Positions 1-48,335 of a stretch of DNA of 48,335 bases are shown here, in pieces. The DNA is from Candidatus Rokuibacteriota bacterium. Lineage in GTDB: Bacteria; Methylomirabilota; Methylomirabilia; Rokubacteriales; CSP1-6. The notes under the pieces are model-generated. The model saw nothing but the letters and a program-made list of their open reading frames with translations, did not search any database and was not told the origin of the DNA. Location: NCBI GenBank assembly GCA_016188005.1, contig JACPIQ010000136.1, positions 1 through 48,335 of the forward strand, given 5' to 3'. The translations under genes were made by a program, and so were the position numbers. Positions within the stretch are counted from its first letter, which is position 1; each line of letters starts with the position of its first letter.

Positions 1-134
1 CCGAGCCAGCGCGGCGGCTGGCGGTGGGCTTTGACTTGCTCCCGACTCCGTAGTAACTACGCTCCTCGGGCGAGAATCGCGCGTGATTTCAGCCCGTTTC
101 CCGAAGCGCCCACCAGCTCCGGGGTAAACTCACG
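1..134. other. Left-edge non-coding stretch with inverted repeats
   Basis: No convincing gene is visible. The stretch contains a short perfect hairpin, CGTAGTAACTACG (49-61), nested inside a wider inverted repeat GGTGGGC (23-29) / GCCCACC (108-114). It lies just downstream of the minus-strand response regulator gene, so it could form that gene's 3' end or be a dispersed palindromic repeat. There is no T-tract typical of an intrinsic terminator. Confidence 0.3.
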
Positions 135-1478
135 CTAGCCGACGCCGTACTGCTCGATGCGGCGATAGAGGGTGCGCCGGGAGATCCCGAGCGCTCGGGC
201 GGCCTGGTCCTTGTCCCCGCCGTGGTGGCGAAGGACGCGGAGGATCAGATCTCGTTCGGCCGCCGCGAGGGTGGGTAGACCGCCTGTCGCCGCGGGCTCT
301 TCGGACCGGGAGCGCAGGACCGGGAGATCCTCGAGCGTGATCTCTTCCCGGGCGCCGAGGGCATAGGCGCGATGCAGGAGGTTCTCCAGCTCCCTCACGT
401 TGCCGGGGAAGTCATACGCCATGAGGGCCTCCATCGCCTCCGGCGCGACCCCGCTCACCCGCCGGCCCAGCTTCTGGTTGAGCTGGCGGAGGAAATGGGT
501 CACCAGGGGCAAGATGTCGGCCCGACGCTCTCGCAGGGGCGTGACCAGGATGCGCACCACGTTGAGCCGGTAGAAGAGGTCCTGGCGGAGGGCGCCGGCC
601 CGGACGGCCTCCTCCACGTTGCGGTTGGTGGCGGCGATGACGCGCACCTCCACCTTGAAGGTCTTGACGGCGCCGACGGGGCGCACGTCCTTGTCCTGGA
701 GCACGCGCAGGAGCTTGACCTGCAGCGCCGCGGGCAGCTCGGCCACCTCGTCGAGGAAGATCGTGCCGCCGTGGGCGGAGCGGATGAGGCCGAGGGCATC
801 TGCCACCGCCCCCGAGAAGGCGCCGCGCGCGTGACCGAAGAACTCCGACTCCATCAGCTCCGCGGGAATGGCGCCGCAGTTGACCGGGATGAACGGGGCC
901 CGGCTGCGGGGCGACCGGTGGTGGATCGCGGCCGCCACGAGCTCCTTGCCGGTGCCGCTCTCGCCCTCGATCAGCACCGGGGAGTCGCTGCTCGCCACCC
1001 GGTCGATGAGATCCCGGAGCTGCTTCGTGGCGTCCGACACCCCGACCAGCTCCATGGCACCCAGCTGGTCCCCCACCCGGGCGCGCAGCGCATGCACCTC
1101 CTGCCTGAGCAGCCGCCGCTCCGTCAACCCGCCCATGAGGTGGCGGAGCACGTCCAGATTCAAGGGCTTCTCGAGGTAGTCACAGGCCCCCGCCTTCAGG
1201 GCCTGGACGGCCGTCTCCACCGTGGGACGGCCCGTCATCATGACCACGTCGACGTCGAGGTCCCGCTGCTTGATCTCCCGGAGGAGGTCGATCCCGCTCA
1301 TGCCCGGCATCATGATGTCGAGGAGTACCACGTCCACGAGGCTCCGGCCGAGCGCCTCCAGCGCCTCCTCGGCGCTGCCGGCAGTGGAGGCCTCGTACTC
1401 CCACGAGGCGAGGACCTCGGCGAGCAGCTCCCGCAGCACCTTCTCGTCGTCCACCACGAGGACACGCGGTCTGTCCAT
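135..1478 (-). CDS. NtrC-family sigma54-dependent response regulator
   Basis: A 447-residue two-component regulator that would activate RNA polymerase carrying sigma54. Three domains are visible in order. The receiver domain (about 1-120) has the acidic pair D10/D11, phospho-acceptor D54 and K104 in YLEKP. The AAA+ domain (about 145-380) has Walker A GESGTGKE at 172-179, the sigma54-contact loop reading GAFSGA (219-224, consensus GAFTGA) and Walker B with FLDE near 241-244. A Fis-type helix-turn-helix ends the protein (AARALGISRRTLYRR). The length is normal for NtrC/AtoC proteins. The Thr-to-Ser change in the contact loop is conservative. No histidine kinase lies beside it, although one could lie past position 1. 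It has its own promoter and a start only 9 nt after the -10 box, so it is transcribed apart from the genes at 1543-10219 even though it follows them. Its target is unknown. Confidence 0.93.
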   Translation of the reverse strand: MDRPRVLVVDDEKVLRELLAEVLASWEYEASTAGSAEEALEALGRSLVDVVLLDIMMPGMSGIDLLREIKQRDLDVDVVMMTGRPTVETAVQALKAGACDYLEKPLNLDVLRHLMGGLTERRLLRQEVHALRARVGDQLGAMELVGVSDATKQLRDLIDRVASSDSPVLIEGESGTGKELVAAAIHHRSPRSRAPFIPVNCGAIPAELMESEFFGHARGAFSGAVADALGLIRSAHGGTIFLDEVAELPAALQVKLLRVLQDKDVRPVGAVKTFKVEVRVIAATNRNVEEAVRAGALRQDLFYRLNVVRILVTPLRERRADILPLVTHFLRQLNQKLGRRVSGVAPEAMEALMAYDFPGNVRELENLLHRAYALGAREEITLEDLPVLRSRSEEPAATGGLPTLAAAERDLILRVLRHHGGDKDQAARALGISRRTLYRRIEQYGVG

Positions 1479-1487
1479 GCCAGACCC

Positions 1488-1516
1488 AAGTTACCCGAGT
1501 CAGGCCAGGTTGCCAA
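1488..1516 (-). promoter_or_regulatory. Sigma70-like promoter of the NtrC-type gene (leaderless)
   Basis: On the minus strand, TTGGCA (1511-1516) and TAACTT (1488-1493) are separated by 17 nt. The ATG of the regulator begins 9 nt after the -10 box, which leaves no room for a Shine-Dalgarno leader. Confidence 0.55.
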
Positions 1517-1542
1517 CCTCCTCGTCGGCGCCGCTCCTCTCG

Positions 1543-3609
1543 CTACAGCTTCCGCTCCATGACCACGCAGTCGACACCCGGGCCGGCGTAGTCGGGGACC
1601 AGGGGCAGCGTCCCGGACCACGCGGCGCCCTCCTCGCGAAAATGGAAGCCCATCTGACGATGGAAGGCCAGCGACCCCTCGTTGTGAGGCACGGTGATGG
1701 CCACCACCTTGACGCATCCGCGGCTGCGCACCAGGTCGAAGAAGTGCTCGTACAGCGCCCGCCCGATCCCCCGCCCCCTGAAGGCCGGGGCGGTGCCCAC
1801 GAGGTGGACGTACGCCTCCTCGGGCCGCCCCTGGGAGATGAACCCGACCAGGAAGCCGGCCACCTCCCCGGCCTCCTCGCAGACGAAGCAGGTCTGCGGG
1901 AAGTGCTCGAGGTAGAGGGGATGGAGGAGATAGCGGACCTGATCGTTCCACCAGGTGTCCACGACCCTGCAGAGGTGGAGGAAGTCGAGCCGGGTCATGG
2001 GGCGGATCATCCGCTGGACGGGAGCACTCATGAGCTGCCTCCTGACCTCCTCGAGCACCCGTGCGACAGGGCCACGCACCACGAGGGCCGCCCAGGGGTC
2101 GAGACGGGTCTCGGTCCGGTTGAGGATGACGACAGGCATGCCTCGTTCCCGGGTCATCTCGGGGAGGTTCGAAGCCGGCGCCACCTGCAGCGACGTCCCG
2201 AGGACGAGCATGAGGTCCGCGCTCCGGGACCACCAGGCGGCCAGCGCCAGCCGGCTCGCGTCCAGCGCCTCTCCGAAGCTCACGGAGTCCACCTTGAGCG
2301 CTCCCCCGCAGCGGGGGCAGGTGGGGGGCCTTCCGCTTCCTTGCGGGGGCACGGACGCCGACGGCAGGCGCGCCTCGCAACCGAGACACACGGCCGCACG
2401 TGCATTGCCGTGCAGCTCGACCACGCGCTCCGCCGGAAGGCCCGCGGCCTGGTGCAGGCCGTCCACGTTCTGCGTGATGACCCCCAGCAGCTTGCCCTCG
2501 CGCTCGAGCTCGACGAGCATCGCGTGGCCGGCATTGGGCGCCGCCCGCTCCAGCGCGCGGCTGAAGCGCCAGTGGAGCCGCCAGTGAAGGCGCCGCGAGG
2601 AGGCCGACTCCAGGAAGCGAGCATGGGTCAGCGCCTCGGCATTGGCGTCGTACCAGAAGCCGGTCTGGCTCCGATAGTCCGGGAGTCCGGACTCCGTGCT
2701 CATGCCCGCCCCCGACAGCACGACGATGCTCGAGGAGCGGCGGATGAGCCGGACGAGGTCGGCGATCTCTGCCTCGGGCAATGGCCCGGCCGGTGCGACC
2801 GCCTCGATCTCTCCCGGCAGCGTCGCCTCCGAGAGGGGGCGCGGGCGAATCCCCAGGGCGGCCGAGGCCGAGGGGCTCTTCGCCGCGACGAGCAGGCCCA
2901 GCACCAGGACGTGGGCCATGGCGGTGACGGGGTATAGCCCCAGGGGCGCGAGGGCCCAGACAAGGCCCACCCACCCGAGCACACCAAGCCCTGACATCCC
3001 GGCCGCGAGGGCGAGCGTCCGTCCGGTCAGCGGGAAGAACACGCCGGCCGTCCCCAGAGCCACGGGCAGCGCCGTGTAGGCGTAGCCGCCGATCCAGAGC
3101 AAGCCCTCGAGGCCCCCCAGGAGCATGGCGGTGCCGAGTCCGAAGGAGAGCCCCGCGAGGCCGACGCCGAGAGCCGCCCGGGACACGCACCAGAGCCCGA
3201 TGGCGGCCGCCACGGCGCCCGGCAGTGAGGCGAGGACGAAGGACGCGACCATATCCCTGAGCGCCGGGGTCGCCCAGCCCGCCGCCGGTCCTGCGAGCGC
3301 CGGAGGGATGATCGGCGCCAGCTGCCCGACGCCGAGGCGCCCGAACAGGAGTCCCGCGCCCCAGATCACCAGGACGAAGGGAACCCCGAGCACCGGTAGC
3401 TCCCGCCGCGCGAATGGGGGCAGGAGCCGACCGTGGAGCCAGGTCGCCAGGACGGCAGCCGGCAGCACGAGGAGGAAGGCCGGCGAGGAGGGCGGAAAGA
3501 ACGCCGCCCACGCGAGCCCCACCATGGCCGCGTTGTAGCCGAACAGCCCCTGGCCCAGCAGCCCCCGGTTCCAGCCCAGCCCCCGGGCCATGGCCGTGGC
3601 GACCAGCAA
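1543..3609 (-). CDS. Fusion protein: urea-transporter domain + Sir2 deacylase + GNAT acetyltransferase
   Basis: One uninterrupted frame of 688 residues joins three families. Residues 1-245 are hydrophobic and resemble bacterial urea transporters ([11 protein letters not shown] at 21-31). Residues about 280-526 are a sirtuin with [15 protein letters not shown] (300-314), TQNVDGLHQ (379-387), catalytic His400 in ELHG, zinc cysteines 408, 411, 431 and 434, and GTSLQVAP (471-478). It looks closest to class II (SIRT4-like). Residues 527-688 are a GNAT domain with the acetyl-CoA loop RGRGIG near 611-616. The start given is a TTG. However, transporter homology continues upstream in frame (LGGAGQVLYAASP) to a CTG at 3741 that overlaps the decarboxylase stop as CTGA, so the true start may be there. 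A sirtuin and an acetyltransferase carry out opposing protein-acylation reactions; joining both to a membrane channel is, to my knowledge, not described. It is the last gene of the minus-strand cluster. An assembly-caused fusion cannot be excluded. Confidence 0.85.
2029..2043 (-). promoter_or_regulatory. Perfect internal ribosome binding site before the GNAT domain
   Basis: Inside the fusion gene, AGGAGG (complement of 2038-2043) lies 6 nt before an in-frame ATG (2029-2031) at codon 527, exactly at the sirtuin-GNAT junction. This is an ideal start signal and would give a free 162-residue acetyltransferase as well as the full-length protein. Confidence 0.6.
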
Positions 3610-3737
3610 GCCCAGGAGAGCTCCGAGCGCCGCGGGGGGAGAAAAGAGAGTGAAGGCCAGGAGGAACCACGCCCCCGCCGTCGGGGAGGCGGCATAGAGG
3701 ACCTGGCCGGCCCCGCCGAGTGCCGCGCGGAGGAGGC

Positions 3738-5186
3738 TCAGCGCCGACCCCGGGCGTGCCCGTTCGCGTGGGCGGCGCCGTTGCCGTTGCCGTTCCCGTT
3801 CCGGCTGGCAGCCGCGCGACGCGGCGCGAGATGGACCGGCATCTCGTCCAGACGCACCAGGTCCTCGGTCCGCTCGCCCCTGCGGAGCACATGCGTCTCC
3901 CTCCCGGACACGACGACGACGGGAGGCCGCGGGTAGATGAACTGCATGGAGTTGGACACCGTGTAGGCGCCGGCATTGCGGAAGAGGAGCATGCTGCCCC
4001 GACTCACCGGCGGCAGCGACACATCCCGCCGCAGCACGTCGATCTGCATGCAGAGGGGGCCGACGATGTCCACACGCGCGGAGTCTCCCTCGGCCTCGCG
4101 CCCGGTGACCACGTCGTGCCTGAAGTAGTAGGCCGTGGGCAGGAGGTTCACGCCCCCGTCGACCACGACGAGCGTGCGCCCGTCGGGCGTCTTCTTGACC
4201 GCCACGACGCTCACCAGGAGGGAGACGGCGTCGTCCACGATGGAGCGCCCCGGCTCCAGGATGAGCAGCGGGCGGCGGGGCAGCCGCTTGACTCCGGCCT
4301 TGAGCGGCCCCGCGATGGCCTCGGCGTACTCGGCGTAGCTCGGGGTCGTCATCTCCCCGGGCAGGAGCTGGCTGAGGATGGTGTTCCGCGAGGCGTAGCC
4401 GCCGCCCAGGTCCAGGTACTCGATGTCACCGAGGCGCTGCGCCTCGACGGTCATGGCCAGATCCAGGAGCCCGGTGATGGCGCGCTTGTAGATCTCCACG
4501 TTGGCGAGATAGGTCCCGGCGTGCAGGTGGAAGCCCGCGAGCCGCAGGAGCTTCGAGCCGTGGATCCTGCGGCACACCTCCAGCGCCTGGCCCGACTCCA
4601 TGTTGAAGCCGAACTTGTCCCACGGCGGATCGTTGAGGCGCATGTTCACCCGGATCCCGATCTTGACCGGACGCCTGAGCTGCCGCGAGACCTCCTCGAG
4701 GTCGGCCAGCTCCTCGAGGTTGTCCACGTTGACCCGGACGCCCAGCCGGGTCGCCTCGAGGAGGTGATCGAAGGGCTTGTAAGGGCCGTTGTAGACGATC
4801 TGGGACCCGGGCATGCCCAGCGCCCGGGCACGCTCCAGCTCGAACCCGGAGACCACCTCGGCCCATGCTCCTTCCTGGTGGAGGGTGGCGCAGATCCCGG
4901 ACACGTAGTTGGTCTTGTACGAGTAGGCCACCACCGTCTCGGGATAGCGGGAGCGGAAGGCCGAGAGGAACCCGCGCAGGTTCTTCCGGAGCGTGGCCTC
5001 GGAGACGACGTAGAGCGGGGAGCCGTACTTGCTCTTGAGGCTCTGGGCGCTCACGCCGTCCACCGCCTCACCGACCGCGATGGGAGGGGCGCCCGGACCG
5101 CCGCCGCCCCACTGCTTAGTGAGCGAGCCCAGCTCGCGCCGCATGATCAGAGGCCGCTCGTAGAGTTCCCGCGTGGCTGGTGTCAT
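3738..5186 (-). CDS. Fold-type III PLP-dependent decarboxylase (LysA/ornithine decarboxylase-like)
   Basis: A 482-residue alanine-racemase-fold decarboxylase that would remove the alpha-carboxyl of a basic or diamino acid. Visible signatures are the PLP lysine K91 in YSYKTN, H222 in HLHAGTY, the glycine-rich phosphate loop GGGYA (261-265), EPGRS (311-315) and the C-x3-D motif in GPLCMQID (C379, D383). The barrel and C-terminal sheet are complete. The last about 20 residues are an Asn-Gly/Ala-His-rich tail (NGNGNGNG) not typical of the family. The ATG has AGGAG about 9 nt upstream and overlaps the preceding ATP-grasp gene by 71 nt; a second ATG at codon 15 is possible. The substrate cannot be read from sequence. 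Its place between ATP-grasp genes and the transporter-sirtuin fusion argues against ordinary lysine biosynthesis and for a dedicated amine-forming step. Confidence 0.85.
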   Translation of the reverse strand: MTPATRELYERPLIMRRELGSLTKQWGGGGPGAPPIAVGEAVDGVSAQSLKSKYGSPLYVVSEATLRKNLRGFLSAFRSRYPETVVAYSYKTNYVSGICATLHQEGAWAEVVSGFELERARALGMPGSQIVYNGPYKPFDHLLEATRLGVRVNVDNLEELADLEEVSRQLRRPVKIGIRVNMRLNDPPWDKFGFNMESGQALEVCRRIHGSKLLRLAGFHLHAGTYLANVEIYKRAITGLLDLAMTVEAQRLGDIEYLDLGGGYASRNTILSQLLPGEMTTPSYAEYAEAIAGPLKAGVKRLPRRPLLILEPGRSIVDDAVSLLVSVVAVKKTPDGRTLVVVDGGVNLLPTAYYFRHDVVTGREAEGDSARVDIVGPLCMQIDVLRRDVSLPPVSRGSMLLFRNAGAYTVSNSMQFIYPRPPVVVVSGRETHVLRRGERTEDLVRLDEMPVHLAPRRAAASRNGNGNGNGAAHANGHARGRR

Positions 5187-6225
5187 GGGAGAAGGCTCCT
5201 TCGGTGGCCAGCTGGCCTAGCGTGGTGATCGGCATCGCGACGTCCATCGCCACCCGGGACAGGAACAGGCCGTCCCGGTACGTCGCGGGCAGTACGGGGG
5301 CTGCCCCCAGGCAGAGCCCCACGTACTGGCGGGCCAGCGGCCGCCCGGCAGCGGCGGCCAGGGAGATCCAGGAAGGAAAGCCGGGCGTCACGCCCGTGAA
5401 CCAGAGGGCGCCGGCCTCGTCCCGGATCAGGTGAAGCTCACCGGGGCCGGTCCAGCGCGCGACATCCAGGATGCGGCGGGCGGCAGCCAGGACCGCGGGG
5501 TCCGCGGTGGTCACGGCGGACCAGAGGGCTCCGTTGCTGCCGCGCTGGAGCGGCAACGCCGCGGCCAGCCCCAGCACCCGCCCGTGGCCGCCGCAGAGGA
5601 CGGCGACGCTGATCTCCGTCCCCAGCGTGGGCTCGTGGGCGCGCGTCGCCATGCCCCAGGGGCGCGCCATCGCCTGGACCAGGGCCGGGATCTCGGCGAG
5701 CGTGGCGGCCGAGGCCAGGCGCCCGTCGGTGGTCCGCAGGAGCAGGGGCCACGCGCACGGTCTGAGCGCCAGCTTGCCCAGGCTTGCGGGATCGAGGCCC
5801 GAGCCGCGCGGCAGCCGCACCCCGGCAACCCTCGACACCCCGAGAAAGGGCAAGCCTGCAGCCTGACGGGGCGACGGGAGCAGGTGGCGGACGCCGGCCC
5901 GGGCGAGGGCCTCGCGGCGAGGCGCCAGCGCCACCACGTCTCCGGGCGAGCCCGGCAGCAGGACGAAGCGCCGACCCCGGGCCAGCTCGCTGACCGCCGC
6001 GACGAAGGCCTCCGGCTCGCGGCGGGGGGAGGGTACCACGACCACCTCGTCGGCAGCGGGGACGGCCTGGAGGCCGTCCGAGAACGCGCTCTCCGCCAGC
6101 GCGACCACGCGAAGGCCGGCGGCGCCGGGCCCCCTCTTGAGCGACTGGGCCGCGGCCAGCCCGGCGCTGGGCTCGTCCGCCCCGGTGATGCCAGTGATCG
6201 CCACCCAGGTCGGCTTCGCGGTCAT
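5116..6225 (-). CDS. Degenerate ATP-grasp-like protein (paralogue of next gene upstream)
   Basis: A 369-residue protein clearly related to the ATP-grasp protein encoded at 6230-7303. The N-termini match (VAITGITGADEP versus VAITGLAASDNP) and the C-terminal block WTGPGELHLIRDEAG matches WVGPAELEMIRDPAS. The catalytic signature EINPR of the paralogue is replaced here by GVTPG (278-282), and the ATP-binding lysines are missing or changed (LLLRTT where the paralogue has FFLKGS). The metal- and ATP-binding Glu, Asn and Arg are therefore absent. It probably no longer makes acyl-phosphates and may serve as a partner or regulatory subunit of the active paralogue. The start at 6225 is supported by GGGGGAGGTGA five nt upstream. 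It lies 4 nt after the stop of the upstream gene. Confidence 0.8.
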   Translation of the reverse strand: MTAKPTWVAITGITGADEPSAGLAAAQSLKRGPGAAGLRVVALAESAFSDGLQAVPAADEVVVVPSPRREPEAFVAAVSELARGRRFVLLPGSPGDVVALAPRREALARAGVRHLLPSPRQAAGLPFLGVSRVAGVRLPRGSGLDPASLGKLALRPCAWPLLLRTTDGRLASAATLAEIPALVQAMARPWGMATRAHEPTLGTEISVAVLCGGHGRVLGLAAALPLQRGSNGALWSAVTTADPAVLAAARRILDVARWTGPGELHLIRDEAGALWFTGVTPGFPSWISLAAAAGRPLARQYVGLCLGAAPVLPATYRDGLFLSRVAMDVAMPITTLGQLATEGAFSHDTSHAGTLRAASDHAARAGLAH

Positions 6226-6229
6226 GGCC

Positions 6230-7303
6230 TCACCTCCCCCGCAGGACCACATGACGCGAGGATGTCAGCGCCTCCACCCGGTCGAAGGGATGGAAGGCAT
6301 CCTCCACCGACCGGACGAAGAGCTGGCCCGGGCGGACCTCGCGGAAGGGGCGGACCTCTCTCCCCATGGCCAGCTGCACCGCCGCCCATGGCAGGTTCTG
6401 TCCCGCCGCCGCGGTGAGATAGGTCCAGGCGGGGAAGCGAGGATTGATCTCGATGAGGTAGAACCGGTTCGAGGCGGGATCCCGGATCATCTCCAGCTCG
6501 GCAGGACCCACCCAGTCGATGGACCGGAGCAGGTGGCCGGCGCGCTCCACGACCTCCGGCAGCCGCACGGTGACCCCGGCCCAGCCCTTGCCCCGGTCCG
6601 TGACTCCCAGCTTCCGCATGGGCACGGCCCCGACCAGCTCGCTCTTCCGGTTGAAGAGCACGGTGACGTTCAGCTCGTCGCCGATCACCCGCTCCTGCGC
6701 CAGGAGCGGGAATCCCCACTGGCCCACCAGCCGCTCGAACTCCGCATGCGCCTGCTCCGCCGTGCTGACGAGCCTGGCGTCGGCGAAGGACCCCTTGAGG
6801 AAGAACGGGAGCGCGAGGTCGCGGAGCGCCGCCGTCATGGCCGTCTGCGACAGGAGCGTGACCGTGCGCGGGGCGGCAAAGCCCGAAGCCTCGGCCAGCG
6901 GCGAGAGCACGGACTTGGCGCGACGGCGGATGGCTGCCGCGTCGGGCACGAGGGTGTGGATGCCGAGCCCCGCCAGCGAGCGGCGCGTCCCGGCGCAGAG
7001 CCCGACGTCGGGGTCCAGCGCAGGGATGAGCACGTCGATGGGCGTTTGCCGCCTGACGTCTGCCAGGGCCTGGACGAAGCTCCGGTCCCCGTAGGCCGGC
7101 GCCGGGATGAGGAAGACCTCGTCGATCAGGTCCGTCGCGTAGAGCCCGGTGAATCGGTGGTCGAACGCCAGCCCGACCAGGGTCTGGCGGGGCCCGCGCG
7201 CCTCCCTGAGGCAGCGGGCCACCGCCACCCCCGGCCCCGGATTGTCCGAGGCCGCGAGCCCCGTGATTGCAACGGTCGGGCTACGATTCGGAGAGGAGTC
7301 CAT
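6230..7303 (-). CDS. ATP-grasp family carboxylate-amine ligase
   Basis: A 357-residue ATP-grasp protein of the carbamoyl-phosphate-synthase-like type. The N-terminal preATP-grasp Rossmann-like domain begins VAITGLAASDN (11-21), followed by LIPALDPDVG, a lysine at 130, a second lysine in FFLKGS (K170), the adenine-contact strand LAQERVIGDELNV (201-213) and the catalytic signature LIEINPRFPAW (284-293). Family members join a carboxylate to an amine or amino acid through an acyl-phosphate. The ATG at 7303 was preferred over an upstream start because the fold begins immediately after it and AGGTG lies about 9 nt upstream. It overlaps the PqqD-like gene by 23 nt. Next to a PqqD-like protein and a decarboxylase, a peptide- or amide-forming role is likely, but the substrates are unknown. 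Confidence 0.88.
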   Translation of the reverse strand: MDSSPNRSPTVAITGLAASDNPGPGVAVARCLREARGPRQTLVGLAFDHRFTGLYATDLIDEVFLIPAPAYGDRSFVQALADVRRQTPIDVLIPALDPDVGLCAGTRRSLAGLGIHTLVPDAAAIRRRAKSVLSPLAEASGFAAPRTVTLLSQTAMTAALRDLALPFFLKGSFADARLVSTAEQAHAEFERLVGQWGFPLLAQERVIGDELNVTVLFNRKSELVGAVPMRKLGVTDRGKGWAGVTVRLPEVVERAGHLLRSIDWVGPAELEMIRDPASNRFYLIEINPRFPAWTYLTAAAGQNLPWAAVQLAMGREVRPFREVRPGQLFVRSVEDAFHPFDRVEALTSSRHVVLRGR

Positions 7304-7499
7304 GGATCCGCACCTGGGAGAGGAAGGCCAGCACGTCGGCGAGGGCCCGGGCTGGCGGGATCCCGTGGGATCTCGCCAGCCGCTGGGCAATGTCCTCGGG
7401 CGCTGTGCCCTGGCGGTAGAGGCGGTGGACGAGGGCGCCCGTGGCGTTCAGGGTGAACACGTCACCGCAGTCCTCCCTGAAGAGAAAGCGCGACTCCAT
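7281..7499 (-). CDS. PqqD-like small peptide-binding protein
   Basis: A 72-residue protein with the PqqD/RRE winged-helix pattern: an N-terminal strand pair, the FTLNATGALVHRL core (15-27), an amphipathic helix with EDIAQRLA, and the closing helix ADVLAFLSQV followed by GLL. PqqD-fold proteins bind a precursor peptide and present it to a modifying enzyme. Here no radical-SAM gene is present and the neighbours are ATP-grasp proteins. The ATG overlaps the stop of the TPR gene by one base (TGATG), so translation is coupled. No precursor-peptide gene is obvious nearby. Confidence 0.8.
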   Translation of the reverse strand: MESRFLFREDCGDVFTLNATGALVHRLYRQGTAPEDIAQRLARSHGIPPARALADVLAFLSQVRIHGLLSES

Positions 7500-10219
7500 C
7501 AGCGCGCCCCCGCCGTCTTCTTCGGCTCGGTGGCGCGGAGCCCGGCCAGGACCGGCGGATAGGCCGGATACATCTCCTGCGCGGTCAGGAAGATCTCCCG
7601 CGCGGCGGGCTGGTCGCCCTTCTTCGCGAGGCAGCTGGCCTTGCCCACCATGGAGGAGACCAGGTCGGGGTCGCGGTCCAGCGAAGCGTCGAAGCGCTCG
7701 ACGGCCTGCTCGCACTTGCCCGCCAGCACCGAGACCCAGCCGAGAATGGACTGCGCGTCCGTCAACACCGGGTAGCTGCCCGACTCCGGGAACACGACCC
7801 ACACCGTGCGGTGCTCCGCTCGGCGCTTGGCCTTGAGCGCGCGGTTGAGGCTCGCCTCGGCCTCGGAGGTCTTGCCGAGCTTGTAGAGAGCGTAGCCGTG
7901 GCCGAACCACGCATTGCTGTCGGCCGCGTCGTCCTTGGCGATCTCCTCGAAGAGCTTGCGCGCGGGCTCGAAGGCCTGCCATCTGACATAGCCCCAGGCC
8001 AGGTCGCTCCGGAGATCGCGGTAGTCCTTGCTGCCTGTCAGCTCCCGGAAGGGCTTGTCGTCCGCGTAGCCCGGGATGAGGGTGAGGGCGTAGCGGTAGG
8101 CTGCCTTGGCCTCCCCGGGGCGGTTGAGCTTCACGTAGGTCCAGCCGAGCATGCGATTCACCTCGGGGGAGGCCGGAGCGATTCGGTAGGCCGCCGTGAA
8201 GGCCGCCAGGGCCCCCTTGGCATCCCCGCTGGCGAGCAGCGCCCGGCCGTGGGCGGCCTGGTAGTCGAGCGAGCCGGGCACGAGCGCGGCTGCGCGCCCG
8301 AGCGCGGGAACTGCCCCACCGTGCTGGCCCAGGCCAGCCAGAGCCAGCCCCTGCCCGTACAGGACATCGGCGTCCTCGCCGGCCTTGACGAGCTCCTCGA
8401 ACTCGACGGCAGCCTCCTGGAGCTTGCCGCCGTAGTAGTGGCTCCAGGCATGTCCGCGGCGGGCCTCTCGCACGTACTCGGCCGGAAGCCCGGCGGTGCC
8501 GCTCACCTTCTTGAACAGCGCTGCCGACTCACCGAACTTGCCCTGGTTGTACGCGGCCCAGGCCCCATCCAGCTCGGGGGCGCGCACGCGCCTCAGCTCG
8601 GCGAACCCTCGCAGGGCGGCGGCGTAGCCGGGCGCGTCGGTCAGCGCCTCGGCGAAGAGCTTCTGGGCCTGCTCGGGCTGCTGGCGCCGGAGCGCGATCC
8701 AGCCGATGCCGACCTTCGCCTCGGCCGCCTCCAGCTTCGAGGCGGGCCGGATCTGCTTGAAGGCCTCCTCGGCGCGGTCGACCTTGCCGAGCGCCAGCTC
8801 GGACCAGCCGATGCCGCCGCGAACGAAAGGAAGCGCCGTGACCGGCAGATCTCCCGGGCTGACCAGGAGCGCCTCGAAGGCCTTGATGGCCTGCTCGTGC
8901 TTGCCGAGGTAGAAGAGTTCCCAGGCCCTGTCGTGGGGGCCGAAGCGCGCGGTGCGGAGGGCGGCGAAGCCGTTGGCAGCTGCGGCCAGGCCGGGGATGG
9001 TCCCGTTGGCCTGGACGAAGGCCTTCTCGGCCTTCTCCCACTCCTTGCTCCGCAGCGCGATGAATCCGAGCCCGGCCGTGGCCTCGGCGCCGTTCGGCAG
9101 CTGGCGCAGCGACTCCCGGAAGAGCTTGTCCGCCTCCTCCGCCTCGCCGAGCCCGAGGCGCGACCAGCCGAGACCGTTGAGCACCAGCGGCTTCATGGTC
9201 TCGGGCAGCCGGCCCGGCTCCTTGCGCAGCCGCTCGAAGGCGGCGACGGCCTCTCCGTGCTTGCCGCCGTAGTAGAGCGCCCAGGCATCGTCGAAGGCCT
9301 TGTAGCGCTTGCCCCTGAGCTCGCGCATCCCTTCCAGCGCCCGCCCGTATCCGGGCAAGGCCACCAGCGCGCGGCCGAAACCCGCCTCGGCCTCGTCGAG
9401 GCGGTCCCGCTTGAGGGCGACCCACGCGAGCCCCGCCTCGGCCTCGGCCGGGCGCATCGTCTTGAGCTGGGTGAAGACCTCCGCGGCCCTCGCGGAGTCG
9501 CCCGTCTGCAGGTAGCTCCAGGCGAGGAGGGACTGCACCTCCGGCCATGCGGGCTTGCCCTTCAGGGCCGCCACCAGGTGCGGAATCGCCCTGGCGGGCT
9601 CGCCCTTGGCCACGAAGAGATCACCCAGGCCCCGCTGGCCCTCGTGAGGCTTGTTGGTCCCCGACGGCGTCTGGGCCAGGTGCTCGCGGAATGCAGCCTC
9701 GGATTCCTTGAACTTGCCCTGGGCGAGATGGACGAACCCGAGCCCCAGGTACGGCTCGTCCCATTTCGACGACAGCCTGTTGAGAGCGGTGAACTGCGCG
9801 TGCGCGAGTCGCACCCATCCCTTCTTGAAATAGGTCCAGCCCAGGCCCTTCCGGGCCGAGGCCAGGTCTGGGTTGTTGATGGCCGTGACATCCGCGGCGA
9901 TGTCGAAGGTGATCATCTCGTCGGTCGTGGGACGCCGCTGGGCCGGAGCCTCGCGCAGGACGCTCTTGAAGCGGACCAGCGCCTCGTCGTAGCGCCCCTG
10001 GCCCCAGAGGCTCCACCCCATGAGGAGGCGGGCATCCATCGCGTCCGGCGACTTCGCGAGGATGGCGCCCAGCGCCTTCTCGGCCTCGGCGAACTTCTCC
10101 GCCTTGAAGAGCTTGACCGCCTCGTCCTGACTGGGCGCCGCCACGGCGCCGGCGAGCGCGCCGGCGAGCCCGACCAGAACGACGCACGCCACCACCGACA
10201 CCAGAGATCTCCTGCTCAT
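7499..10219 (-). CDS. Secreted multi-repeat TPR protein
   Basis: A 906-residue protein with a signal peptide (MSRRSLVSVVACVVLVGL, Ala-rich to about residue 30) followed almost entirely by tetratricopeptide repeats. The ATG at 10219 was chosen because a hydrophobic leader starts there and GGGAGGG lies about 8 nt upstream. Besides ordinary 34-residue TPRs, a larger unit of about 125 residues recurs three times; the units begin DAWALYYGGKHGEAVAAF, RAWELFYLGKHEQAIKAF and GAWAAYNQGKFGESAALF. It probably acts in the periplasm or at the envelope as a protein- or peptide-binding scaffold. It is the first gene of the cluster and overlaps the PqqD-like gene by one base. Confidence 0.88.
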   Translation of the reverse strand: MSRRSLVSVVACVVLVGLAGALAGAVAAPSQDEAVKLFKAEKFAEAEKALGAILAKSPDAMDARLLMGWSLWGQGRYDEALVRFKSVLREAPAQRRPTTDEMITFDIAADVTAINNPDLASARKGLGWTYFKKGWVRLAHAQFTALNRLSSKWDEPYLGLGFVHLAQGKFKESEAAFREHLAQTPSGTNKPHEGQRGLGDLFVAKGEPARAIPHLVAALKGKPAWPEVQSLLAWSYLQTGDSARAAEVFTQLKTMRPAEAEAGLAWVALKRDRLDEAEAGFGRALVALPGYGRALEGMRELRGKRYKAFDDAWALYYGGKHGEAVAAFERLRKEPGRLPETMKPLVLNGLGWSRLGLGEAEEADKLFRESLRQLPNGAEATAGLGFIALRSKEWEKAEKAFVQANGTIPGLAAAANGFAALRTARFGPHDRAWELFYLGKHEQAIKAFEALLVSPGDLPVTALPFVRGGIGWSELALGKVDRAEEAFKQIRPASKLEAAEAKVGIGWIALRRQQPEQAQKLFAEALTDAPGYAAALRGFAELRRVRAPELDGAWAAYNQGKFGESAALFKKVSGTAGLPAEYVREARRGHAWSHYYGGKLQEAAVEFEELVKAGEDADVLYGQGLALAGLGQHGGAVPALGRAAALVPGSLDYQAAHGRALLASGDAKGALAAFTAAYRIAPASPEVNRMLGWTYVKLNRPGEAKAAYRYALTLIPGYADDKPFRELTGSKDYRDLRSDLAWGYVRWQAFEPARKLFEEIAKDDAADSNAWFGHGYALYKLGKTSEAEASLNRALKAKRRAEHRTVWVVFPESGSYPVLTDAQSILGWVSVLAGKCEQAVERFDASLDRDPDLVSSMVGKASCLAKKGDQPAAREIFLTAQEMYPAYPPVLAGLRATEPKKTAGAR

Positions 10220-10734
10220 CGCGGTCCCTCCCCTCGCCCCGACCCGCCTGGTCGCGGTGACTGGCGGATGGAGCGGCCTCCCGGTGACCAGCAGCTGCGG
10301 CGCGGCGGCACCCTGTGACAGCGCCCGCACGCCGGATGTTGTGGCATGGGGGACTCAGGTGCACGGGCGATGCCACCGGCCGCATGAGTCAGAGCTCCCT
10401 GAAAATCACCGAGTTGGCTCTGGAGGGGACGGGAGGAGCCCCGGGGGAATGCCAGGTTGGCACGCCGCCTTGCCGGGCTGGCACATCCGCGGAGCCTGAA
10501 CCTTTCCCCGGTGCCGGACGCAGATGGCGGACATCGCGATCGGTCGGGCGGCGGCGCTGGACAAGACCGGGTGCAACGCCCGGGTCTCGAGAGGAATGGC
10601 CGCGGGGCCCGCGGGAGAGGCGGCCGGAGCGCGAGGGCGGGCGCCGAGGAACGAGTCTGACGGCTCCTTGACCGTCTCGCAGGTCCGGTGCTAGACTGCG
10701 CGAGTTTCACATCCAAGACAATGCGTTCACCCAG
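10220..10734. other. Divergent intergenic region with inverted TGGCA motifs
   Basis: This 515-bp region separates the minus-strand cluster from the plus-strand hydrolase/TRAP operon. No credible gene is seen. It contains a palindrome TGCCAGGTTGGCA (10450-10462) and a further TGGCAC at 10479-10484 on the same face (TGGCAC at 10458 and 10479, 21 nt apart), which could be an operator. A sigma70-like promoter for the plus-strand operon lies at 10668-10697. I did not find a convincing promoter for the minus-strand TPR gene. Confidence 0.4.
10668..10697 (+). promoter_or_regulatory. Sigma70-like promoter of the hydrolase/TRAP operon
   Basis: TTGACC (10668-10673), an 18-nt spacer and TAGACT (10692-10697). 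Predicted transcription would begin near 10704, about 30 nt before the TTG start of the first hydrolase-fold gene. Confidence 0.6.
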
Positions 10735-11568
10735 TTGAACACCTCGGGCCTGCGCACGCCCGGCACCGGCCTCGCGTACGACGACGACTGGTTCGGGCCG
10801 CCGTGGCGGCAGCCCGAGATCGCCGTGCTCCTGCACGGCATCGCGGAGTCCGCGCAGGCATGGCGCTGCTGGGTGCCGCACCTCGCCGCTCAGCTTCGCG
10901 TGGTGCGCCCGGACCTGCCGGGGTTCGGCCGCTCGCCGCTGCCCCCGCCGAGCTTCGACTGGTCGCCTCCCGCCTTCGCAGCCGAGGTGGCCCGCCTCCT
11001 CGATGCGCTCGGTCTCGACGCCGTGCACGTCGTCGGCGCCAAGTACGGTGGAACGATCGCGATGCAGTTCGCCGCCGACTTTCCCGACCGCACGCGGACG
11101 CTCTCCGTGCTCAGCTCCCCCGTCGCCGCGGCCGGATCAGGCGGGCGCGTCGACCTCGCCACGTTCGCCGGGCGGATCCGGCGGGACGGCGTGCGGGCGT
11201 GGGCGGCAGAGACGCAGCGCGCCCGCCTCGGCCCCGACGCCTCCGAGGAGCACGTGCGGTGGTGGACCGAGGGGCTGATGGCGCGCGCACGCCCCGAGGC
11301 CTGCATCGGGGCCACCGCCGCCGCGGGCCGGCTCGACATCCGGGCCGCGCTGCCGAGGATCCAGGCGCCCGCGCTCATCTGCACGACCGAGGGGAGCGCG
11401 CTGCAGTCCGTGGACACCGTCCGTGCCTACCAGGCGCTCATCCCGCGCTCGTCGCTGCGCGTGCTGCCCGGGGCGGCCTACCACGTGGCCGCGGTGCGGC
11501 CCGACGAGTGCGCGCGCCTGGTCCTGGAGTTCATCGCCGAACAGAGGAGAACGCCGTGGCATTCCTGA
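10735..11568 (+). CDS. Alpha/beta-hydrolase-fold protein lacking the nucleophile (1)
   Basis: A 277-residue protein with the alpha/beta-hydrolase fold: oxyanion strand VLLHGIAESAQAW (31-43), DLPGFGRS (60-67), and a late His in AAYHVAAVRPDE. At the nucleophile elbow, where the family has G-x-S-x-G, it reads GAKYG (101-105), so the catalytic serine is lysine. Esterase or hydrolase chemistry is therefore unlikely in its usual form. It may be a binding protein or have adopted another reaction. The start is a TTG, the only standard start near the beginning of the fold. It overlaps the next, related gene by 13 nt and is the first gene of an operon with a TRAP transporter. Confidence 0.85.
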   Translation: MNTSGLRTPGTGLAYDDDWFGPPWRQPEIAVLLHGIAESAQAWRCWVPHLAAQLRVVRPDLPGFGRSPLPPPSFDWSPPAFAAEVARLLDALGLDAVHVVGAKYGGTIAMQFAADFPDRTRTLSVLSSPVAAAGSGGRVDLATFAGRIRRDGVRAWAAETQRARLGPDASEEHVRWWTEGLMARARPEACIGATAAAGRLDIRAALPRIQAPALICTTEGSALQSVDTVRAYQALIPRSSLRVLPGAAYHVAAVRPDECARLVLEFIAEQRRTPWHS

Positions 11569-12362
11569 CCCTGCCCGACGGCGCGCGGATCGCCTACGAC
11601 GAGCACGACTTCACGGAGCCCTGGAGGCCGGCGCGCCCCGTCATCCTCGTGCACGGGTTCAGCAAGAACCGCCGCTTCTGGTACGACTGGATTCCCGCCC
11701 TCGCGCGCCGGTACCGGGTGATCAACCTCGACCAGCGGGGCCACGGCGACTCGAGCCTTCCGCCCCGCGACTTCACCATGGGGCTGGAGCCGTTCGCCGC
11801 CGACCTCGTCGGCGCGCTCGACCAGCTCGGGCTCGACGCCGCCACCTTCGTCATGGCGGAGTTCTCCTCGTCGGTGGCCGTGGAGCTGGCCGCGCGGTAT
11901 CCGGGGCGCGTGCGCGCCCTCGTGCTCCCCGGCTTCGGCTACAACTGGCGCGCCTCCCCCGCGGTGGACTGGGAGGGCTGGGCGCGCACGGCGGAGCGCG
12001 AAGGGGCGGAGCAGTGGGCGCGCCAGACGAACCACCTTCGCCTGCCCAGGGACGCCGACCCCGAGCTGCGCGAGTGGTACGTGACGCAGCAAGCCCGCGT
12101 GCCCGGCTGGCTGCTCGCAAAGGTGTTCCGCTACGCCGGGCAGCTCGACCTCACCCCTCGCCTGCCCCTCGTCAAGGCTCCCACGCTGATCCTCACCGGC
12201 AGCGAGTCGCAGCAGGACACGCTGGAGAGCGTCCGCCGGGCGGCCGGGCGGATGCCGCGGGCCGAGATGGTGGTCCTCGAGGGAGCGCCCTTCAACGTGA
12301 TGAGCGCGCGGCCGGCCGACAGCATCGCCGCCACGCTCGCATTCCTCGAGCGGAACGCCTGA
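11556..12362 (+). CDS. Alpha/beta-hydrolase-fold protein lacking the nucleophile (2)
   Basis: A 268-residue paralogue of the preceding gene (GARIAYDEHDFTEPW versus GTGLAYDDDWFGPPW). It has VILVHGFSKNRRFW (29-42) and LDQRGHGDSS, but at the nucleophile elbow reads AEFSS (101-105), putting Phe in place of Ser, and near the C-terminus APFNVMSARP carries Asn where the catalytic His is expected. Two of three triad residues are therefore missing. The GTG start has GAGGAGA upstream. Tandem non-catalytic hydrolase-fold proteins before a TRAP transporter suggest substrate binding or an unusual lyase-type step on the transported acid, but this is inference. Confidence 0.85.
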   Translation: MAFLTLPDGARIAYDEHDFTEPWRPARPVILVHGFSKNRRFWYDWIPALARRYRVINLDQRGHGDSSLPPRDFTMGLEPFAADLVGALDQLGLDAATFVMAEFSSSVAVELAARYPGRVRALVLPGFGYNWRASPAVDWEGWARTAEREGAEQWARQTNHLRLPRDADPELREWYVTQQARVPGWLLAKVFRYAGQLDLTPRLPLVKAPTLILTGSESQQDTLESVRRAAGRMPRAEMVVLEGAPFNVMSARPADSIAATLAFLERNA

Positions 12363-12396
12363 ACAGGAGACGACGACGAGGACGACGCCGATCCGT

Positions 12397-13407
12397 GTGA
12401 TGTCCCTGGGGGCCCTGTGCGCGCTCGCCCTGGGGTGGTCGAGCCCGGCCGCGCCGGCCGAAATCACCGTGAAGATCGCGGACCACTTCCCGGCGGGCCA
12501 CGTGATCCCGCAGACGCTCACCAAGCCGTGGATGGCGCGGGTCGAGGAGCTGTCCGGCAAGCGCGTCGGGTTCACCCACTTCCCCGCCCAGCAGCTCGTG
12601 AAGCAGGTCGAGGCCCTGGGCGCCGTGCAGCGGCGGGTGGTCGACATCGCGCTCGTCAACCCCGGGCTCTTTCCCACCGAGTTCGCCCTCACGGGCGTCA
12701 CCTTCCTGCCGAACGGCTACGACTCGGTCGCTCACGGTGGCCGCGCCCTCCAGCGGCTGTTCCAGCACGCCGCGATCCAGGACGAGTTCCGGCGAGCCGG
12801 CGTGCGGGTGCTCCTCATCGAGCCGCTCGACGCGTACGAGGCGCTGACCGGGAAGCCCGTGAAGACGCCGGCGGACCTGCGCGGGTTGAAGATCCGGGCG
12901 GCGGGCGAGGGCCAGGTGGCGGCCGCGCGGGCGCTCGGCAGTACGCCGGTCACGATGGCGGCTCCCGAGATGTACACGGGCATGCAGCGCCGCACGCTCG
13001 ACGGCCTGCTCTTTCCCTACAGCGTCGCGAAGTCGTACAAGCTCGGCGAGGTGACGAAGCACGGGACCATCGGCGCGAACATCGCCTACGCCCACGTCCT
13101 CTACTGCGTGAACGAGACCGCCTGGAGCTCGTGGCCGGCGGAGGTGCGGGCGGCCATGATGAAGGCGGCGGAGGAGATCATGCCGCGGGCGTGGGTGGAC
13201 CTGGACAAGTCCACGCTGGCGACCATCGAGTCCTTCCGGGCCTCCGGTGTCACGGTCACCGACGTCGCCAAGGGCGGCGCGCGCAAGGAGTGGGAGGACG
13301 CGCTCCGGCCCGTGCGCGACCAGTGGGCGGCGAGCATGAAGGCGCGAGGCCTGGCTGGGTCCGAGGCCCTGGAGGCGTGGGACAAGGCGCTCGCCGGGAG
13401 CCGCTGA
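12397..13407 (+). CDS. dctP: TRAP transporter substrate-binding protein, DctP family
   Basis: A 336-residue DctP-type periplasmic binding protein. It opens with a short hydrophobic leader ending SSPAAPA, then ITVKIADHFPAGH, the core VKTPADLRGLKIRAAG (an Arg in this motif normally pairs with the ligand carboxylate), YTGMQRRTLDGLLFPYS, and a helical C-terminus. It delivers an organic acid to the DctQM permease encoded next. GTG at 12397 or the adjacent ATG at 12400 could start it. The leader is short and lacks N-terminal charge in either case, and in-frame codons upstream encode Arg-rich sequence without a standard start codon. It lies 34 nt after the second hydrolase-fold gene, in the same operon. 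Confidence 0.92.
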   Translation: MMSLGALCALALGWSSPAAPAEITVKIADHFPAGHVIPQTLTKPWMARVEELSGKRVGFTHFPAQQLVKQVEALGAVQRRVVDIALVNPGLFPTEFALTGVTFLPNGYDSVAHGGRALQRLFQHAAIQDEFRRAGVRVLLIEPLDAYEALTGKPVKTPADLRGLKIRAAGEGQVAAARALGSTPVTMAAPEMYTGMQRRTLDGLLFPYSVAKSYKLGEVTKHGTIGANIAYAHVLYCVNETAWSSWPAEVRAAMMKAAEEIMPRAWVDLDKSTLATIESFRASGVTVTDVAKGGARKEWEDALRPVRDQWAASMKARGLAGSEALEAWDKALAGSR

Positions 13408-13414
13408 GCCCCGC

Positions 13415-13903
13415 GTGTTCGCCCTCGTCGATCGCGCCTGCCGTCTCGTCACCGCGGCCGTGACGTTCGCGACGATGCTGCTCATCGTCGCGGACGCGAC
13501 CGGGCGCAGCCTCCGCATTCCCGTTGCCGGGGCCGTGGAGATCATCGAGGAGTACCTCATGGTCGCCATCGTCTTCCTGGCCATGGGCTTCGCCTATGGC
13601 GAGGGGCGGCACATCCGCATCGAGCTGTTCGCGCGGTGGCTGCCGTGGATCGGCCGCGCCCCCGTCCGCATCGGCGTCGCCGCAGTGTCGCTCGTGTACT
13701 TCGCGCTCATCGCCTGGCAGGGCCTGGGCCAGACGCGGGAGGCCCTCGCCATCGACAAGCGGTCGGCGAGCGAGCTGGCCTACCCGATGGCCCCCGCCTA
13801 CGCGCTCGTCGTCGTCGGCTCCCTGATCATGTGCCTCTGGCTGCTGCGCGACATCGCGGCGCTGGCCCGCGGCCGGGTCCGTGGGGCGGAGGGCCACATG
13901 TGA
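13415..13903 (+). CDS. dctQ: TRAP transporter small permease subunit, DctQ family
   Basis: A 162-residue protein with four predicted membrane helices (about 15-33, 47-65, 88-106 and 128-147) and the family feature EIIEEYLMVAIVF followed by GEGRHIRIELF. It forms the membrane complex with DctM. The start is GTG, 7 nt after the dctP stop. Its stop overlaps the start of dctM as GTGA. Confidence 0.9.
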   Translation: MFALVDRACRLVTAAVTFATMLLIVADATGRSLRIPVAGAVEIIEEYLMVAIVFLAMGFAYGEGRHIRIELFARWLPWIGRAPVRIGVAAVSLVYFALIAWQGLGQTREALAIDKRSASELAYPMAPAYALVVVGSLIMCLWLLRDIAALARGRVRGAEGHM

Positions 13904-15189
13904 CGGTCGCGATCCCGATCGGCCTGCTCATGGTCCTCTTCATCGTCGGCATGCCGATCGGCATCGCCCTCGGGGTGGCAGGCCTGCTCGGCCTCTACCT
14001 CGCGGGCGGCGCCGACGTGGCCCTCGGGCTCCTCGCCCTCAATCCCTACCGGGAGTCGGCCAGCTTCATCCTGTCCGCGGTGCCCATGTTCGTGCTCATG
14101 GCGGAGTTCTCCACGCGCGGCGGTCTCGCCCGTGACCTCTACCACGCGGCGTACAAGTGGACGGGGCACTGGCCGGGGGGCCTCGGGATGGCGGCCATCT
14201 TCTCGTCGGCGGCGATGGGCGCGATGTCGGGCGCGAGCACGGCCTCCGCGGCCGCCATCGCCGGCGCGAGCATGGACGAGATGACCCGCTACGGCTACGA
14301 CCGCTCCTTCGCCGCGGGGACCATCGCCATGGGGGGGACGCTCGCCATCATGATCCCGCCCAGCATTCCGATGGTGATCTACGGCGTCCAGACGGAGACG
14401 TCGATCGGCCAGCTCTTCATCGCCGGGGTCATTCCCGGCATCCTCACCGCCCTCCTCTACGCCGCCGTCGTGTGGGGCTGGGTGCGCTTCGTGCCCCGCA
14501 TCGCCCCGCGCGTCCTCCCCTTCTCGCGACACGAGCACCTGGAGTCGCTCAAGCCCGTCTGGACGATCGTGGTCCTGGTGACCCTCATCATCGGCGGCAT
14601 GTACGCGGGATTCTTCACTCCGACGGAAGCGGGCGCCGTGGGAGCGGCGGGCGCCCTCGTCATCACGATCGCGATGGGCCGCCTCGGACTGCGTGAGATC
14701 CTCCCCGCGCTCTACAACACGGCGATGACGACGACGATGATCATGACGATCGTGATCGGCGCTCACTTCTTCAGCTTCTTCCTGACCATCGCCGGCGTGA
14801 CGCAGACGGTGAGCAGCATCCTCACCTCCGTGCCCCTCAGCCCCGTGGCCACGCTCGTGCTGATCATCCTGCCGATCTACCTCGTGCTCGGCATGTTCAT
14901 GGACAACGTGCCGATCTTGCTCCTCACGCTGCCCGTCGTGTTCCCCGCGGTGACGGCGATGGGGTTCGACCCCATCTGGTTCGGCGTCATCGTGATCGCG
15001 ATGGGCGAGGTGGGCCTGGTCACCCCGCCCGTGGGCCTCACGGTGTTCGTGGTGAGCTCGGTGGCCAAGGTGCCCCTCGACGAGGTGTTCCGCGGCGCCC
15101 TGCCCTTCCTGCTCGCCGAAGCCGCCGCCATCGCCCTGCTCATCCTCGTGCCCGGGCTCGCGACGTTCCTGCCCAATCTGATGCGCTGA
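13900..15189 (+). CDS. dctM: TRAP transporter large permease subunit, DctM family
   Basis: A 429-residue membrane protein with about 11-12 hydrophobic segments and DctM hallmarks: AVPMFVLMAEFSTRGG, MGAMSGASTASAAAIAGASMD, TIAMGGTLAIMIPPSIPMVIYG, FFTPTEAGAVGA and GEVGLVTPPVGLTVFV. It is the ion-coupled transport channel for the acid bound by DctP. The GTG at 13900 overlaps the DctQ stop codon, and the length is normal for the family. It ends the intact part of the operon; decayed genes follow. Confidence 0.93.
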   Translation: MTVAIPIGLLMVLFIVGMPIGIALGVAGLLGLYLAGGADVALGLLALNPYRESASFILSAVPMFVLMAEFSTRGGLARDLYHAAYKWTGHWPGGLGMAAIFSSAAMGAMSGASTASAAAIAGASMDEMTRYGYDRSFAAGTIAMGGTLAIMIPPSIPMVIYGVQTETSIGQLFIAGVIPGILTALLYAAVVWGWVRFVPRIAPRVLPFSRHEHLESLKPVWTIVVLVTLIIGGMYAGFFTPTEAGAVGAAGALVITIAMGRLGLREILPALYNTAMTTTMIMTIVIGAHFFSFFLTIAGVTQTVSSILTSVPLSPVATLVLIILPIYLVLGMFMDNVPILLLTLPVVFPAVTAMGFDPIWFGVIVIAMGEVGLVTPPVGLTVFVVSSVAKVPLDEVFRGALPFLLAEAAAIALLILVPGLATFLPNLMR

Positions 15190-15202
15190 AGGAGGCTTCC
15201 CC

Positions 15203-15745
15203 ATGTCTGATCAACATCGGCGGCGGCATCCCCGGCGAGATCGACAAGGCGATCCTGGGCATGCCGGGCAAGTACACCTTCTGCCTCGGCGAGAACGAGG
15301 AGGAGAGCCCGTGGGAGCCCCTTCACGTCGCGCGCGGCCTGTCGCCCGTCATCATGGCGTCCGCCACGAGGTGGAGGGCGCCCTCGGCGTCGCCGGAGAG
15401 GATCAGCACGTTGTTCGTGCCCTGGGCGCCCACGACCGTGACGGCGCTCGCCTCTTCGAGCACGCCCGCATCCCGGTGGAGCGCTTCCCCGCCCGCGAGA
15501 TCGTCCCCAGCAAGCCCATGTCGATCCGCGCTGTCATCGATGGCGCCGTGTGCGCGGTGCGGTCTCCCGAGGACCTCCTCGTCGTGGTGGCGGGCGGCGC
15601 CGAGCCGTACCACATCACCTACTGCGCGAGTATCGGCGACTGCCGGGCGATCACCCGCGCCATCGGGGGCTGACGACCTCGTGGAGGTCATCGAGACGTT
15701 CGCCGCCTCCCCGGGCGAGCGTGCCGCCGACCGAAGCAGTCCGCG
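15203..15745 (+). pseudogene. Frameshifted remnant of an unrecognised gene
   Basis: Protein-like sequence switches frame at least twice. One frame carries LINIGGGIPGEIDKAILG and CLGENEEESPWEPLHVARGL up to about 15350. A second frame then carries IPVERFPAREIVPSKPMS and PEDLLVVVAGGAEPYHITY up to 15670. Dropping one G from the G run at 15665-15669 lets the reading continue as GADDLVEVIETFAASPGER. A complete 156-codon frame opens at 15203 but its first half has the Arg/Pro/His-rich look of an out-of-frame reading. I do not recognise the parent family. Either the gene is dead or the assembly has indel errors here. Confidence 0.5.
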
Positions 15746-15919
15746 ATGCGCGTCCTCGACCTCCTCGAGGTGCTTGCCGCCTCGCCGGAGGCGCTCAGCC
15801 TCAGTGACCTCGCCCGCCGGCTGGCGATTCCCAAGAGCAGCGCCTCGGCGCTACTGGCGACGCTGGCGAGGCGGGGCTACGTGACGAGGAACGGTGGGAG
15901 CCGAACGACGGCGGGCTGA
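15746..15919 (+). pseudogene. IclR-type regulator, N-terminal stub only
   Basis: 57 codons encode the start of an IclR winged helix-turn-helix (RVLDLLEVLAASPEALSLS, then DLARRLAIPKSSASALLATL and ARRGYVTR) and then stop. The about 180-residue effector domain is missing. The TGA overlaps the ATG of the next fragment (TGATG), perhaps by chance at a deletion joint. As a relic it suggests that the TRAP operon once had a local IclR regulator. Confidence 0.6.
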
Positions 15920-16200
15920 TGGCGCTGCGGTTCGTGCGCGAGCAGCAGTACGATCCCACGATCCTCGCCGCGCATTGCTTCGCCGAGGTGGACCCGGAGT
16001 TCGCCGGGCGGGTCAAGCCGGGTGACCTCGTGGTGGCCGGCCGGAGCTTCGGCTACGGCAACGCGCACATCCAGGGCTTCCTCGGGCTCAAGGGGCTGGG
16101 CGTCGATCTCCTGGCCGAGTCGATGTCCCGCGGGGCTTTTCGGGCGGCCATCAACGCCGGCGTGCCCCTGGGTGTGCCGGCCCCGGGGCTCTCGGTCGGG
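15919..16200 (+). pseudogene. Aconitase-swivel / LeuD-like small-subunit fragment
   Basis: The translation carries DPEFAGRVKPGDLVVAGRSF, a GYGNAHIQG segment in place of the usual CGSSREHA, then a helix ending FRAAINAGVPLGVP, which matches the core of 3-isopropylmalate dehydratase small subunits. The N-terminal strand (…DVDTD…) and everything after about codon 92 are lost. The frame then runs on into sequence that is protein-like only on the other strand. It is best read as a truncated relic. Confidence 0.55.
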
Positions 16201-16517
16201 AATGCCGGGCCGGCAAGGGCCTCTCGCACCTTGCTCTTCTTCAGCCCGGGGCCAGAGGCCCGCAGGAAGTCGATGACGTCGCAGAGCTGCGCGCCCTCGG
16301 TGAGCGCCCACAGGTACTCCTCCTCCTTCTCCCTGACCTCGCGTGCAAAGGCACCGCCCCATGCCCCCTCATCGACCAGGCGCGCCAGCTTCTGGATCCT
16401 GGCCTCGTACTCGCCGAAGCGGCGAGGCACCGAGCCGCGGCGAAGGCCAAGGCTTTCGCAGAAGCTCAGCGCGGCCCGCAGTTGCCTGGCAAGGTCGCCT
16501 ATGGAGACCGTCTGCAA
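16200..16517 (-). CDS. Hypothetical helical protein, probably truncated
   Basis: The minus strand encodes about 105 protein-like residues beginning with a TTG (LQTVSIGDLARQLRAALSF) and containing the charged helix REVREKEEEYLWALTEG and LCDVIDFLRASG. Past about 16200 the frame continues antisense to the LeuD-like fragment, so the natural C-terminus appears to have been lost at the same joint. I do not recognise the family. Confidence 0.4.
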
Positions 16518-16573
16518 CCGGCGCCCCCGATCTGACCGTGGCCGTGTCGGGCCGAAATGTCAGAAAAATGCCA

Positions 16574-16614
16574 GAAAATCGAAGGGGGCTACGGGCTCTG
16601 CCCGTAACCCCCTT
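16574..16614 (-). terminator. Intrinsic terminator downstream of tRNA-Gly
   Basis: A strong hairpin at 16582-16614: AAGGGGG and TACGGGC pair with GCCCGTA and CCCCCTT around a TCT loop, with one C/A mismatch. On the minus strand it is followed by GATTTTC. It lies 7 nt past the CCA end of the tRNA and would end its transcript. Confidence 0.75.
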
Positions 16615-16620
16615 GAAGAT

Positions 16621-16695
16621 TGGAGCGGCCGACCGGATTCGAACCGGCGACGTCCAGCTTGGGAAGCTGGCATTCTGCCACTGAATTACGGCCGC
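16621..16695 (-). tRNA. tRNA-Gly (anticodon CCC)
   Basis: 75 nt on the minus strand. The acceptor stem GCGGCCG pairs with CGGCCGC, followed by T and an encoded CCA. The D-arm contains ATTCAGTGGCAGAAT. The anticodon arm CCAGC-TTCCCAA-GCTGG gives anticodon CCC, which reads GGG. The T-arm is GCCGG-TTCGAAT-CCGGT. All stems close. Degraded genes lie directly downstream, which fits tRNA genes as frequent integration or deletion points. Confidence 0.95.
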
Positions 16696-16741
16696 TCGAC
16701 GTCCCTGATTCTAGCCCGTGCGCCCGGGCCCTGTCATCCCC

Positions 16742-18292
16742 TTACTTCGCGTCCCTGACGGCCATGTCGTAGCCCTTGAGCCGCTCGTCGCCGCGCGCCT
16801 TCCACACCAGGCGCTTGGTGGCGCCGTAGAGGTCCAGCTGCTGGTAGAGCGGCATGGCCGCGGCGTCCTCGACCCAGGGCCGGTTGATCTTGTGGTACAG
16901 CTCGAGCCGTTTCTTGGAATCCATGGTCTTCTGCGCCTCGTCGACCATGCCGTCGAAGTCGGCGTTGTGGTAGTTGCCGAGGATCCTGCCGGAGCGGAAG
17001 AGCGGGCCGTAGACGGTCTCGGCATCGTACGCCGGGGTGCCCCAGCCGATGAGCCACACCGGCCCCGCCTTGTGCACGTAGGCCATGGTGTTGAGGTACG
17101 TGCCCCACTCGTGGATCCTCAGCGTCGTGCGGATGCCGGCCTTGGTGAGCTGTCCCGCCACGGCCTCGGCTACCTCCTTGTCGCGCACGTAGCGCCCCTG
17201 GGGGCCGTTGAGGACCATGTCGACCCCGTTGGGGAAACCCGCGGCGGTGAGGAGCTGCTTCGTCTTCGCCAGGTCCTGCTTGATGGGCTTGAGCGCGGGG
17301 TCGAAGCCGAAGTGCTTGCTCGTGAGCATGGTGGCCACACGCACGCCCTTGCCATCGAGCACGTTCTTGACGATCTCGTCGATGTCCACCGCGTGATTCA
17401 TGGCCTGACGCACCCGCTTGTCGGCCACCGGCCCCGGGTACGGGCCGACCAGCTTGTGCTGGGCGTCGAACTGATGCGTGTAGTACATGAGCTGGATGGT
17501 CCGGACGCTGGGCGCCGTGGAGAGGAAGAGCTTCGGGTGGTTGGCGATGATGTTGGCAAGATGCGGCGGAATGTTCACGGCCACGTCGATCTCGCCGTTC
17601 TGGAGCGCCGCCACCCGCACAGCGTCGTCCGGGATGGGCCGGAACACCAGCGTCTTGATCTTCGGGGCACCCCGCCAGTACTGCTCGTTGGCCTCCAGCT
17701 CGATCCGATCATCCTTCACCCAGCGGACGAACTTGAAGGGGCCCGAGCCCACGGGGTTCCTCGCCACGTGGGCCAGCTCCTTCTCCTTGTAGTACCTGGG
17801 CGGGAGCATCGTCGGCTGGCCCGTGGCCATCAGCGTGTCGAGGATCGGCCACGGCGCCTTCGTGTGGATGCGCGCGGTGTAGGGATCCACGACCTCGACG
17901 CGCTCGATGGGCGAGAAGGGGGAGGCGCCCCGGAGCTTGAGCTTGGGGTCCACGAGCCGCTCCAGGCTGAACTTGACCGACTCCGCGTCGAAGGGCTCGC
18001 CGTTGTGGAACTTGATCCCCTTGCGCAGCTTGAACTCCCAGACCGTGGGGGCCACGTTCCTGTACGACTCGGCCAGCGCCGGGACGATCGTGAGTTCCTG
18101 ATTCCGCTCGAGCAGCGTGTCGAAGACGTTCGCCGCCAGGTTGGCGGCGGGGGTCTCCTGATGGTTCATGGGGTCGAGGGTCGTGGGATCCACACCCTGG
18201 GCGATCACAACGGTGCCCTTGGGAGCGGCCGAGCCAGGGAACGGCCAGGCGGCCAGCAGCGTGATGAGCAGGATGCCGAGTATCCAGGGCAT
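16742..18292 (-). CDS. ABC transporter peptide/nickel-type substrate-binding protein (family 5)
   Basis: A 516-residue DppA/OppA-like extracellular binding protein: signal peptide MPWILGILLITLLAAW ending near SAAP, then VVIAQGVDPTTLDPM, YRNVAPTVWEFKLRKGIKFH (a family signature), NGEPFDAESVKFSLERL, NPVGSGPFKFVRW, and the C-terminal lobe with DKRVRQAMNHAVD and a YGPLF segment. It would bind a peptide or similar solute for an ABC permease, but no permease or ATPase genes adjoin it. The start at 18292 has AAGGAGG 5 nt upstream. The gene has its own promoter within the end of the upstream nucleotidyltransferase gene. Confidence 0.92.
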   Translation of the reverse strand: MPWILGILLITLLAAWPFPGSAAPKGTVVIAQGVDPTTLDPMNHQETPAANLAANVFDTLLERNQELTIVPALAESYRNVAPTVWEFKLRKGIKFHNGEPFDAESVKFSLERLVDPKLKLRGASPFSPIERVEVVDPYTARIHTKAPWPILDTLMATGQPTMLPPRYYKEKELAHVARNPVGSGPFKFVRWVKDDRIELEANEQYWRGAPKIKTLVFRPIPDDAVRVAALQNGEIDVAVNIPPHLANIIANHPKLFLSTAPSVRTIQLMYYTHQFDAQHKLVGPYPGPVADKRVRQAMNHAVDIDEIVKNVLDGKGVRVATMLTSKHFGFDPALKPIKQDLAKTKQLLTAAGFPNGVDMVLNGPQGRYVRDKEVAEAVAGQLTKAGIRTTLRIHEWGTYLNTMAYVHKAGPVWLIGWGTPAYDAETVYGPLFRSGRILGNYHNADFDGMVDEAQKTMDSKKRLELYHKINRPWVEDAAAMPLYQQLDLYGATKRLVWKARGDERLKGYDMAVRDAK

Positions 18293-18337
18293 GGGAGCCT
18301 CCTTGTCGTGAGTCACGGGCGCGGCGGGATGGCGCCT

Positions 18338-18366
18338 ACTCTAGGGACTGTCCCCGGCGGAGTCAA
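18338..18366 (-). promoter_or_regulatory. Sigma70-like promoter of the peptide-binding protein gene
   Basis: TTGACT (complement of 18361-18366), a 17-nt spacer and TAGAGT (complement of 18338-18343). The -10 box contains the stop codon of the upstream gene, so the promoter is embedded in that gene's 3' end. A roughly 40-nt leader with a strong Shine-Dalgarno follows. Confidence 0.6.
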
Positions 18367-19816
18367 GCCGCGCAGCGCCCCCGGTCCGCAGGGAGGCGAG
18401 CGCCTCCTCGCGGGTCGTGACCAGACCGAGGGTCTGGGCCTCGCGCGCCCGCGCCAGGAGGCGGCCCACCTCGGGCCCCGGCGCCAGGCCGAAGGCCGCC
18501 ATCACGTCCTCGCCCCGGAGCAGCGGCGGCTCGGCGGCGAGCGCCTGCTCCTCGGCGACCCCCGACAGCAGCGTGCGGACGACCTCGCCCCCGGGGCCCA
18601 CCCACACGGCGAGCGGCGACTCGCCGCGCACCGCTGCGGCGTCGGCCAGGGCCAGGAGCAGCAGGTCGCGGGCGTCGTTGCCCAGGTCGCGGAAGAAGCG
18701 GTGGCGCGCGCGGCGCGTGATGGTGCCGGCGCGAGTGAGATGCATCGGGCGCAGGTGCTGGCGCACGAGACGCGCGAGGAACTCCGCCGCGCGGCCCGAG
18801 AGACGGAAGCGCCGCGCCACGGCGGCGGCCCGCTCCGCGCCGAGCCGGTCGTGGCCGATGAAGCGGACCTGATCCTCCGCGAGGGCACGGGTCTCGGGCT
18901 TCGCCACGTCGTGGAGCAGGGCGGCGAGCTTGAGTGCCTCCCGCCGCGTCAGCCGGTCTCCCAGATCCTCGGCGAGGTGGGCCCGCAGCTCGCCGCCCCA
19001 CGGCGACAGCGCGCCGAGATCCTCGACCAGGAGATCCATGGCCTCCACGGTCCGGAGCGTGTGCTCCCACACGTCGAAGCGGTGCGGCGCGGGCTGGAGC
19101 GTCGCCTTCATCGCGGCGCTCTCCGGGAGCAGCACCGCGACGACGCCGAGGTCGTCGAGCATCCGCAGCCCCTGCCCCGCGGCCCGGTCGCCGAGAAGCG
19201 CGACGATCTCGTCGCGGACCCGCTCGGCCGCGACTCGGGCCAGGCGCGGCGCGGCGGCCCGCACGGCCGTCTCGACCTCGGCGTCGAGCGTCCACCCGGG
19301 AGCGAGCGCCAGGCGCACTCCGCGCAGCGCCCGGACGGGGTCGTCCCGGATCGCCGAGGGAGCGCAGAGCCGGACGCGGCGTGCCGCGAGATCGTCGAGT
19401 CCGCCCGTGGCGTCGGTGACGGGCGCCTGCCCGGTGACCACCAGCGCCTCCACGGGCACGGCCAGAGCGTTGACGCTGAAGTCGCGTGCCCGCAGGTCCT
19501 CCTCGAGGGTGGGAGCCCGGAAGTCGCCGAGGTCCAGTTGCACCGGAGCGGCGACCCGCCCCATCCCCCGCCCTCCGTCGAGCACCACGAAGGCGGCCGA
19601 AAGGCGCGCGGCCAGCGCGCGGCCCAGCCCGAGCGCTCCGGAGGGCACCGCCACGTCCAGCTCGCTCACCGCCCGGCCGAGGAGCGCGTCGCGGACGGCC
19701 CCGCCCACGAGCCAGGCTGAGGCGCCCGGACCCAGCAGCGAGGCAAGCTCCGAGAGCGCGTGCCGGATGTCGCCGGGGAAGCGCTCGAGCGATACCTGCG
19801 CGGTGGTGGCCGTCAC
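18341..19816 (-). CDS. tRNA nucleotidyltransferase / poly(A) polymerase family with HD domain
   Basis: A 491-residue class II nucleotidyltransferase of the CCA-adding/PcnB type. The head domain has LVGGAVRDALLGR followed by SELDVAVP, then LEEDLRARDFSVNALAV and the RNA-binding IRDDPVRALRGVRLAL. An HD domain contains LAALLHDVAKPETR and the HRFDVWEHTLRTV segment. The usual metal-binding pair is D-x-D; here the first position is Glu (E-L-D). The GTG start overlaps the amidohydrolase stop (GTGA), so this is the last gene of a four-gene run. It probably repairs or adds the tRNA 3' CCA, but the encoded CCA on tRNA-Gly and the Glu substitution leave the exact activity open. Confidence 0.85.
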   Translation of the reverse strand: MTATTAQVSLERFPGDIRHALSELASLLGPGASAWLVGGAVRDALLGRAVSELDVAVPSGALGLGRALAARLSAAFVVLDGGRGMGRVAAPVQLDLGDFRAPTLEEDLRARDFSVNALAVPVEALVVTGQAPVTDATGGLDDLAARRVRLCAPSAIRDDPVRALRGVRLALAPGWTLDAEVETAVRAAAPRLARVAAERVRDEIVALLGDRAAGQGLRMLDDLGVVAVLLPESAAMKATLQPAPHRFDVWEHTLRTVEAMDLLVEDLGALSPWGGELRAHLAEDLGDRLTRREALKLAALLHDVAKPETRALAEDQVRFIGHDRLGAERAAAVARRFRLSGRAAEFLARLVRQHLRPMHLTRAGTITRRARHRFFRDLGNDARDLLLLALADAAAVRGESPLAVWVGPGGEVVRTLLSGVAEEQALAAEPPLLRGEDVMAAFGLAPGPEVGRLLARAREAQTLGLVTTREEALASLRTGGAARLDSAGDSP

Positions 19817-20667
19817 GGCGGGCCGAGCAGGCGTGCCGCGTTGTCGAAGAAGAGCTTCCGGTAGACGGCCAGCGGCAGATCGCGCATCCAGAGCGCCTGG
19901 CGCTCGTCCTCGTAGGGCCACGGGAGGTTCGGAAAGTCGCTCCCGAAGAGGATGCGGTCCTGCCACTGCAGCAGGTCGTCGTTGCTGACCTCGATCTGGT
20001 TGATGTTGCTGAGCCCTTGGTGCTCGGCGCGGAATGGGGCGAAGGCCATGGTGGTGTCCAGGTAGAGGTTCGGGCACCGCTCCATGAGGGCGAAGAACTC
20101 GCGCGTCTCGAAGGAACCCATGTGTGCCACGATGACCTTGAGCCCCGGGAAGCGCTCCATGACGCGCGCGAAGGCGGGGAAGCCGTCGAAGCCGTTGGGC
20201 CAGGGGGCGCTCCCCACGTGGATCAGGAGGAGCCGGTCGAGGGCGAGCAGGCGCTCGTAGACCGGCATCACGCGCGGGTCGTCGGGGAAGAAGCGCTGCA
20301 CGTTGATGTGGAGCTTGAAGCCCTGGAAGCCGTAGTCGGTGAGCGCCTCCTCCGCCACCTCCAGCATGTCGGGATCGTCGGGATGGATCGTTCCGAGGGG
20401 CAGGCCACCGGGCACCCGCGCCCGCGTCGCGTGCAGCCAGGCATTGATGTCGCGGGCGATACCGGGCTTGTGGGCGTAGGAGAAGTACAGGAAGCGCTCG
20501 ACGCCGCGCTCGCGGAGGAACCCCGCGACGAGCGCGGGGTCGGTGGGCGACCGGAGCGTCCAGTTCGAGCGCTCGGCGAACCACCGCCGGATCGCGCGGA
20601 AGAGCCACTCCGGGTGCAGGTGGGTGTGGACGTCGATGTAGCGGAAGCCCGGCGGCGGCTCCGTCAT
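19813..20667 (-). CDS. Amidohydrolase 2 family metal-dependent hydrolase/decarboxylase
   Basis: A 284-residue TIM-barrel protein of the amidohydrolase-related family (ACMSD/gamma-resorcylate decarboxylase-like). Metal and active-site positions are visible: DVHTHLHP at the N-terminus (H-x-H), FKLHIN, LIHVGSAPWP, VAHMGSFE and LFGSDFPNLPW near the C-terminus. The ATG overlaps the upstream stop as ATGA and its own stop overlaps the nucleotidyltransferase start. The substrate is unknown. Confidence 0.88.
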   Translation of the reverse strand: MTEPPPGFRYIDVHTHLHPEWLFRAIRRWFAERSNWTLRSPTDPALVAGFLRERGVERFLYFSYAHKPGIARDINAWLHATRARVPGGLPLGTIHPDDPDMLEVAEEALTDYGFQGFKLHINVQRFFPDDPRVMPVYERLLALDRLLLIHVGSAPWPNGFDGFPAFARVMERFPGLKVIVAHMGSFETREFFALMERCPNLYLDTTMAFAPFRAEHQGLSNINQIEVSNDDLLQWQDRILFGSDFPNLPWPYEDERQALWMRDLPLAVYRKLFFDNAARLLGPP

Positions 20668-21563
20668 CGAGCGCTCACCACGAAGCGGCCGGGCCAGCCG
20701 GCCACCTCCACGGCCGCGCGGAGCACCCCGCGTCCCTCGAGCCGCGCCAGCGCCGCCGCCATGTCGCCGGGCGGCAGCCCGAACAGCCGCGCGAGCCGGG
20801 CGGGGGTCGACCAGCGGGCCGCGGCGAGATAGCGGGCGAGGAGCCGGTCGACGGCGGCGGCGCGCGTGAGCCGGCGCCCCTCGGCCACGGCCTCGGGCAG
20901 CCAGCGCTCGAGCAAGTCCCACCGGTAGGAGAAGCTCGGCTCGTAGCGCTCCTCCGTCTTCGCGATCCACAGTCCTTGCTGCAGCTCCGCCATCGCACGC
21001 TCGAACTCGCGCGTCTTCGCCGGCTCCAGCATGTGGCAGTCGGCGCGCAGCCCGCGCGTGTACTGCGGGGACTCGCGCACGAGGCTGTCCATGAGGCGCC
21101 GGGCGGTGAGCGACAGCCGGCCCGCCGCGTACTCCGCGCGGTAGTCGCGGGCCCGCTGGCGTCCCCGCCCGAGCGCGTAGAAGGCGGGGAACAGATCCAG
21201 CGCGACGAGCACGGGATGTCCCTTGAGGAGCTTGCCGTAGTAGACCTGGCGCCGTGCAGGCAGCGTGTCCTTGAGCTCCCACGTGAGCCCGATCCCGGGG
21301 TCGTGGTGCGACCGCCGCGGCCAGCGCGGACGCTCCCGTCCCGCGACGGCTTCCCACAGGCACGCGAGCCCCTCGGGGAAGACGTGGAAGGTGGAGCAGA
21401 CGCCCACGGCCTCGACGAAGCCGAGCGCGCCGGCCGCGGACCGGATCCGCAGCGCCGGGCGCTGGCGGAAGGCCGTGCGGCGCGCGATCAGGAGCGCCGC
21501 GGCGTCCGGTCCCGTCACCGGCTCGGGCCGGCGGGCCCGCGCCGCGCCCGCTCCCTGCGACAT
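20664..21563 (-). CDS. AlkZ-related / winged-helix DNA glycosylase-like protein
   Basis: A 299-residue protein of the family often annotated as AlkZ-related (winged-helix DNA-glycosylase-like). The call rests on general recognition of segments such as GFVEAVGVCSTFHVFPEGLA, LTWELKDTLPARRQVYYGKL, RLMDSLVRESPQYTRGLRA and a C-terminal winged-helix-like STPARLARLFGLPPGDMAA. Biochemical function in this subfamily is not established to my knowledge, and I do not see the Q-x-D pair of true AlkZ. It lies 10 nt after the KaiC-like gene and overlaps the amidohydrolase start, so it is within one operon. Confidence 0.6.
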   Translation of the reverse strand: MSQGAGAARARRPEPVTGPDAAALLIARRTAFRQRPALRIRSAAGALGFVEAVGVCSTFHVFPEGLACLWEAVAGRERPRWPRRSHHDPGIGLTWELKDTLPARRQVYYGKLLKGHPVLVALDLFPAFYALGRGRQRARDYRAEYAAGRLSLTARRLMDSLVRESPQYTRGLRADCHMLEPAKTREFERAMAELQQGLWIAKTEERYEPSFSYRWDLLERWLPEAVAEGRRLTRAAAVDRLLARYLAAARWSTPARLARLFGLPPGDMAAALARLEGRGVLRAAVEVAGWPGRFVVSAR

Positions 21564-21573
21564 CACCCGCCGC

Positions 21574-22455
21574 TCAGAGGAGGATGCCCTGCTCGGTGAC
21601 CCGGTACTCGGCGATCTCGTCGCTCATGGCGCTGCCGCGGTGCTTGACCACGGCCAGGAAGCGCCCGATGCGGCTGCCCACGCGCTCGCTGCCCATGACG
21701 AGGATCGTGTTGGCGACCGCCCCGATGTCCCCGCTGGCCACCTTGCGCCCGATCAGGTGCTCGAGCTGCGTCTCTTCTGTCGTGACCAGGAGGAGGGTCG
21801 TCACCTGCGCGTGGTCGTACCGGTGGGCGTCGATGAACGCGCGATGCTTCCACACGGGCAGGCAGATCTCCATGCCCAGGGTCTCGCTGTCGCGGTGGAT
21901 CACCTTCCGGTAGAGATCGTCGAAGAGGTAGGGCTGGATGTAGTCGTCCGGGACGTCCATGGGCTCGATGCCGTCCACGACGACGCGGCGGGTACCGGCG
22001 CCCAGGTGGAAATACACGAAGGGGCGGACGGTGTAGAGCGCATGGTTGTAGACCGCCTTCCAGTTCCAGTCGAACTCGAAACCGTCGATGGTCGACACCT
22101 GGTAGTCGCGCAGCTTGCCCACCCACGGCAGCGCGTCGCAGTAGAAGGCCCGCATCTGCTCGGCGGGCGGATACGGGTCCGTCATGGGCGTGACCGTGTG
22201 GGTCCACCGCCTGAGGTCCCATCCGAAGAGGCGCGCCGCATAGGCGTGATGCTGCTGGGAGTCCCCGCGCGCGTTCATGTCGAAGACGAGCCCGGGGGCG
22301 CCGTCCGCGACCCGGCCGTGGCTGCCGAAGGTGAGGCCCAGGTGGGTCTTGCCGATGCCGGTGGCCCCGTAGGCCACCGTGAGGGTTCCGGGCAGGAGCC
22401 CGCCGCCCAGCATATCGTCGAGCCGCGCCAGGCCCGTGGAGACGCGCGTCGTCAT
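21574..22455 (-). CDS. KaiC-like RecA-superfamily ATPase (single domain)
   Basis: A 293-residue P-loop ATPase. It begins RVSTGLARLDDMLGGGLLPG, as KaiC/RadA-like proteins do, followed by Walker A GATGIGKTH, and a Walker B strand RVVVDGIEP. Only one RecA domain is present, so it is not a clock KaiC. Such proteins are often signalling or regulatory ATPases. The ATG lies 9 nt after a good -10 box, so the mRNA is probably leaderless. It is divergently transcribed from an HD-GYP gene whose promoter is also leaderless, which suggests a shared regulatory function. Confidence 0.8.
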   Translation of the reverse strand: MTTRVSTGLARLDDMLGGGLLPGTLTVAYGATGIGKTHLGLTFGSHGRVADGAPGLVFDMNARGDSQQHHAYAARLFGWDLRRWTHTVTPMTDPYPPAEQMRAFYCDALPWVGKLRDYQVSTIDGFEFDWNWKAVYNHALYTVRPFVYFHLGAGTRRVVVDGIEPMDVPDDYIQPYLFDDLYRKVIHRDSETLGMEICLPVWKHRAFIDAHRYDHAQVTTLLLVTTEETQLEHLIGRKVASGDIGAVANTILVMGSERVGSRIGRFLAVVKHRGSAMSDEIAEYRVTEQGILL

Positions 22456-22464
22456 AGGGATTGG

Positions 22465-22493
22465 ATTTTACGGGGGCCGCGCGGCACGGTCAA
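22465..22493 (-). promoter_or_regulatory. Sigma70-like promoter of the KaiC-like gene (leaderless)
   Basis: TTGACC (complement of 22488-22493), a 17-nt spacer and TAAAAT (complement of 22465-22470). The ATG starts 9 nt further on. Confidence 0.65.
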
Positions 22494-22530
22494 GCCGCCC
22501 GCGCCCGCGGTGGAAGCGCCCGGGCGTCGC

Positions 22531-22560
22531 TTGACTCGGACGGGGGACGGATCATACTCT
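22531..22560 (+). promoter_or_regulatory. Sigma70-like promoter of the HD-GYP gene (leaderless)
   Basis: TTGACT (22531-22536), an 18-nt spacer and TACTCT (22555-22560). The ATG at 22567 begins 6 nt later, at the expected transcription start. Confidence 0.65.
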
Positions 22561-22566
22561 CCCTCC

Positions 22567-24471
22567 ATGCCTCGCCGCATCGTGTGGTATCCGGACGGCT
22601 CGCCGGTCGCGCAGCTGGCGGCGGCGCTGCCCGTCCCCTTCGAGGGGCACCCCCTCTCCCAGGCCCCGACGCTGAGGAGCCGGGCCGGCGACCCCGAGAT
22701 CCTGGTGCTGGACGCCGATCACGATCCGCTGGACTCCGCCAGGGCCCTCGGCCAGCGGGCCAACTCCGTGCTCGTGGTGGGCCTGGTCTCGCCGGAGGAC
22801 GACGGGCCCCGCTGGCCCATGTCGTGGTACGCGTGCCTTCCCCGGCCGGTGACACCGTCGGTGCTCGCAAAGACCCTCGAGAACGCCGCCGAGCACCTCC
22901 GGCTCAGCCTCGAGGCCGAGCAGACCAGGAAGGAGCTCGAGGAGCTCAACGCCATCGGCGTGAGCCTCTCGGCGGAGCGCGACACGAACGCGCTCCTCGC
23001 GCTGATCCTCACCAAGGCGCGCGCGATCACCCACAGCGACGCCGGCTCCATCTACCTCGTGGACGAGCCCGAGGAGGGGCAGCGCCGGCTCCGCTTCAAG
23101 CTGACGCAGAACGACTTCGTCCAGGTGCCCTTCACCGAGTTCACCATGCCCATCAGCGAGGAGAGCGTTGCCGGGCACGTGGCGCTGAGCGGAGAGCTGC
23201 TCCACCTGGAGGACGCCTACGCCCCGCCCCCGGGGGCGCGCTACCAGATCAACCGCTCCTTCGACCAGCAGATCGGCTACCGGACGAAGTCCATGCTCGT
23301 GGTCGCCATGCGCACGCCCACGGGCGACACCATCGGCGTCCTGCAGCTGATCAACTGCAAGCGAGACGGGCAGCGGCGCTTCCCCTCCGTCGAGGCGATC
23401 GAGCGGGAGGCCGTGCCCTACCCGGCGCGGTTCATCGGGCTGGCCGCCTCGCTCGCCTCGCAGGCAGCGGTGGCGCTCCACAACAGCCGCCTAGTGGACA
23501 ACATCCGGGCCCTCTTCGAGGGTTTCGTCGCCGCCGCCGTGACGGCCATCGAGTCGCGCGATCCCACCACGTCGGGTCACTCCTTCCGGGTGGCGGATCT
23601 GACGATGGCGCTGGCCGCGGCGGTGGATCGCGCCGACAGCGGCCCGTTCCGCGATGCGCGGTTCTCGCCCGACGAGATGAAGGCCATCCGCTACGCCTCG
23701 CTCCTCCACGACTTCGGCAAGGTCGGCGTGCGCGAGGAGGTGCTGGTGAAGGCCAAGAAGCTCTACCCCGGGCACCTCGAGCTGATCGCTCACCGGGTGG
23801 AGGTCATCAAGCGCGGCGTCCAGCTCCGGTCCTGCCGGCGTCAGCTCGACCTGCTGCTGGGCGAGAGCCGGGAGCGCGTGTTGGAGGAGGTCGCCGCGGC
23901 CGACGCGGATCTGGCCCTGATCCTCCAGGAGCTGGACCAGCACCTCAAGACCGTGGTGGCCGCCAACGAGCCCACCGTCATGGCGGCAGATACCGCCTCC
24001 AGGATCAAGCACCTCGCCCTCACCCGCTTCGAGGACCACCTGGGCGAGAGCCAGACGGTGATCACGCCGGAGGAGGCCCGGATTCTGTCCATCGCCCGGG
24101 GCAGCCTGACGCCCGAGGAGTTCGCGCAGATCCAGTCCCACGTGGTCCACACCTTCCAGTTCCTCTCCCAGATCCCGTGGACCAGGGAGCTGAAGCTCGT
24201 GCCCGAGATCGCCCGGTCGCACCATGAGAAGCTGAACGGGAGCGGGTACCCCGACCGGGTCAAGGGCGGCCAGATCCCGATCCAGAGCCGCATGATGACC
24301 ATCGCGGATATCTTCGACGCGCTCACGGCCAGCGACCGCCCCTACAAGGCGGCCGTGCCCGTGGAGCGGGCGCTCGAGATCCTCGCCCTCGAGCGCAACT
24401 CCGGCGCCCTCGACCCCGATCTCCTGGATCTCTTCATCGCCCTCCGCCCGTGGGAGTCCCGCTCCCCCTAG
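22567..24471 (+). CDS. GAF-HD-GYP signalling protein (cyclic-di-GMP phosphodiesterase type)
   Basis: A 634-residue protein. Residues 1-110 resemble a degenerate receiver-like domain (EILVLDADHDP). A GAF domain follows (about 125-300; DAGSIYLVDEPEEG, SMLVVAMRTPTGDTIGVLQL). The C-terminal HD-GYP domain has GHSFRVADL, the HD pair in LLHDFGKVGV, HHEKLNGSGYP and the closing IADIFDALTASDRPYK. A roughly 100-residue helical insert separates the HD and GYP parts. HD-GYP proteins hydrolyse c-di-GMP or related cyclic dinucleotides, and the metal ligands look intact. The GAF domain would sense a small molecule. It is divergent from the KaiC-like gene. Confidence 0.92.
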   Translation: MPRRIVWYPDGSPVAQLAAALPVPFEGHPLSQAPTLRSRAGDPEILVLDADHDPLDSARALGQRANSVLVVGLVSPEDDGPRWPMSWYACLPRPVTPSVLAKTLENAAEHLRLSLEAEQTRKELEELNAIGVSLSAERDTNALLALILTKARAITHSDAGSIYLVDEPEEGQRRLRFKLTQNDFVQVPFTEFTMPISEESVAGHVALSGELLHLEDAYAPPPGARYQINRSFDQQIGYRTKSMLVVAMRTPTGDTIGVLQLINCKRDGQRRFPSVEAIEREAVPYPARFIGLAASLASQAAVALHNSRLVDNIRALFEGFVAAAVTAIESRDPTTSGHSFRVADLTMALAAAVDRADSGPFRDARFSPDEMKAIRYASLLHDFGKVGVREEVLVKAKKLYPGHLELIAHRVEVIKRGVQLRSCRRQLDLLLGESRERVLEEVAAADADLALILQELDQHLKTVVAANEPTVMAADTASRIKHLALTRFEDHLGESQTVITPEEARILSIARGSLTPEEFAQIQSHVVHTFQFLSQIPWTRELKLVPEIARSHHEKLNGSGYPDRVKGGQIPIQSRMMTIADIFDALTASDRPYKAAVPVERALEILALERNSGALDPDLLDLFIALRPWESRSP

Positions 24472-24599
24472 CCGCCGAGCAGTCCAAGCACCACGCCCCA
24501 GGACACCAGCCCCGCGAGCATCGCCACGCCGCCAAGCCAGGGCTCGAGCCTGGAAGTCGTCGTCACGTGTAGAGGTGTGCGAGCCGGAAACAAAGACAT
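24468..24599 (-). CDS. Possible small single-span membrane protein
   Basis: A 43-codon frame (starts MSLFPARTPLHV) whose second half, GGVAMLAGLVSWGVVLGLLGG, would form one membrane helix. The stop overlaps the HD-GYP stop tail to tail. There is no clear Shine-Dalgarno. It sits downstream of lexA on the same strand. It is too small to judge without comparison across related genomes. The remaining sequence from 24600 to 24758 shows nothing else. Confidence 0.3.
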   Translation of the reverse strand: MSLFPARTPLHVTTTSRLEPWLGGVAMLAGLVSWGVVLGLLGG

Positions 24600-24758
24600 C
24601 CGCGGACGCCCCCGGCCACGCGCGCCCACGGGCAGGCGTCGCGAGGAGTGCGCGTGGCCGCGCGAAGGGACGTGACCGCGCCCCGCGCGGGCGCGTGCGC
24701 ACTGCACGTGGCGTTTCCTGCGAGCCAGCATGTCGGGCCTCCTGTTCAGCTGCCGCAC

Positions 24759-25388
24759 CTAGAGTCCCCGGAAGAGCCCCATCACCTTGCCAAGGATCCG
24801 GAAGTCCTTCCGCCCGGGCTCGACGACGAGGGGCTGCATGGTCGGATGCTCGGCCTTGAGCACGATCGCCCGGCCGTCGCGGCTGAAGCGCTTGACCGTC
24901 GCCTCGTTGTCGAGGAGCGCGGCCACGATGTCGCCCGGCTGGGCCGTCTCCTGCCGCCGCACCAGGACCATGTCGCCATCCATGATGTGGGCGTCGATCA
25001 TGCTGTCGCCGCGCACCCGGAGCGCGAAGAGATCCTCGCCCTTGCCCTGCAGCCACTCGGCGGCCACCGGAATCCGCTCCTCCACCTCCTGCTCCGCATG
25101 ACGGGGCACGCCGGCGGCGATGCGCCCCATGACAGGGATCTCGCGGACCGCGCCCGTGCGGGCCGGCGGGCGGTCGGTGAGCACGAGGGTCCGCGACACC
25201 CGCCGATCGGAGATCCGGCGCTGCAGCATGCCCTTGCGCTCGAGCGCCCGCAGGTGGTCGAAGGCCGCGCGCGCCGTGAAGCCGAAATGCTCCCCGATCT
25301 CCCGCACCGTCGGAGGGGCGCCGTGGCGCTCCGTGAACATCCGGATGAACCCCAGCACCTCTCGCTGCCGGGCCGTCATCTCTCTCAT
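24759..25388 (-). CDS. lexA: LexA repressor
   Basis: A 209-residue SOS repressor. The N-terminal winged helix (TARQREVLGFIRMF, TVREIGEHFGF) binds DNA. The self-cleavage site is A92-G93 in RIAAGVP, with catalytic S129 (RGDSM) and K166 (EATVKRF). All residues needed for RecA*-stimulated autocleavage are present. The ATG at 25388 has AGGAG about 5 nt upstream. Its promoter contains a palindrome overlapping the -35 box, consistent with autorepression. tatA lies upstream on the same strand but lexA has its own promoter. Confidence 0.95.
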   Translation of the reverse strand: MREMTARQREVLGFIRMFTERHGAPPTVREIGEHFGFTARAAFDHLRALERKGMLQRRISDRRVSRTLVLTDRPPARTGAVREIPVMGRIAAGVPRHAEQEVEERIPVAAEWLQGKGEDLFALRVRGDSMIDAHIMDGDMVLVRRQETAQPGDIVAALLDNEATVKRFSRDGRAIVLKAEHPTMQPLVVEPGRKDFRILGKVMGLFRGL

Positions 25389-25414
25389 GCGCTCCTGTCC
25401 CCCCGTCCCCTGGA

Positions 25415-25453
25415 ATGCTATGGCTCAACAGGATAATAGTCAACACCCGTTGA
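25415..25453 (-). promoter_or_regulatory. lexA promoter with probable LexA operator
   Basis: On the minus strand, TTGACT (complement of 25438-25443), a 17-nt spacer and TAGCAT (complement of 25415-25420). The palindrome TCAAC-N4-GTTGA (25440-25453) covers the -35 box. A further GTTGAG half-site occurs inside the spacer region (complement CTCAAC at 25424-25429). This arrangement suggests a lexA operator of TCAACN4GTTGA type. Confidence 0.65.
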
Positions 25454-25472
25454 GTTTCAAAAGCAAAAAAAA

Positions 25473-25955
25473 TCACGCCGCTTCCCAGGGGTCGCAGACG
25501 GGGCAGACGAGGAACCCGGCTTCCTTGGCATCGGCGACGCGCTTGAAGTACAGCCGCTCGGGCTCTGACAGCTGCCTGGCCCAGCCGCAGTCGCGGGCGT
25601 GGAAGAGCTTCCCGCCGCGCTGCGCCAGAAAGGGCTCGCCGGCCGCTGCCTCCGCCCCCGTCGGCGGCGGCACGTCGGAGGCCGACAGCGCATCAGGGGC
25701 GTCGGCCGTGGCCGGGGTGGTGGCCGCTGGCACCGGCTCCGCCGGAGCGGGCTCGGGGAAGGGGCCCGGCACGGGGTCGGGGGCATTGATCTCGAGGTTG
25801 GTCTCAATGGTGGAGCGGAACTCATCGCTGGCGCGCCTGAATTCCCGCATGGCTCGGCCCAGCGACCGGCCCAGCTGGGGCAGGTTCCTGGGCCCGAAAA
25901 CCAGCAGGGCGAGAACAAAGACGACGACGAGCTCCTGGAGGCCGATGTCGAACAT
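25473..25955 (-). CDS. tatA: TatA/TatB-type translocase protein with C-terminal zinc-ribbon-like domain
   Basis: A 160-residue protein. The first about 50 residues are TatA/B-like: [20 protein letters not shown], the [20 protein letters not shown] hinge and amphipathic helix. A Pro/Ala-rich linker follows (about 58-110). The last 45 residues form a small domain with [32 protein letters not shown], which has the H/C-x3-C…C-x2-C layout of Ada-type metal-binding modules often found attached to unrelated proteins. Such a tail is not usual on TatA/B. No tatC is nearby. Whether it works as TatA or TatB cannot be decided. Confidence 0.82.
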
Positions 25956-26120
25956 GGAGGCGCCTGCTCAGCGTTGGATGATACCACCGGCGCCCCGACC
26001 TTGGGGGCAGCTTGACGCCGATGAGCCGTCCCTGATAGCGTGCCCGCGTGGCGACGGTCAATCGCTCGCGGCCCCTGCTGCCGGCCTAGAGCGGCCGGCG
26101 TGGCCCGGGAAGGGAGAGCC

Positions 26121-26303
26121 ATGCACGTCGAGGTGGAGCTGACCGAGGAGGAGACCGGGTTCTTCCGCGCCACTGCGGTGGCCTATCCGGCGGTGAGCGT
26201 GACGGGGCGCACCGAGAAGGAGGCGCTCGGCCTCCTCATGGAGGCCATGGAAAAGCACATGCGGGCGGAGGCGCGCAGGGGCGAGGAACACCGCCGTGCC
26301 TGA
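26121..26303 (+). CDS. Small HicB-like protein
   Basis: 60 residues: MHVEVELTEEETGFFRATAV, then PAVSVTGRTEKEAL and a C-terminal helix. The pattern (short strands, E-E-x-G-x-F-x-A, then a G-x-T-x-x-E-A-L helix) resembles the partial RNase H fold of HicB antitoxins. The C-terminal DNA-binding part and a HicA partner are absent, so this may not be a toxin-antitoxin member. GGGAGAG lies just upstream of the ATG. It overlaps the CoA-transferase start by 8 nt. Confidence 0.6.
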   Translation: MHVEVELTEEETGFFRATAVAYPAVSVTGRTEKEALGLLMEAMEKHMRAEARRGEEHRRA

Positions 26304-27495
26304 GCCGCAGGGCGGGCACGCGCTCGCCGAGCTCCGTGTCGTCGACTGCTCGCGGCTCATCGCTGGCGGCGTGCTGGCCACGGTGCTGGCCGATCTCGGC
26401 GCCGACGTGGTGAAGGTGGAGAACCCGCGCGGCGGCGATCCCCTCAGGACGTGGTCCCGATCGATGGGCGAGCTGTGGTGGAAGGTGTACGGCCGTGGCA
26501 AGCGCTCCATTACCCTCAACCTGACGCACCCCGAAGGGCAGGCGCTCCTCCGCCGCCTCGTCAGCGGGGCCGATGTGCTGATCGAGAACTACGTCCCGGG
26601 GACGTTCGAGAAATGGGGGCTCGGCTGGGAGGCGCTGTCGCGGGAAAACCCCGGGCTCGTCATGGTCCGCGTCTCCGGCTGGGGGCAGGACGGGCCGTAC
26701 CGCGACCGCCCCGGCTTCGGGACCATGGTCGAGGCCATGTCGGGCTTTGCCGCGACGACCGGGCCGCCCGAGTCCCCCACCCTGCCCTCCTTCCCCATGG
26801 CCGACATGGTCGCCGCCCTGGCCGGCGCCACGGCGGTACTGGCGGCGCTGCGCCACCGGGACCGTGTCTCGGGCCGCGGGCAGATGATCGACGTGCCGCT
26901 GTACGAGCCTCTGCTCTCCATCCTGGGACCCAACGCCGCGGAGTACCGAAGGCACGGCCTCGTGCGCGGGCGGATCGGCAACCGCTCGCACAACGCGAGT
27001 CCGCGCGGCACCTACCGGACGCGGGACGGCAAGTGGGTAGCGCTGTCGGCCTCGACCCCGGCCTCGGCGGAGGCGCTGTTCAAGGCGCTCGGGATCGGCC
27101 ACCTCCTCGCCGACCCACGCTTCGCCACCAACGACGCGCGCGTCGCCAACGGTGAGGCCGTGGACGGCGCGCTGGGCACGGCCATCGGCGCCCGCACGCG
27201 GGAGGAGATCATGGGGCTCTTCGAGACGGTGGGGCTCACCGCCTCGCCCGTCTACGACATCTCCGAGATCCTCGAGGACCCGCACTTCAAGGCGCGCGGC
27301 ACCTTCGTGGAGCTACCCGACCCGGACGGCGGCACCGTGACCATGAGCACGCCCACTCCTCGGCTGTCCGAGACGCCGGGGGCAATCCGCTGGGCCGGCG
27401 CCGCGCTGGGGGCGCACAATCGCGAGGTCTACGCGGGCGAGCTCGGGCTGTCGGACGCCGAGATGGAGCGACTGCGTCAGGCCGGCGTCATCTGA
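26296..27495 (+). CDS. CaiB/BaiF family III CoA-transferase
   Basis: A 399-residue class III CoA-transferase that moves CoA between carboxylic acids. Recognisable blocks are LRVVDCSRLIAGGVLATVLA, DLGADVVKVENPRGGDPLR, LNLTHPEGQALLRRLV, ADVLIENYVPGTFEKWGLG, SGWGQDGPY, catalytic Asp in PMADMVAALAG, and DVPLYEPLLSI. The length is standard. GTG start within the end of the HicB-like gene. It begins a plus-strand set with an LLM oxidoreductase and a crotonyl-CoA carboxylase homologue, so it may activate an acid for that set. Confidence 0.93.
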   Translation: MPEPQGGHALAELRVVDCSRLIAGGVLATVLADLGADVVKVENPRGGDPLRTWSRSMGELWWKVYGRGKRSITLNLTHPEGQALLRRLVSGADVLIENYVPGTFEKWGLGWEALSRENPGLVMVRVSGWGQDGPYRDRPGFGTMVEAMSGFAATTGPPESPTLPSFPMADMVAALAGATAVLAALRHRDRVSGRGQMIDVPLYEPLLSILGPNAAEYRRHGLVRGRIGNRSHNASPRGTYRTRDGKWVALSASTPASAEALFKALGIGHLLADPRFATNDARVANGEAVDGALGTAIGARTREEIMGLFETVGLTASPVYDISEILEDPHFKARGTFVELPDPDGGTVTMSTPTPRLSETPGAIRWAGAALGAHNREVYAGELGLSDAEMERLRQAGVI

Positions 27496-27525
27496 GCGGC
27501 CAAATGACCTAGCCGCGCGCCCACG

Positions 27526-27555
27526 TTGAACGAGCCCCCGGGCGTCGCGTATGCT
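27526..27555 (+). promoter_or_regulatory. Sigma70-like promoter before the LLM oxidoreductase gene
   Basis: TTGAAC (27526-27531), an 18-nt spacer and TATGCT (27550-27555). A leader of about 40 nt with AAGGAGAC precedes the GTG start, in contrast with the leaderless genes of the window. Confidence 0.55.
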
Positions 27556-27602
27556 CAGGGGGCGCATCCGGTTCCCTCATCCCCTGGACAAGGAGACCCA
27601 CC

Positions 27603-28619
27603 GTGAAGCTCGACGTCGGCATGCTCGTCCACGACCTGAAGACGATCTCGGACTACGCGCGCAAGGTTGAGGCCATGGGCTACGACTGCCTCTGGTGCGC
27701 GGAGACCCAGCACGACCCCTACCTGCCGCTGGCCGTGGCCGCCACGTCCACCTCGCGGGTCAAGCTCGGCACCAACATCGCGACCGTGTTCTCGCGGAGC
27801 CCCATGATCACGGCCCACATCGCCTGGGATCTCCAGAAGGCCTCGGGGGGGCGCTTCATGCTGGGCCTCGGCACCCAGGTCAAGGGGCACAACGAGCGCC
27901 GGTTCTCGGTGAAGTGGGAGTCGCCGGGCCCCAAGATGGCCGAGGCCGTGCGGGCGCTGCGCACCATCTGGAACTGCTGGCAGACGGGCGCGGCCCTCAA
28001 CTTCAAGGGGGAGTTCTATACCTTCGACGTGATGACACCCTTCTTCAACCCGGGCCCCATCGAACACCCGAAGATCCCGATCTACATCGCCGCGGTGAAC
28101 CCGTACATGGCCGGCATCGCGGGGGAGTTCTGCGACGGCATGCACGTGCACCCGTTCAACAGCCCCACGTACCTGCGGGAGGTCGTCCATCCCGCCGCGG
28201 AGCAGGGCCTGCGCCGCGCGGGACGGACGCGGCAGGAGTTCACCTTCGTGACCAGCACGTTCGTCATCGTGGGGGACACGGAGCAGGAGCGCAGCGAGCA
28301 GGCGCAGATGATCCGGCAGCAGATTGCCTTCTACGCCTCCACGCGCACCTACCGGCCCGTGCTGGCCATCCACGGCTGGGAGGACGTGGCCACGAAGCTC
28401 CACCGCAAGTCCGTGGAACAGGACTGGGCGGGCATGGCGAGTCTCATCACCGACGAGATGCTCGACACCTACGCCCTGACGGCCACCTACGACAAGCTCG
28501 CGGCGAAGCTCAAGGAGCGCTACGCGGGGCTGCTGGACCGGGTTTCTCTCTATCAACCCTATCTGCCGAACCAGAACGATCCGCGCCTGCCCGCGCTGGT
28601 CAAAGCCTTCAACGGCTGA
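27603..28619 (+). CDS. LLM-class F420-dependent oxidoreductase (luciferase-like)
   Basis: A 338-residue TIM-barrel flavin/F420 oxidoreductase. It shows KLDVGMLVHDLKTISDYARK, GYDCLWCAETQHDPYLPLA, VKLGTNIATVFSRSPM, GGRFMLGLGTQVKGHNERRF, KIPIYIAAVNPYMAGIAGEF and the C-terminal VSLYQPYLP. The sequence fits the F420-dependent subgroup rather than FMN luciferases, though cofactor choice is inferred. GTG start with AAGGAGA upstream. Downstream, 32 nt away, is the crotonyl-CoA carboxylase homologue. Confidence 0.88.
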   Translation: MKLDVGMLVHDLKTISDYARKVEAMGYDCLWCAETQHDPYLPLAVAATSTSRVKLGTNIATVFSRSPMITAHIAWDLQKASGGRFMLGLGTQVKGHNERRFSVKWESPGPKMAEAVRALRTIWNCWQTGAALNFKGEFYTFDVMTPFFNPGPIEHPKIPIYIAAVNPYMAGIAGEFCDGMHVHPFNSPTYLREVVHPAAEQGLRRAGRTRQEFTFVTSTFVIVGDTEQERSEQAQMIRQQIAFYASTRTYRPVLAIHGWEDVATKLHRKSVEQDWAGMASLITDEMLDTYALTATYDKLAAKLKERYAGLLDRVSLYQPYLPNQNDPRLPALVKAFNG

Positions 28620-28651
28620 TGACGGGACGGTCGTCCCCACCGGAGACAGCC

Positions 28652-29890
28652 ATGCCAGACCTCTACGACCTCGGAGCCCGACCCCCGCTGGGCGAAGTCC
28701 CGGCGCGCATGCACGCCTATGTCGTCAGGCAAAGCCGCTTTGGCCAGCCGAGGGAGGCCTGGCAGCGCGAGGTCATCCCGACGCCCGCCATCGGCCCGGA
28801 CGAGGTGCTCATCTACGTGATGGCTTCGGGGATCAACTACAACAACGTGTGGGCGGCCCTGGGCACGCCGGTGGACGTGATCGCGGAGCGGCAGAAGCTG
28901 GGCGAGCCCGAGGATTTCCACGCCGGCGGCAGCGACTGCTCCGGCATCGTCTGGGCCACGGGCAAGGACGTGAAGACCGTCAAGGTCGGCGACGAGGTCG
29001 TCGTCCACAGCGGCTGGTGGCGGCCGGACGACCCGTGGGTGCTCTCGGGCCGCGACCCCATGCTCGCCGAGAGCACGCGCATCTGGGGGTACCAGACGAA
29101 CTACGGCAGCTACTGCCAGTTCGCCAGGGCCCAGGCGCATCAGTGCCAGCCCAAGCCCCGGCGGCTCACCTGGGAGGCGGCGGGCTGCTTCCTCCTCTGC
29201 GCCTCGACGGCCTACCGGATGCTCATGGGCTGGGCGCCCAACGTCATCGAGCCGGGCGACGTCGTCCTCGTCTGGGGTGCGGCCGGCGGGCTCGGCAGCA
29301 TGGCGCTGGAGATCACGCGGGCCCTCGGCGGACGCGCCGTGGCCGTGGTCTCGGACGAGGCCAAGCGGAAGTTCTGTCTGGAGCACGGGGCCGTCGGCGT
29401 CATCGACCGCAGCAACTTCAAGCACTGGGGGCGGATGCCGGACACCAACGACGCCCGGGCCTACGGCGAATGGGTCAAAGGCGCGCGGGCCTTTGGCAAG
29501 GCGATCTGGGACGCCGTGGGCGAGAGGGTGAGCCCGCGCATCGTCTTCGAGCATCCCGGCGAGGCGACCCTGCCGACCTCGGGCTTCGTCTGCGCCACGG
29601 GCGGCCTGATCGTCATCTGCGCCGGCACCACCGGCTTCAACGTCACCATGGACCTCCGGTACCACTGGATGCGCCAGAAGCGCTTCCAGGGCAGCCACCT
29701 CTCCAACGACGCGCAGGCCGCCGCTGTCACGCGCCTCGTCGCGGACGGCGAGATGGACCCGTGTCTGTCGCACACCTACGGGTTCGATGACATCCCCGGC
29801 TGCCACCAGCTCATGCTGGAGAACAGGCACCCCTACGGCAACATGGCGGTGCTCGTGAACGCGCCCGCGCCCGGACTCGGCGCCGCGTGA
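28652..29890 (+). CDS. Crotonyl-CoA carboxylase/reductase homologue
   Basis: A 412-residue medium-chain dehydrogenase/reductase of the enoyl-thioester reductase group with close resemblance to Ccr: GINYNNVWAALG (61-72), GGSDCSGIVW, RIWGYQTNYGSYCQF, CASTAYRMLMGW, VWGAAGGLGSMALEI (NADPH site), WGRMPDTND, FGKAIWDAVG, FEHPGEATLPTSG, ICAGTTGFNVTMDLRYHWMR, QGSHLSND. True Ccr reduces and carboxylates crotonyl-CoA to ethylmalonyl-CoA. At the position of the CO2-pocket Glu (Tyr/Phe-Glu before Thr) this protein has Gln (Y147-Q148), while the Asn pair and the QGSH histidine are kept. It may therefore be a reductase with weak or altered carboxylation. Confidence 0.88.
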   Translation: MPDLYDLGARPPLGEVPARMHAYVVRQSRFGQPREAWQREVIPTPAIGPDEVLIYVMASGINYNNVWAALGTPVDVIAERQKLGEPEDFHAGGSDCSGIVWATGKDVKTVKVGDEVVVHSGWWRPDDPWVLSGRDPMLAESTRIWGYQTNYGSYCQFARAQAHQCQPKPRRLTWEAAGCFLLCASTAYRMLMGWAPNVIEPGDVVLVWGAAGGLGSMALEITRALGGRAVAVVSDEAKRKFCLEHGAVGVIDRSNFKHWGRMPDTNDARAYGEWVKGARAFGKAIWDAVGERVSPRIVFEHPGEATLPTSGFVCATGGLIVICAGTTGFNVTMDLRYHWMRQKRFQGSHLSNDAQAAAVTRLVADGEMDPCLSHTYGFDDIPGCHQLMLENRHPYGNMAVLVNAPAPGLGAA

Positions 29891-29912
29891 GAGCGCGTCG
29901 CCGCCCAGGCTG

Positions 29913-30710
29913 CTAGTACCAGCGGGGGTCGCCGGGCAGGACGGGGACGGGCCTGCCGTCCACCATGAAGAGGCGGGGGCGGATCGGCGTGACCTCGCGC
30001 CTGCCGAGGGCCGAGAGCAGCGCCGTCGCCGAGGTGGCCGCCCGGAGCAGTTCCAGGTTCTTGATCGTCGGCAGCCGGAGCGAGATCTCCTGGCGCTTCA
30101 TGGCCGCGAACGCTTCCTCGGCCGTCAGCCACTTGACGTCCGTGATCTCCCGGCCGTCGGCCTCGGCGTCCTGTCCGGGCGGCATCGCGGCGGCGAAGAA
30201 GCGCGTGTCGAAGCGGATCGGGCTCTCCTCGGGTGTGATCCAGTGGGCGAAGTACGTGAGCCGGTCGGTGGCCAGCGCGAGCCGCTCGCTCCGGAGCATG
30301 TCGAAGAAGGCCGGGTTGGAGGCGTGGCAGGCCGCGCGATGGGCGGCGTAGCGCGGCCGATCCTCGGGCCCCCAGCGAGCGAGGTCGCCGGAGGCCGTGT
30401 AGGCCAGGAGCGCTCCGACCTCCTCGAAGGCCTCGCGGATGGCGCCGACCCAGAAGCCGAGCGCCTCCCGCGGACCGGTGTCGGCCCCCAGTCGCGCGGC
30501 GGCCTCCGCGGCCGTCAGCGCCGTGCAGAACCCCTCCACGTCGTCCGGTACGTCGTCCGTCTCGACCTTGCCCCCCGCGAAGACGTAGTCGCCTCCGGCG
30601 AACTTGCTCTTCGCATGCCGCTGGATGAGCAGCGTCTCGACCCCGCCGGCGGGTCGATCGCGCAAGAGGACGAGCGTGGCGGCCGGCGACGGAGTGACCG
30701 GACCTGTCAT
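29913..30710 (-). CDS. NUDIX hydrolase (NUDT19-like, interrupted Nudix box)
   Basis: A 265-residue NUDIX-fold hydrolase that would cleave a nucleoside-diphosphate-linked substrate, possibly CoA derivatives as in NUDT19-type enzymes. The Nudix box is split: FAGGKVETDD comes first, then about 40 extra residues, then REAFEEVGALL. This insertion is typical of the NUDT19 group. The C-terminal half has FAHWITPEESPIRFDTRFF and DVKWLTAEEAF. The ATG at 30710 was chosen because strand 1 (PAATLVLLRD) follows directly. It is convergent with the CCR homologue; a CoA link is plausible from context. Confidence 0.85.
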   Translation of the reverse strand: MTGPVTPSPAATLVLLRDRPAGGVETLLIQRHAKSKFAGGDYVFAGGKVETDDVPDDVEGFCTALTAAEAAARLGADTGPREALGFWVGAIREAFEEVGALLAYTASGDLARWGPEDRPRYAAHRAACHASNPAFFDMLRSERLALATDRLTYFAHWITPEESPIRFDTRFFAAAMPPGQDAEADGREITDVKWLTAEEAFAAMKRQEISLRLPTIKNLELLRAATSATALLSALGRREVTPIRPRLFMVDGRPVPVLPGDPRWY

Positions 30711-30843
30711 GGCCCTGGCTGAGACCTCATGACCGCATCTTGTCACAGGAGACGTGCTGCTGTCCAAGCCGACGCGTCGGGCCGCACGCGCGAAACGGGC
30801 CGCCGGGAACTTGCGTGACGAGAGCCCGGGGGTGCCGGGAGCC

Positions 30844-30869
30844 TTGACAAGGGGTGGGAACACTTGACA
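30844..30869 (+). promoter_or_regulatory. Tandem TTGACA motifs upstream of the PilZ gene
   Basis: Two TTGACA hexamers (30844-30849 and 30864-30869), 20 nt apart, lie 54-79 nt before the PilZ start. Either could be a -35 box, but no good -10 box is found at the right distance, so the promoter call is weak. The remainder of 30711-30922 shows no gene. Confidence 0.3.
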
Positions 30870-30922
30870 ACATACCCGGCATCCGTTCTCCCTATGCACC
30901 CGCCAAAGGGCAGTGGAGCCTC

Positions 30923-31216
30923 ATGAGCGACGCGACGGCCGACCTGCGGAGGCACCCACGGTCGAGGGTCTCCTGGCCTGTCACCGTGGAGACCGGCGGC
31001 CAGTCCTTCGAGCGGCACACGGTCAACCTGAGCCCCATCGGCGCCAAGGTGCAGCTCGAGGCGCGGCTGCCGGTCGGGACGCCGGCGACGCTCCGCTTCC
31101 GCCCCCCTCACGGCCGGCCGCTGGAGGTGGAGGCCATCGTCTGGCGCTCGGACTCCGATGGGCCGGCGTTCTTCTTCGTGGGCGTCGGCGGCGAGGCCGT
31201 GGCTCTCCCGAGGTAG
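30923..31216 (+). CDS. PilZ-domain protein
   Basis: A 97-residue single-domain PilZ protein: RRHPRSRVSWPV gives the R-x3-R motif, and NLSPIGAKV the [D/N]-x-S-x2-G motif used to bind c-di-GMP. It ends with a beta strand VWRSDSDGPAFFFVGV. The ATG at 30923 with GTGGAGCC upstream was preferred to an earlier GTG because the domain begins right after it. It could be an effector for the nucleotide controlled by the HD-GYP protein at 22567, although the two are not adjacent. Confidence 0.85.
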   Translation: MSDATADLRRHPRSRVSWPVTVETGGQSFERHTVNLSPIGAKVQLEARLPVGTPATLRFRPPHGRPLEVEAIVWRSDSDGPAFFFVGVGGEAVALPR

Positions 31217-31271
31217 CGGCGGCGTCACGGGCCCCACGCCCGACGGGCTCGTCAATCCCAAGGAGACCCCC

Positions 31272-31733
31272 ATGGGTGCGGAAGCGCGAATCAAGGAGCT
31301 CGGCATCACGCTGCCCCAGCCGGCCAAGCCGGTGGGCAACTACATCCCGGGAGTACGCGTGGGCAACCTCCTCTTCCTGTCCGGGCATGGGCCCGTGCGG
31401 GTGGACGGTCAGCCGACCGCGCGCGGCAAGGTCGGGCGTGACCTCTCCATCGAGGAGGCCTACAAGGTCGCCCGGGAGGTGGGCATCAACCTGCTCGGCT
31501 CGGCGCGCGCCGTGCTCGGCAGCCTGGACAGGGTGAAGCGCATCGTGAAGGTCCTGGGCATGGTGAACTCCGCCGACGGCTTCGGGGAGCAACCGAAGGT
31601 CATCAACGGCTTCTCCGACCTGATGGTGGAGATCTTCGGGGAGAGCGGACGTCACGCGCGCTCGGCGGTGGGGATGGCCGAGCTGCCCATGGGGATCCCC
31701 GTCGAGATCGAGATGATCCTGGAGGTCGAGTAA
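31272..31733 (+). CDS. RidA/YjgF-family protein
   Basis: A 153-residue RidA-family protein (GNYIPGVRVGNLLFLSGHGP, NLLGSARAVLGSLDRVKRIV, KVINGFSDLMVEIFGESGRH, RSAVGMAELPMGIPVEIEM). Archetypal RidA deaminates reactive enamine/imine intermediates from PLP enzymes; the Arg in the HARSAVG segment matches the conserved substrate-binding Arg. AAGGAGACCCCC precedes the ATG. It lies 55 nt after pilZ on the same strand. Confidence 0.9.
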   Translation: MGAEARIKELGITLPQPAKPVGNYIPGVRVGNLLFLSGHGPVRVDGQPTARGKVGRDLSIEEAYKVAREVGINLLGSARAVLGSLDRVKRIVKVLGMVNSADGFGEQPKVINGFSDLMVEIFGESGRHARSAVGMAELPMGIPVEIEMILEVE

Positions 31734-31758
31734 GCCCGCCTCCCTGGCCGGGGGTGGG

Positions 31759-32577
31759 CTATCGCTGGAGCAGGGCGGGCAGGGTCGTGAAGGCCTCGGC
31801 CATGCGCGGGCCGAACCACGACGCGAGCCGCCCGTCCACCAGGCGGACACGCCCGTTCCGAACGGCGGGCATGTCCCGGTAGGGCGTGAAGTCCGCCGCG
31901 TGCGCCTCCCGGAAGCGATACGGCTCGTCCGGCAGCAGGATGACCTCGGGCCCCGCCGTGGCCACCGCGTCCAGCGTCACCTCCGGGTACCGCAGCTCGC
32001 AATCCGCGAAGACGTTCTCCCCGCCGCAGGCCGCCAGGACATCGTGGACATAAGTGTCCCGGTTGATCGTCATGTACGGGTGGCGCCAGATCGGATAGAA
32101 CACGCGCGTGGGGCGCCCTCGGCCCCGCGCGCGCGCCGTCACTTCCGCCAGGCGCCGCGCGAGGTCGTCGGCCAGCGCGGCACCTCGCTCGGCCGCACCC
32201 GTCACCTCCCCCAGCTCCCGCACGAGCTGGATGCCGCCGGCCACGGTCCGCGGGTAGCTGACGTGGACGGCCATCCCCCAGCCGCGGAGCGTCTCGACGT
32301 GCTCGCGGTGGTTCTCCTCGATGTTGGCCAGGATGAGATCGGGGCGGAGCGCGCGGACCAGCTCCAGCCGGGGAGTCTTGGTGCCGCCGACGCGCACCGT
32401 GTTCAGCACCCCCGCGGGGGGCTCCGTGCAGAAGGTGGTGCAGCCGACCACCGCGGGGCCGACGCCCAGGCTGAAGAGAAGCTCGGTGACGCTCGGGACC
32501 AGGGAGACGATCCGCCGCGGCGGCCCGGGGAGGGCCAGGGCGACGCCCGAGGCGTCGACGAAGGGGCCCCGCCTCAC
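31759..32577 (-). CDS. BtuF-like cobalamin/iron-siderophore binding protein without signal peptide
   Basis: A 272-residue helical-backbone metal-receptor protein: RIVSLVPSVTELLFSLG, VVGCTTFCTEPPAG, LRPDLILANIEENHREH, a long backbone helix near GIQLVRELGEV, YPIWRHPYMTINRDTYVHDV, and PEVILLPDEPYRFREAHA. These resemble BtuF-type cobalamin-binding proteins. The GTG start overlaps the upstream stop as GTGA and no secretion signal is present. Either the protein acts in the cytoplasm or it is exported by another route. No permease or ATPase genes adjoin it. Confidence 0.85.
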   Translation of the reverse strand: MRRGPFVDASGVALALPGPPRRIVSLVPSVTELLFSLGVGPAVVGCTTFCTEPPAGVLNTVRVGGTKTPRLELVRALRPDLILANIEENHREHVETLRGWGMAVHVSYPRTVAGGIQLVRELGEVTGAAERGAALADDLARRLAEVTARARGRGRPTRVFYPIWRHPYMTINRDTYVHDVLAACGGENVFADCELRYPEVTLDAVATAGPEVILLPDEPYRFREAHAADFTPYRDMPAVRNGRVRLVDGRLASWFGPRMAEAFTTLPALLQR

Positions 32578-32759
32578 GACAGCTTCGCGGCGCGCTCCGA
32601 GAGGCGTTCCACCAGCGCGATGATGTCCCGCATGCGGGCGCGCAGCTCGAACTCCGCCTTCTTCGCCCCGTCGGCGCCGCCGGCCGCCACCGCGTCCTCC
32701 AGGTTGGTCACGGCGACTCCGAATGCCTTGAGCAGGTGGCGCGTGCTCTCCTCGCCCAT
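32574..32759 (-). CDS. Small helical hypothetical protein
   Basis: 61 residues (starts MGEESTRHLLKAFGVAVTNL), almost wholly helical and charged, with a heptad-like C-terminal half. Not recognised. A Shine-Dalgarno GGGAG lies 6 nt before the ATG, and the stop overlaps the start of the BtuF-like gene (GTGA), so the two are translationally coupled. It may be a partner of that protein. Confidence 0.65.
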   Translation of the reverse strand: MGEESTRHLLKAFGVAVTNLEDAVAAGGADGAKKAEFELRARMRDIIALVERLSERAAKLS

Positions 32760-32821
32760 CGCACACTCCCGTGAGGGGGTTCCCTGAGGCGGACCGGCCG
32801 CCGCAGCCGGTGACCCGCGCG

Positions 32822-32850
32822 TGGACCACCACGCAGCGTCAGGATACCAT
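32822..32850 (+). promoter_or_regulatory. Probable promoter of polX (leaderless)
   Basis: TGGACC (32822-32827), a 17-nt spacer and TACCAT (32845-32850). The GTG start follows 6 nt later. Confidence 0.5.
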
Positions 32851-32856
32851 GGGGGC

Positions 32857-34593
32857 GTGAAGAACGCGGAGATCGCGGGCCTGTTCGGCGAGATTGCGCA
32901 GCTCCTGGAGATCAAGGGCGAGAACGTCTTCCGCGTCCGCGCCTACGAGCGCGCCGTCCAGAGCCTCGAGAGCCTCGCCGAGGACGTGGCGCGCGTCGCC
33001 GCGCGCGGCGAGCTCTCGTCCATCCCCGGCATCGGCAAGGGCCTCGCGGCCCACATCGCGGAGTACCTCGCGACCGGACGCATCGCGGAGCTGGAGGCAC
33101 TGCGCGCGGAGCTGCCCCGCGGGCTGCTCGAGGTCCTGGCGGTGCGCGGCGTCGGCCCCAGGACCGCCAGGCTCCTCCACGAGCAGCTCGGCGTGGACAG
33201 CGTGGAGAAACTCGAACAGGCGGCCGTCTCCGGCGAGATCCTGCGCGTGCCGGGCATCCGTGCCAAGACCCGCGCAAACATCCTGGCCGGCCTCCGCACG
33301 CTCCGCGCGGGGCAGGAGCGCCTCCCGCTGGGCCTGGCGCTGGCCCGCGCGGAGGAGATCGTCGAGGCGCTCCGAGGCACGGGCGAGGTGACCGCCATCG
33401 AAGTGGCCGGCTCCGCCCGCCGCCGGCGCGACACGGTGGGGGACCTCGACATCCTGGTCGCCTGCCGCCACCCCGAGCGCGTGATCGAGCGCTTCGTCGG
33501 CCTGTCCGCGGTGACGACGGTGCTCGCCCGCGGGGAGACCAAGGCCTCCGTCGAGTTCAAGGCGGACGACCGCGCCGCGTCCATCCACGTGGACCTGCGC
33601 GTGATCGCCCCCGACACCTACGGCGCCGCGCTGCAGTACTTCACGGGCTCCAAGGACCACAACGTGCGCCTCCGGGAGCTGGCGCAGAGGAAGGGACTCA
33701 AGATCTCGGAGTACGGGGTCTTCAGCGAGCGCACGGGCGCGCGGGTGGCCGGCGCCACGGAGGCGGAAGTCTACGCGGCCGTGGGTCTGCCGTGGATCCC
33801 GCCGGAGCTGCGCGAGAACTCGGGCGAGATCGAGGCGGCGCTGGGCGGGGGGCTGCCCGATCTCGTCGCCGCGGAGCACATTCGCGGCGACCTGCACGCC
33901 CACACGGACTGGTCCGACGGGCGCCAGCCGCTGGAGCGGCTGGTCGCCGAGGCCGAGGCGCGCGGGTACGAGTACATCATCGTCTCCGACCATTCCCGCT
34001 CGTCCACCGTGGCGGGCGGGCTCCGGCCCGAGGAGCTGCGCGAGCAGCTCCGGCGCATCCGCGCGCTGCAGCCCCGGCACCGCATCCGCATCCTGGCCGG
34101 CAGCGAGTGCGACATCCTCGCCGACGGGCGCATGGACTTTCCCGACGATCTCCTCGCCGAGCTGGACGTGGTGCTGGCGGCCGTCCACTCGCGCTTCAAG
34201 CAGCCCCGTGCCGAGATGACGGCGCGCATCGTCCGGGCGCTGGCCCATCCGTGCGTGGACATCCTCGTCCACCCCACGGGGCGGCTCCTCGGCGAGCGCG
34301 ACCCCTACGACGTGGACCTGGAGCAGGTCTTCGCCGCCGCCCGCGAGCACGACAAGGCGATGGAGATCAACGCCTCCTGGCAGCGGCTGGACCTCAAGGA
34401 CACCCACGCCCGGCGCGCGGCGGAGCTGGGGGTGCGGATCGCCATCAGCACCGACACCCACGACCTGTCGCAGCTCGAGGGCCTGGCGCTCGGCATCGCC
34501 ACGGCGCGCCGCGCCTGGATCACGCCTGCGCAGGTGGTCAACGCGCTGCCGGTCAAGCGCCTGCTGGCCTGGGCGCGGGGGCACCGGCGGTAA
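32857..34593 (+). CDS. polX: DNA polymerase X with PHP domain
   Basis: A 578-residue bacterial family X polymerase for short-gap repair. An N-terminal 8-kDa-like domain (NAEIAGLFGEIAQLLEIKGE, FRVRAYERAVQSLE) is followed by helix-hairpin-helix motifs (SIPGIGKGLAAHI, VRGVGPRTARLL), the palm with VGDLDILVA near residue 195 (catalytic Asp pair) and QYFTGSKDHNVRLRELA, and a C-terminal PHP phosphoesterase from about residue 345 with GDLHAHTDWSDG, SDHSRSSTVAGG, GSECDI, HPTGRLLGERDPYDVD and STDTHDL. All PHP metal ligands seem present, consistent with 3' exonuclease/AP endonuclease activity. GTG was chosen because known homologues start with this motif and the -10 box lies 6 nt upstream. Confidence 0.94.
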   Translation: MKNAEIAGLFGEIAQLLEIKGENVFRVRAYERAVQSLESLAEDVARVAARGELSSIPGIGKGLAAHIAEYLATGRIAELEALRAELPRGLLEVLAVRGVGPRTARLLHEQLGVDSVEKLEQAAVSGEILRVPGIRAKTRANILAGLRTLRAGQERLPLGLALARAEEIVEALRGTGEVTAIEVAGSARRRRDTVGDLDILVACRHPERVIERFVGLSAVTTVLARGETKASVEFKADDRAASIHVDLRVIAPDTYGAALQYFTGSKDHNVRLRELAQRKGLKISEYGVFSERTGARVAGATEAEVYAAVGLPWIPPELRENSGEIEAALGGGLPDLVAAEHIRGDLHAHTDWSDGRQPLERLVAEAEARGYEYIIVSDHSRSSTVAGGLRPEELREQLRRIRALQPRHRIRILAGSECDILADGRMDFPDDLLAELDVVLAAVHSRFKQPRAEMTARIVRALAHPCVDILVHPTGRLLGERDPYDVDLEQVFAAAREHDKAMEINASWQRLDLKDTHARRAAELGVRIAISTDTHDLSQLEGLALGIATARRAWITPAQVVNALPVKRLLAWARGHRR

Positions 34594-34619
34594 CCTCCTC
34601 GCGCCCGGCGGGCGCGTGT

Positions 34620-34648
34620 TTGCCCCGTCCGGAGGCGAGGTGTAGACT
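34620..34648 (+). promoter_or_regulatory. Probable promoter of the FKBP gene (leaderless)
   Basis: TTGCCC (34620-34625), a 17-nt spacer and TAGACT (34643-34648). The ATG at 34657 follows 8 nt later. GGAGG occurs in the spacer, too far upstream to act as a Shine-Dalgarno. Confidence 0.55.
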
Positions 34649-34656
34649 CGACGACC

Positions 34657-35265
34657 ATGAGCGCTGCGCTGAGCTTCGCCCTCGCCGGCCTGCTCCTCCT
34701 CGCTCCCCTCGCCGTGTGCGCCCAGGACAGGCCCATCCAGCCCGTGGAGCCGGCTCCGGCGGCCCCTGCCGCCACCGCATCGTCTGGCCCGGCCATCGCG
34801 AAGGGGTCGAGCGTCGGGCTCGAGTACACGCTCACGGACGAGGCCGGGGCCGTGATCGACTCCAACAGGGGCCGGGCTCCGCTGCGCTACACTCACGGCG
34901 CTCGGCAGCTCATCCCGGGGCTCGAGCGGGAGCTGGTGGGGCTGCACGCGGGTGACGAGAAGAAGGTCGTGGTGAAGCCCGAGGACGCCTATGGCGCCGT
35001 GAACCCGGCGGCGCAGACCGAGGTGCCCAAGACCGCCATCCCGGAGGCCGCGCGCAAGGTCGGTGCCCGGCTCCTGGCCCGCAACCATGCCGGTGAGGCC
35101 CGGCCGGTGGTGGTCAAGGAGATCCGGCAGGAGACGATCCTCCTGGACCTCAACCACCCCCTCGCCGGCAAGACACTCTTCTTCGACGTGAAGGTGCTCG
35201 ACGTCGCCGCGCCGGCGGCACACCCACCGCAGAAGGACGCCCCGCCGGCGCCGTCCGAGAAGTAG
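34657..35265 (+). CDS. Exported SlyD-like FKBP peptidyl-prolyl isomerase
   Basis: A 202-residue protein with a signal peptide (ALSFALAGLLLLAPLAVCAQ), a Pro/Ala linker, and an FKBP domain with YTLTDEAGAVIDSN, PLRYTHGARQLIPGLERELVG and the SlyD-type insert-in-flap region DAYGAVNPAAQTEVPK. It ends in a Pro-rich tail. It would catalyse prolyl isomerisation or act as a chaperone in the periplasm. SlyD itself is cytoplasmic and has a His-rich tail that is absent here. Confidence 0.9.
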   Translation: MSAALSFALAGLLLLAPLAVCAQDRPIQPVEPAPAAPAATASSGPAIAKGSSVGLEYTLTDEAGAVIDSNRGRAPLRYTHGARQLIPGLERELVGLHAGDEKKVVVKPEDAYGAVNPAAQTEVPKTAIPEAARKVGARLLARNHAGEARPVVVKEIRQETILLDLNHPLAGKTLFFDVKVLDVAAPAAHPPQKDAPPAPSEK

Positions 35266-35364
35266 CCGGCGCCGTGGCCGCCGCCGCGGGAACTGCCGCC
35301 GGGCTGTCGCGCGACGCGGGGCCCGTGAGACCCGACGAGGGGATCTCGCCGAGCGCTCGGGCCT

Positions 35365-36234
35365 CTAGGCCAGGCCGCGCAGGGCGTCCACGAAGTCGCG
35401 CGAGAGGGTTCCCGAGTAGACTTCCTCGACGGGCCCCTGCAGCCGGATCGACCAGTCGGGTCGCACGTCCACTGACAGCGCGCCCCCTGGCATGCGCACC
35501 GTGACGAGGCCGTGGTCGCAGAGGCCGTTTCTCACCGCGGCGCAGGCCACGGCGCTCGACGAGGAGCCCGAGGCCAGCGTCCACCCGGCGCCCCGCTCCC
35601 AGATGAGGATCTCCACCTCGGCGCGCGAGGCCACGCGGGCGAACTGCACGTTCGTCCGGTTCGGGAAGGCGGGATGGGTCTCGATGAGCGGGCCGAGGCG
35701 GCGCGTCTCCGCCTCGTCGAGGCGGTCGGTGAAGACCACGCAGTGCGGGTTGCCCACCGACACCGCGGTGACGCTGAGCGTCCGGTCGGCTACCTGGAGC
35801 GGCTCGCGCACCACCTCCCGTCGCGGCCCGCTCATGGGGATTTCCGGGGCGACGAAGGTGCAATGCCCCATCTCGACGGTCACCTCGTTGACCCGCCCGC
35901 CCGCCACGTGGCACCGGCACTCGACGCGGCCGCCCTTCGTGTCCACGGTGAAGACCGACCGGCCGGCGCGCCCATGCTCGTGGAGGAACTTGGCGAAGAT
36001 GCGAAGGCCGTTGCCCGACTTCTCGGCCTCGCTGCCGTCGGGGTTGAAGATCCGCAGCCCGAAGTCCGCGCCGGCCCAAGCGGGAACGAGGAGGAGAATC
36101 CCGTCCGAGCCCACGCCCCAGTTCCGGTCGCAGATGCGCGCCACCTGCCGCGGCGTGGGCGGGGCCGGCAGGTCTGCTGAGTCCATGACAATGTAGTCGT
36201 TGCCCAGCCCGTGCCCCTTGACGAATGGGATCAT
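35365..36234 (-). CDS. dapF: Diaminopimelate epimerase-family protein with both catalytic Cys replaced by Ser
   Basis: A 289-residue DapF-fold protein: FVKGHGLGNDYIV, SDGILLLVP, FNPDGSEAEKSGNGLRIF (64-80), SVGNPHCVVF, NRTNVQFARV, ERGAGWTLASGSSSSAVA (213-230). DapF interconverts LL- and meso-diaminopimelate with two cysteines acting as acid and base. Here the first (Cys73 position) is Ser73 and the second (ACGTG motif) is Ser222. The rest of the active site is preserved. It may still be an epimerase of a serine-bearing subfamily or have another substrate. The ATG overlaps the stop of a short upstream frame (ATGA). Last gene of the citrate synthase-GT2 run. Confidence 0.85.
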   Translation of the reverse strand: MIPFVKGHGLGNDYIVMDSADLPAPPTPRQVARICDRNWGVGSDGILLLVPAWAGADFGLRIFNPDGSEAEKSGNGLRIFAKFLHEHGRAGRSVFTVDTKGGRVECRCHVAGGRVNEVTVEMGHCTFVAPEIPMSGPRREVVREPLQVADRTLSVTAVSVGNPHCVVFTDRLDEAETRRLGPLIETHPAFPNRTNVQFARVASRAEVEILIWERGAGWTLASGSSSSAVACAAVRNGLCDHGLVTVRMPGGALSVDVRPDWSIRLQGPVEEVYSGTLSRDFVDALRGLA

Positions 36235-36329
36235 GGTCGGCGCGGCTCCTGCGTGGCGGGGGCGCTCCCGGGAGAGACGCCCGGCACCCGTGAGTGGGCG
36301 TGAAGGGGACGATCCGCGGTCAGGCTCAT
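36231..36329 (-). CDS. Candidate 32-residue coupling ORF between GT2 and dapF
   Basis: A 32-codon frame starting MSLTADRPLHAHSRVPGV. Its ATG overlaps the GT2 stop as ATGA (36326-36329), and its TGA overlaps the dapF start as ATGA (36231-36234). GGGAGGCC lies about 10 nt before its ATG. Coupling at both ends is unlikely by chance, so it is probably translated, perhaps only to carry ribosomes to dapF. The peptide shows no recognisable domain. Confidence 0.45.
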   Translation of the reverse strand: MSLTADRPLHAHSRVPGVSPGSAPATQEPRRP

Positions 36330-37123
36330 CCTCTCGGCCTCCCGGCGGGCGAGAGGAAGTCTGCGATGCGCTCGGGCACGCGGCGCACGTCGGTGGGGAG
36401 GCGGTGGCGCCACTTGCGGGCGAAGCGCGCCAGGGCCTCGCGCCGCTCGGACAGGTCGCGGTCTGGCGGGCGCGGCGCCTCGGCGCCGGTGCGGGTGCCG
36501 CCCCCACGGTGGACGAAGGGCGCCCGGACGACGACGCAGCGGTGGCCGGCCTCGCGCACCGCGAAGGAGAGGTCCCGATCGTAGCCGTGGAAGAAGCCGT
36601 AGCCCTCGTCGAAGCCTCCAACGGCAGCGAGTAGCGGGCGCGCGATGAAGAGGCAGACACCGTCCACGGCCGCGACCTCGGTCACCGGCGCACGGAGATT
36701 CCCGGTCCCCTCGAGGCTCGAGACGATGGTGCGGCCCACGTAGCGTCCGTCCCGCCTGAGGCGACGGGCGCCGTAGAGGCCCGCCAGCCCGGCCGCGGAC
36801 TGCCCGTCCACCGCGGTCCGGAGCCGGTCGAGCCAGCGCGGATCTCGCATCTCGGTGTCGTTGTGGAGGAAGCAGAGGTGGTCCGACTCGGAGAGTTGCG
36901 CGCCCTGGTTGAGGGCCCGGATCAGCCCGACGTTCTCGGCGTTCCGGCGGTAGCGGAGTGGCCGGCCGGCCGGCCACTCGCGGAAGTACGCCTCCGTGCC
37001 ATCGGTCGAGCCGTTGTCCACCACGCAGAGGTCGAAGGGGAGCGTCGTCGTCACGAGGCTGTCGAGGCAGGCCCTCGTCAGCGGCAACTGGTTATGGACC
37101 ACCAGGACGACGCTGATCGTCAT
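36326..37123 (-). CDS. GT2-family glycosyltransferase
   Basis: A 265-residue GT-A fold glycosyltransferase: ISVVLVVHNQLPLTRACLDS, LCVVDNGSTDGTEAYF (nucleotide-binding Asp), NVGLIRALNQGAQ, LCFLHNDTEMRDPRWL (D-x-E in place of the common D-x-D), GFDEGYGFFHGYDRDLSFAV. It lacks membrane segments and resembles rhamnosyl- or glycosyl-transferases of surface polysaccharides. The acceptor is unknown. It lies 33 nt downstream of the citrate synthase gene on the same strand. Confidence 0.9.
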   Translation of the reverse strand: MTISVVLVVHNQLPLTRACLDSLVTTTLPFDLCVVDNGSTDGTEAYFREWPAGRPLRYRRNAENVGLIRALNQGAQLSESDHLCFLHNDTEMRDPRWLDRLRTAVDGQSAAGLAGLYGARRLRRDGRYVGRTIVSSLEGTGNLRAPVTEVAAVDGVCLFIARPLLAAVGGFDEGYGFFHGYDRDLSFAVREAGHRCVVVRAPFVHRGGGTRTGAEAPRPPDRDLSERREALARFARKWRHRLPTDVRRVPERIADFLSPAGRPRG

Positions 37124-37156
37124 CTCCGGGTGTGGCGCGGCACGGCAGGAGCGGCG

Positions 37157-38299
37157 TCAGCGCTGGGCGAGGGGGATGTAGGGGGCGTCGAGGGCTCCCG
37201 TGTACTCGGCGCGAGGACGGATCAGGCGGTTGTTGCCGTGCTGCTCGAGCACATGCGCGGCCCAGCCGGCGACGCGGCTGAGCGCGAAGATCGGCGTGAA
37301 CTGGTCCGTCGGGATCCCCATGGACGCGTAGGCGGCCCCCGAGAACAGGTCCACGTTGGGGAAGATCTGCTTCTCCGCCGACACGACGCGCGCGATGGTC
37401 TCCAGGATCTCGACGTTCGCGGTGCTTCCGGTCTGCCGCCCAAGCTCCACCGCCAGGCGGTGGAGATGCTTGGCCCGTGGGTCCTCGACGCGGTAGACGC
37501 GGTGGCCGAAGCCGCTGATGCGCGCCTTCTCGGCCAGCGCCTTGCGGATCCAGCCCTCGGCCTTCGCCGGGTCCTTCACCTGCTGCACCATGCGCATCAC
37601 CTGCTCGTTGGCGCCGCCGTGGAGCGGCCCCTTGAGGGCGCCGATTCCCGACACCACCGCCGAGTGGATGTCCGACAGCGTGGCGGCCGTCACGCGGGCA
37701 GCGAAGGTCGAGGCGTTGAACTCGTGATCCGCGTGGAGGATGAGCGCGACGTCGAGGGTCCTGGTGGCCAGCTCCGAGGGCGTCTTGCCCGACATCATGT
37801 AGAGGAAGTTCCCCGCCAGCGACAGCCGCGGGGTCGGCGCCACGACAGGCTTGCCTCGGCGGATGCCCTCCCAGGCGGCCACGAGGGTCGGCATCTGCGC
37901 CGTGAGCCGGGTCGCCTTCCGGAGCGTGGCCTCGCGGGAATTATCCCCCGCGTCGGGATCGAAGGACGACAGCGCCGAGACCCCGGTGCGGAGCACCTCC
38001 ATGGGCGTCGTCCTCCGCGGCAGCTGTCGGAGGATGGCGAGGAGCTTCGGGGAGAGCTTGCGGTTGGCGGTGGCGGCCAGCGCCTTCCGGTGGGCATCCA
38101 GCTCCTGTCGCGAGGGCAGCCGGCCATGCCAGAGGAGATGGACCACCTCCTCGAAGGTCGAGTGCGCGACGAGATCGTCGACGTCGAAGCCGCGGTACAC
38201 GAGCCGGCCCTGCTTCCCGTCGATGAAGCAGATCTCGGAGGTGGACACGACGACGTCTTCGAGACCGGCCTTCTGGGGAGCTCCCGCAGCGTCCGTCAT
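37157..38299 (-). CDS. gltA: Citrate synthase
   Basis: A 380-residue citrate synthase of the short (type I-like/archaeal and Gram-positive) class. Family blocks are GKQGRLVYRGFDVDDLV, EEVVHLLWHGRLPS, the catalytic residues in LILHADHEFNASTF, LKGPLHGGANEQV (His) and FPNVDLFSG (Asp), plus GFGHRVYRVEDPRAK. It condenses acetyl-CoA (or propionyl-CoA in 2-methylcitrate synthases) with oxaloacetate; the two cannot be separated by eye. The ATG at 38299 is 6 nt from a GAGG stretch. Confidence 0.93.
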   Translation of the reverse strand: MTDAAGAPQKAGLEDVVVSTSEICFIDGKQGRLVYRGFDVDDLVAHSTFEEVVHLLWHGRLPSRQELDAHRKALAATANRKLSPKLLAILRQLPRRTTPMEVLRTGVSALSSFDPDAGDNSREATLRKATRLTAQMPTLVAAWEGIRRGKPVVAPTPRLSLAGNFLYMMSGKTPSELATRTLDVALILHADHEFNASTFAARVTAATLSDIHSAVVSGIGALKGPLHGGANEQVMRMVQQVKDPAKAEGWIRKALAEKARISGFGHRVYRVEDPRAKHLHRLAVELGRQTGSTANVEILETIARVVSAEKQIFPNVDLFSGAAYASMGIPTDQFTPIFALSRVAGWAAHVLEQHGNNRLIRPRAEYTGALDAPYIPLAQR

Positions 38300-38380
38300 C
38301 GCCTCAGTGGCACTCCCTTGGCGGTATGGGGCAGAGTCAAAACGCCTCCTTGTACCATACGGGTGGAGGCACTTCAAGGC

Positions 38381-38409
38381 TTGTCGGCGCCCGGCCGGCG
38401 GCCTAGGAT
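38381..38409 (+). promoter_or_regulatory. Probable promoter of the methyltransferase gene (leaderless)
   Basis: TTGTCG (38381-38386), a 17-nt spacer and TAGGAT (38404-38409). The GTG start is 7 nt further downstream. Confidence 0.5.
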
Positions 38410-38416
38410 CTTCCCC

Positions 38417-39361
38417 GTGCTCCCGAGGGTCATCGACTTCTACGATCGGCATCCCATCAGCCTGTCGCAGGTGCTGGAGGCGCTCCGCCGTCAGGGCAAG
38501 GACATGCGCGCGCTGGCTCCCGAGGATCTCTACGAGTGGGACCAGGACCACTACGGCGGGCTCGAGGCCGTGGAAGCCCTCGCGCGGCGCGCCGGGGTCG
38601 GGGCCGACTCCCGAGTGCTCGACGTCTGCGCGGGGCTCGGCGGCCCGGCGCGCTTCCTGGCCCGGCGCTTCGGGGCGCGCGTCACGGCGCTGGACCTGAA
38701 CGCCGGCCGCAGCCAGGGCAACGTCAGGCTGTCGCGGCTGGTGGGGCTCCAGGGTCTGGTCCGGAGCGTGCGCGGGGATGCCCAGATCCTGCCCTTCCGT
38801 GCCGGCGCCTTCGACGCCGTCATCAGCCAGGAGGGACTGCTCCACGTCCCCGACAAGGGGCGCGTGCTCGCCGAGTGCGCGCGGGTGCTCGGTCCGGGCG
38901 GGCGCATCGCCTTCACCGACTGGATCGCCACGCCCAGGCTCTGGGAGGGCGAGCGCCGCCGGCTCCAGGAGTGGATGGCGGCCGTCTCCGTCGAAACCAT
39001 CTCCGGCTACCGCGCTCTCCTGGGGCGCGCCGGCTTCGCCGCCATCGAGGCCGAAGATCTCTCGGCGGCGTGGATCGAGATCCTGAGGCGCCGGCTCGAG
39101 ATGTACCGGAGCCTGCGTGAGGACACCGTGGCACGGCTGGGCCAGGCCCGCTACGACGAGTACAGCCAGCTCTACGCCTTCTTCGTGGGGCTCGTGGAGG
39201 CGGGCAAGCTCGGCGGCGCCCGCCTTTGGGGTCAGGTCTTGCATTCCGACATCGGCAGGGGTGCAGCCTGCCATTGGGGTGCGGATCCGGGCATTGCTCA
39301 TCCTGTCCCGCGGGGATTGCGGCGGTGGAGCGGGGGCTACGTGTCGTATTTCAAGACCTGA
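38417..39361 (+). CDS. SAM-dependent methyltransferase with a repeat-derived C-terminus
   Basis: A 314-residue class I methyltransferase: VIDFYDRHPISLSQVLEAL, SAM site VLDVCAGLGGPARFLA, ALDLNAGRS, GDAQILPFRAGAFDAVISQE, GLLHVPDKGRVLAECARVL, RIAFTDWIA. It resembles small-molecule methyltransferases of the UbiE/ERG6 type (D-x-C-x-G-x-G). The substrate is unknown. The last about 44 residues (from LWGQVLHSDIG) are encoded by a palindromic repeat element (39228-39365), so the original C-terminus has been replaced or extended. Confidence 0.85.
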   Translation: MLPRVIDFYDRHPISLSQVLEALRRQGKDMRALAPEDLYEWDQDHYGGLEAVEALARRAGVGADSRVLDVCAGLGGPARFLARRFGARVTALDLNAGRSQGNVRLSRLVGLQGLVRSVRGDAQILPFRAGAFDAVISQEGLLHVPDKGRVLAECARVLGPGGRIAFTDWIATPRLWEGERRRLQEWMAAVSVETISGYRALLGRAGFAAIEAEDLSAAWIEILRRRLEMYRSLREDTVARLGQARYDEYSQLYAFFVGLVEAGKLGGARLWGQVLHSDIGRGAACHWGADPGIAHPVPRGLRRWSGGYVSYFKT

Positions 39362-39365
39362 CCCC
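39228..39365. repeat. Palindromic repeat element, copy 1 (138 bp)
   Basis: Begins GGGGTCAGGTCTTGCATT (39228-39245) and ends TTCAAGACCTGACCCC (39350-39365), an imperfect terminal inverted repeat of about 15 nt. It overlaps the 3' ends of the convergent methyltransferase and MFS genes and supplies coding sequence to both. Structure fits a REP-like or MITE-like non-autonomous element. Confidence 0.7.
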
Positions 39366-40560
39366 CGACACGGGGGACCAGCGCGAGCACGAGGAGCGTC
39401 GAGAGCAGGAGGCCGGCGCAGAGGGCATAGGCGGCGCGGAGCCCCGCGGTCCCCAGCAGGGCATATCCCACCAGCGGGCCCAGCGCCGCGCCGAGATCGC
39501 CGGCGGTGGCCAGTCCGCCCATCACGACGCCGCGCAGCGGAGGGGGCGCGCTGTCCCCCGTCCAGACCACGACGGCCGGGTGGAGCAGCCCCTCGCCCAC
39601 CGCGACGAGCACCACCCCCGTCACGATCGGCCCCACCCCGCGCCCGGCCGCCAGGACCACGAACCCGCCCAGGCTCACGACCACGCCCACCCCCGCGACG
39701 AGCCGCCGGGCCCCCAGGCGATCGAGGACATGGCCCGCGAGCGGCGCCTCCACCATGCCGGCGAGCCGCCGCGCGGCGAGGAGGGCGCCGGTCAGCGAGG
39801 CCACGGGCACGACGAGAGCGCTGGGCTCCGCCGCGAGCTGCGTGAGATGAACACCGAGCGTGCTCATCAGGACGCCGCTGCCAGCGAACAGGCTCGTGAA
39901 GCTCACGTACGCGGGGGCAAGGAGTCGGGGATCCAGGCGACGGAGCGCGGCCAGCGTCCCGAGGCCGGCGACGCCATGGCTCGTGCTGCCGCGATCCCCG
40001 GGGCCCAGCGGGCGCAGCGCCCAGACGGCGGCGCCGAAGCCCAGGGCGGCCAGCGGCACGTACACCGCCAGGGTGCCGCGATAGCCGAGGAGATCCGTGA
40101 GCACGCCCGACAGGACGAGACCCAGGAGGGTGCCGAGCTGGAGCAGTGACTGATAGGTGCCAACCGTCCGCCCGCGGACCTCGGCCGCGGACAGGTCCAG
40201 CACGATGGCCAGACCCCCCACCGAGATCAGCGCGAAGGCGATGCCCCAGACGATGCGCCAGACAAGCAGCGGCCAGAAGCTCTCGGCGGCCAGGTACCCC
40301 GCGGTCGAGACCAGCGCCAGCCCCATGCCGAGCAGATACGGACGGCGCCGCCCAAGCCGGTCGGACAGGAGCCCGGCCAGCGAGTTGGCGACCAGGCGCA
40401 CGAAGCGATTGGCGCTGAGAATGATGCCGAGGCTCGCCGCCGCGATCCCAGCCGCCCCTGGGTGCGAGGGCAGGAAGACGTAGAGCATCTGGTCGCCCAG
40501 GAGCGCCAGCGAGTAGGCCAGGGCCAGCCCCGAGGCCAGCGCATAGCGTCGGGTCGCCAC
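39337..40560 (-). CDS. MFS transporter
   Basis: A 407-residue major facilitator with 12 predicted membrane helices. Visible features are the loop motif GLLSDRLGRRRPYL between helices 2 and 3, the matching C-terminal-half loop HVLDRLGARR, and GRTVGTYQSLLQLG. It could be a drug or metabolite exporter. GTG start at 40560. The last residues (GGQVLKYDT) are encoded by the inverted repeat at 39350-39365, and its stop lies inside the methyltransferase reading frame (25-nt tail overlap). A second copy of the repeat lies immediately upstream. Confidence 0.9.
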   Translation of the reverse strand: MATRRYALASGLALAYSLALLGDQMLYVFLPSHPGAAGIAAASLGIILSANRFVRLVANSLAGLLSDRLGRRRPYLLGMGLALVSTAGYLAAESFWPLLVWRIVWGIAFALISVGGLAIVLDLSAAEVRGRTVGTYQSLLQLGTLLGLVLSGVLTDLLGYRGTLAVYVPLAALGFGAAVWALRPLGPGDRGSTSHGVAGLGTLAALRRLDPRLLAPAYVSFTSLFAGSGVLMSTLGVHLTQLAAEPSALVVPVASLTGALLAARRLAGMVEAPLAGHVLDRLGARRLVAGVGVVVSLGGFVVLAAGRGVGPIVTGVVLVAVGEGLLHPAVVVWTGDSAPPPLRGVVMGGLATAGDLGAALGPLVGYALLGTAGLRAAYALCAGLLLSTLLVLALVPRVGGQVLKYDT

Positions 40561-40563
40561 CGC

Positions 40564-40649
40564 GGGGTCAGGCTCTGTTCATCGGGTTCCGCCTGGAGCG
40601 CAGCAGCGTCGGAGCAGGAGCTCCATGTTGTAATGCAAGACCTGACCCC
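40564..40649. repeat. Palindromic repeat element, copy 2 (86 bp)
   Basis: Begins GGGGTCAGGCTCTG (40564-40577) and ends AATGCAAGACCTGACCCC (40632-40649). The right end is the exact inverse of the left end of copy 1. It fills the gap between the MFS start and the AsmA stop, so the two copies bracket the MFS gene. Confidence 0.7.
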
Positions 40650-40653
40650 TGGC

Positions 40654-42267
40654 TCAGCGCAGCAGCCGCTCGAGGAGCTTCCTGATCCCGCCGCGCTCGC
40701 CCGACCTGATGGCGGTGGGAATCACGCGCAGCGTGCCCGCGCTCGAGCCCGTGACCTCCGCCTTGACCTGGGTGCGCCCACTGCTGAGGGTGACGGCCAT
40801 GTCCACCCAGCCGTCCAAGAGCCTGTAGGTGCCTGCGCCCGCCACCGTCATCGCGCGGCTCCGGTACAGCAGGTCCTCGGTGCTGACGACCCCGCCCGCG
40901 ATCCTGTACGTGGCGGTGATGGCATCGAAGTCGAGCGGCGAGTTGCCCGGGCGGAGCTCCTTCTCCCCGGCGAACAGCGGCGTCAGGACACCGGCCAGCT
41001 CGGCGACGTCGCGCAGGACCCGCAGCGCGCCCGCGCCCACGACCTTCCCGTGTCCGATCTGGAGCCGGCCCGCCCCGCCGAGCGTCCGCCAGGGGTCGGC
41101 GGGACGCAGCAGCGCCTCGCCCGTGAGATCCAGCGGGCCCGAGACCGCATAGCTCTGGCAGAGGTAGTCCACGAGGATCGGCGACAGCTGCACACCCTTG
41201 GCGCTGATATCCCTGAGCGCGAGCGTCCTGACCAGGGCGCCGGGCACCGTCTGCAGGTCGGCCGTCACGCTCACCGAGAGACTGCCCCCGGCGACCTGCG
41301 CCCGGAGCGGCTGGCTCTCGAGCCGCGCGGGCAGGAGCGTCACGGGTACGCGGAGGTCCTGGAGCGCCAGCGTGCGCCGCGAGGGCCGCGAGCATTGCGG
41401 TCGCTGCTCGGAGAGGTTGAGGCGCTCGAAGCGGAGCTCACCCGTGGCGGCGGGCTTCGCGACTGTGCCGCCGAGCTCGAGCCGCGCCTTGATGGGCCCA
41501 GCCACCGTGGGGGACCCGAAGAGCGCGGCGGCGAGTGCCGCCACATCCCCGGCCTCGAGGTCCACGCGCGCGCGGAGCGGCGCCTCGGCGAGCGGACGGC
41601 CCGCGGCGAGCGAGAGCGTTCCCTCGGCGATCCTCAGGTGGATGGCGCCCGGCTGCCCCACGGCCCGTCCCTCCACCGCCAGCCCGTCACCCCGGCCGGT
41701 GATGGCAAGCGTGACCGCGATGTCCTCGAGACGCCACTCCCCGCCCCGGGCGCCGCGCCTCTGGTAGCGCAGCGCTCCGTTGGCAATGCGCACCTGGGAC
41801 AGGAGTCCGGCGACTGCCGGGCCGCCGGCCGCAGGCCCCCCGCCGGGCTTCGGGGCGGCGCGCGGGGCCGAGGCCCCGGCGCCGAGGGTGGCGATGTTGA
41901 GCCGGCCGCCGTCCTCCACGATCTCGGCCCGGAGCCCGTCAAGGGTGAGGTGGGTGAGCTCCACCCGGCCGGAGAGGAGCGGTCTGAGGCGCATGGCGAG
42001 TCGCCCTTCCTCGACGGTGAGGAAGGGCGTCGCGCCGAAGCGGGGGTCGTCGGCCACCGAGAGGCCGCGCAGCCTCACGGCCGGGCGCGGCAGCAGCGCG
42101 ATCGAGAGCGAGGCGAACCTGACGGGGCGCCCCAGCGCCTGGCTCGCCTGCTGGGAGATGTAGGCCTGCACCTTCGGGGTATCCACGAGCCACGGCAGCG
42201 CGGCCAGCGCGCCGGCGAGGACCACGAGCAGGGCGCCGGCCGCGACGAGGAGCCACCGGAGCTTCAC
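40654..42267 (-). CDS. AsmA-family protein
   Basis: A 537-residue envelope protein with an N-terminal membrane anchor (LRWLLVAAGALLVVLAGALA) and AsmA-type features: ALGRPVRFASLSIALLPRPA, LRGLSVADDPRFG, LTVEEGRLAMRLRPLLSGRV, and a C-terminal AsmA repeat region with LDFDAITATYRIAGGVVSTE. AsmA-like proteins are thought to bridge membranes for lipid transfer. The GTG start overlaps the AMP-ligase stop (GTGA), making it the last gene of that operon. Confidence 0.88.
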   Translation of the reverse strand: MKLRWLLVAAGALLVVLAGALAALPWLVDTPKVQAYISQQASQALGRPVRFASLSIALLPRPAVRLRGLSVADDPRFGATPFLTVEEGRLAMRLRPLLSGRVELTHLTLDGLRAEIVEDGGRLNIATLGAGASAPRAAPKPGGGPAAGGPAVAGLLSQVRIANGALRYQRRGARGGEWRLEDIAVTLAITGRGDGLAVEGRAVGQPGAIHLRIAEGTLSLAAGRPLAEAPLRARVDLEAGDVAALAAALFGSPTVAGPIKARLELGGTVAKPAATGELRFERLNLSEQRPQCSRPSRRTLALQDLRVPVTLLPARLESQPLRAQVAGGSLSVSVTADLQTVPGALVRTLALRDISAKGVQLSPILVDYLCQSYAVSGPLDLTGEALLRPADPWRTLGGAGRLQIGHGKVVGAGALRVLRDVAELAGVLTPLFAGEKELRPGNSPLDFDAITATYRIAGGVVSTEDLLYRSRAMTVAGAGTYRLLDGWVDMAVTLSSGRTQVKAEVTGSSAGTLRVIPTAIRSGERGGIRKLLERLLR

Positions 42268-43751
42268 TGCGGCTTCCGCATGTCCTTCTTGAGGATCTTC
42301 CCCGTGGGGCTCTTGGGGAGCGCGGCGATGAACTCGATGGCCTCGGGCACCTTGTAGGCAGCGACCCTGTCGCGGCACAGCGCGCGGAGCGCCTCGGGGT
42401 CGGCCGAGGCCCCCTCCTTGAGGACCACGAAGGCCTTCACGGCCTCGCCGCGCACCGGATCGGGGGTCCCGAGCACGGCGGCCTCCTTCACCGAGGGGTG
42501 AAGAAAGAGCACCTCCTCGACCTCGCGGGGGAAGACCTTGAAGCCGGAGACGTTGATCATGTCCTTGACGCGGTCCACCACGTAGAAGTAGCCGTCCGCA
42601 TCGCGGGAGCCGATGTCCCCCGAGTGCAGCCACCCGTCTCGCACCGCTTCCGCCGTGGCCTGCGGGTTCCGGAAATAGCCCTTCATCACGTTGGGGCCCT
42701 TGATGAGAATCTCGCCCAGCTCGCCATCGCCCACCTGCTGCCCCGTGGCGGGATCCACGACCTTCATCTCCACGTTCTCGATGGGGGTGCCGATGGAACC
42801 CGGCCGGAAGGCCGTGTCGTGGTTGTAGGAGGCGAAGGGAGAGCACTCGGTGAGACCGTATCCCTGGTGGATGTCGTGGCCGGTGTGCTCCTTCCACCGC
42901 CGCTCCGGCTCGGCGGGCAGGCTCGCCGCCGCCGAGAAGCACAGCCGGAGCGAGGACCGGTCCCAGCGCGCCATGTCCGAGCCGAGCATCAGGATGTACA
43001 TGGTGGGCACCGCGTACAGGAGCGTGATCCCTTCGGCGCCGATGGCGGCCGTGAAGTCGTCGGGGACGAACCGCTCCTGGAGCACGAGCGTGCCCCCGCA
43101 GGCGACCAGCGCGTTCATGATGAAGTTCTGACCGAAGCAGTGGAAAAGTGGAAGCGCACAGAGGCCCCGGTCATCGGGCGTCATCCGGAGGTGGTGAATC
43201 GTGGCCCAGGTGTTCGACACCACGTTCTCGTGGGTGAGCATGACCCCCTTGGGGCGTCCGGTGGTGGCCGAGGTGTACAGGATGGCGGCGGTCTCGCTCC
43301 GGTCCCGCTCCATGGCGCGCAGCCCCGGGTCGCCGGCGAGCGAGCGGAAGTCCACCTCGCCCTGCCCGCCCACCTGGATCAGGTGCCGCACCGACGGCAG
43401 CTCCCGGCGCGGCGGCAGGTTGGCAGCCACGGGCCCAGCCGTCACCACGGCGGCGGCCTCGCCGTCGTTGATGATGTAGCCGAGCTCGTCCCGCTTGTAG
43501 ACCACGTTCAGCGAGATGGGAACGAGCCCGATCTTGCTGGCCGCGTAGTATGTCAGCACGAACTCGGGCCAGTTGGGCAGGTGGAGTCCGAGCCGCTCTC
43601 CCGGCCTGAGGCCGAGGCCGGCGAGCCCGGCAGCCAGCGAGGAGGCGGCCCGGTCGAGCTCCCGGTACGTCCAGCGCCGGTCCCTGAAGACCAGCGCCGG
43701 CCGCCCCGGATGGTGGAACGCCGACCGCTCGAGATTTCTCGCGACGTTCAT
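42264..43751 (-). CDS. AMP-forming acyl-CoA synthetase/ligase
   Basis: A 495-residue adenylate-forming enzyme that would activate a carboxylic acid to its CoA ester. Motifs are AAILYTSATTGRPKGVMLTH (P-loop; TSATTGRPKG for the usual TSGTTGxPKG), QGYGLTECSPF, GEILIKGPNVMKGYF, LHSGDIGSRDADGYFYVVDR, KDMINVSGFKVFPREVEEV and the catalytic Lys in PKSPTGKILKKDMR. The ATG at 43751 begins the fold (NVARNLERSAFHHP). The tandem 73-bp repeats lie just upstream, between this gene and the oxidoreductase. Confidence 0.93.
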   Translation of the reverse strand: MNVARNLERSAFHHPGRPALVFRDRRWTYRELDRAASSLAAGLAGLGLRPGERLGLHLPNWPEFVLTYYAASKIGLVPISLNVVYKRDELGYIINDGEAAAVVTAGPVAANLPPRRELPSVRHLIQVGGQGEVDFRSLAGDPGLRAMERDRSETAAILYTSATTGRPKGVMLTHENVVSNTWATIHHLRMTPDDRGLCALPLFHCFGQNFIMNALVACGGTLVLQERFVPDDFTAAIGAEGITLLYAVPTMYILMLGSDMARWDRSSLRLCFSAAASLPAEPERRWKEHTGHDIHQGYGLTECSPFASYNHDTAFRPGSIGTPIENVEMKVVDPATGQQVGDGELGEILIKGPNVMKGYFRNPQATAEAVRDGWLHSGDIGSRDADGYFYVVDRVKDMINVSGFKVFPREVEEVLFLHPSVKEAAVLGTPDPVRGEAVKAFVVLKEGASADPEALRALCRDRVAAYKVPEAIEFIAALPKSPTGKILKKDMRKPQ

Positions 43752-43785
43752 GGGCCCACCTTCAGGGAATGAGCCGGCCCGTCGG

Positions 43786-43939
43786 CTTCGCCGTCGGGGC
43801 GCTTCCGCGCCCGACGGTCGGGCCCGCAACCCGTCCGGTCGTCATGGCAGCAGGAGCATTCTCCTCCTTCGCCGTCGGGGCGCTTCCGCGCCCGACGGTC
43901 GGGCCCGCAACCCGTCCGGTCGTCATGGCAGCAGGAGCA
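43786..43939. repeat. Tandem direct repeat, 73-bp unit, period 81 bp, with strong internal hairpin
   Basis: Two identical copies (43786-43858 and 43867-43939). Each contains CGTCGGGGCGC-TTCC-GCGCCCGACG, an almost perfect hairpin, followed by further GC-rich sequence. The right-hand copy includes the last codons and stop of the quinone oxidoreductase, so the duplication copied a gene end plus its downstream hairpin. The hairpins may act as an RNA processing or terminator-like barrier between two genes of one operon. Confidence 0.85.
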
Positions 43940-44891
43940 CCTTTCCTGTGGTCTTCCGGCCCTCGAGGGCGCGGTGCGCATCGGCGGCCTGCGCCAGCGG
44001 GAAGGTGATCTCCACGCGCAGCCGGAGCTTCCCCTCGCGGATCCAGCCCAGGACGTCGCCCGAGCGCTGGACCAATTCCTCGCGGGTGGCGATGTGATGG
44101 TTGAGGCTCGGTCGTGTCACGAAGAGGGATCCCTTCACGTTGAGGAGCTGGAGATCGAGCGGCGGCACGGGACCGCTCGCCGCCCCGAACAGCGCCAGCG
44201 TGCCGCGGGGCCTCAGACAGTCGAGGCTCCCGCTGAAGGTCGTGGCGCCCACGCCGTCGTAGACCACGTCCACGCCGCGGCCGCCGGTGATGCGCTTCAC
44301 CTCGGCCACGAAGTCCTGCGTGGTGTAGACAATGACGTGGTCGGCCCCCGCCGCTCGGGCCAGGGCGGCCTTCTCCTCCGTGGACGCCGTGCCGATCACG
44401 GTCGCGCCGCGCATCTTCGCCATCTGGCAGAGCAGGAGCCCCATGCCGCCGGCCGCGGCGTGCACGAGGCACGTCTCGCCCTTCCGGAGTGGATAGGTCG
44501 AGACCACGAGGTAGTGGGCCGTCATCCCCTGGAGCATGGCCGCCGCCCCGTCCCGGAAGGAAAGGCCGTCCGGGAGCTTCACGAGGCGGTTCGCGGGACA
44601 GACGTTGAGCTGGGCGTAGGAGCCCGGGATCCCCGTGTAGGCCACGCGGTCGCCCACCTTGACGTCGCTGACGCCGGCCCCCAGGGCGGTGACGGTGCCC
44701 GCACCCTCGAGACCGGGCGTGAACGGCAGGGGCACCTTGTTGGCGCCGGTGCGGAAGTAGACGTCGATGTAGTTGAGCCCGGCCGCCTCGAGCTTGACGA
44801 GGGCCTGGCCGGCCCCCGGGGTGGGCTCCGGGACATCCTCGAGCCTCAGGACCTCGGGCCCCCCGGGTGTGTGGACGCGAATGGCCTTCAT
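43923..44891 (-). CDS. Quinone oxidoreductase-type zinc-independent alcohol dehydrogenase
   Basis: A 322-residue MDR-family NADPH:quinone reductase of the QorA type: MKAIRVHTPGGPEVLRLEDV, GLNYIDVYFRTGANKVPLPF, PGLEGAGTVTALGAGV, QGMTAHYLV, VHAAAGGMGLLLCQMAK (NADPH), GVDVVYDGVG, LRPRGTLALFGAASG, and a C-terminus ending GKVLLLP. No zinc-binding cysteines are seen. GGAGG lies 7 nt before the ATG. Its final codons form part of the tandem repeat. Confidence 0.92.
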   Translation of the reverse strand: MKAIRVHTPGGPEVLRLEDVPEPTPGAGQALVKLEAAGLNYIDVYFRTGANKVPLPFTPGLEGAGTVTALGAGVSDVKVGDRVAYTGIPGSYAQLNVCPANRLVKLPDGLSFRDGAAAMLQGMTAHYLVVSTYPLRKGETCLVHAAAGGMGLLLCQMAKMRGATVIGTASTEEKAALARAAGADHVIVYTTQDFVAEVKRITGGRGVDVVYDGVGATTFSGSLDCLRPRGTLALFGAASGPVPPLDLQLLNVKGSLFVTRPSLNHHIATREELVQRSGDVLGWIREGKLRLRVEITFPLAQAADAHRALEGRKTTGKVLLLP

Positions 44892-44935
44892 GTGTGTCCT
44901 CCTCATGGAGCGCGCGGAGCGACGGGGTCCCGCCG

Positions 44936-45526
44936 CTAGCGCATGGCCGAGAGATCCACCGTGAACCTCGATAGCTCCTTCTCGTCCGGGTCGCGAATCA
45001 GCAGGGTGAAGCGGCCCCTGGGATCGAGGCGCGCGGCGGGAAACACGTAGAGACAGCGGGCGCTGAACCGCCCGTCCTCCCCGCGCAGCGCCGTCTGCTC
45101 GTTCTGCACGAAGCTCGGCTTCACCTCGATCTTGCCGTCGAGCAGCGCCGGCTCCAGGAAACGCGCGAAGTCGGGCTTGCCCCCGCGCAGGGTAACCCAC
45201 AGCGTGAGCCTCCCCGCGGTCGCCTTCAGCACCGCGCCGATCTCCCTCGGCTTGAGCGGCGCCTTCTTGAAGGCGGCGATGCGCGCCGCCTGGGCGAGGC
45301 GGTGGAATGGCGTCACCACCGTCAACGTGTCACCCGAGCCGTTGCGGCTCGTCCACTCGTCGCCGAGCACCTCGCTCACGACGCTCCTGCGTCCGAGGCC
45401 GATCGCCTCCTTCTGCTCCCGCTCGGTCAGGGCGAAGGAGGCCGCCGCCGCGGGCTGGCTCGTGACGGGCCACAACGCGATTCCAGCGAGGGCGACGATC
45501 CAGACGCGCCGCATGATCCGACTCAC
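44936..45526 (-). CDS. Secreted hypothetical protein
   Basis: A 196-residue protein with a signal peptide (MRRVWIVALAGIALWPV, cleavage near PAAAAS). The mature part has SFALTEREQKEAIGLGRRSV, a domain with DTLTVVTPFHRLAQAARIAA, and a C-terminal beta-rich segment. Family not recognised. The GTG at 45526 was chosen because it begins 8 nt after an excellent extended -10 box (TGCTACAAT). It is the first gene of the run oxidoreductase, ligase, AsmA. Confidence 0.75.
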   Translation of the reverse strand: MSRIMRRVWIVALAGIALWPVTSQPAAAASFALTEREQKEAIGLGRRSVVSEVLGDEWTSRNGSGDTLTVVTPFHRLAQAARIAAFKKAPLKPREIGAVLKATAGRLTLWVTLRGGKPDFARFLEPALLDGKIEVKPSFVQNEQTALRGEDGRFSARCLYVFPAARLDPRGRFTLLIRDPDEKELSRFTVDLSAMR

Positions 45527-45534
45527 GCCGCGCC

Positions 45535-45540
45535 ATTGTA
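45535..45540 (-). promoter_or_regulatory. Extended -10 box for the secreted-protein operon (leaderless)
   Basis: TACAAT (complement of 45535-45540) preceded by TGC gives an extended -10 element. No good -35 box is found at 17 nt. The GTG start is 8 nt downstream. Confidence 0.5.
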
Positions 45541-45604
45541 GCATGGCGTCACGGCTCGTCCGTCGACCCGCGCGGGCCGCGCCTCGCGCGCACCCGCGCC
45601 TGCA

Positions 45605-45633
45605 TTGCTCCCGGAGACGGCCCGCGGTACGGT
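45605..45633 (+). promoter_or_regulatory. Probable promoter of the Slp-like gene (leaderless)
   Basis: TTGCTC (45605-45610), a 17-nt spacer and TACGGT (45628-45633). The ATG follows 6 nt later. Confidence 0.5.
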
Positions 45634-45639
45634 AGACGT

Positions 45640-46176
45640 ATGCGCCGCGCCGGGCTCCTTCTCTCGGCCCTGCTTCTCGCTGGGTGCGTCTCCGCGTTCC
45701 CCGACGAGATGCTGCACGCGGTGAACCGCGCGGTGACCGTCTCCGAGCTGCGCCGCGCTCCAGGCGCGCACACCGGCGCGCGCGTGATCCTCGGCGGCGA
45801 GATCCTCGCCACCCGTCCCCGGGTGGGCGAGACCGAGATCGAGGTTCTCGCGCGGAACCTCGGGTCCGACGACAGCCCCGACCGGAGCGACCGATCCGAG
45901 GGGCGCTTCCTGGTGACGACGAGGGGCTTCCTCGATCCCGCCGTCTATGCCGCCGGCCGGCGCATCACCGTGGTGGGCACGGTCAAGGGCGAGGAGGAGC
46001 GCGCGATCGGCGAGCTGCCGTACCGCTACCCGGTGATCACAGCCGAGCAGATCAAGCTCTGGCCGCGCGACGTGGCAGCGAGGCATCTCGTCCCGGTCTA
46101 CCCGCTGGGCTCCTACGACTGGCCGCCCTGGCCCTACTGGCCCTACGGCCCCTACCAGCCCTGGCCCTTTCGGTGA
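45640..46176 (+). CDS. Slp-family outer-membrane lipoprotein
   Basis: A 178-residue lipoprotein. The signal RRAGLLLSALLLAGC has the lipobox LAGC with Cys16. The mature part matches the Slp/YeaY family (VSELRRAPGAHTGARVILGG, EIEVLARNL, EGRFLVTTRGFLDPAVYAAG, RRITVVGTVKGEE, LPYRYPVI). The C-terminus is an unusual aromatic/proline tail with repeated WP and YP dipeptides (WPPWPYWPYGPYQPWPF). Slp proteins are starvation- or stress-induced lipoproteins of uncertain role. Confidence 0.88.
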   Translation: MRRAGLLLSALLLAGCVSAFPDEMLHAVNRAVTVSELRRAPGAHTGARVILGGEILATRPRVGETEIEVLARNLGSDDSPDRSDRSEGRFLVTTRGFLDPAVYAAGRRITVVGTVKGEEERAIGELPYRYPVITAEQIKLWPRDVAARHLVPVYPLGSYDWPPWPYWPYGPYQPWPFR

Positions 46177-46189
46177 CCCGACCCCGGGC

Positions 46190-47494
46190 CTAGGGAGCCT
46201 TGCCCCGCACGGTGATCACCGAGAACTGCGCCGGGTCCAGGTAGCGCGCCGAGACGCGCTGCACGTCCGCCGCGGTGACGCGGCCGATGCGCTCCCGGTA
46301 GCGATCGGGGTAATCGAGCCCGAGGCCGTGCTCCTCCACGGCGATCAAGAGCCGGGCCACCTTCCCCGAGGTGTCCATGCGCAGCGGGAAGCTCCCGACG
46401 AGGTAGGCCCGTGCCAGCTCCAGCTCGGCGGCTGCCACCTCTTCCCGCCCCATCCGGCGCATCTCCTCCTTCGCGAGGCGCACGGCCTCGTCCACCCCGT
46501 CGTTGCGGGTCTGCAGCCCGACCACGAAGGAGGCGCCGTAGCGCGCGGGGGAGAGCGAGGAGTAGATCGAGTAGGCGAGCCCCCGGTCCTCGCGCACGCG
46601 CGTGTAGAGCCGCGACGCCGAGCCGCCGCCGAGAATGTAGTTGGCGACCGCCAGCGGGAAGTAGTCCGGGTGATCCTGGCGGATCGCCGGACGGCCGAGG
46701 TACACGGTGGCCTGGGTGAGGTCGCGCGTGAGGGTGCGCGCGACCGCAGGCGGCAGCGCGGCGATGGCCGAGGGAATCGCCGCGGGCGGAGCGGCCGGCG
46801 GCGCCCAGCCCGTGAGGCGCTGTTCCAGCTCGCGCCTGATCCCATCCCGCGTGACGTCGCCCACGACGGCGATCACAGCCGCGTCGGGCCGGTAGTGCTC
46901 CCGGTGGAAGCGGGCCACCTGTTCGCGCGTGAGCTTGCCGACGGACTCGACGGTCCCGGGCGTCGGGCAGGCATAGGGATGGCCCGGGTAGAGGACCTGC
47001 GCCAGATCGCGCCCCGCCACGGCCTCGGGGTTCGCCTCCGAGCGCTTGAGCGCCGCCTGCACCTCCGCCACCCGGCGCCTGAGCTCGTCCTCGGGGAAGG
47101 CGGGCTCGCGCAGCACCTCGGCGAGGAGATCGAGGCCCAGCGCCAGGTCCTTCTTCAGCACCGCGAGGGAGATCGTGACCCCGTCCTTCCCCGCGCCGGC
47201 CTCGAGGCTGCCGCCAACGAACTCGATGGCGCGGTCCAGTTCCGGGCCCGAGCGCCGGGCCGTGCCGCGGGTGAGGAGGTCCGCGGTGAGGCTCGCCAGC
47301 CCGGGGGCATCCGGCGGGTCGAAGGCGGAGCCCGCGCGCAGGTAGGCGCTCACGGAGACGATGGGGATCGCATTCCGCTCGGCCACCAGGAGCGTGGCGC
47401 CGTTGCCCAGGACCGCGCGATGGGCGATGGGTGCGGCGCCCGCGGGGGCGGCGAGCAGCAGGAGCGCAGCGCCAAGGCTCGAGAGTCGTCTCAT
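46190..47494 (-). CDS. M16-family peptidase-like protein without zinc site
   Basis: A 434-residue secreted protein (signal MRRLSSLGAALLLLAAPAGA) with both M16 halves. In the position of the zinc motif H-x2-E-H of active M16 proteins it reads S-L-T-A-D (PGLASLTADLLTRGT), so zinc ligands are missing. The glycine-rich and Arg/Tyr elements used by non-catalytic partners are present (GGGSASRLYTRVREDRGLAYSIYSS). Such proteins normally pair with a catalytic M16 subunit. None is adjacent: the upstream gene, 10 nt away, is an ABC-2 permease. Confidence 0.9.
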   Translation of the reverse strand: MRRLSSLGAALLLLAAPAGAAPIAHRAVLGNGATLLVAERNAIPIVSVSAYLRAGSAFDPPDAPGLASLTADLLTRGTARRSGPELDRAIEFVGGSLEAGAGKDGVTISLAVLKKDLALGLDLLAEVLREPAFPEDELRRRVAEVQAALKRSEANPEAVAGRDLAQVLYPGHPYACPTPGTVESVGKLTREQVARFHREHYRPDAAVIAVVGDVTRDGIRRELEQRLTGWAPPAAPPAAIPSAIAALPPAVARTLTRDLTQATVYLGRPAIRQDHPDYFPLAVANYILGGGSASRLYTRVREDRGLAYSIYSSLSPARYGASFVVGLQTRNDGVDEAVRLAKEEMRRMGREEVAAAELELARAYLVGSFPLRMDTSGKVARLLIAVEEHGLGLDYPDRYRERIGRVTAADVQRVSARYLDPAQFSVITVRGKAP

Positions 47495-47504
47495 GGGTTC
47501 CCCT

Positions 47505-48335
47505 TCAGTCGAGCTGCTTGCGGAACTTGATCACGGCCAGCGAGAAGATCACGACCCCGAAGGCCAGCAGCGGCAGCAGGCTCGGCCAGAGATCGCCGAA
47601 CCCGACGCCCTTGAGGATGATCCCGCGCACGATCCGCAGGAAGTACGTGAGCGGGATGATCGAGGCCAGGTACTGGGCCCCCGTGGGCATCCCCTCGATG
47701 GGGAAGAGGAGCCCGGAGAGGTAGATGGATGGCAGGAATGTCAGGAAGGCCATCTGCATCGCCTGCGGCACCGTGCGCGCGGCCGCGGAGACGAAGATCC
47801 CGATGCCGAGCGTGCCCATCATGAAGACGAGCGCGAGCCCGTACAGCAGCGGCAGGCTGCCGCGGATGGGGACGTCGAAGACGAAGTGGGCCACGATGAG
47901 CGCCATGGTCATCTGGCCGTAGGCCACGAGCAGGTTGGGGATGATCTTGCCGAGGAGCAATTCCCAGCGCCGGATCGGGCTCACGATCAGGGCCTCGAGG
48001 GTCCCCTTCTCCCGCTCGCGCACCACGGACACCGCCATGGCCGTGATGGTGGTCTGCATCAGGAGCGCGCCGATGAGGCCGGGGACGATGAAGATGGCGG
48101 AGACGAGGTCGGGGTTGTACCAGGCGCGGACCCGCACGTCGAAGGGCACCCCGGTCCGACGGCCGAGCGTGGTGCCCTCCAGCGTCTTGGTGATGATCTC
48201 CAGCGACCGCTGGGCGCCCAGCGAGCTGGCGGCGTTGATGGCGGACGTGGCCACCTGCGGGTCGGAGGCGTCCACGATCACCTGGACCTCGGCCGCCTGG
48301 CGCGCCAGCCGCCGGGCGAAGTCGGGCGGGATCAC
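47505..48335 (-). CDS. ABC-2 type transporter permease (5' end beyond the window)
   Basis: A partial coding region, 276 residues to the window edge, open at the 5' side. It encodes part of the large extracytoplasmic loop (VQVIVDASDPQVATSAINAA, YNPDLVSAIFIVPGLIGALL) followed by six membrane segments, with VVREREKGTLEALIVSPIRRWELLLGK typical of ABC-2 (YbhR/YhiH-like) drug or lipid exporters. An ATPase and a membrane-fusion protein gene would be expected outside the window. Confidence 0.92.
   Translation of the reverse strand: MIPPDFARRLARQAAEVQVIVDASDPQVATSAINAASSLGAQRSLEIITKTLEGTTLGRRTGVPFDVRVRAWYNPDLVSAIFIVPGLIGALLMQTTITAMAVSVVREREKGTLEALIVSPIRRWELLLGKIIPNLLVAYGQMTMALIVAHFVFDVPIRGSLPLLYGLALVFMMGTLGIGIFVSAAARTVPQAMQMAFLTFLPSIYLSGLLFPIEGMPTGAQYLASIIPLTYFLRIVRGIILKGVGFGDLWPSLLPLLAFGVVIFSLAVIKFRKQLD

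Follow-up and report, generated by a model that had tools for sequence, protein, structure and literature searches.

A urea-transporter-like channel fused to a sirtuin, with an optional GNAT domain, closes a PqqD, ATP-grasp and decarboxylase gene cluster in Candidatus Rokuibacteriota

Most of what is known about sirtuins in bacteria concerns deacylases that stand alone. In the window, by which we mean the whole stretch of 48,335 nucleotides of a Candidatus Rokuibacteriota genome that was analysed, we found a sirtuin that carries the complete catalytic and zinc-binding motifs of CobB, Sir2Af1 and Sir2Tm but, unlike them, sits behind a membrane channel in one chain. The channel spans the full profile of the urea-transporter-like (UT) family, as dvUT and UT-B do (3k3f, 6qd5), and departs from both in a pore motif and in its score against the urea-transporter equivalog. 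The sirtuin is followed by a GNAT domain with which 150 of the 157 residues of Bacillus YqjY (1mk4) can be aligned; YqjY is a lone chain, whereas the window GNAT is fused behind the sirtuin. The host is a soil-type bacterium; its family takes in Candidatus Rokuibacteriota, since G033, a member of that family, is 100% identical over 3,741 bases to a contig that bears this name.

The first-pass annotation of this DNA had placed the three domains in a single open frame, and this was borne out. The frame runs without a stop for 732 residues, and Pfam recognized full-length UT, SIR2 and GNAT domains in this order, each above its curated cut-off, in agreement with the NCBIfam assignment; we consider the three-domain architecture certain. 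Because no usable ATG, GTG or TTG lies upstream of position 3609 (that is, before residue 45), and 3609 is itself within the UT domain, translation most likely starts at the CTG at 3741, which shares the tetranucleotide CTGA with the stop codon of the decarboxylase gene. The same CTGA overlap is found in a genome of the same genus (G001) and a GTGA overlap in one of another genus (G023). An AlphaFold2 model built from 42 aligned sequences reached a mean pLDDT of 87.7 with UT, SIR2 and GNAT each folded and a weak, floppy linker around residues 300-320; in the GNAT region the pLDDT was mostly 70-96, except for residues 704-721. A run with five sequences modelled the UT domain poorly, and the 42-row run was used. 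A possible fusion of the decarboxylase and UT frames was also considered and rejected: the long frames that surround the gene (960-1170 aa) are not in the decarboxylase frame and reflect the high G+C content. The features of the locus are listed in Table 1.

Table 1. Features of the fusion gene and of its cluster in the window.
Feature	Position	Strand	Remarks
Sigma-54-type (NtrC-like) response regulator, downstream	135..1478	-	kept at the cluster in G001 (91%) and G023 (62%)
UT-Sir2-GNAT fusion gene	1543..3741	-	732 aa; begins at a CTG that overlaps the TGA of the decarboxylase gene
YqjY-like GNAT domain (residues 579-732)	1546..2007	-	PF00583; phmmer to 1mk4 YqjY 113 bits
Sirtuin domain; NAD site, His444 and the zinc cysteines (four) all intact	2176..2712	-	PF02146
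UT (urea-transporter-like) membrane domain, residues 5-286	2884..3729	-	PF03253 2.1e-25; genome match G000:C136:2884-3729
Fold-III PLP decarboxylase, LysA-like, C-M-Q not C-E-S	3738..5186	-	motif
Second, diverged ATP-grasp protein	5116..6225	-	31-33% to the first copy; A3 profile 163 bits; no Pfam match
First ATP-grasp (carboxylate-amine ligase superfamily)	6230..7303	-	PF15632; NCBIfam CPS-like; A3 profile 516 bits
PqqD-like (RRE-type) small protein	7281..7499	-	PF05402 7.9e-11; same place in other phyla
TPR protein with signal-like N-terminal segment, first cluster gene	7499..10330	-	Pfam TPR families; 51-87% in the G023 and G001 clusters

Two circumstances could suggest that adjacent genes were joined by faulty assembly or annotation: the genome is in 140 contigs, and the frame lacks a canonical start codon before residue 45. 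A search of 99 relatives for the same domain order, which the first-pass annotation had proposed, returned full-length homologues with no frameshift. The one in G001 is 84% identical, gap-free, unbroken and equally 732 residues long, and that in G023 is 51-52% identical over its full length and also unbroken; the CTG start is kept in the former and a GTG takes its place in the latter. The fusion is therefore not an assembly join, and these independent homologues refute the artefact for practical purposes, leaving it a negligible probability. Between the window and G001, dN/dS was 0.26 overall (UT 0.28, SIR2 0.21, GNAT 0.24); the short first linker had a value of 0.49. The match is far beyond chance and points to full-length homologues under purifying selection. 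We have very little doubt that the protein, as read from its sequence, is a selectively maintained fusion of a UT-type channel and a sirtuin, with a YqjY-like GNAT in one lineage only.

The SIR2 domain (residues 344-522; 2.2e-40) covers the whole PF02146 profile (1-180 of 180). It has GAGMS at 344, TQNVD at 423-427, the catalytic His444 within ELHG, and zinc cysteines at 452, 455, 475 and 478. The first-pass annotation had called the sirtuin apparently intact, as indeed it appears; its His400 is our His444 when the count starts at the TTG at 3609. All these key residues, with the exception of the Met of GAGMS, are invariant in five aligned homologues, and with a full profile, GAG, TQN(I/V)D, HG and four zinc cysteines the domain is predicted to be an active sirtuin of the protein-deacylase type. 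Sir2Af1 and Sir2Tm are its closest solved relatives, both by sequence and by model.

The UT domain matches positions 2-289 of the 292 of PF03253 with 89.9 bits (cut-off 25), so that it belongs to the family, but it reaches only 65.9 bits against TIGR03441, the equivalog of true urea transporters, versus a cut-off of 274.6. The pore motif of its second repeat reads YTA for FNS; the corresponding motif is YNA in G023 and FN in most of the peptidase-fused forms described below. Given this altered motif, to name urea as the solute would be guesswork. In UT-B both termini are cytoplasmic, a placement that suits a sirtuin C-terminal to a UT domain.

The GNAT match itself spans residues 603-699 (PF00583, 8.5e-20), and the acetyl-CoA loop, (R/Q)xxGx(G/A), is present as RGRGIGRA at 655-662, intact as had been noted before. 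Among solved structures, B. subtilis YqjY is the best relative (9e-32), while entries named as acyl-CoA synthetases show weak similarity (E 0.006); within that same set, an acyl-CoA synthetase acetyltransferase of the Pat/AcuA type is not the closest match. GNAT is fused in the window, G001 and G023 only and is absent from four of the seven UT-Sir2 copies that we found, so the core is UT-Sir2 only, and the GNAT is an optional part that was gained late. In G040 we observed a solo GNAT whose frame opens with the last ~29 residues of a Sir2 (76% to G023); it is most likely left over from a fusion that broke apart.

The seven UT-Sir2 copies belong to six genomes (the window genome, G001, G023, G004, G009 and G043) and are always the final core member of a cluster with the order PqqD, ATP-grasp (one or two copies), PLP decarboxylase and UT-X, plus TPR proteins. 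The window genome holds a second such cluster on contig 83, with a UT-Sir2 that is 38% identical and has no GNAT. Of 95 genomes from the phylum, six have a UT, which is part either of a UT-Sir2 or of a UT/TPR chimera within these clusters. Strong ATP-grasp relatives are found in those six genomes too, spread over seven clusters. The ATP-grasp scan of the phylum also picked up a scrap at a contig edge in G002. PqqD was inspected for a conserved lysine that might serve as a carrier site, and none was seen.

The decarboxylase of the cluster resembles LysA, in which the Glu-Ser of a C-E-S motif recognises DAP. All 27 cluster decarboxylases examined carry G[PN][LM]CM[QN]xD instead; the window protein reads GPLCMQID and scores 248 bits against TIGR01048, below the cut-off of 297.9, so that it agrees with LysA diaminopimelate decarboxylase neither in motif nor in score. 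Elsewhere in this genome, on contig 27, another LysA-like gene has GPCCESGD, and it too falls below the TIGR01048 cut-off, at 253 bits, despite the presence of CESGD. With CM[QN] in place of C-E-S, DAP is probably not the substrate of the cluster decarboxylase, which is a dedicated paralogue.

In a search of 388 genomes, a strong UT match was seen in 15 that lie outside the phylum. In 14 of them UT is fused to an M23 peptidase, and in 14 the cluster ATP-grasp exceeds 290 bits; the exception for ATP-grasp is G189, where 8 kb of sequence before the UT gene are masked with N. The order PqqD, ATP-grasp, decarboxylase, UT-M23 is directly visible in eleven genomes, and two more, G101 and G198, have UT-M23 on a different contig from the rest of the cluster. 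Like these fusions (PF03253 + PF01551), the window protein has an N-terminal UT and a C-terminal hydrolase domain, and it occupies the same fourth position, being preceded by PqqD, ATP-grasp and a CM[QN] decarboxylase; unlike them, it carries a sirtuin (plus GNAT) where the C-terminal M23 would be, and its cluster has two ATP-grasp copies and a large TPR protein upstream. The HxH motif of M23 is kept in the UT-M23 proteins. Hydropathy gave no extra transmembrane segment between UT and M23, so the peptidase would be cytoplasmic as well or the topology differs. In G224, the one of the 15 that has no UT-M23 fusion, a separate UT gene is followed by a separate Sir2 gene that overlaps it by ATGA, and in G406, of the same phylum as G224, the decarboxylase, UT and Sir2 are adjoining genes. 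Homologues therefore exist both fused and separate: the first-pass annotation had named homologues that are always separate genes as evidence against the fusion, and separate genes do occur, but not always, the two being fused in the window's phylum, to which the UT-Sir2 fusion is confined in this sample.

We compared the partner enzymes and the decarboxylases by phylogeny. In the decarboxylase tree a single branch (71/96; found in 99% of bootstrap trees) separates the Sir2-type clusters, fused and split, from the M23-type ones, which is consistent with one change of partner enzyme. The Sir2 tree sets the fused sirtuins apart from the stand-alone sirtuin of the same genome and gives their single origin weak support (72/69), with the split Sir2s falling outside their group; Sir2 may thus have been recruited more than once. 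This tree neither supports nor excludes a common origin of the fused and split forms.

The finding that either M23 or Sir2 can be attached to the same channel, with GNAT as an option, outlines a core made of a channel and a swappable amide-cleaving enzyme. Our preferred reading, which we hold tentatively, is that Sir2 (with GNAT) works at the channel on an amide, either the product or an intermediate, which it trims or caps. The ATP-grasp enzyme would join an amino acid or peptide through an amide bond to a partner perhaps held by the PqqD-like protein, and the decarboxylase, having no LysA Glu/Ser pair for DAP, would act on a modified amino acid. The hydrolase tethered to the channel, M23 in other phyla and here an NAD-dependent sirtuin deacylase on the cytoplasmic side, would then cleave an amide, and a small, uncharged product or by-product would pass through the membrane by way of the UT domain. 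The GNAT of this lineage, placed beside the deacylase, would acetylate an amine on the product or on an intermediate, either to cap it or in self-protection. Taken as a whole, the identity of the fusion together with an amide pathway at the channel has in our estimate a probability of about 0.4; the sequence of steps from ATP-grasp to GNAT is, as a mechanism, somewhat doubtful, and a pathway of PqqD, ATP-grasp, CM[QN] decarboxylase and UT-X common to several phyla, in which the sirtuin is a biosynthetic or release enzyme at the channel and the GNAT an addition of one lineage, seems rather unlikely. What weighs against the amide pathway is that Sir2 may have been recruited repeatedly, that small-molecule deacylation is not usual for sirtuins, that M23 peptidases normally act outside the cytoplasm and yet show no added membrane segment after UT, and that Pfam does not recognize the second ATP-grasp of the window.

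Regulatory roles have to be weighed against this amide pathway. The first-pass annotation had suggested that urea or amide flux through the channel is tied to the acylation state of metabolic enzymes by the opposing deacylase and acetyltransferase. All three domains are present with their motifs intact, and the antagonism of sirtuins and GNAT enzymes is established for acetyl-CoA synthetase. Such a switch is possible but unsupported, and we hold it to be improbable: GNAT is missing from the majority of the copies (it is in three of seven) and from both split systems, its best relative is YqjY rather than an acyl-CoA synthetase acetyltransferase, the UT domain scores far under the equivalog cut-off and has an altered pore motif, and the gene strictly co-occurs with a biosynthesis-like cluster in which M23 can replace the sirtuin. 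A more local control, in which Sir2 (and GNAT where present) would set the lysine acylation of the cluster enzymes or of UT itself at the membrane in response to NAD and acetyl-CoA, draws on the protein-deacylase type of the sirtuin and on its tethering and translational coupling to the pathway genes. With M23 occupying the same place in other phyla, a catalytic cleavage step fits better than control of acylation, and we regard local control as unlikely. Sir2-like domains are also common in defence systems, so that a membrane-anchored, NAD-consuming effector of anti-phage defence was considered; PADLOC recognized neither the fusion nor the genes around it and gave only weak matches for the split Sir2 (E 1e-6 or worse), the sirtuin keeps intact the zinc cysteines and catalytic His typical of deacylases, and the neighbouring genes are metabolic, all of which makes a defence role highly improbable.

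The first-pass annotation had suggested that the architecture would be new. Full-text searches of open-licence papers turned up no description of UT-Sir2, of UT-M23 in this setting or of the cluster, and the PqqD, ATP-grasp, decarboxylase and UT-X cluster is apparently undescribed. If a sirtuin sits on a solute channel and gives way to a peptidase in sister clusters, its job would seem to be metabolic rather than regulatory. The conserved four-gene cluster of PqqD, ATP-grasp, an atypical PLP decarboxylase and UT-X is spread over several bacterial phyla, and its product is open to search by ordinary genetics and metabolomics.

Finally, we surveyed the accessory genes of the clusters. Those of G009 and G043 include an extra asparagine-synthetase-like gene and the UT/TPR chimera, the latter cut by the contig end in G043, and the contig-83 cluster has an extra homogentisate-dioxygenase-like gene. 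One further candidate UT-Sir2, in G019, was discarded: the match there is to an MFS gene rather than UT, and the Sir2 that comes after its stop is a gene of its own. Among open reading frames of at least 50 aa, those common to the clusters were the core genes, the TPR proteins, the regulators and a family of ~295 aa present in five loci.

The gene encoding the urea-transporter-like (UT), sirtuin (Sir2) and GNAT domains probably starts at a CTG codon that overlaps the upstream TGA (CTGA), an arrangement shared by a genome of the same genus; ordinary gene-calling software would place the start within the membrane domain. In another genome, G040, we found a solo GNAT gene preceded in frame by the final ~29 residues of a sirtuin. 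This gene is apparently a truncated leftover of a Sir2-GNAT fusion. The last protein encoded in the second UT-Sir2 cluster of the window's genome is homogentisate-1,2-dioxygenase-like; it scored 53 bits, where the cut-off is 511.

Coordinates of the features at the compared loci (L numbers) and in the window
Feature	Position	Strand
CTG start with TGA overlap	window 3738-3741	-
Lone GNAT, G040	L042 10648-11229	-
Homogentisate-1,2-dioxygenase-like protein	L004 4378-5763	-
UT half-TPR-UT half protein, G009, close to UT-Sir2 gene	L039 4975-6783	-
Partial UT half-TPR-UT half copy, G043	L040 7902-8144	+
Similar protein, G406 (another phylum)	L245, G406:C137:10562-11854	
~295 aa family member	L211 12173-13057	
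~295 aa family member	L213 6583-7473	

The cluster of PqqD, ATP-grasp, CM[QN] decarboxylase and UT fused to an M23 peptidase was found across phyla (loci L204-L220), where TPR repeat proteins often come after UT-M23 and a conserved family of ~295 aa, without a Pfam match, follows the cluster at five loci. In the UT-M23 proteins at L143, L145, L155 and L157 the interval from UT to M23 contained no membrane segment.

TPR repeats also occur within UT proteins, as a block that splits the two UT halves. In the phylum of genome G224, stand-alone UT genes lie near another PLP decarboxylase (L225, L230, L231, L235, L237, L238), only weakly related to that of the cluster (46-88 bits against the cluster decarboxylase model); this is perhaps a urea-making arginine decarboxylase pathway.

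Follow-up and report, generated by a model that had tools for sequence, protein, structure and literature searches.

LL-diaminopimelate epimerase (DapF) is the textbook example of an enzyme in which a thiol/thiolate pair abstracts an alpha proton of very low acidity; covalent inhibitors are directed at the two cysteines concerned. In the window, which is the whole analysed stretch of 48,335 nucleotides from a Candidatus Rokuibacteriota bacterium, a dapF-like gene (Table 1) encodes serine at both of these positions, and the question is what such a protein could do for its host. It is probably the working LL-diaminopimelate epimerase of the organism, acting with no catalytic cysteine. We infer this activity from the sequence and its conservation, the single clade, the sole copy in the genome, the apparent replacement of a Cys/Cys gene, the kept diaminopimelate (DAP) contacts and the predicted fold.

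Serine at both catalytic positions

The reading frame, coordinates and strand given in the original prediction were confirmed, as were its motifs DGSEAEKSGNG (with Ser73) and GAGWTLASGS (with Ser222). Residues 73 and 222 aligned with the two cysteines of solved DapFs, so serine does occupy both catalytic places. The protein scored 237.7 bits on the DapF equivalog of NCBIfam (TIGR00652, cut-off 114.65) and matched Pfam PF01678 with an E-value of 2e-51; PF01678 alone was matched, with no hit to the PhzF-like and proline racemase Pfam families at E 0.001. Its closest solved relatives were DapF structures, with 35-40% identity. The scores on NF038284 (bifunctional DapF/glutamate racemase, 61.2 bits against a cut-off of 350) and NF033599 (histidine racemase CntK, 12.3 bits against 300) stayed below threshold.

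Every tested mark of DapF was found except the two cysteines that define the mechanism, Ser73 and Ser222 standing in their places, and for this reason we regard the window protein as a variant, rather than a canonical example, of DapF. Because the TIGR00652 cut-off is passed, naming pipelines already label the Ser/Ser form DapF, and this automatic label would conceal a mechanistic split. Sequencing error was ruled out: both codons lie two base changes away from either Cys codon, so that a single-base error per site could not account for the serines, and all close relatives read had the same residues.

Table 1. Position of the dapF-like gene, its signature codons and its neighbours in the window
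Feature	Position	Strand	Remark
dapF-like gene, Ser/Ser subfamily	35365..36234	-	289 aa; sole DapF homologue of the genome
Codon Ser73 (TCG)	36016..36018	-	First catalytic Cys position, by alignment to solved DapFs
Codon Ser222 (TCG)	35569..35571	-	Second catalytic Cys position, by alignment to solved DapFs
Codon Lys72 (AAG)	36019..36021	-	Same residue throughout the main Ser/Ser clade; classical Cys/Cys DapFs have Met, Gln or Asn
Codon Ser225	35560..35562	-	Same residue throughout the main Ser/Ser clade; Cys/Cys DapFs have Gly
Glycosyltransferase family 2 (GT2) gene, upstream of dapF	36326..37123	-	Has a homologue close to dapF in 26 of 29 loci of the Rokubacteria group
FKBP-type peptidyl-prolyl isomerase, convergent neighbour	34657..35265	+	Near dapF in 4 of 29 loci

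Distribution and phylogeny of the Ser/Ser form

Judged from the alignments and the tree, the Ser/Ser proteins form a clade with strong support, whose members come from at least nine named bacterial phyla or candidate divisions. A serine subfamily had been raised as a possibility, and such a subfamily was indeed encountered in the genomes of the phylum, in a wider profile-based scan and in samples of Bacteroidota and Nitrospirota. Within the phylum to which the window belongs, 83 of 95 genomes contained a match to the protein, those without a retrieved locus being classed by score only. Motifs were read at 71 loci of the phylum, two of which are the window itself. The strong homologues (L003-L064, families f1-f7) were all Ser/Ser. 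The divergent ones (families f8-f10, about 38% identical) and an extra copy in one genome (G007) had Cys at the first motif, and those among them that were read by alignment column proved to be Cys/Cys; the motif at loci L020 and L031 was also read by column.

The profile-based scan of named genomes gave at least 588 stretches, at least 569 of them relatives; 80 were kept and all 80 were Ser/Ser, a set that shows spread and not frequency, as the scan patterns included the serine motif. By record title these belonged to Bacteroidota (22), Nitrospirota (15), Thermodesulfobacteriota (Dadabacteria, 13), Rokuibacteriota (10), Aquificota (5), Bacillota (4), Armatimonadota (3), Methylomirabilota (2), candidate division FCPU426 (2), Dictyoglomota (1) and others (3). 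Cultured bacteria such as Maribellus, Tangfeifania and Nitrospira moscoviensis are among those with a Ser/Ser DapF. Two unbiased samples were ranked by score, with the class assigned by score only where no locus was retrieved: the Ser/Ser level was reached in 2 of 296 Bacteroidota genomes, both read as Ser/Ser, and a place of at least 240 bits was present in 49 of 148 Nitrospirota genomes (50 places), 16 of the 50 being read and all Ser/Ser. The next place in Bacteroidota (174 bits) was Cys/Cys, and so was the one found in Nitrospirota at 212 bits, after a gap in score.

When 250 sequences of at least 200 residues, duplicate copies of one gene included, were read by alignment column, 194 were Ser/Ser, 56 were Cys/Cys and none was mixed Cys/Ser, which rules out a chance pairing of the two substitutions. 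A tree of 88 dereplicated sequences was built with residues 73 and 222 masked, and one branch split off all Ser/Ser rows with support of 100/99, the position of two plasmid rows (L263, L264) being unsure owing to long branches. Between the window gene and five close relatives dN/dS was about 0.13-0.19; decay of the gene is ruled out by these values, and on this measure the Ser/Ser form is under purifying selection.

The original prediction had seen in the paired serines selection for different chemistry and not decay. Selection is borne out by the clade support, the dN/dS values and the absence of a mixed form, and different chemistry is likely as far as the acid-base groups are concerned. A new reaction is not favoured, since the gene context and the kept DAP contacts point to the conversion of LL-DAP to meso-DAP. 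Among 146 distinct Ser/Ser sequences, the codon for Ser73 was AGY in 77 and TCN in 69, and that for Ser222 was TCN in all 146.

Sole copy and pathway genes

Another Cys/Cys DapF, or a DapL, had been suggested as something to look for in the same genome. No second DapF was found in this genome (98.1% complete), which leaves the Ser/Ser gene as its sole DapF, and DapL was present with 607.7 bits (cut-off 593.25). DapL yields LL-DAP and is no substitute for DapF. Both dapA and dapB were identified over their own cut-offs, together with a MurE having the DNPR motif, a mark of the DAP-adding enzyme. Ddh, which would bypass DapF, was over its cut-off in none of 94 genomes of the phylum (best 25 bits), and a bypass of this kind was rejected there.

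In the 31 Ser/Ser genomes from other groups, one DapF was present in 28 and two in 3, and Ddh exceeded its cut-off in one. A second DapF beside the Ser/Ser one was observed in three Nitrospirota and three other genomes; five of these six second copies were read, and all were Cys/Cys.

Three LysA-like proteins were revealed in the organism's own genome, one of them adjoining dapA-dapB-dapL. They scored 226-253 bits on TIGR01048, under the cut-off of 297.9, so that the need for meso-DAP is less certain here than in relatives. In several related genera, as in this genome (G000:C27), the sole type of LysA-like protein is one below the LysA cut-off, and its gene adjoins dapA-dapB-dapL in both cases examined (L096, L249); most of the phylum has a LysA of more than 500 bits. 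The window itself carries at 3738-5186 (minus strand) a PLP-dependent decarboxylase of the LysA kind, with 248 bits on TIGR01048, below the cut-off, and 203 bits as N-citrylornithine decarboxylase FslC, for which the cut-off is 500.

Gene order and apparent replacement of the Cys/Cys gene

Two Cys/Cys genomes of the phylum (G022 and G029) had the order lysA-dapF-dapA-dapB-FAH-like gene-dapL, in which the gene between dapB and dapL is one that we take to be FAH-like, and in G020 lysA-dapF was located at a contig end. The dap segments (7.5-15 kb) of eight Ser/Ser genomes held dapA, dapB, dapL and lysA or a LysA-like gene, while a DapF-like ORF was found in none of the eight, and the Ser/Ser gene was on a different contig from the dap segment in these genomes. 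Because the Cys/Cys DapFs of the phylum are not the closest kin of its Ser/Ser ones in the tree, it looks, from the sequences, as if the Ser/Ser gene replaced a Cys/Cys gene and did not arise by mutation in place.

DapF is as a rule Cys/Cys in Bacteroidota; where the Ser/Ser gene occurs there, it was within about 1.6 kb of a dapL and/or lysA homologue in 18 of 22 loci, the neighbour being taken as DapL when at least 67% identical to that of locus L122. The DapL of L122 scored 637 bits on TIGR03542, and its LysA homologue 298.7 bits, just above the cut-off. The GT2 gene is a constant neighbour in the window's own group and tells little.

Active site and predicted fold

The predicted model (58 sequences) had a mean pLDDT of 96.5 and a pTM of 0.92, and its best structural match was the ligand-bound Anabaena DapF 9mro (Z 39.2, rmsd 1.7 over 273 residues). 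PhzF and proline racemase/hydroxyproline epimerase have the same fold, with lower similarity to the model (Z 24-28). PhzF is not known to use catalytic cysteines.

In Anabaena DapF, DAP is contacted at its reacting end by Asn13, Gly76, Asn77, Gly225 and Thr226, and at its far end by Asn66, Asn164, Asn197, Glu215 and Arg216 (PMC12039745). Mapped on the contacts listed there, the equivalents N12, G74, N75, N162, N195, E213, R214, G223 and S/T224 were present in all 39 dereplicated members of the main clade, and N64 in 38 of them; the window protein has every one of them, with Ser at 224.

Beside the two cysteines, the clearest changes relative to 11 classical Cys/Cys DapFs were Pro65, Lys72, Ile79, Gln197 and Ser225, accompanied by three milder ones. 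These five stand for A/S/Q/N, M/Q/N, C (11 of 11), E/G and G of the classical enzymes, respectively, and they are subfamily-specific like the serines, a point that goes beyond the original prediction. Lys72 was invariant in all 39 main-clade members and adjoins Ser73 in sequence, whereas in Anabaena DapF no basic residue lies within 4 A of either sulfur (PMC12039745). Ser225 occupies the place of Anabaena Gly227, the backbone NH of which is at hydrogen-bonding distance of the second catalytic sulfur (PMC12039745).

The window protein is like DapF (TIGR00652, PF01678; Anabaena 9MRO and A. thaliana 3EJX) in fold, DAP contacts, pathway context and equivalog cut-off, and differs in the serines for both catalytic cysteines and in K72, P65, I79, Q197 and S225. 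The C73S and C217S forms of H. influenzae DapF (2q9h, 2q9j) have the same fold and a serine at one catalytic position, but they are engineered single mutants without the natural accompanying changes of the Ser/Ser subfamily. The bifunctional DapF/glutamate racemase of Chlamydia trachomatis (NF038284), which shares the DapF fold and occurs where MurI is missing (PMC5885031), keeps both cysteines, unlike the window protein.

Proposed mechanism and alternative functions

The protein would fold and bind DAP as DapF does, and would close over the substrate. Ser73 and Ser222, each placed at the N-terminus of one of the two central helices, would then flank the alpha carbon, and the proton could be removed and returned by their hydroxyls or relayed through them. 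The most likely helpers, by conjecture, would be the invariant Lys72 beside Ser73 and Ser225 beside Ser222. We infer both which groups act as acid and base and what Lys72 and Ser225 do.

The wider proposal is that the amino-acid epimerases of a large natural clade do without any catalytic thiol, with Ser73 and Ser222, aided by Lys72 and Ser225, deprotonating and reprotonating the alpha carbon, and that this form was acquired once and spread over many phyla, in which it replaced the Cys enzyme; we give it about even chances. If it holds, the accepted mechanism with two cysteines may have an alternative, and a widespread, apparently essential Cys-free form would mean that the DapF fold is capable of the same chemistry in another way. 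Such a form would be expected to evade cysteine-directed inhibitors and oxidation, and could serve as a natural system for testing what the thiols are for.

Several points count against the epimerase reading. We know of no Ser/Ser protein that has been assayed, and the acidity of a Ser hydroxyl is far below that of a thiol. Mutants of relatives point the same way: engineered C67S and C209S forms of the related histidine racemase HisR lose most activity (PMC11602996), and Cys-to-Ala mutants of Chlamydia DapF gave no complementation of D-Glu auxotrophy (PMC5885031). Compared with such mutants, the natural proteins have at least five more fixed changes, as a re-tuned active site would require. 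Also counted against it are the scores of the organism's own LysA-like proteins, the six genomes with a second DapF and the plasmid relatives in clusters that do not look like lysine clusters. No description of a natural Ser/Ser DapF was found in the open-licence PMC literature that was searched.

The loss of both groups needed by the accepted mechanism, like the crippled Cys-to-Ser mutants of relatives (PMC11602996), would also suit a protein that binds DAP without epimerizing it, as a regulatory or scaffold pseudoenzyme or in another reaction of LL-DAP, with meso-DAP made by an unrelated, unseen enzyme. This is unlikely: a second, unseen epimerase would be required in each Ser/Ser-only lineage, the Cys/Cys gene is gone from the operon where the Ser/Ser gene occurs, and all substrate contacts are retained.

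The main or added duty could instead be D-glutamate or another amino acid, the protein being a DapF-fold epimerase or racemase for which DAP is either a second substrate or not a substrate at all. MurI (TIGR00067) gave no match in the organism's own genome, the one genome searched, compared with matches in 10 of 14 control genomes. Chlamydia is known to have a bifunctional DapF/glutamate racemase, and the authors state that most PVC bacteria have DapF and are without MurI (PMC5885031). Retention of the DAP-specific distal contacts N64, N162, N195, E213 and R214, the low score on the Chlamydia-type model (about 61 against 350) and the adjacency of the Bacteroidota Ser/Ser gene to dapL/lysA all argue against such a duty, which we hold to be decidedly unlikely. 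Because the own genome shows no MurI match and Chlamydia uses its DapF for D-glutamate (PMC5885031), the protein may have a double role in DAP and D-glutamate.

Very improbable is a cofactor-dependent or single-base reaction (for example Lys72 with pyridoxal phosphate) in which the serines are structural, for although Lys72 is invariant in the 39 main-clade members and glutamate racemization by Chlamydia DapF is reported as PLP dependent (PMC5885031), that enzyme retains both cysteines, and in the two plasmid relatives position 72 is Arg or Met.

Plasmid-borne and early-branching relatives

Ser/Ser relatives of a second kind, with Met or Arg at position 72 and Gly at 225, were identified on plasmids of Streptomyces sp. 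NBC_01216 (L264/L286) and Agrobacterium vitis (L263/L287). They lie in a conserved cluster with an iron-containing redox enzyme, a 2OG-Fe dioxygenase, a molybdopterin oxidoreductase, an aldo/keto reductase and an EamA transporter, which probably represents a small-molecule pathway and not lysine synthesis.

A Ser/Ser form that branches early and combines Lys72 with Gly225 was present in two Nitrospirota genomes (L266 and L268, in G426 and G436), and likely also in a third, G445. Each of the three genomes also has another DapF copy, which proved to be Cys/Cys in G426 and G445, where it was read. This form may record the order in which the changes of the subfamily arose.
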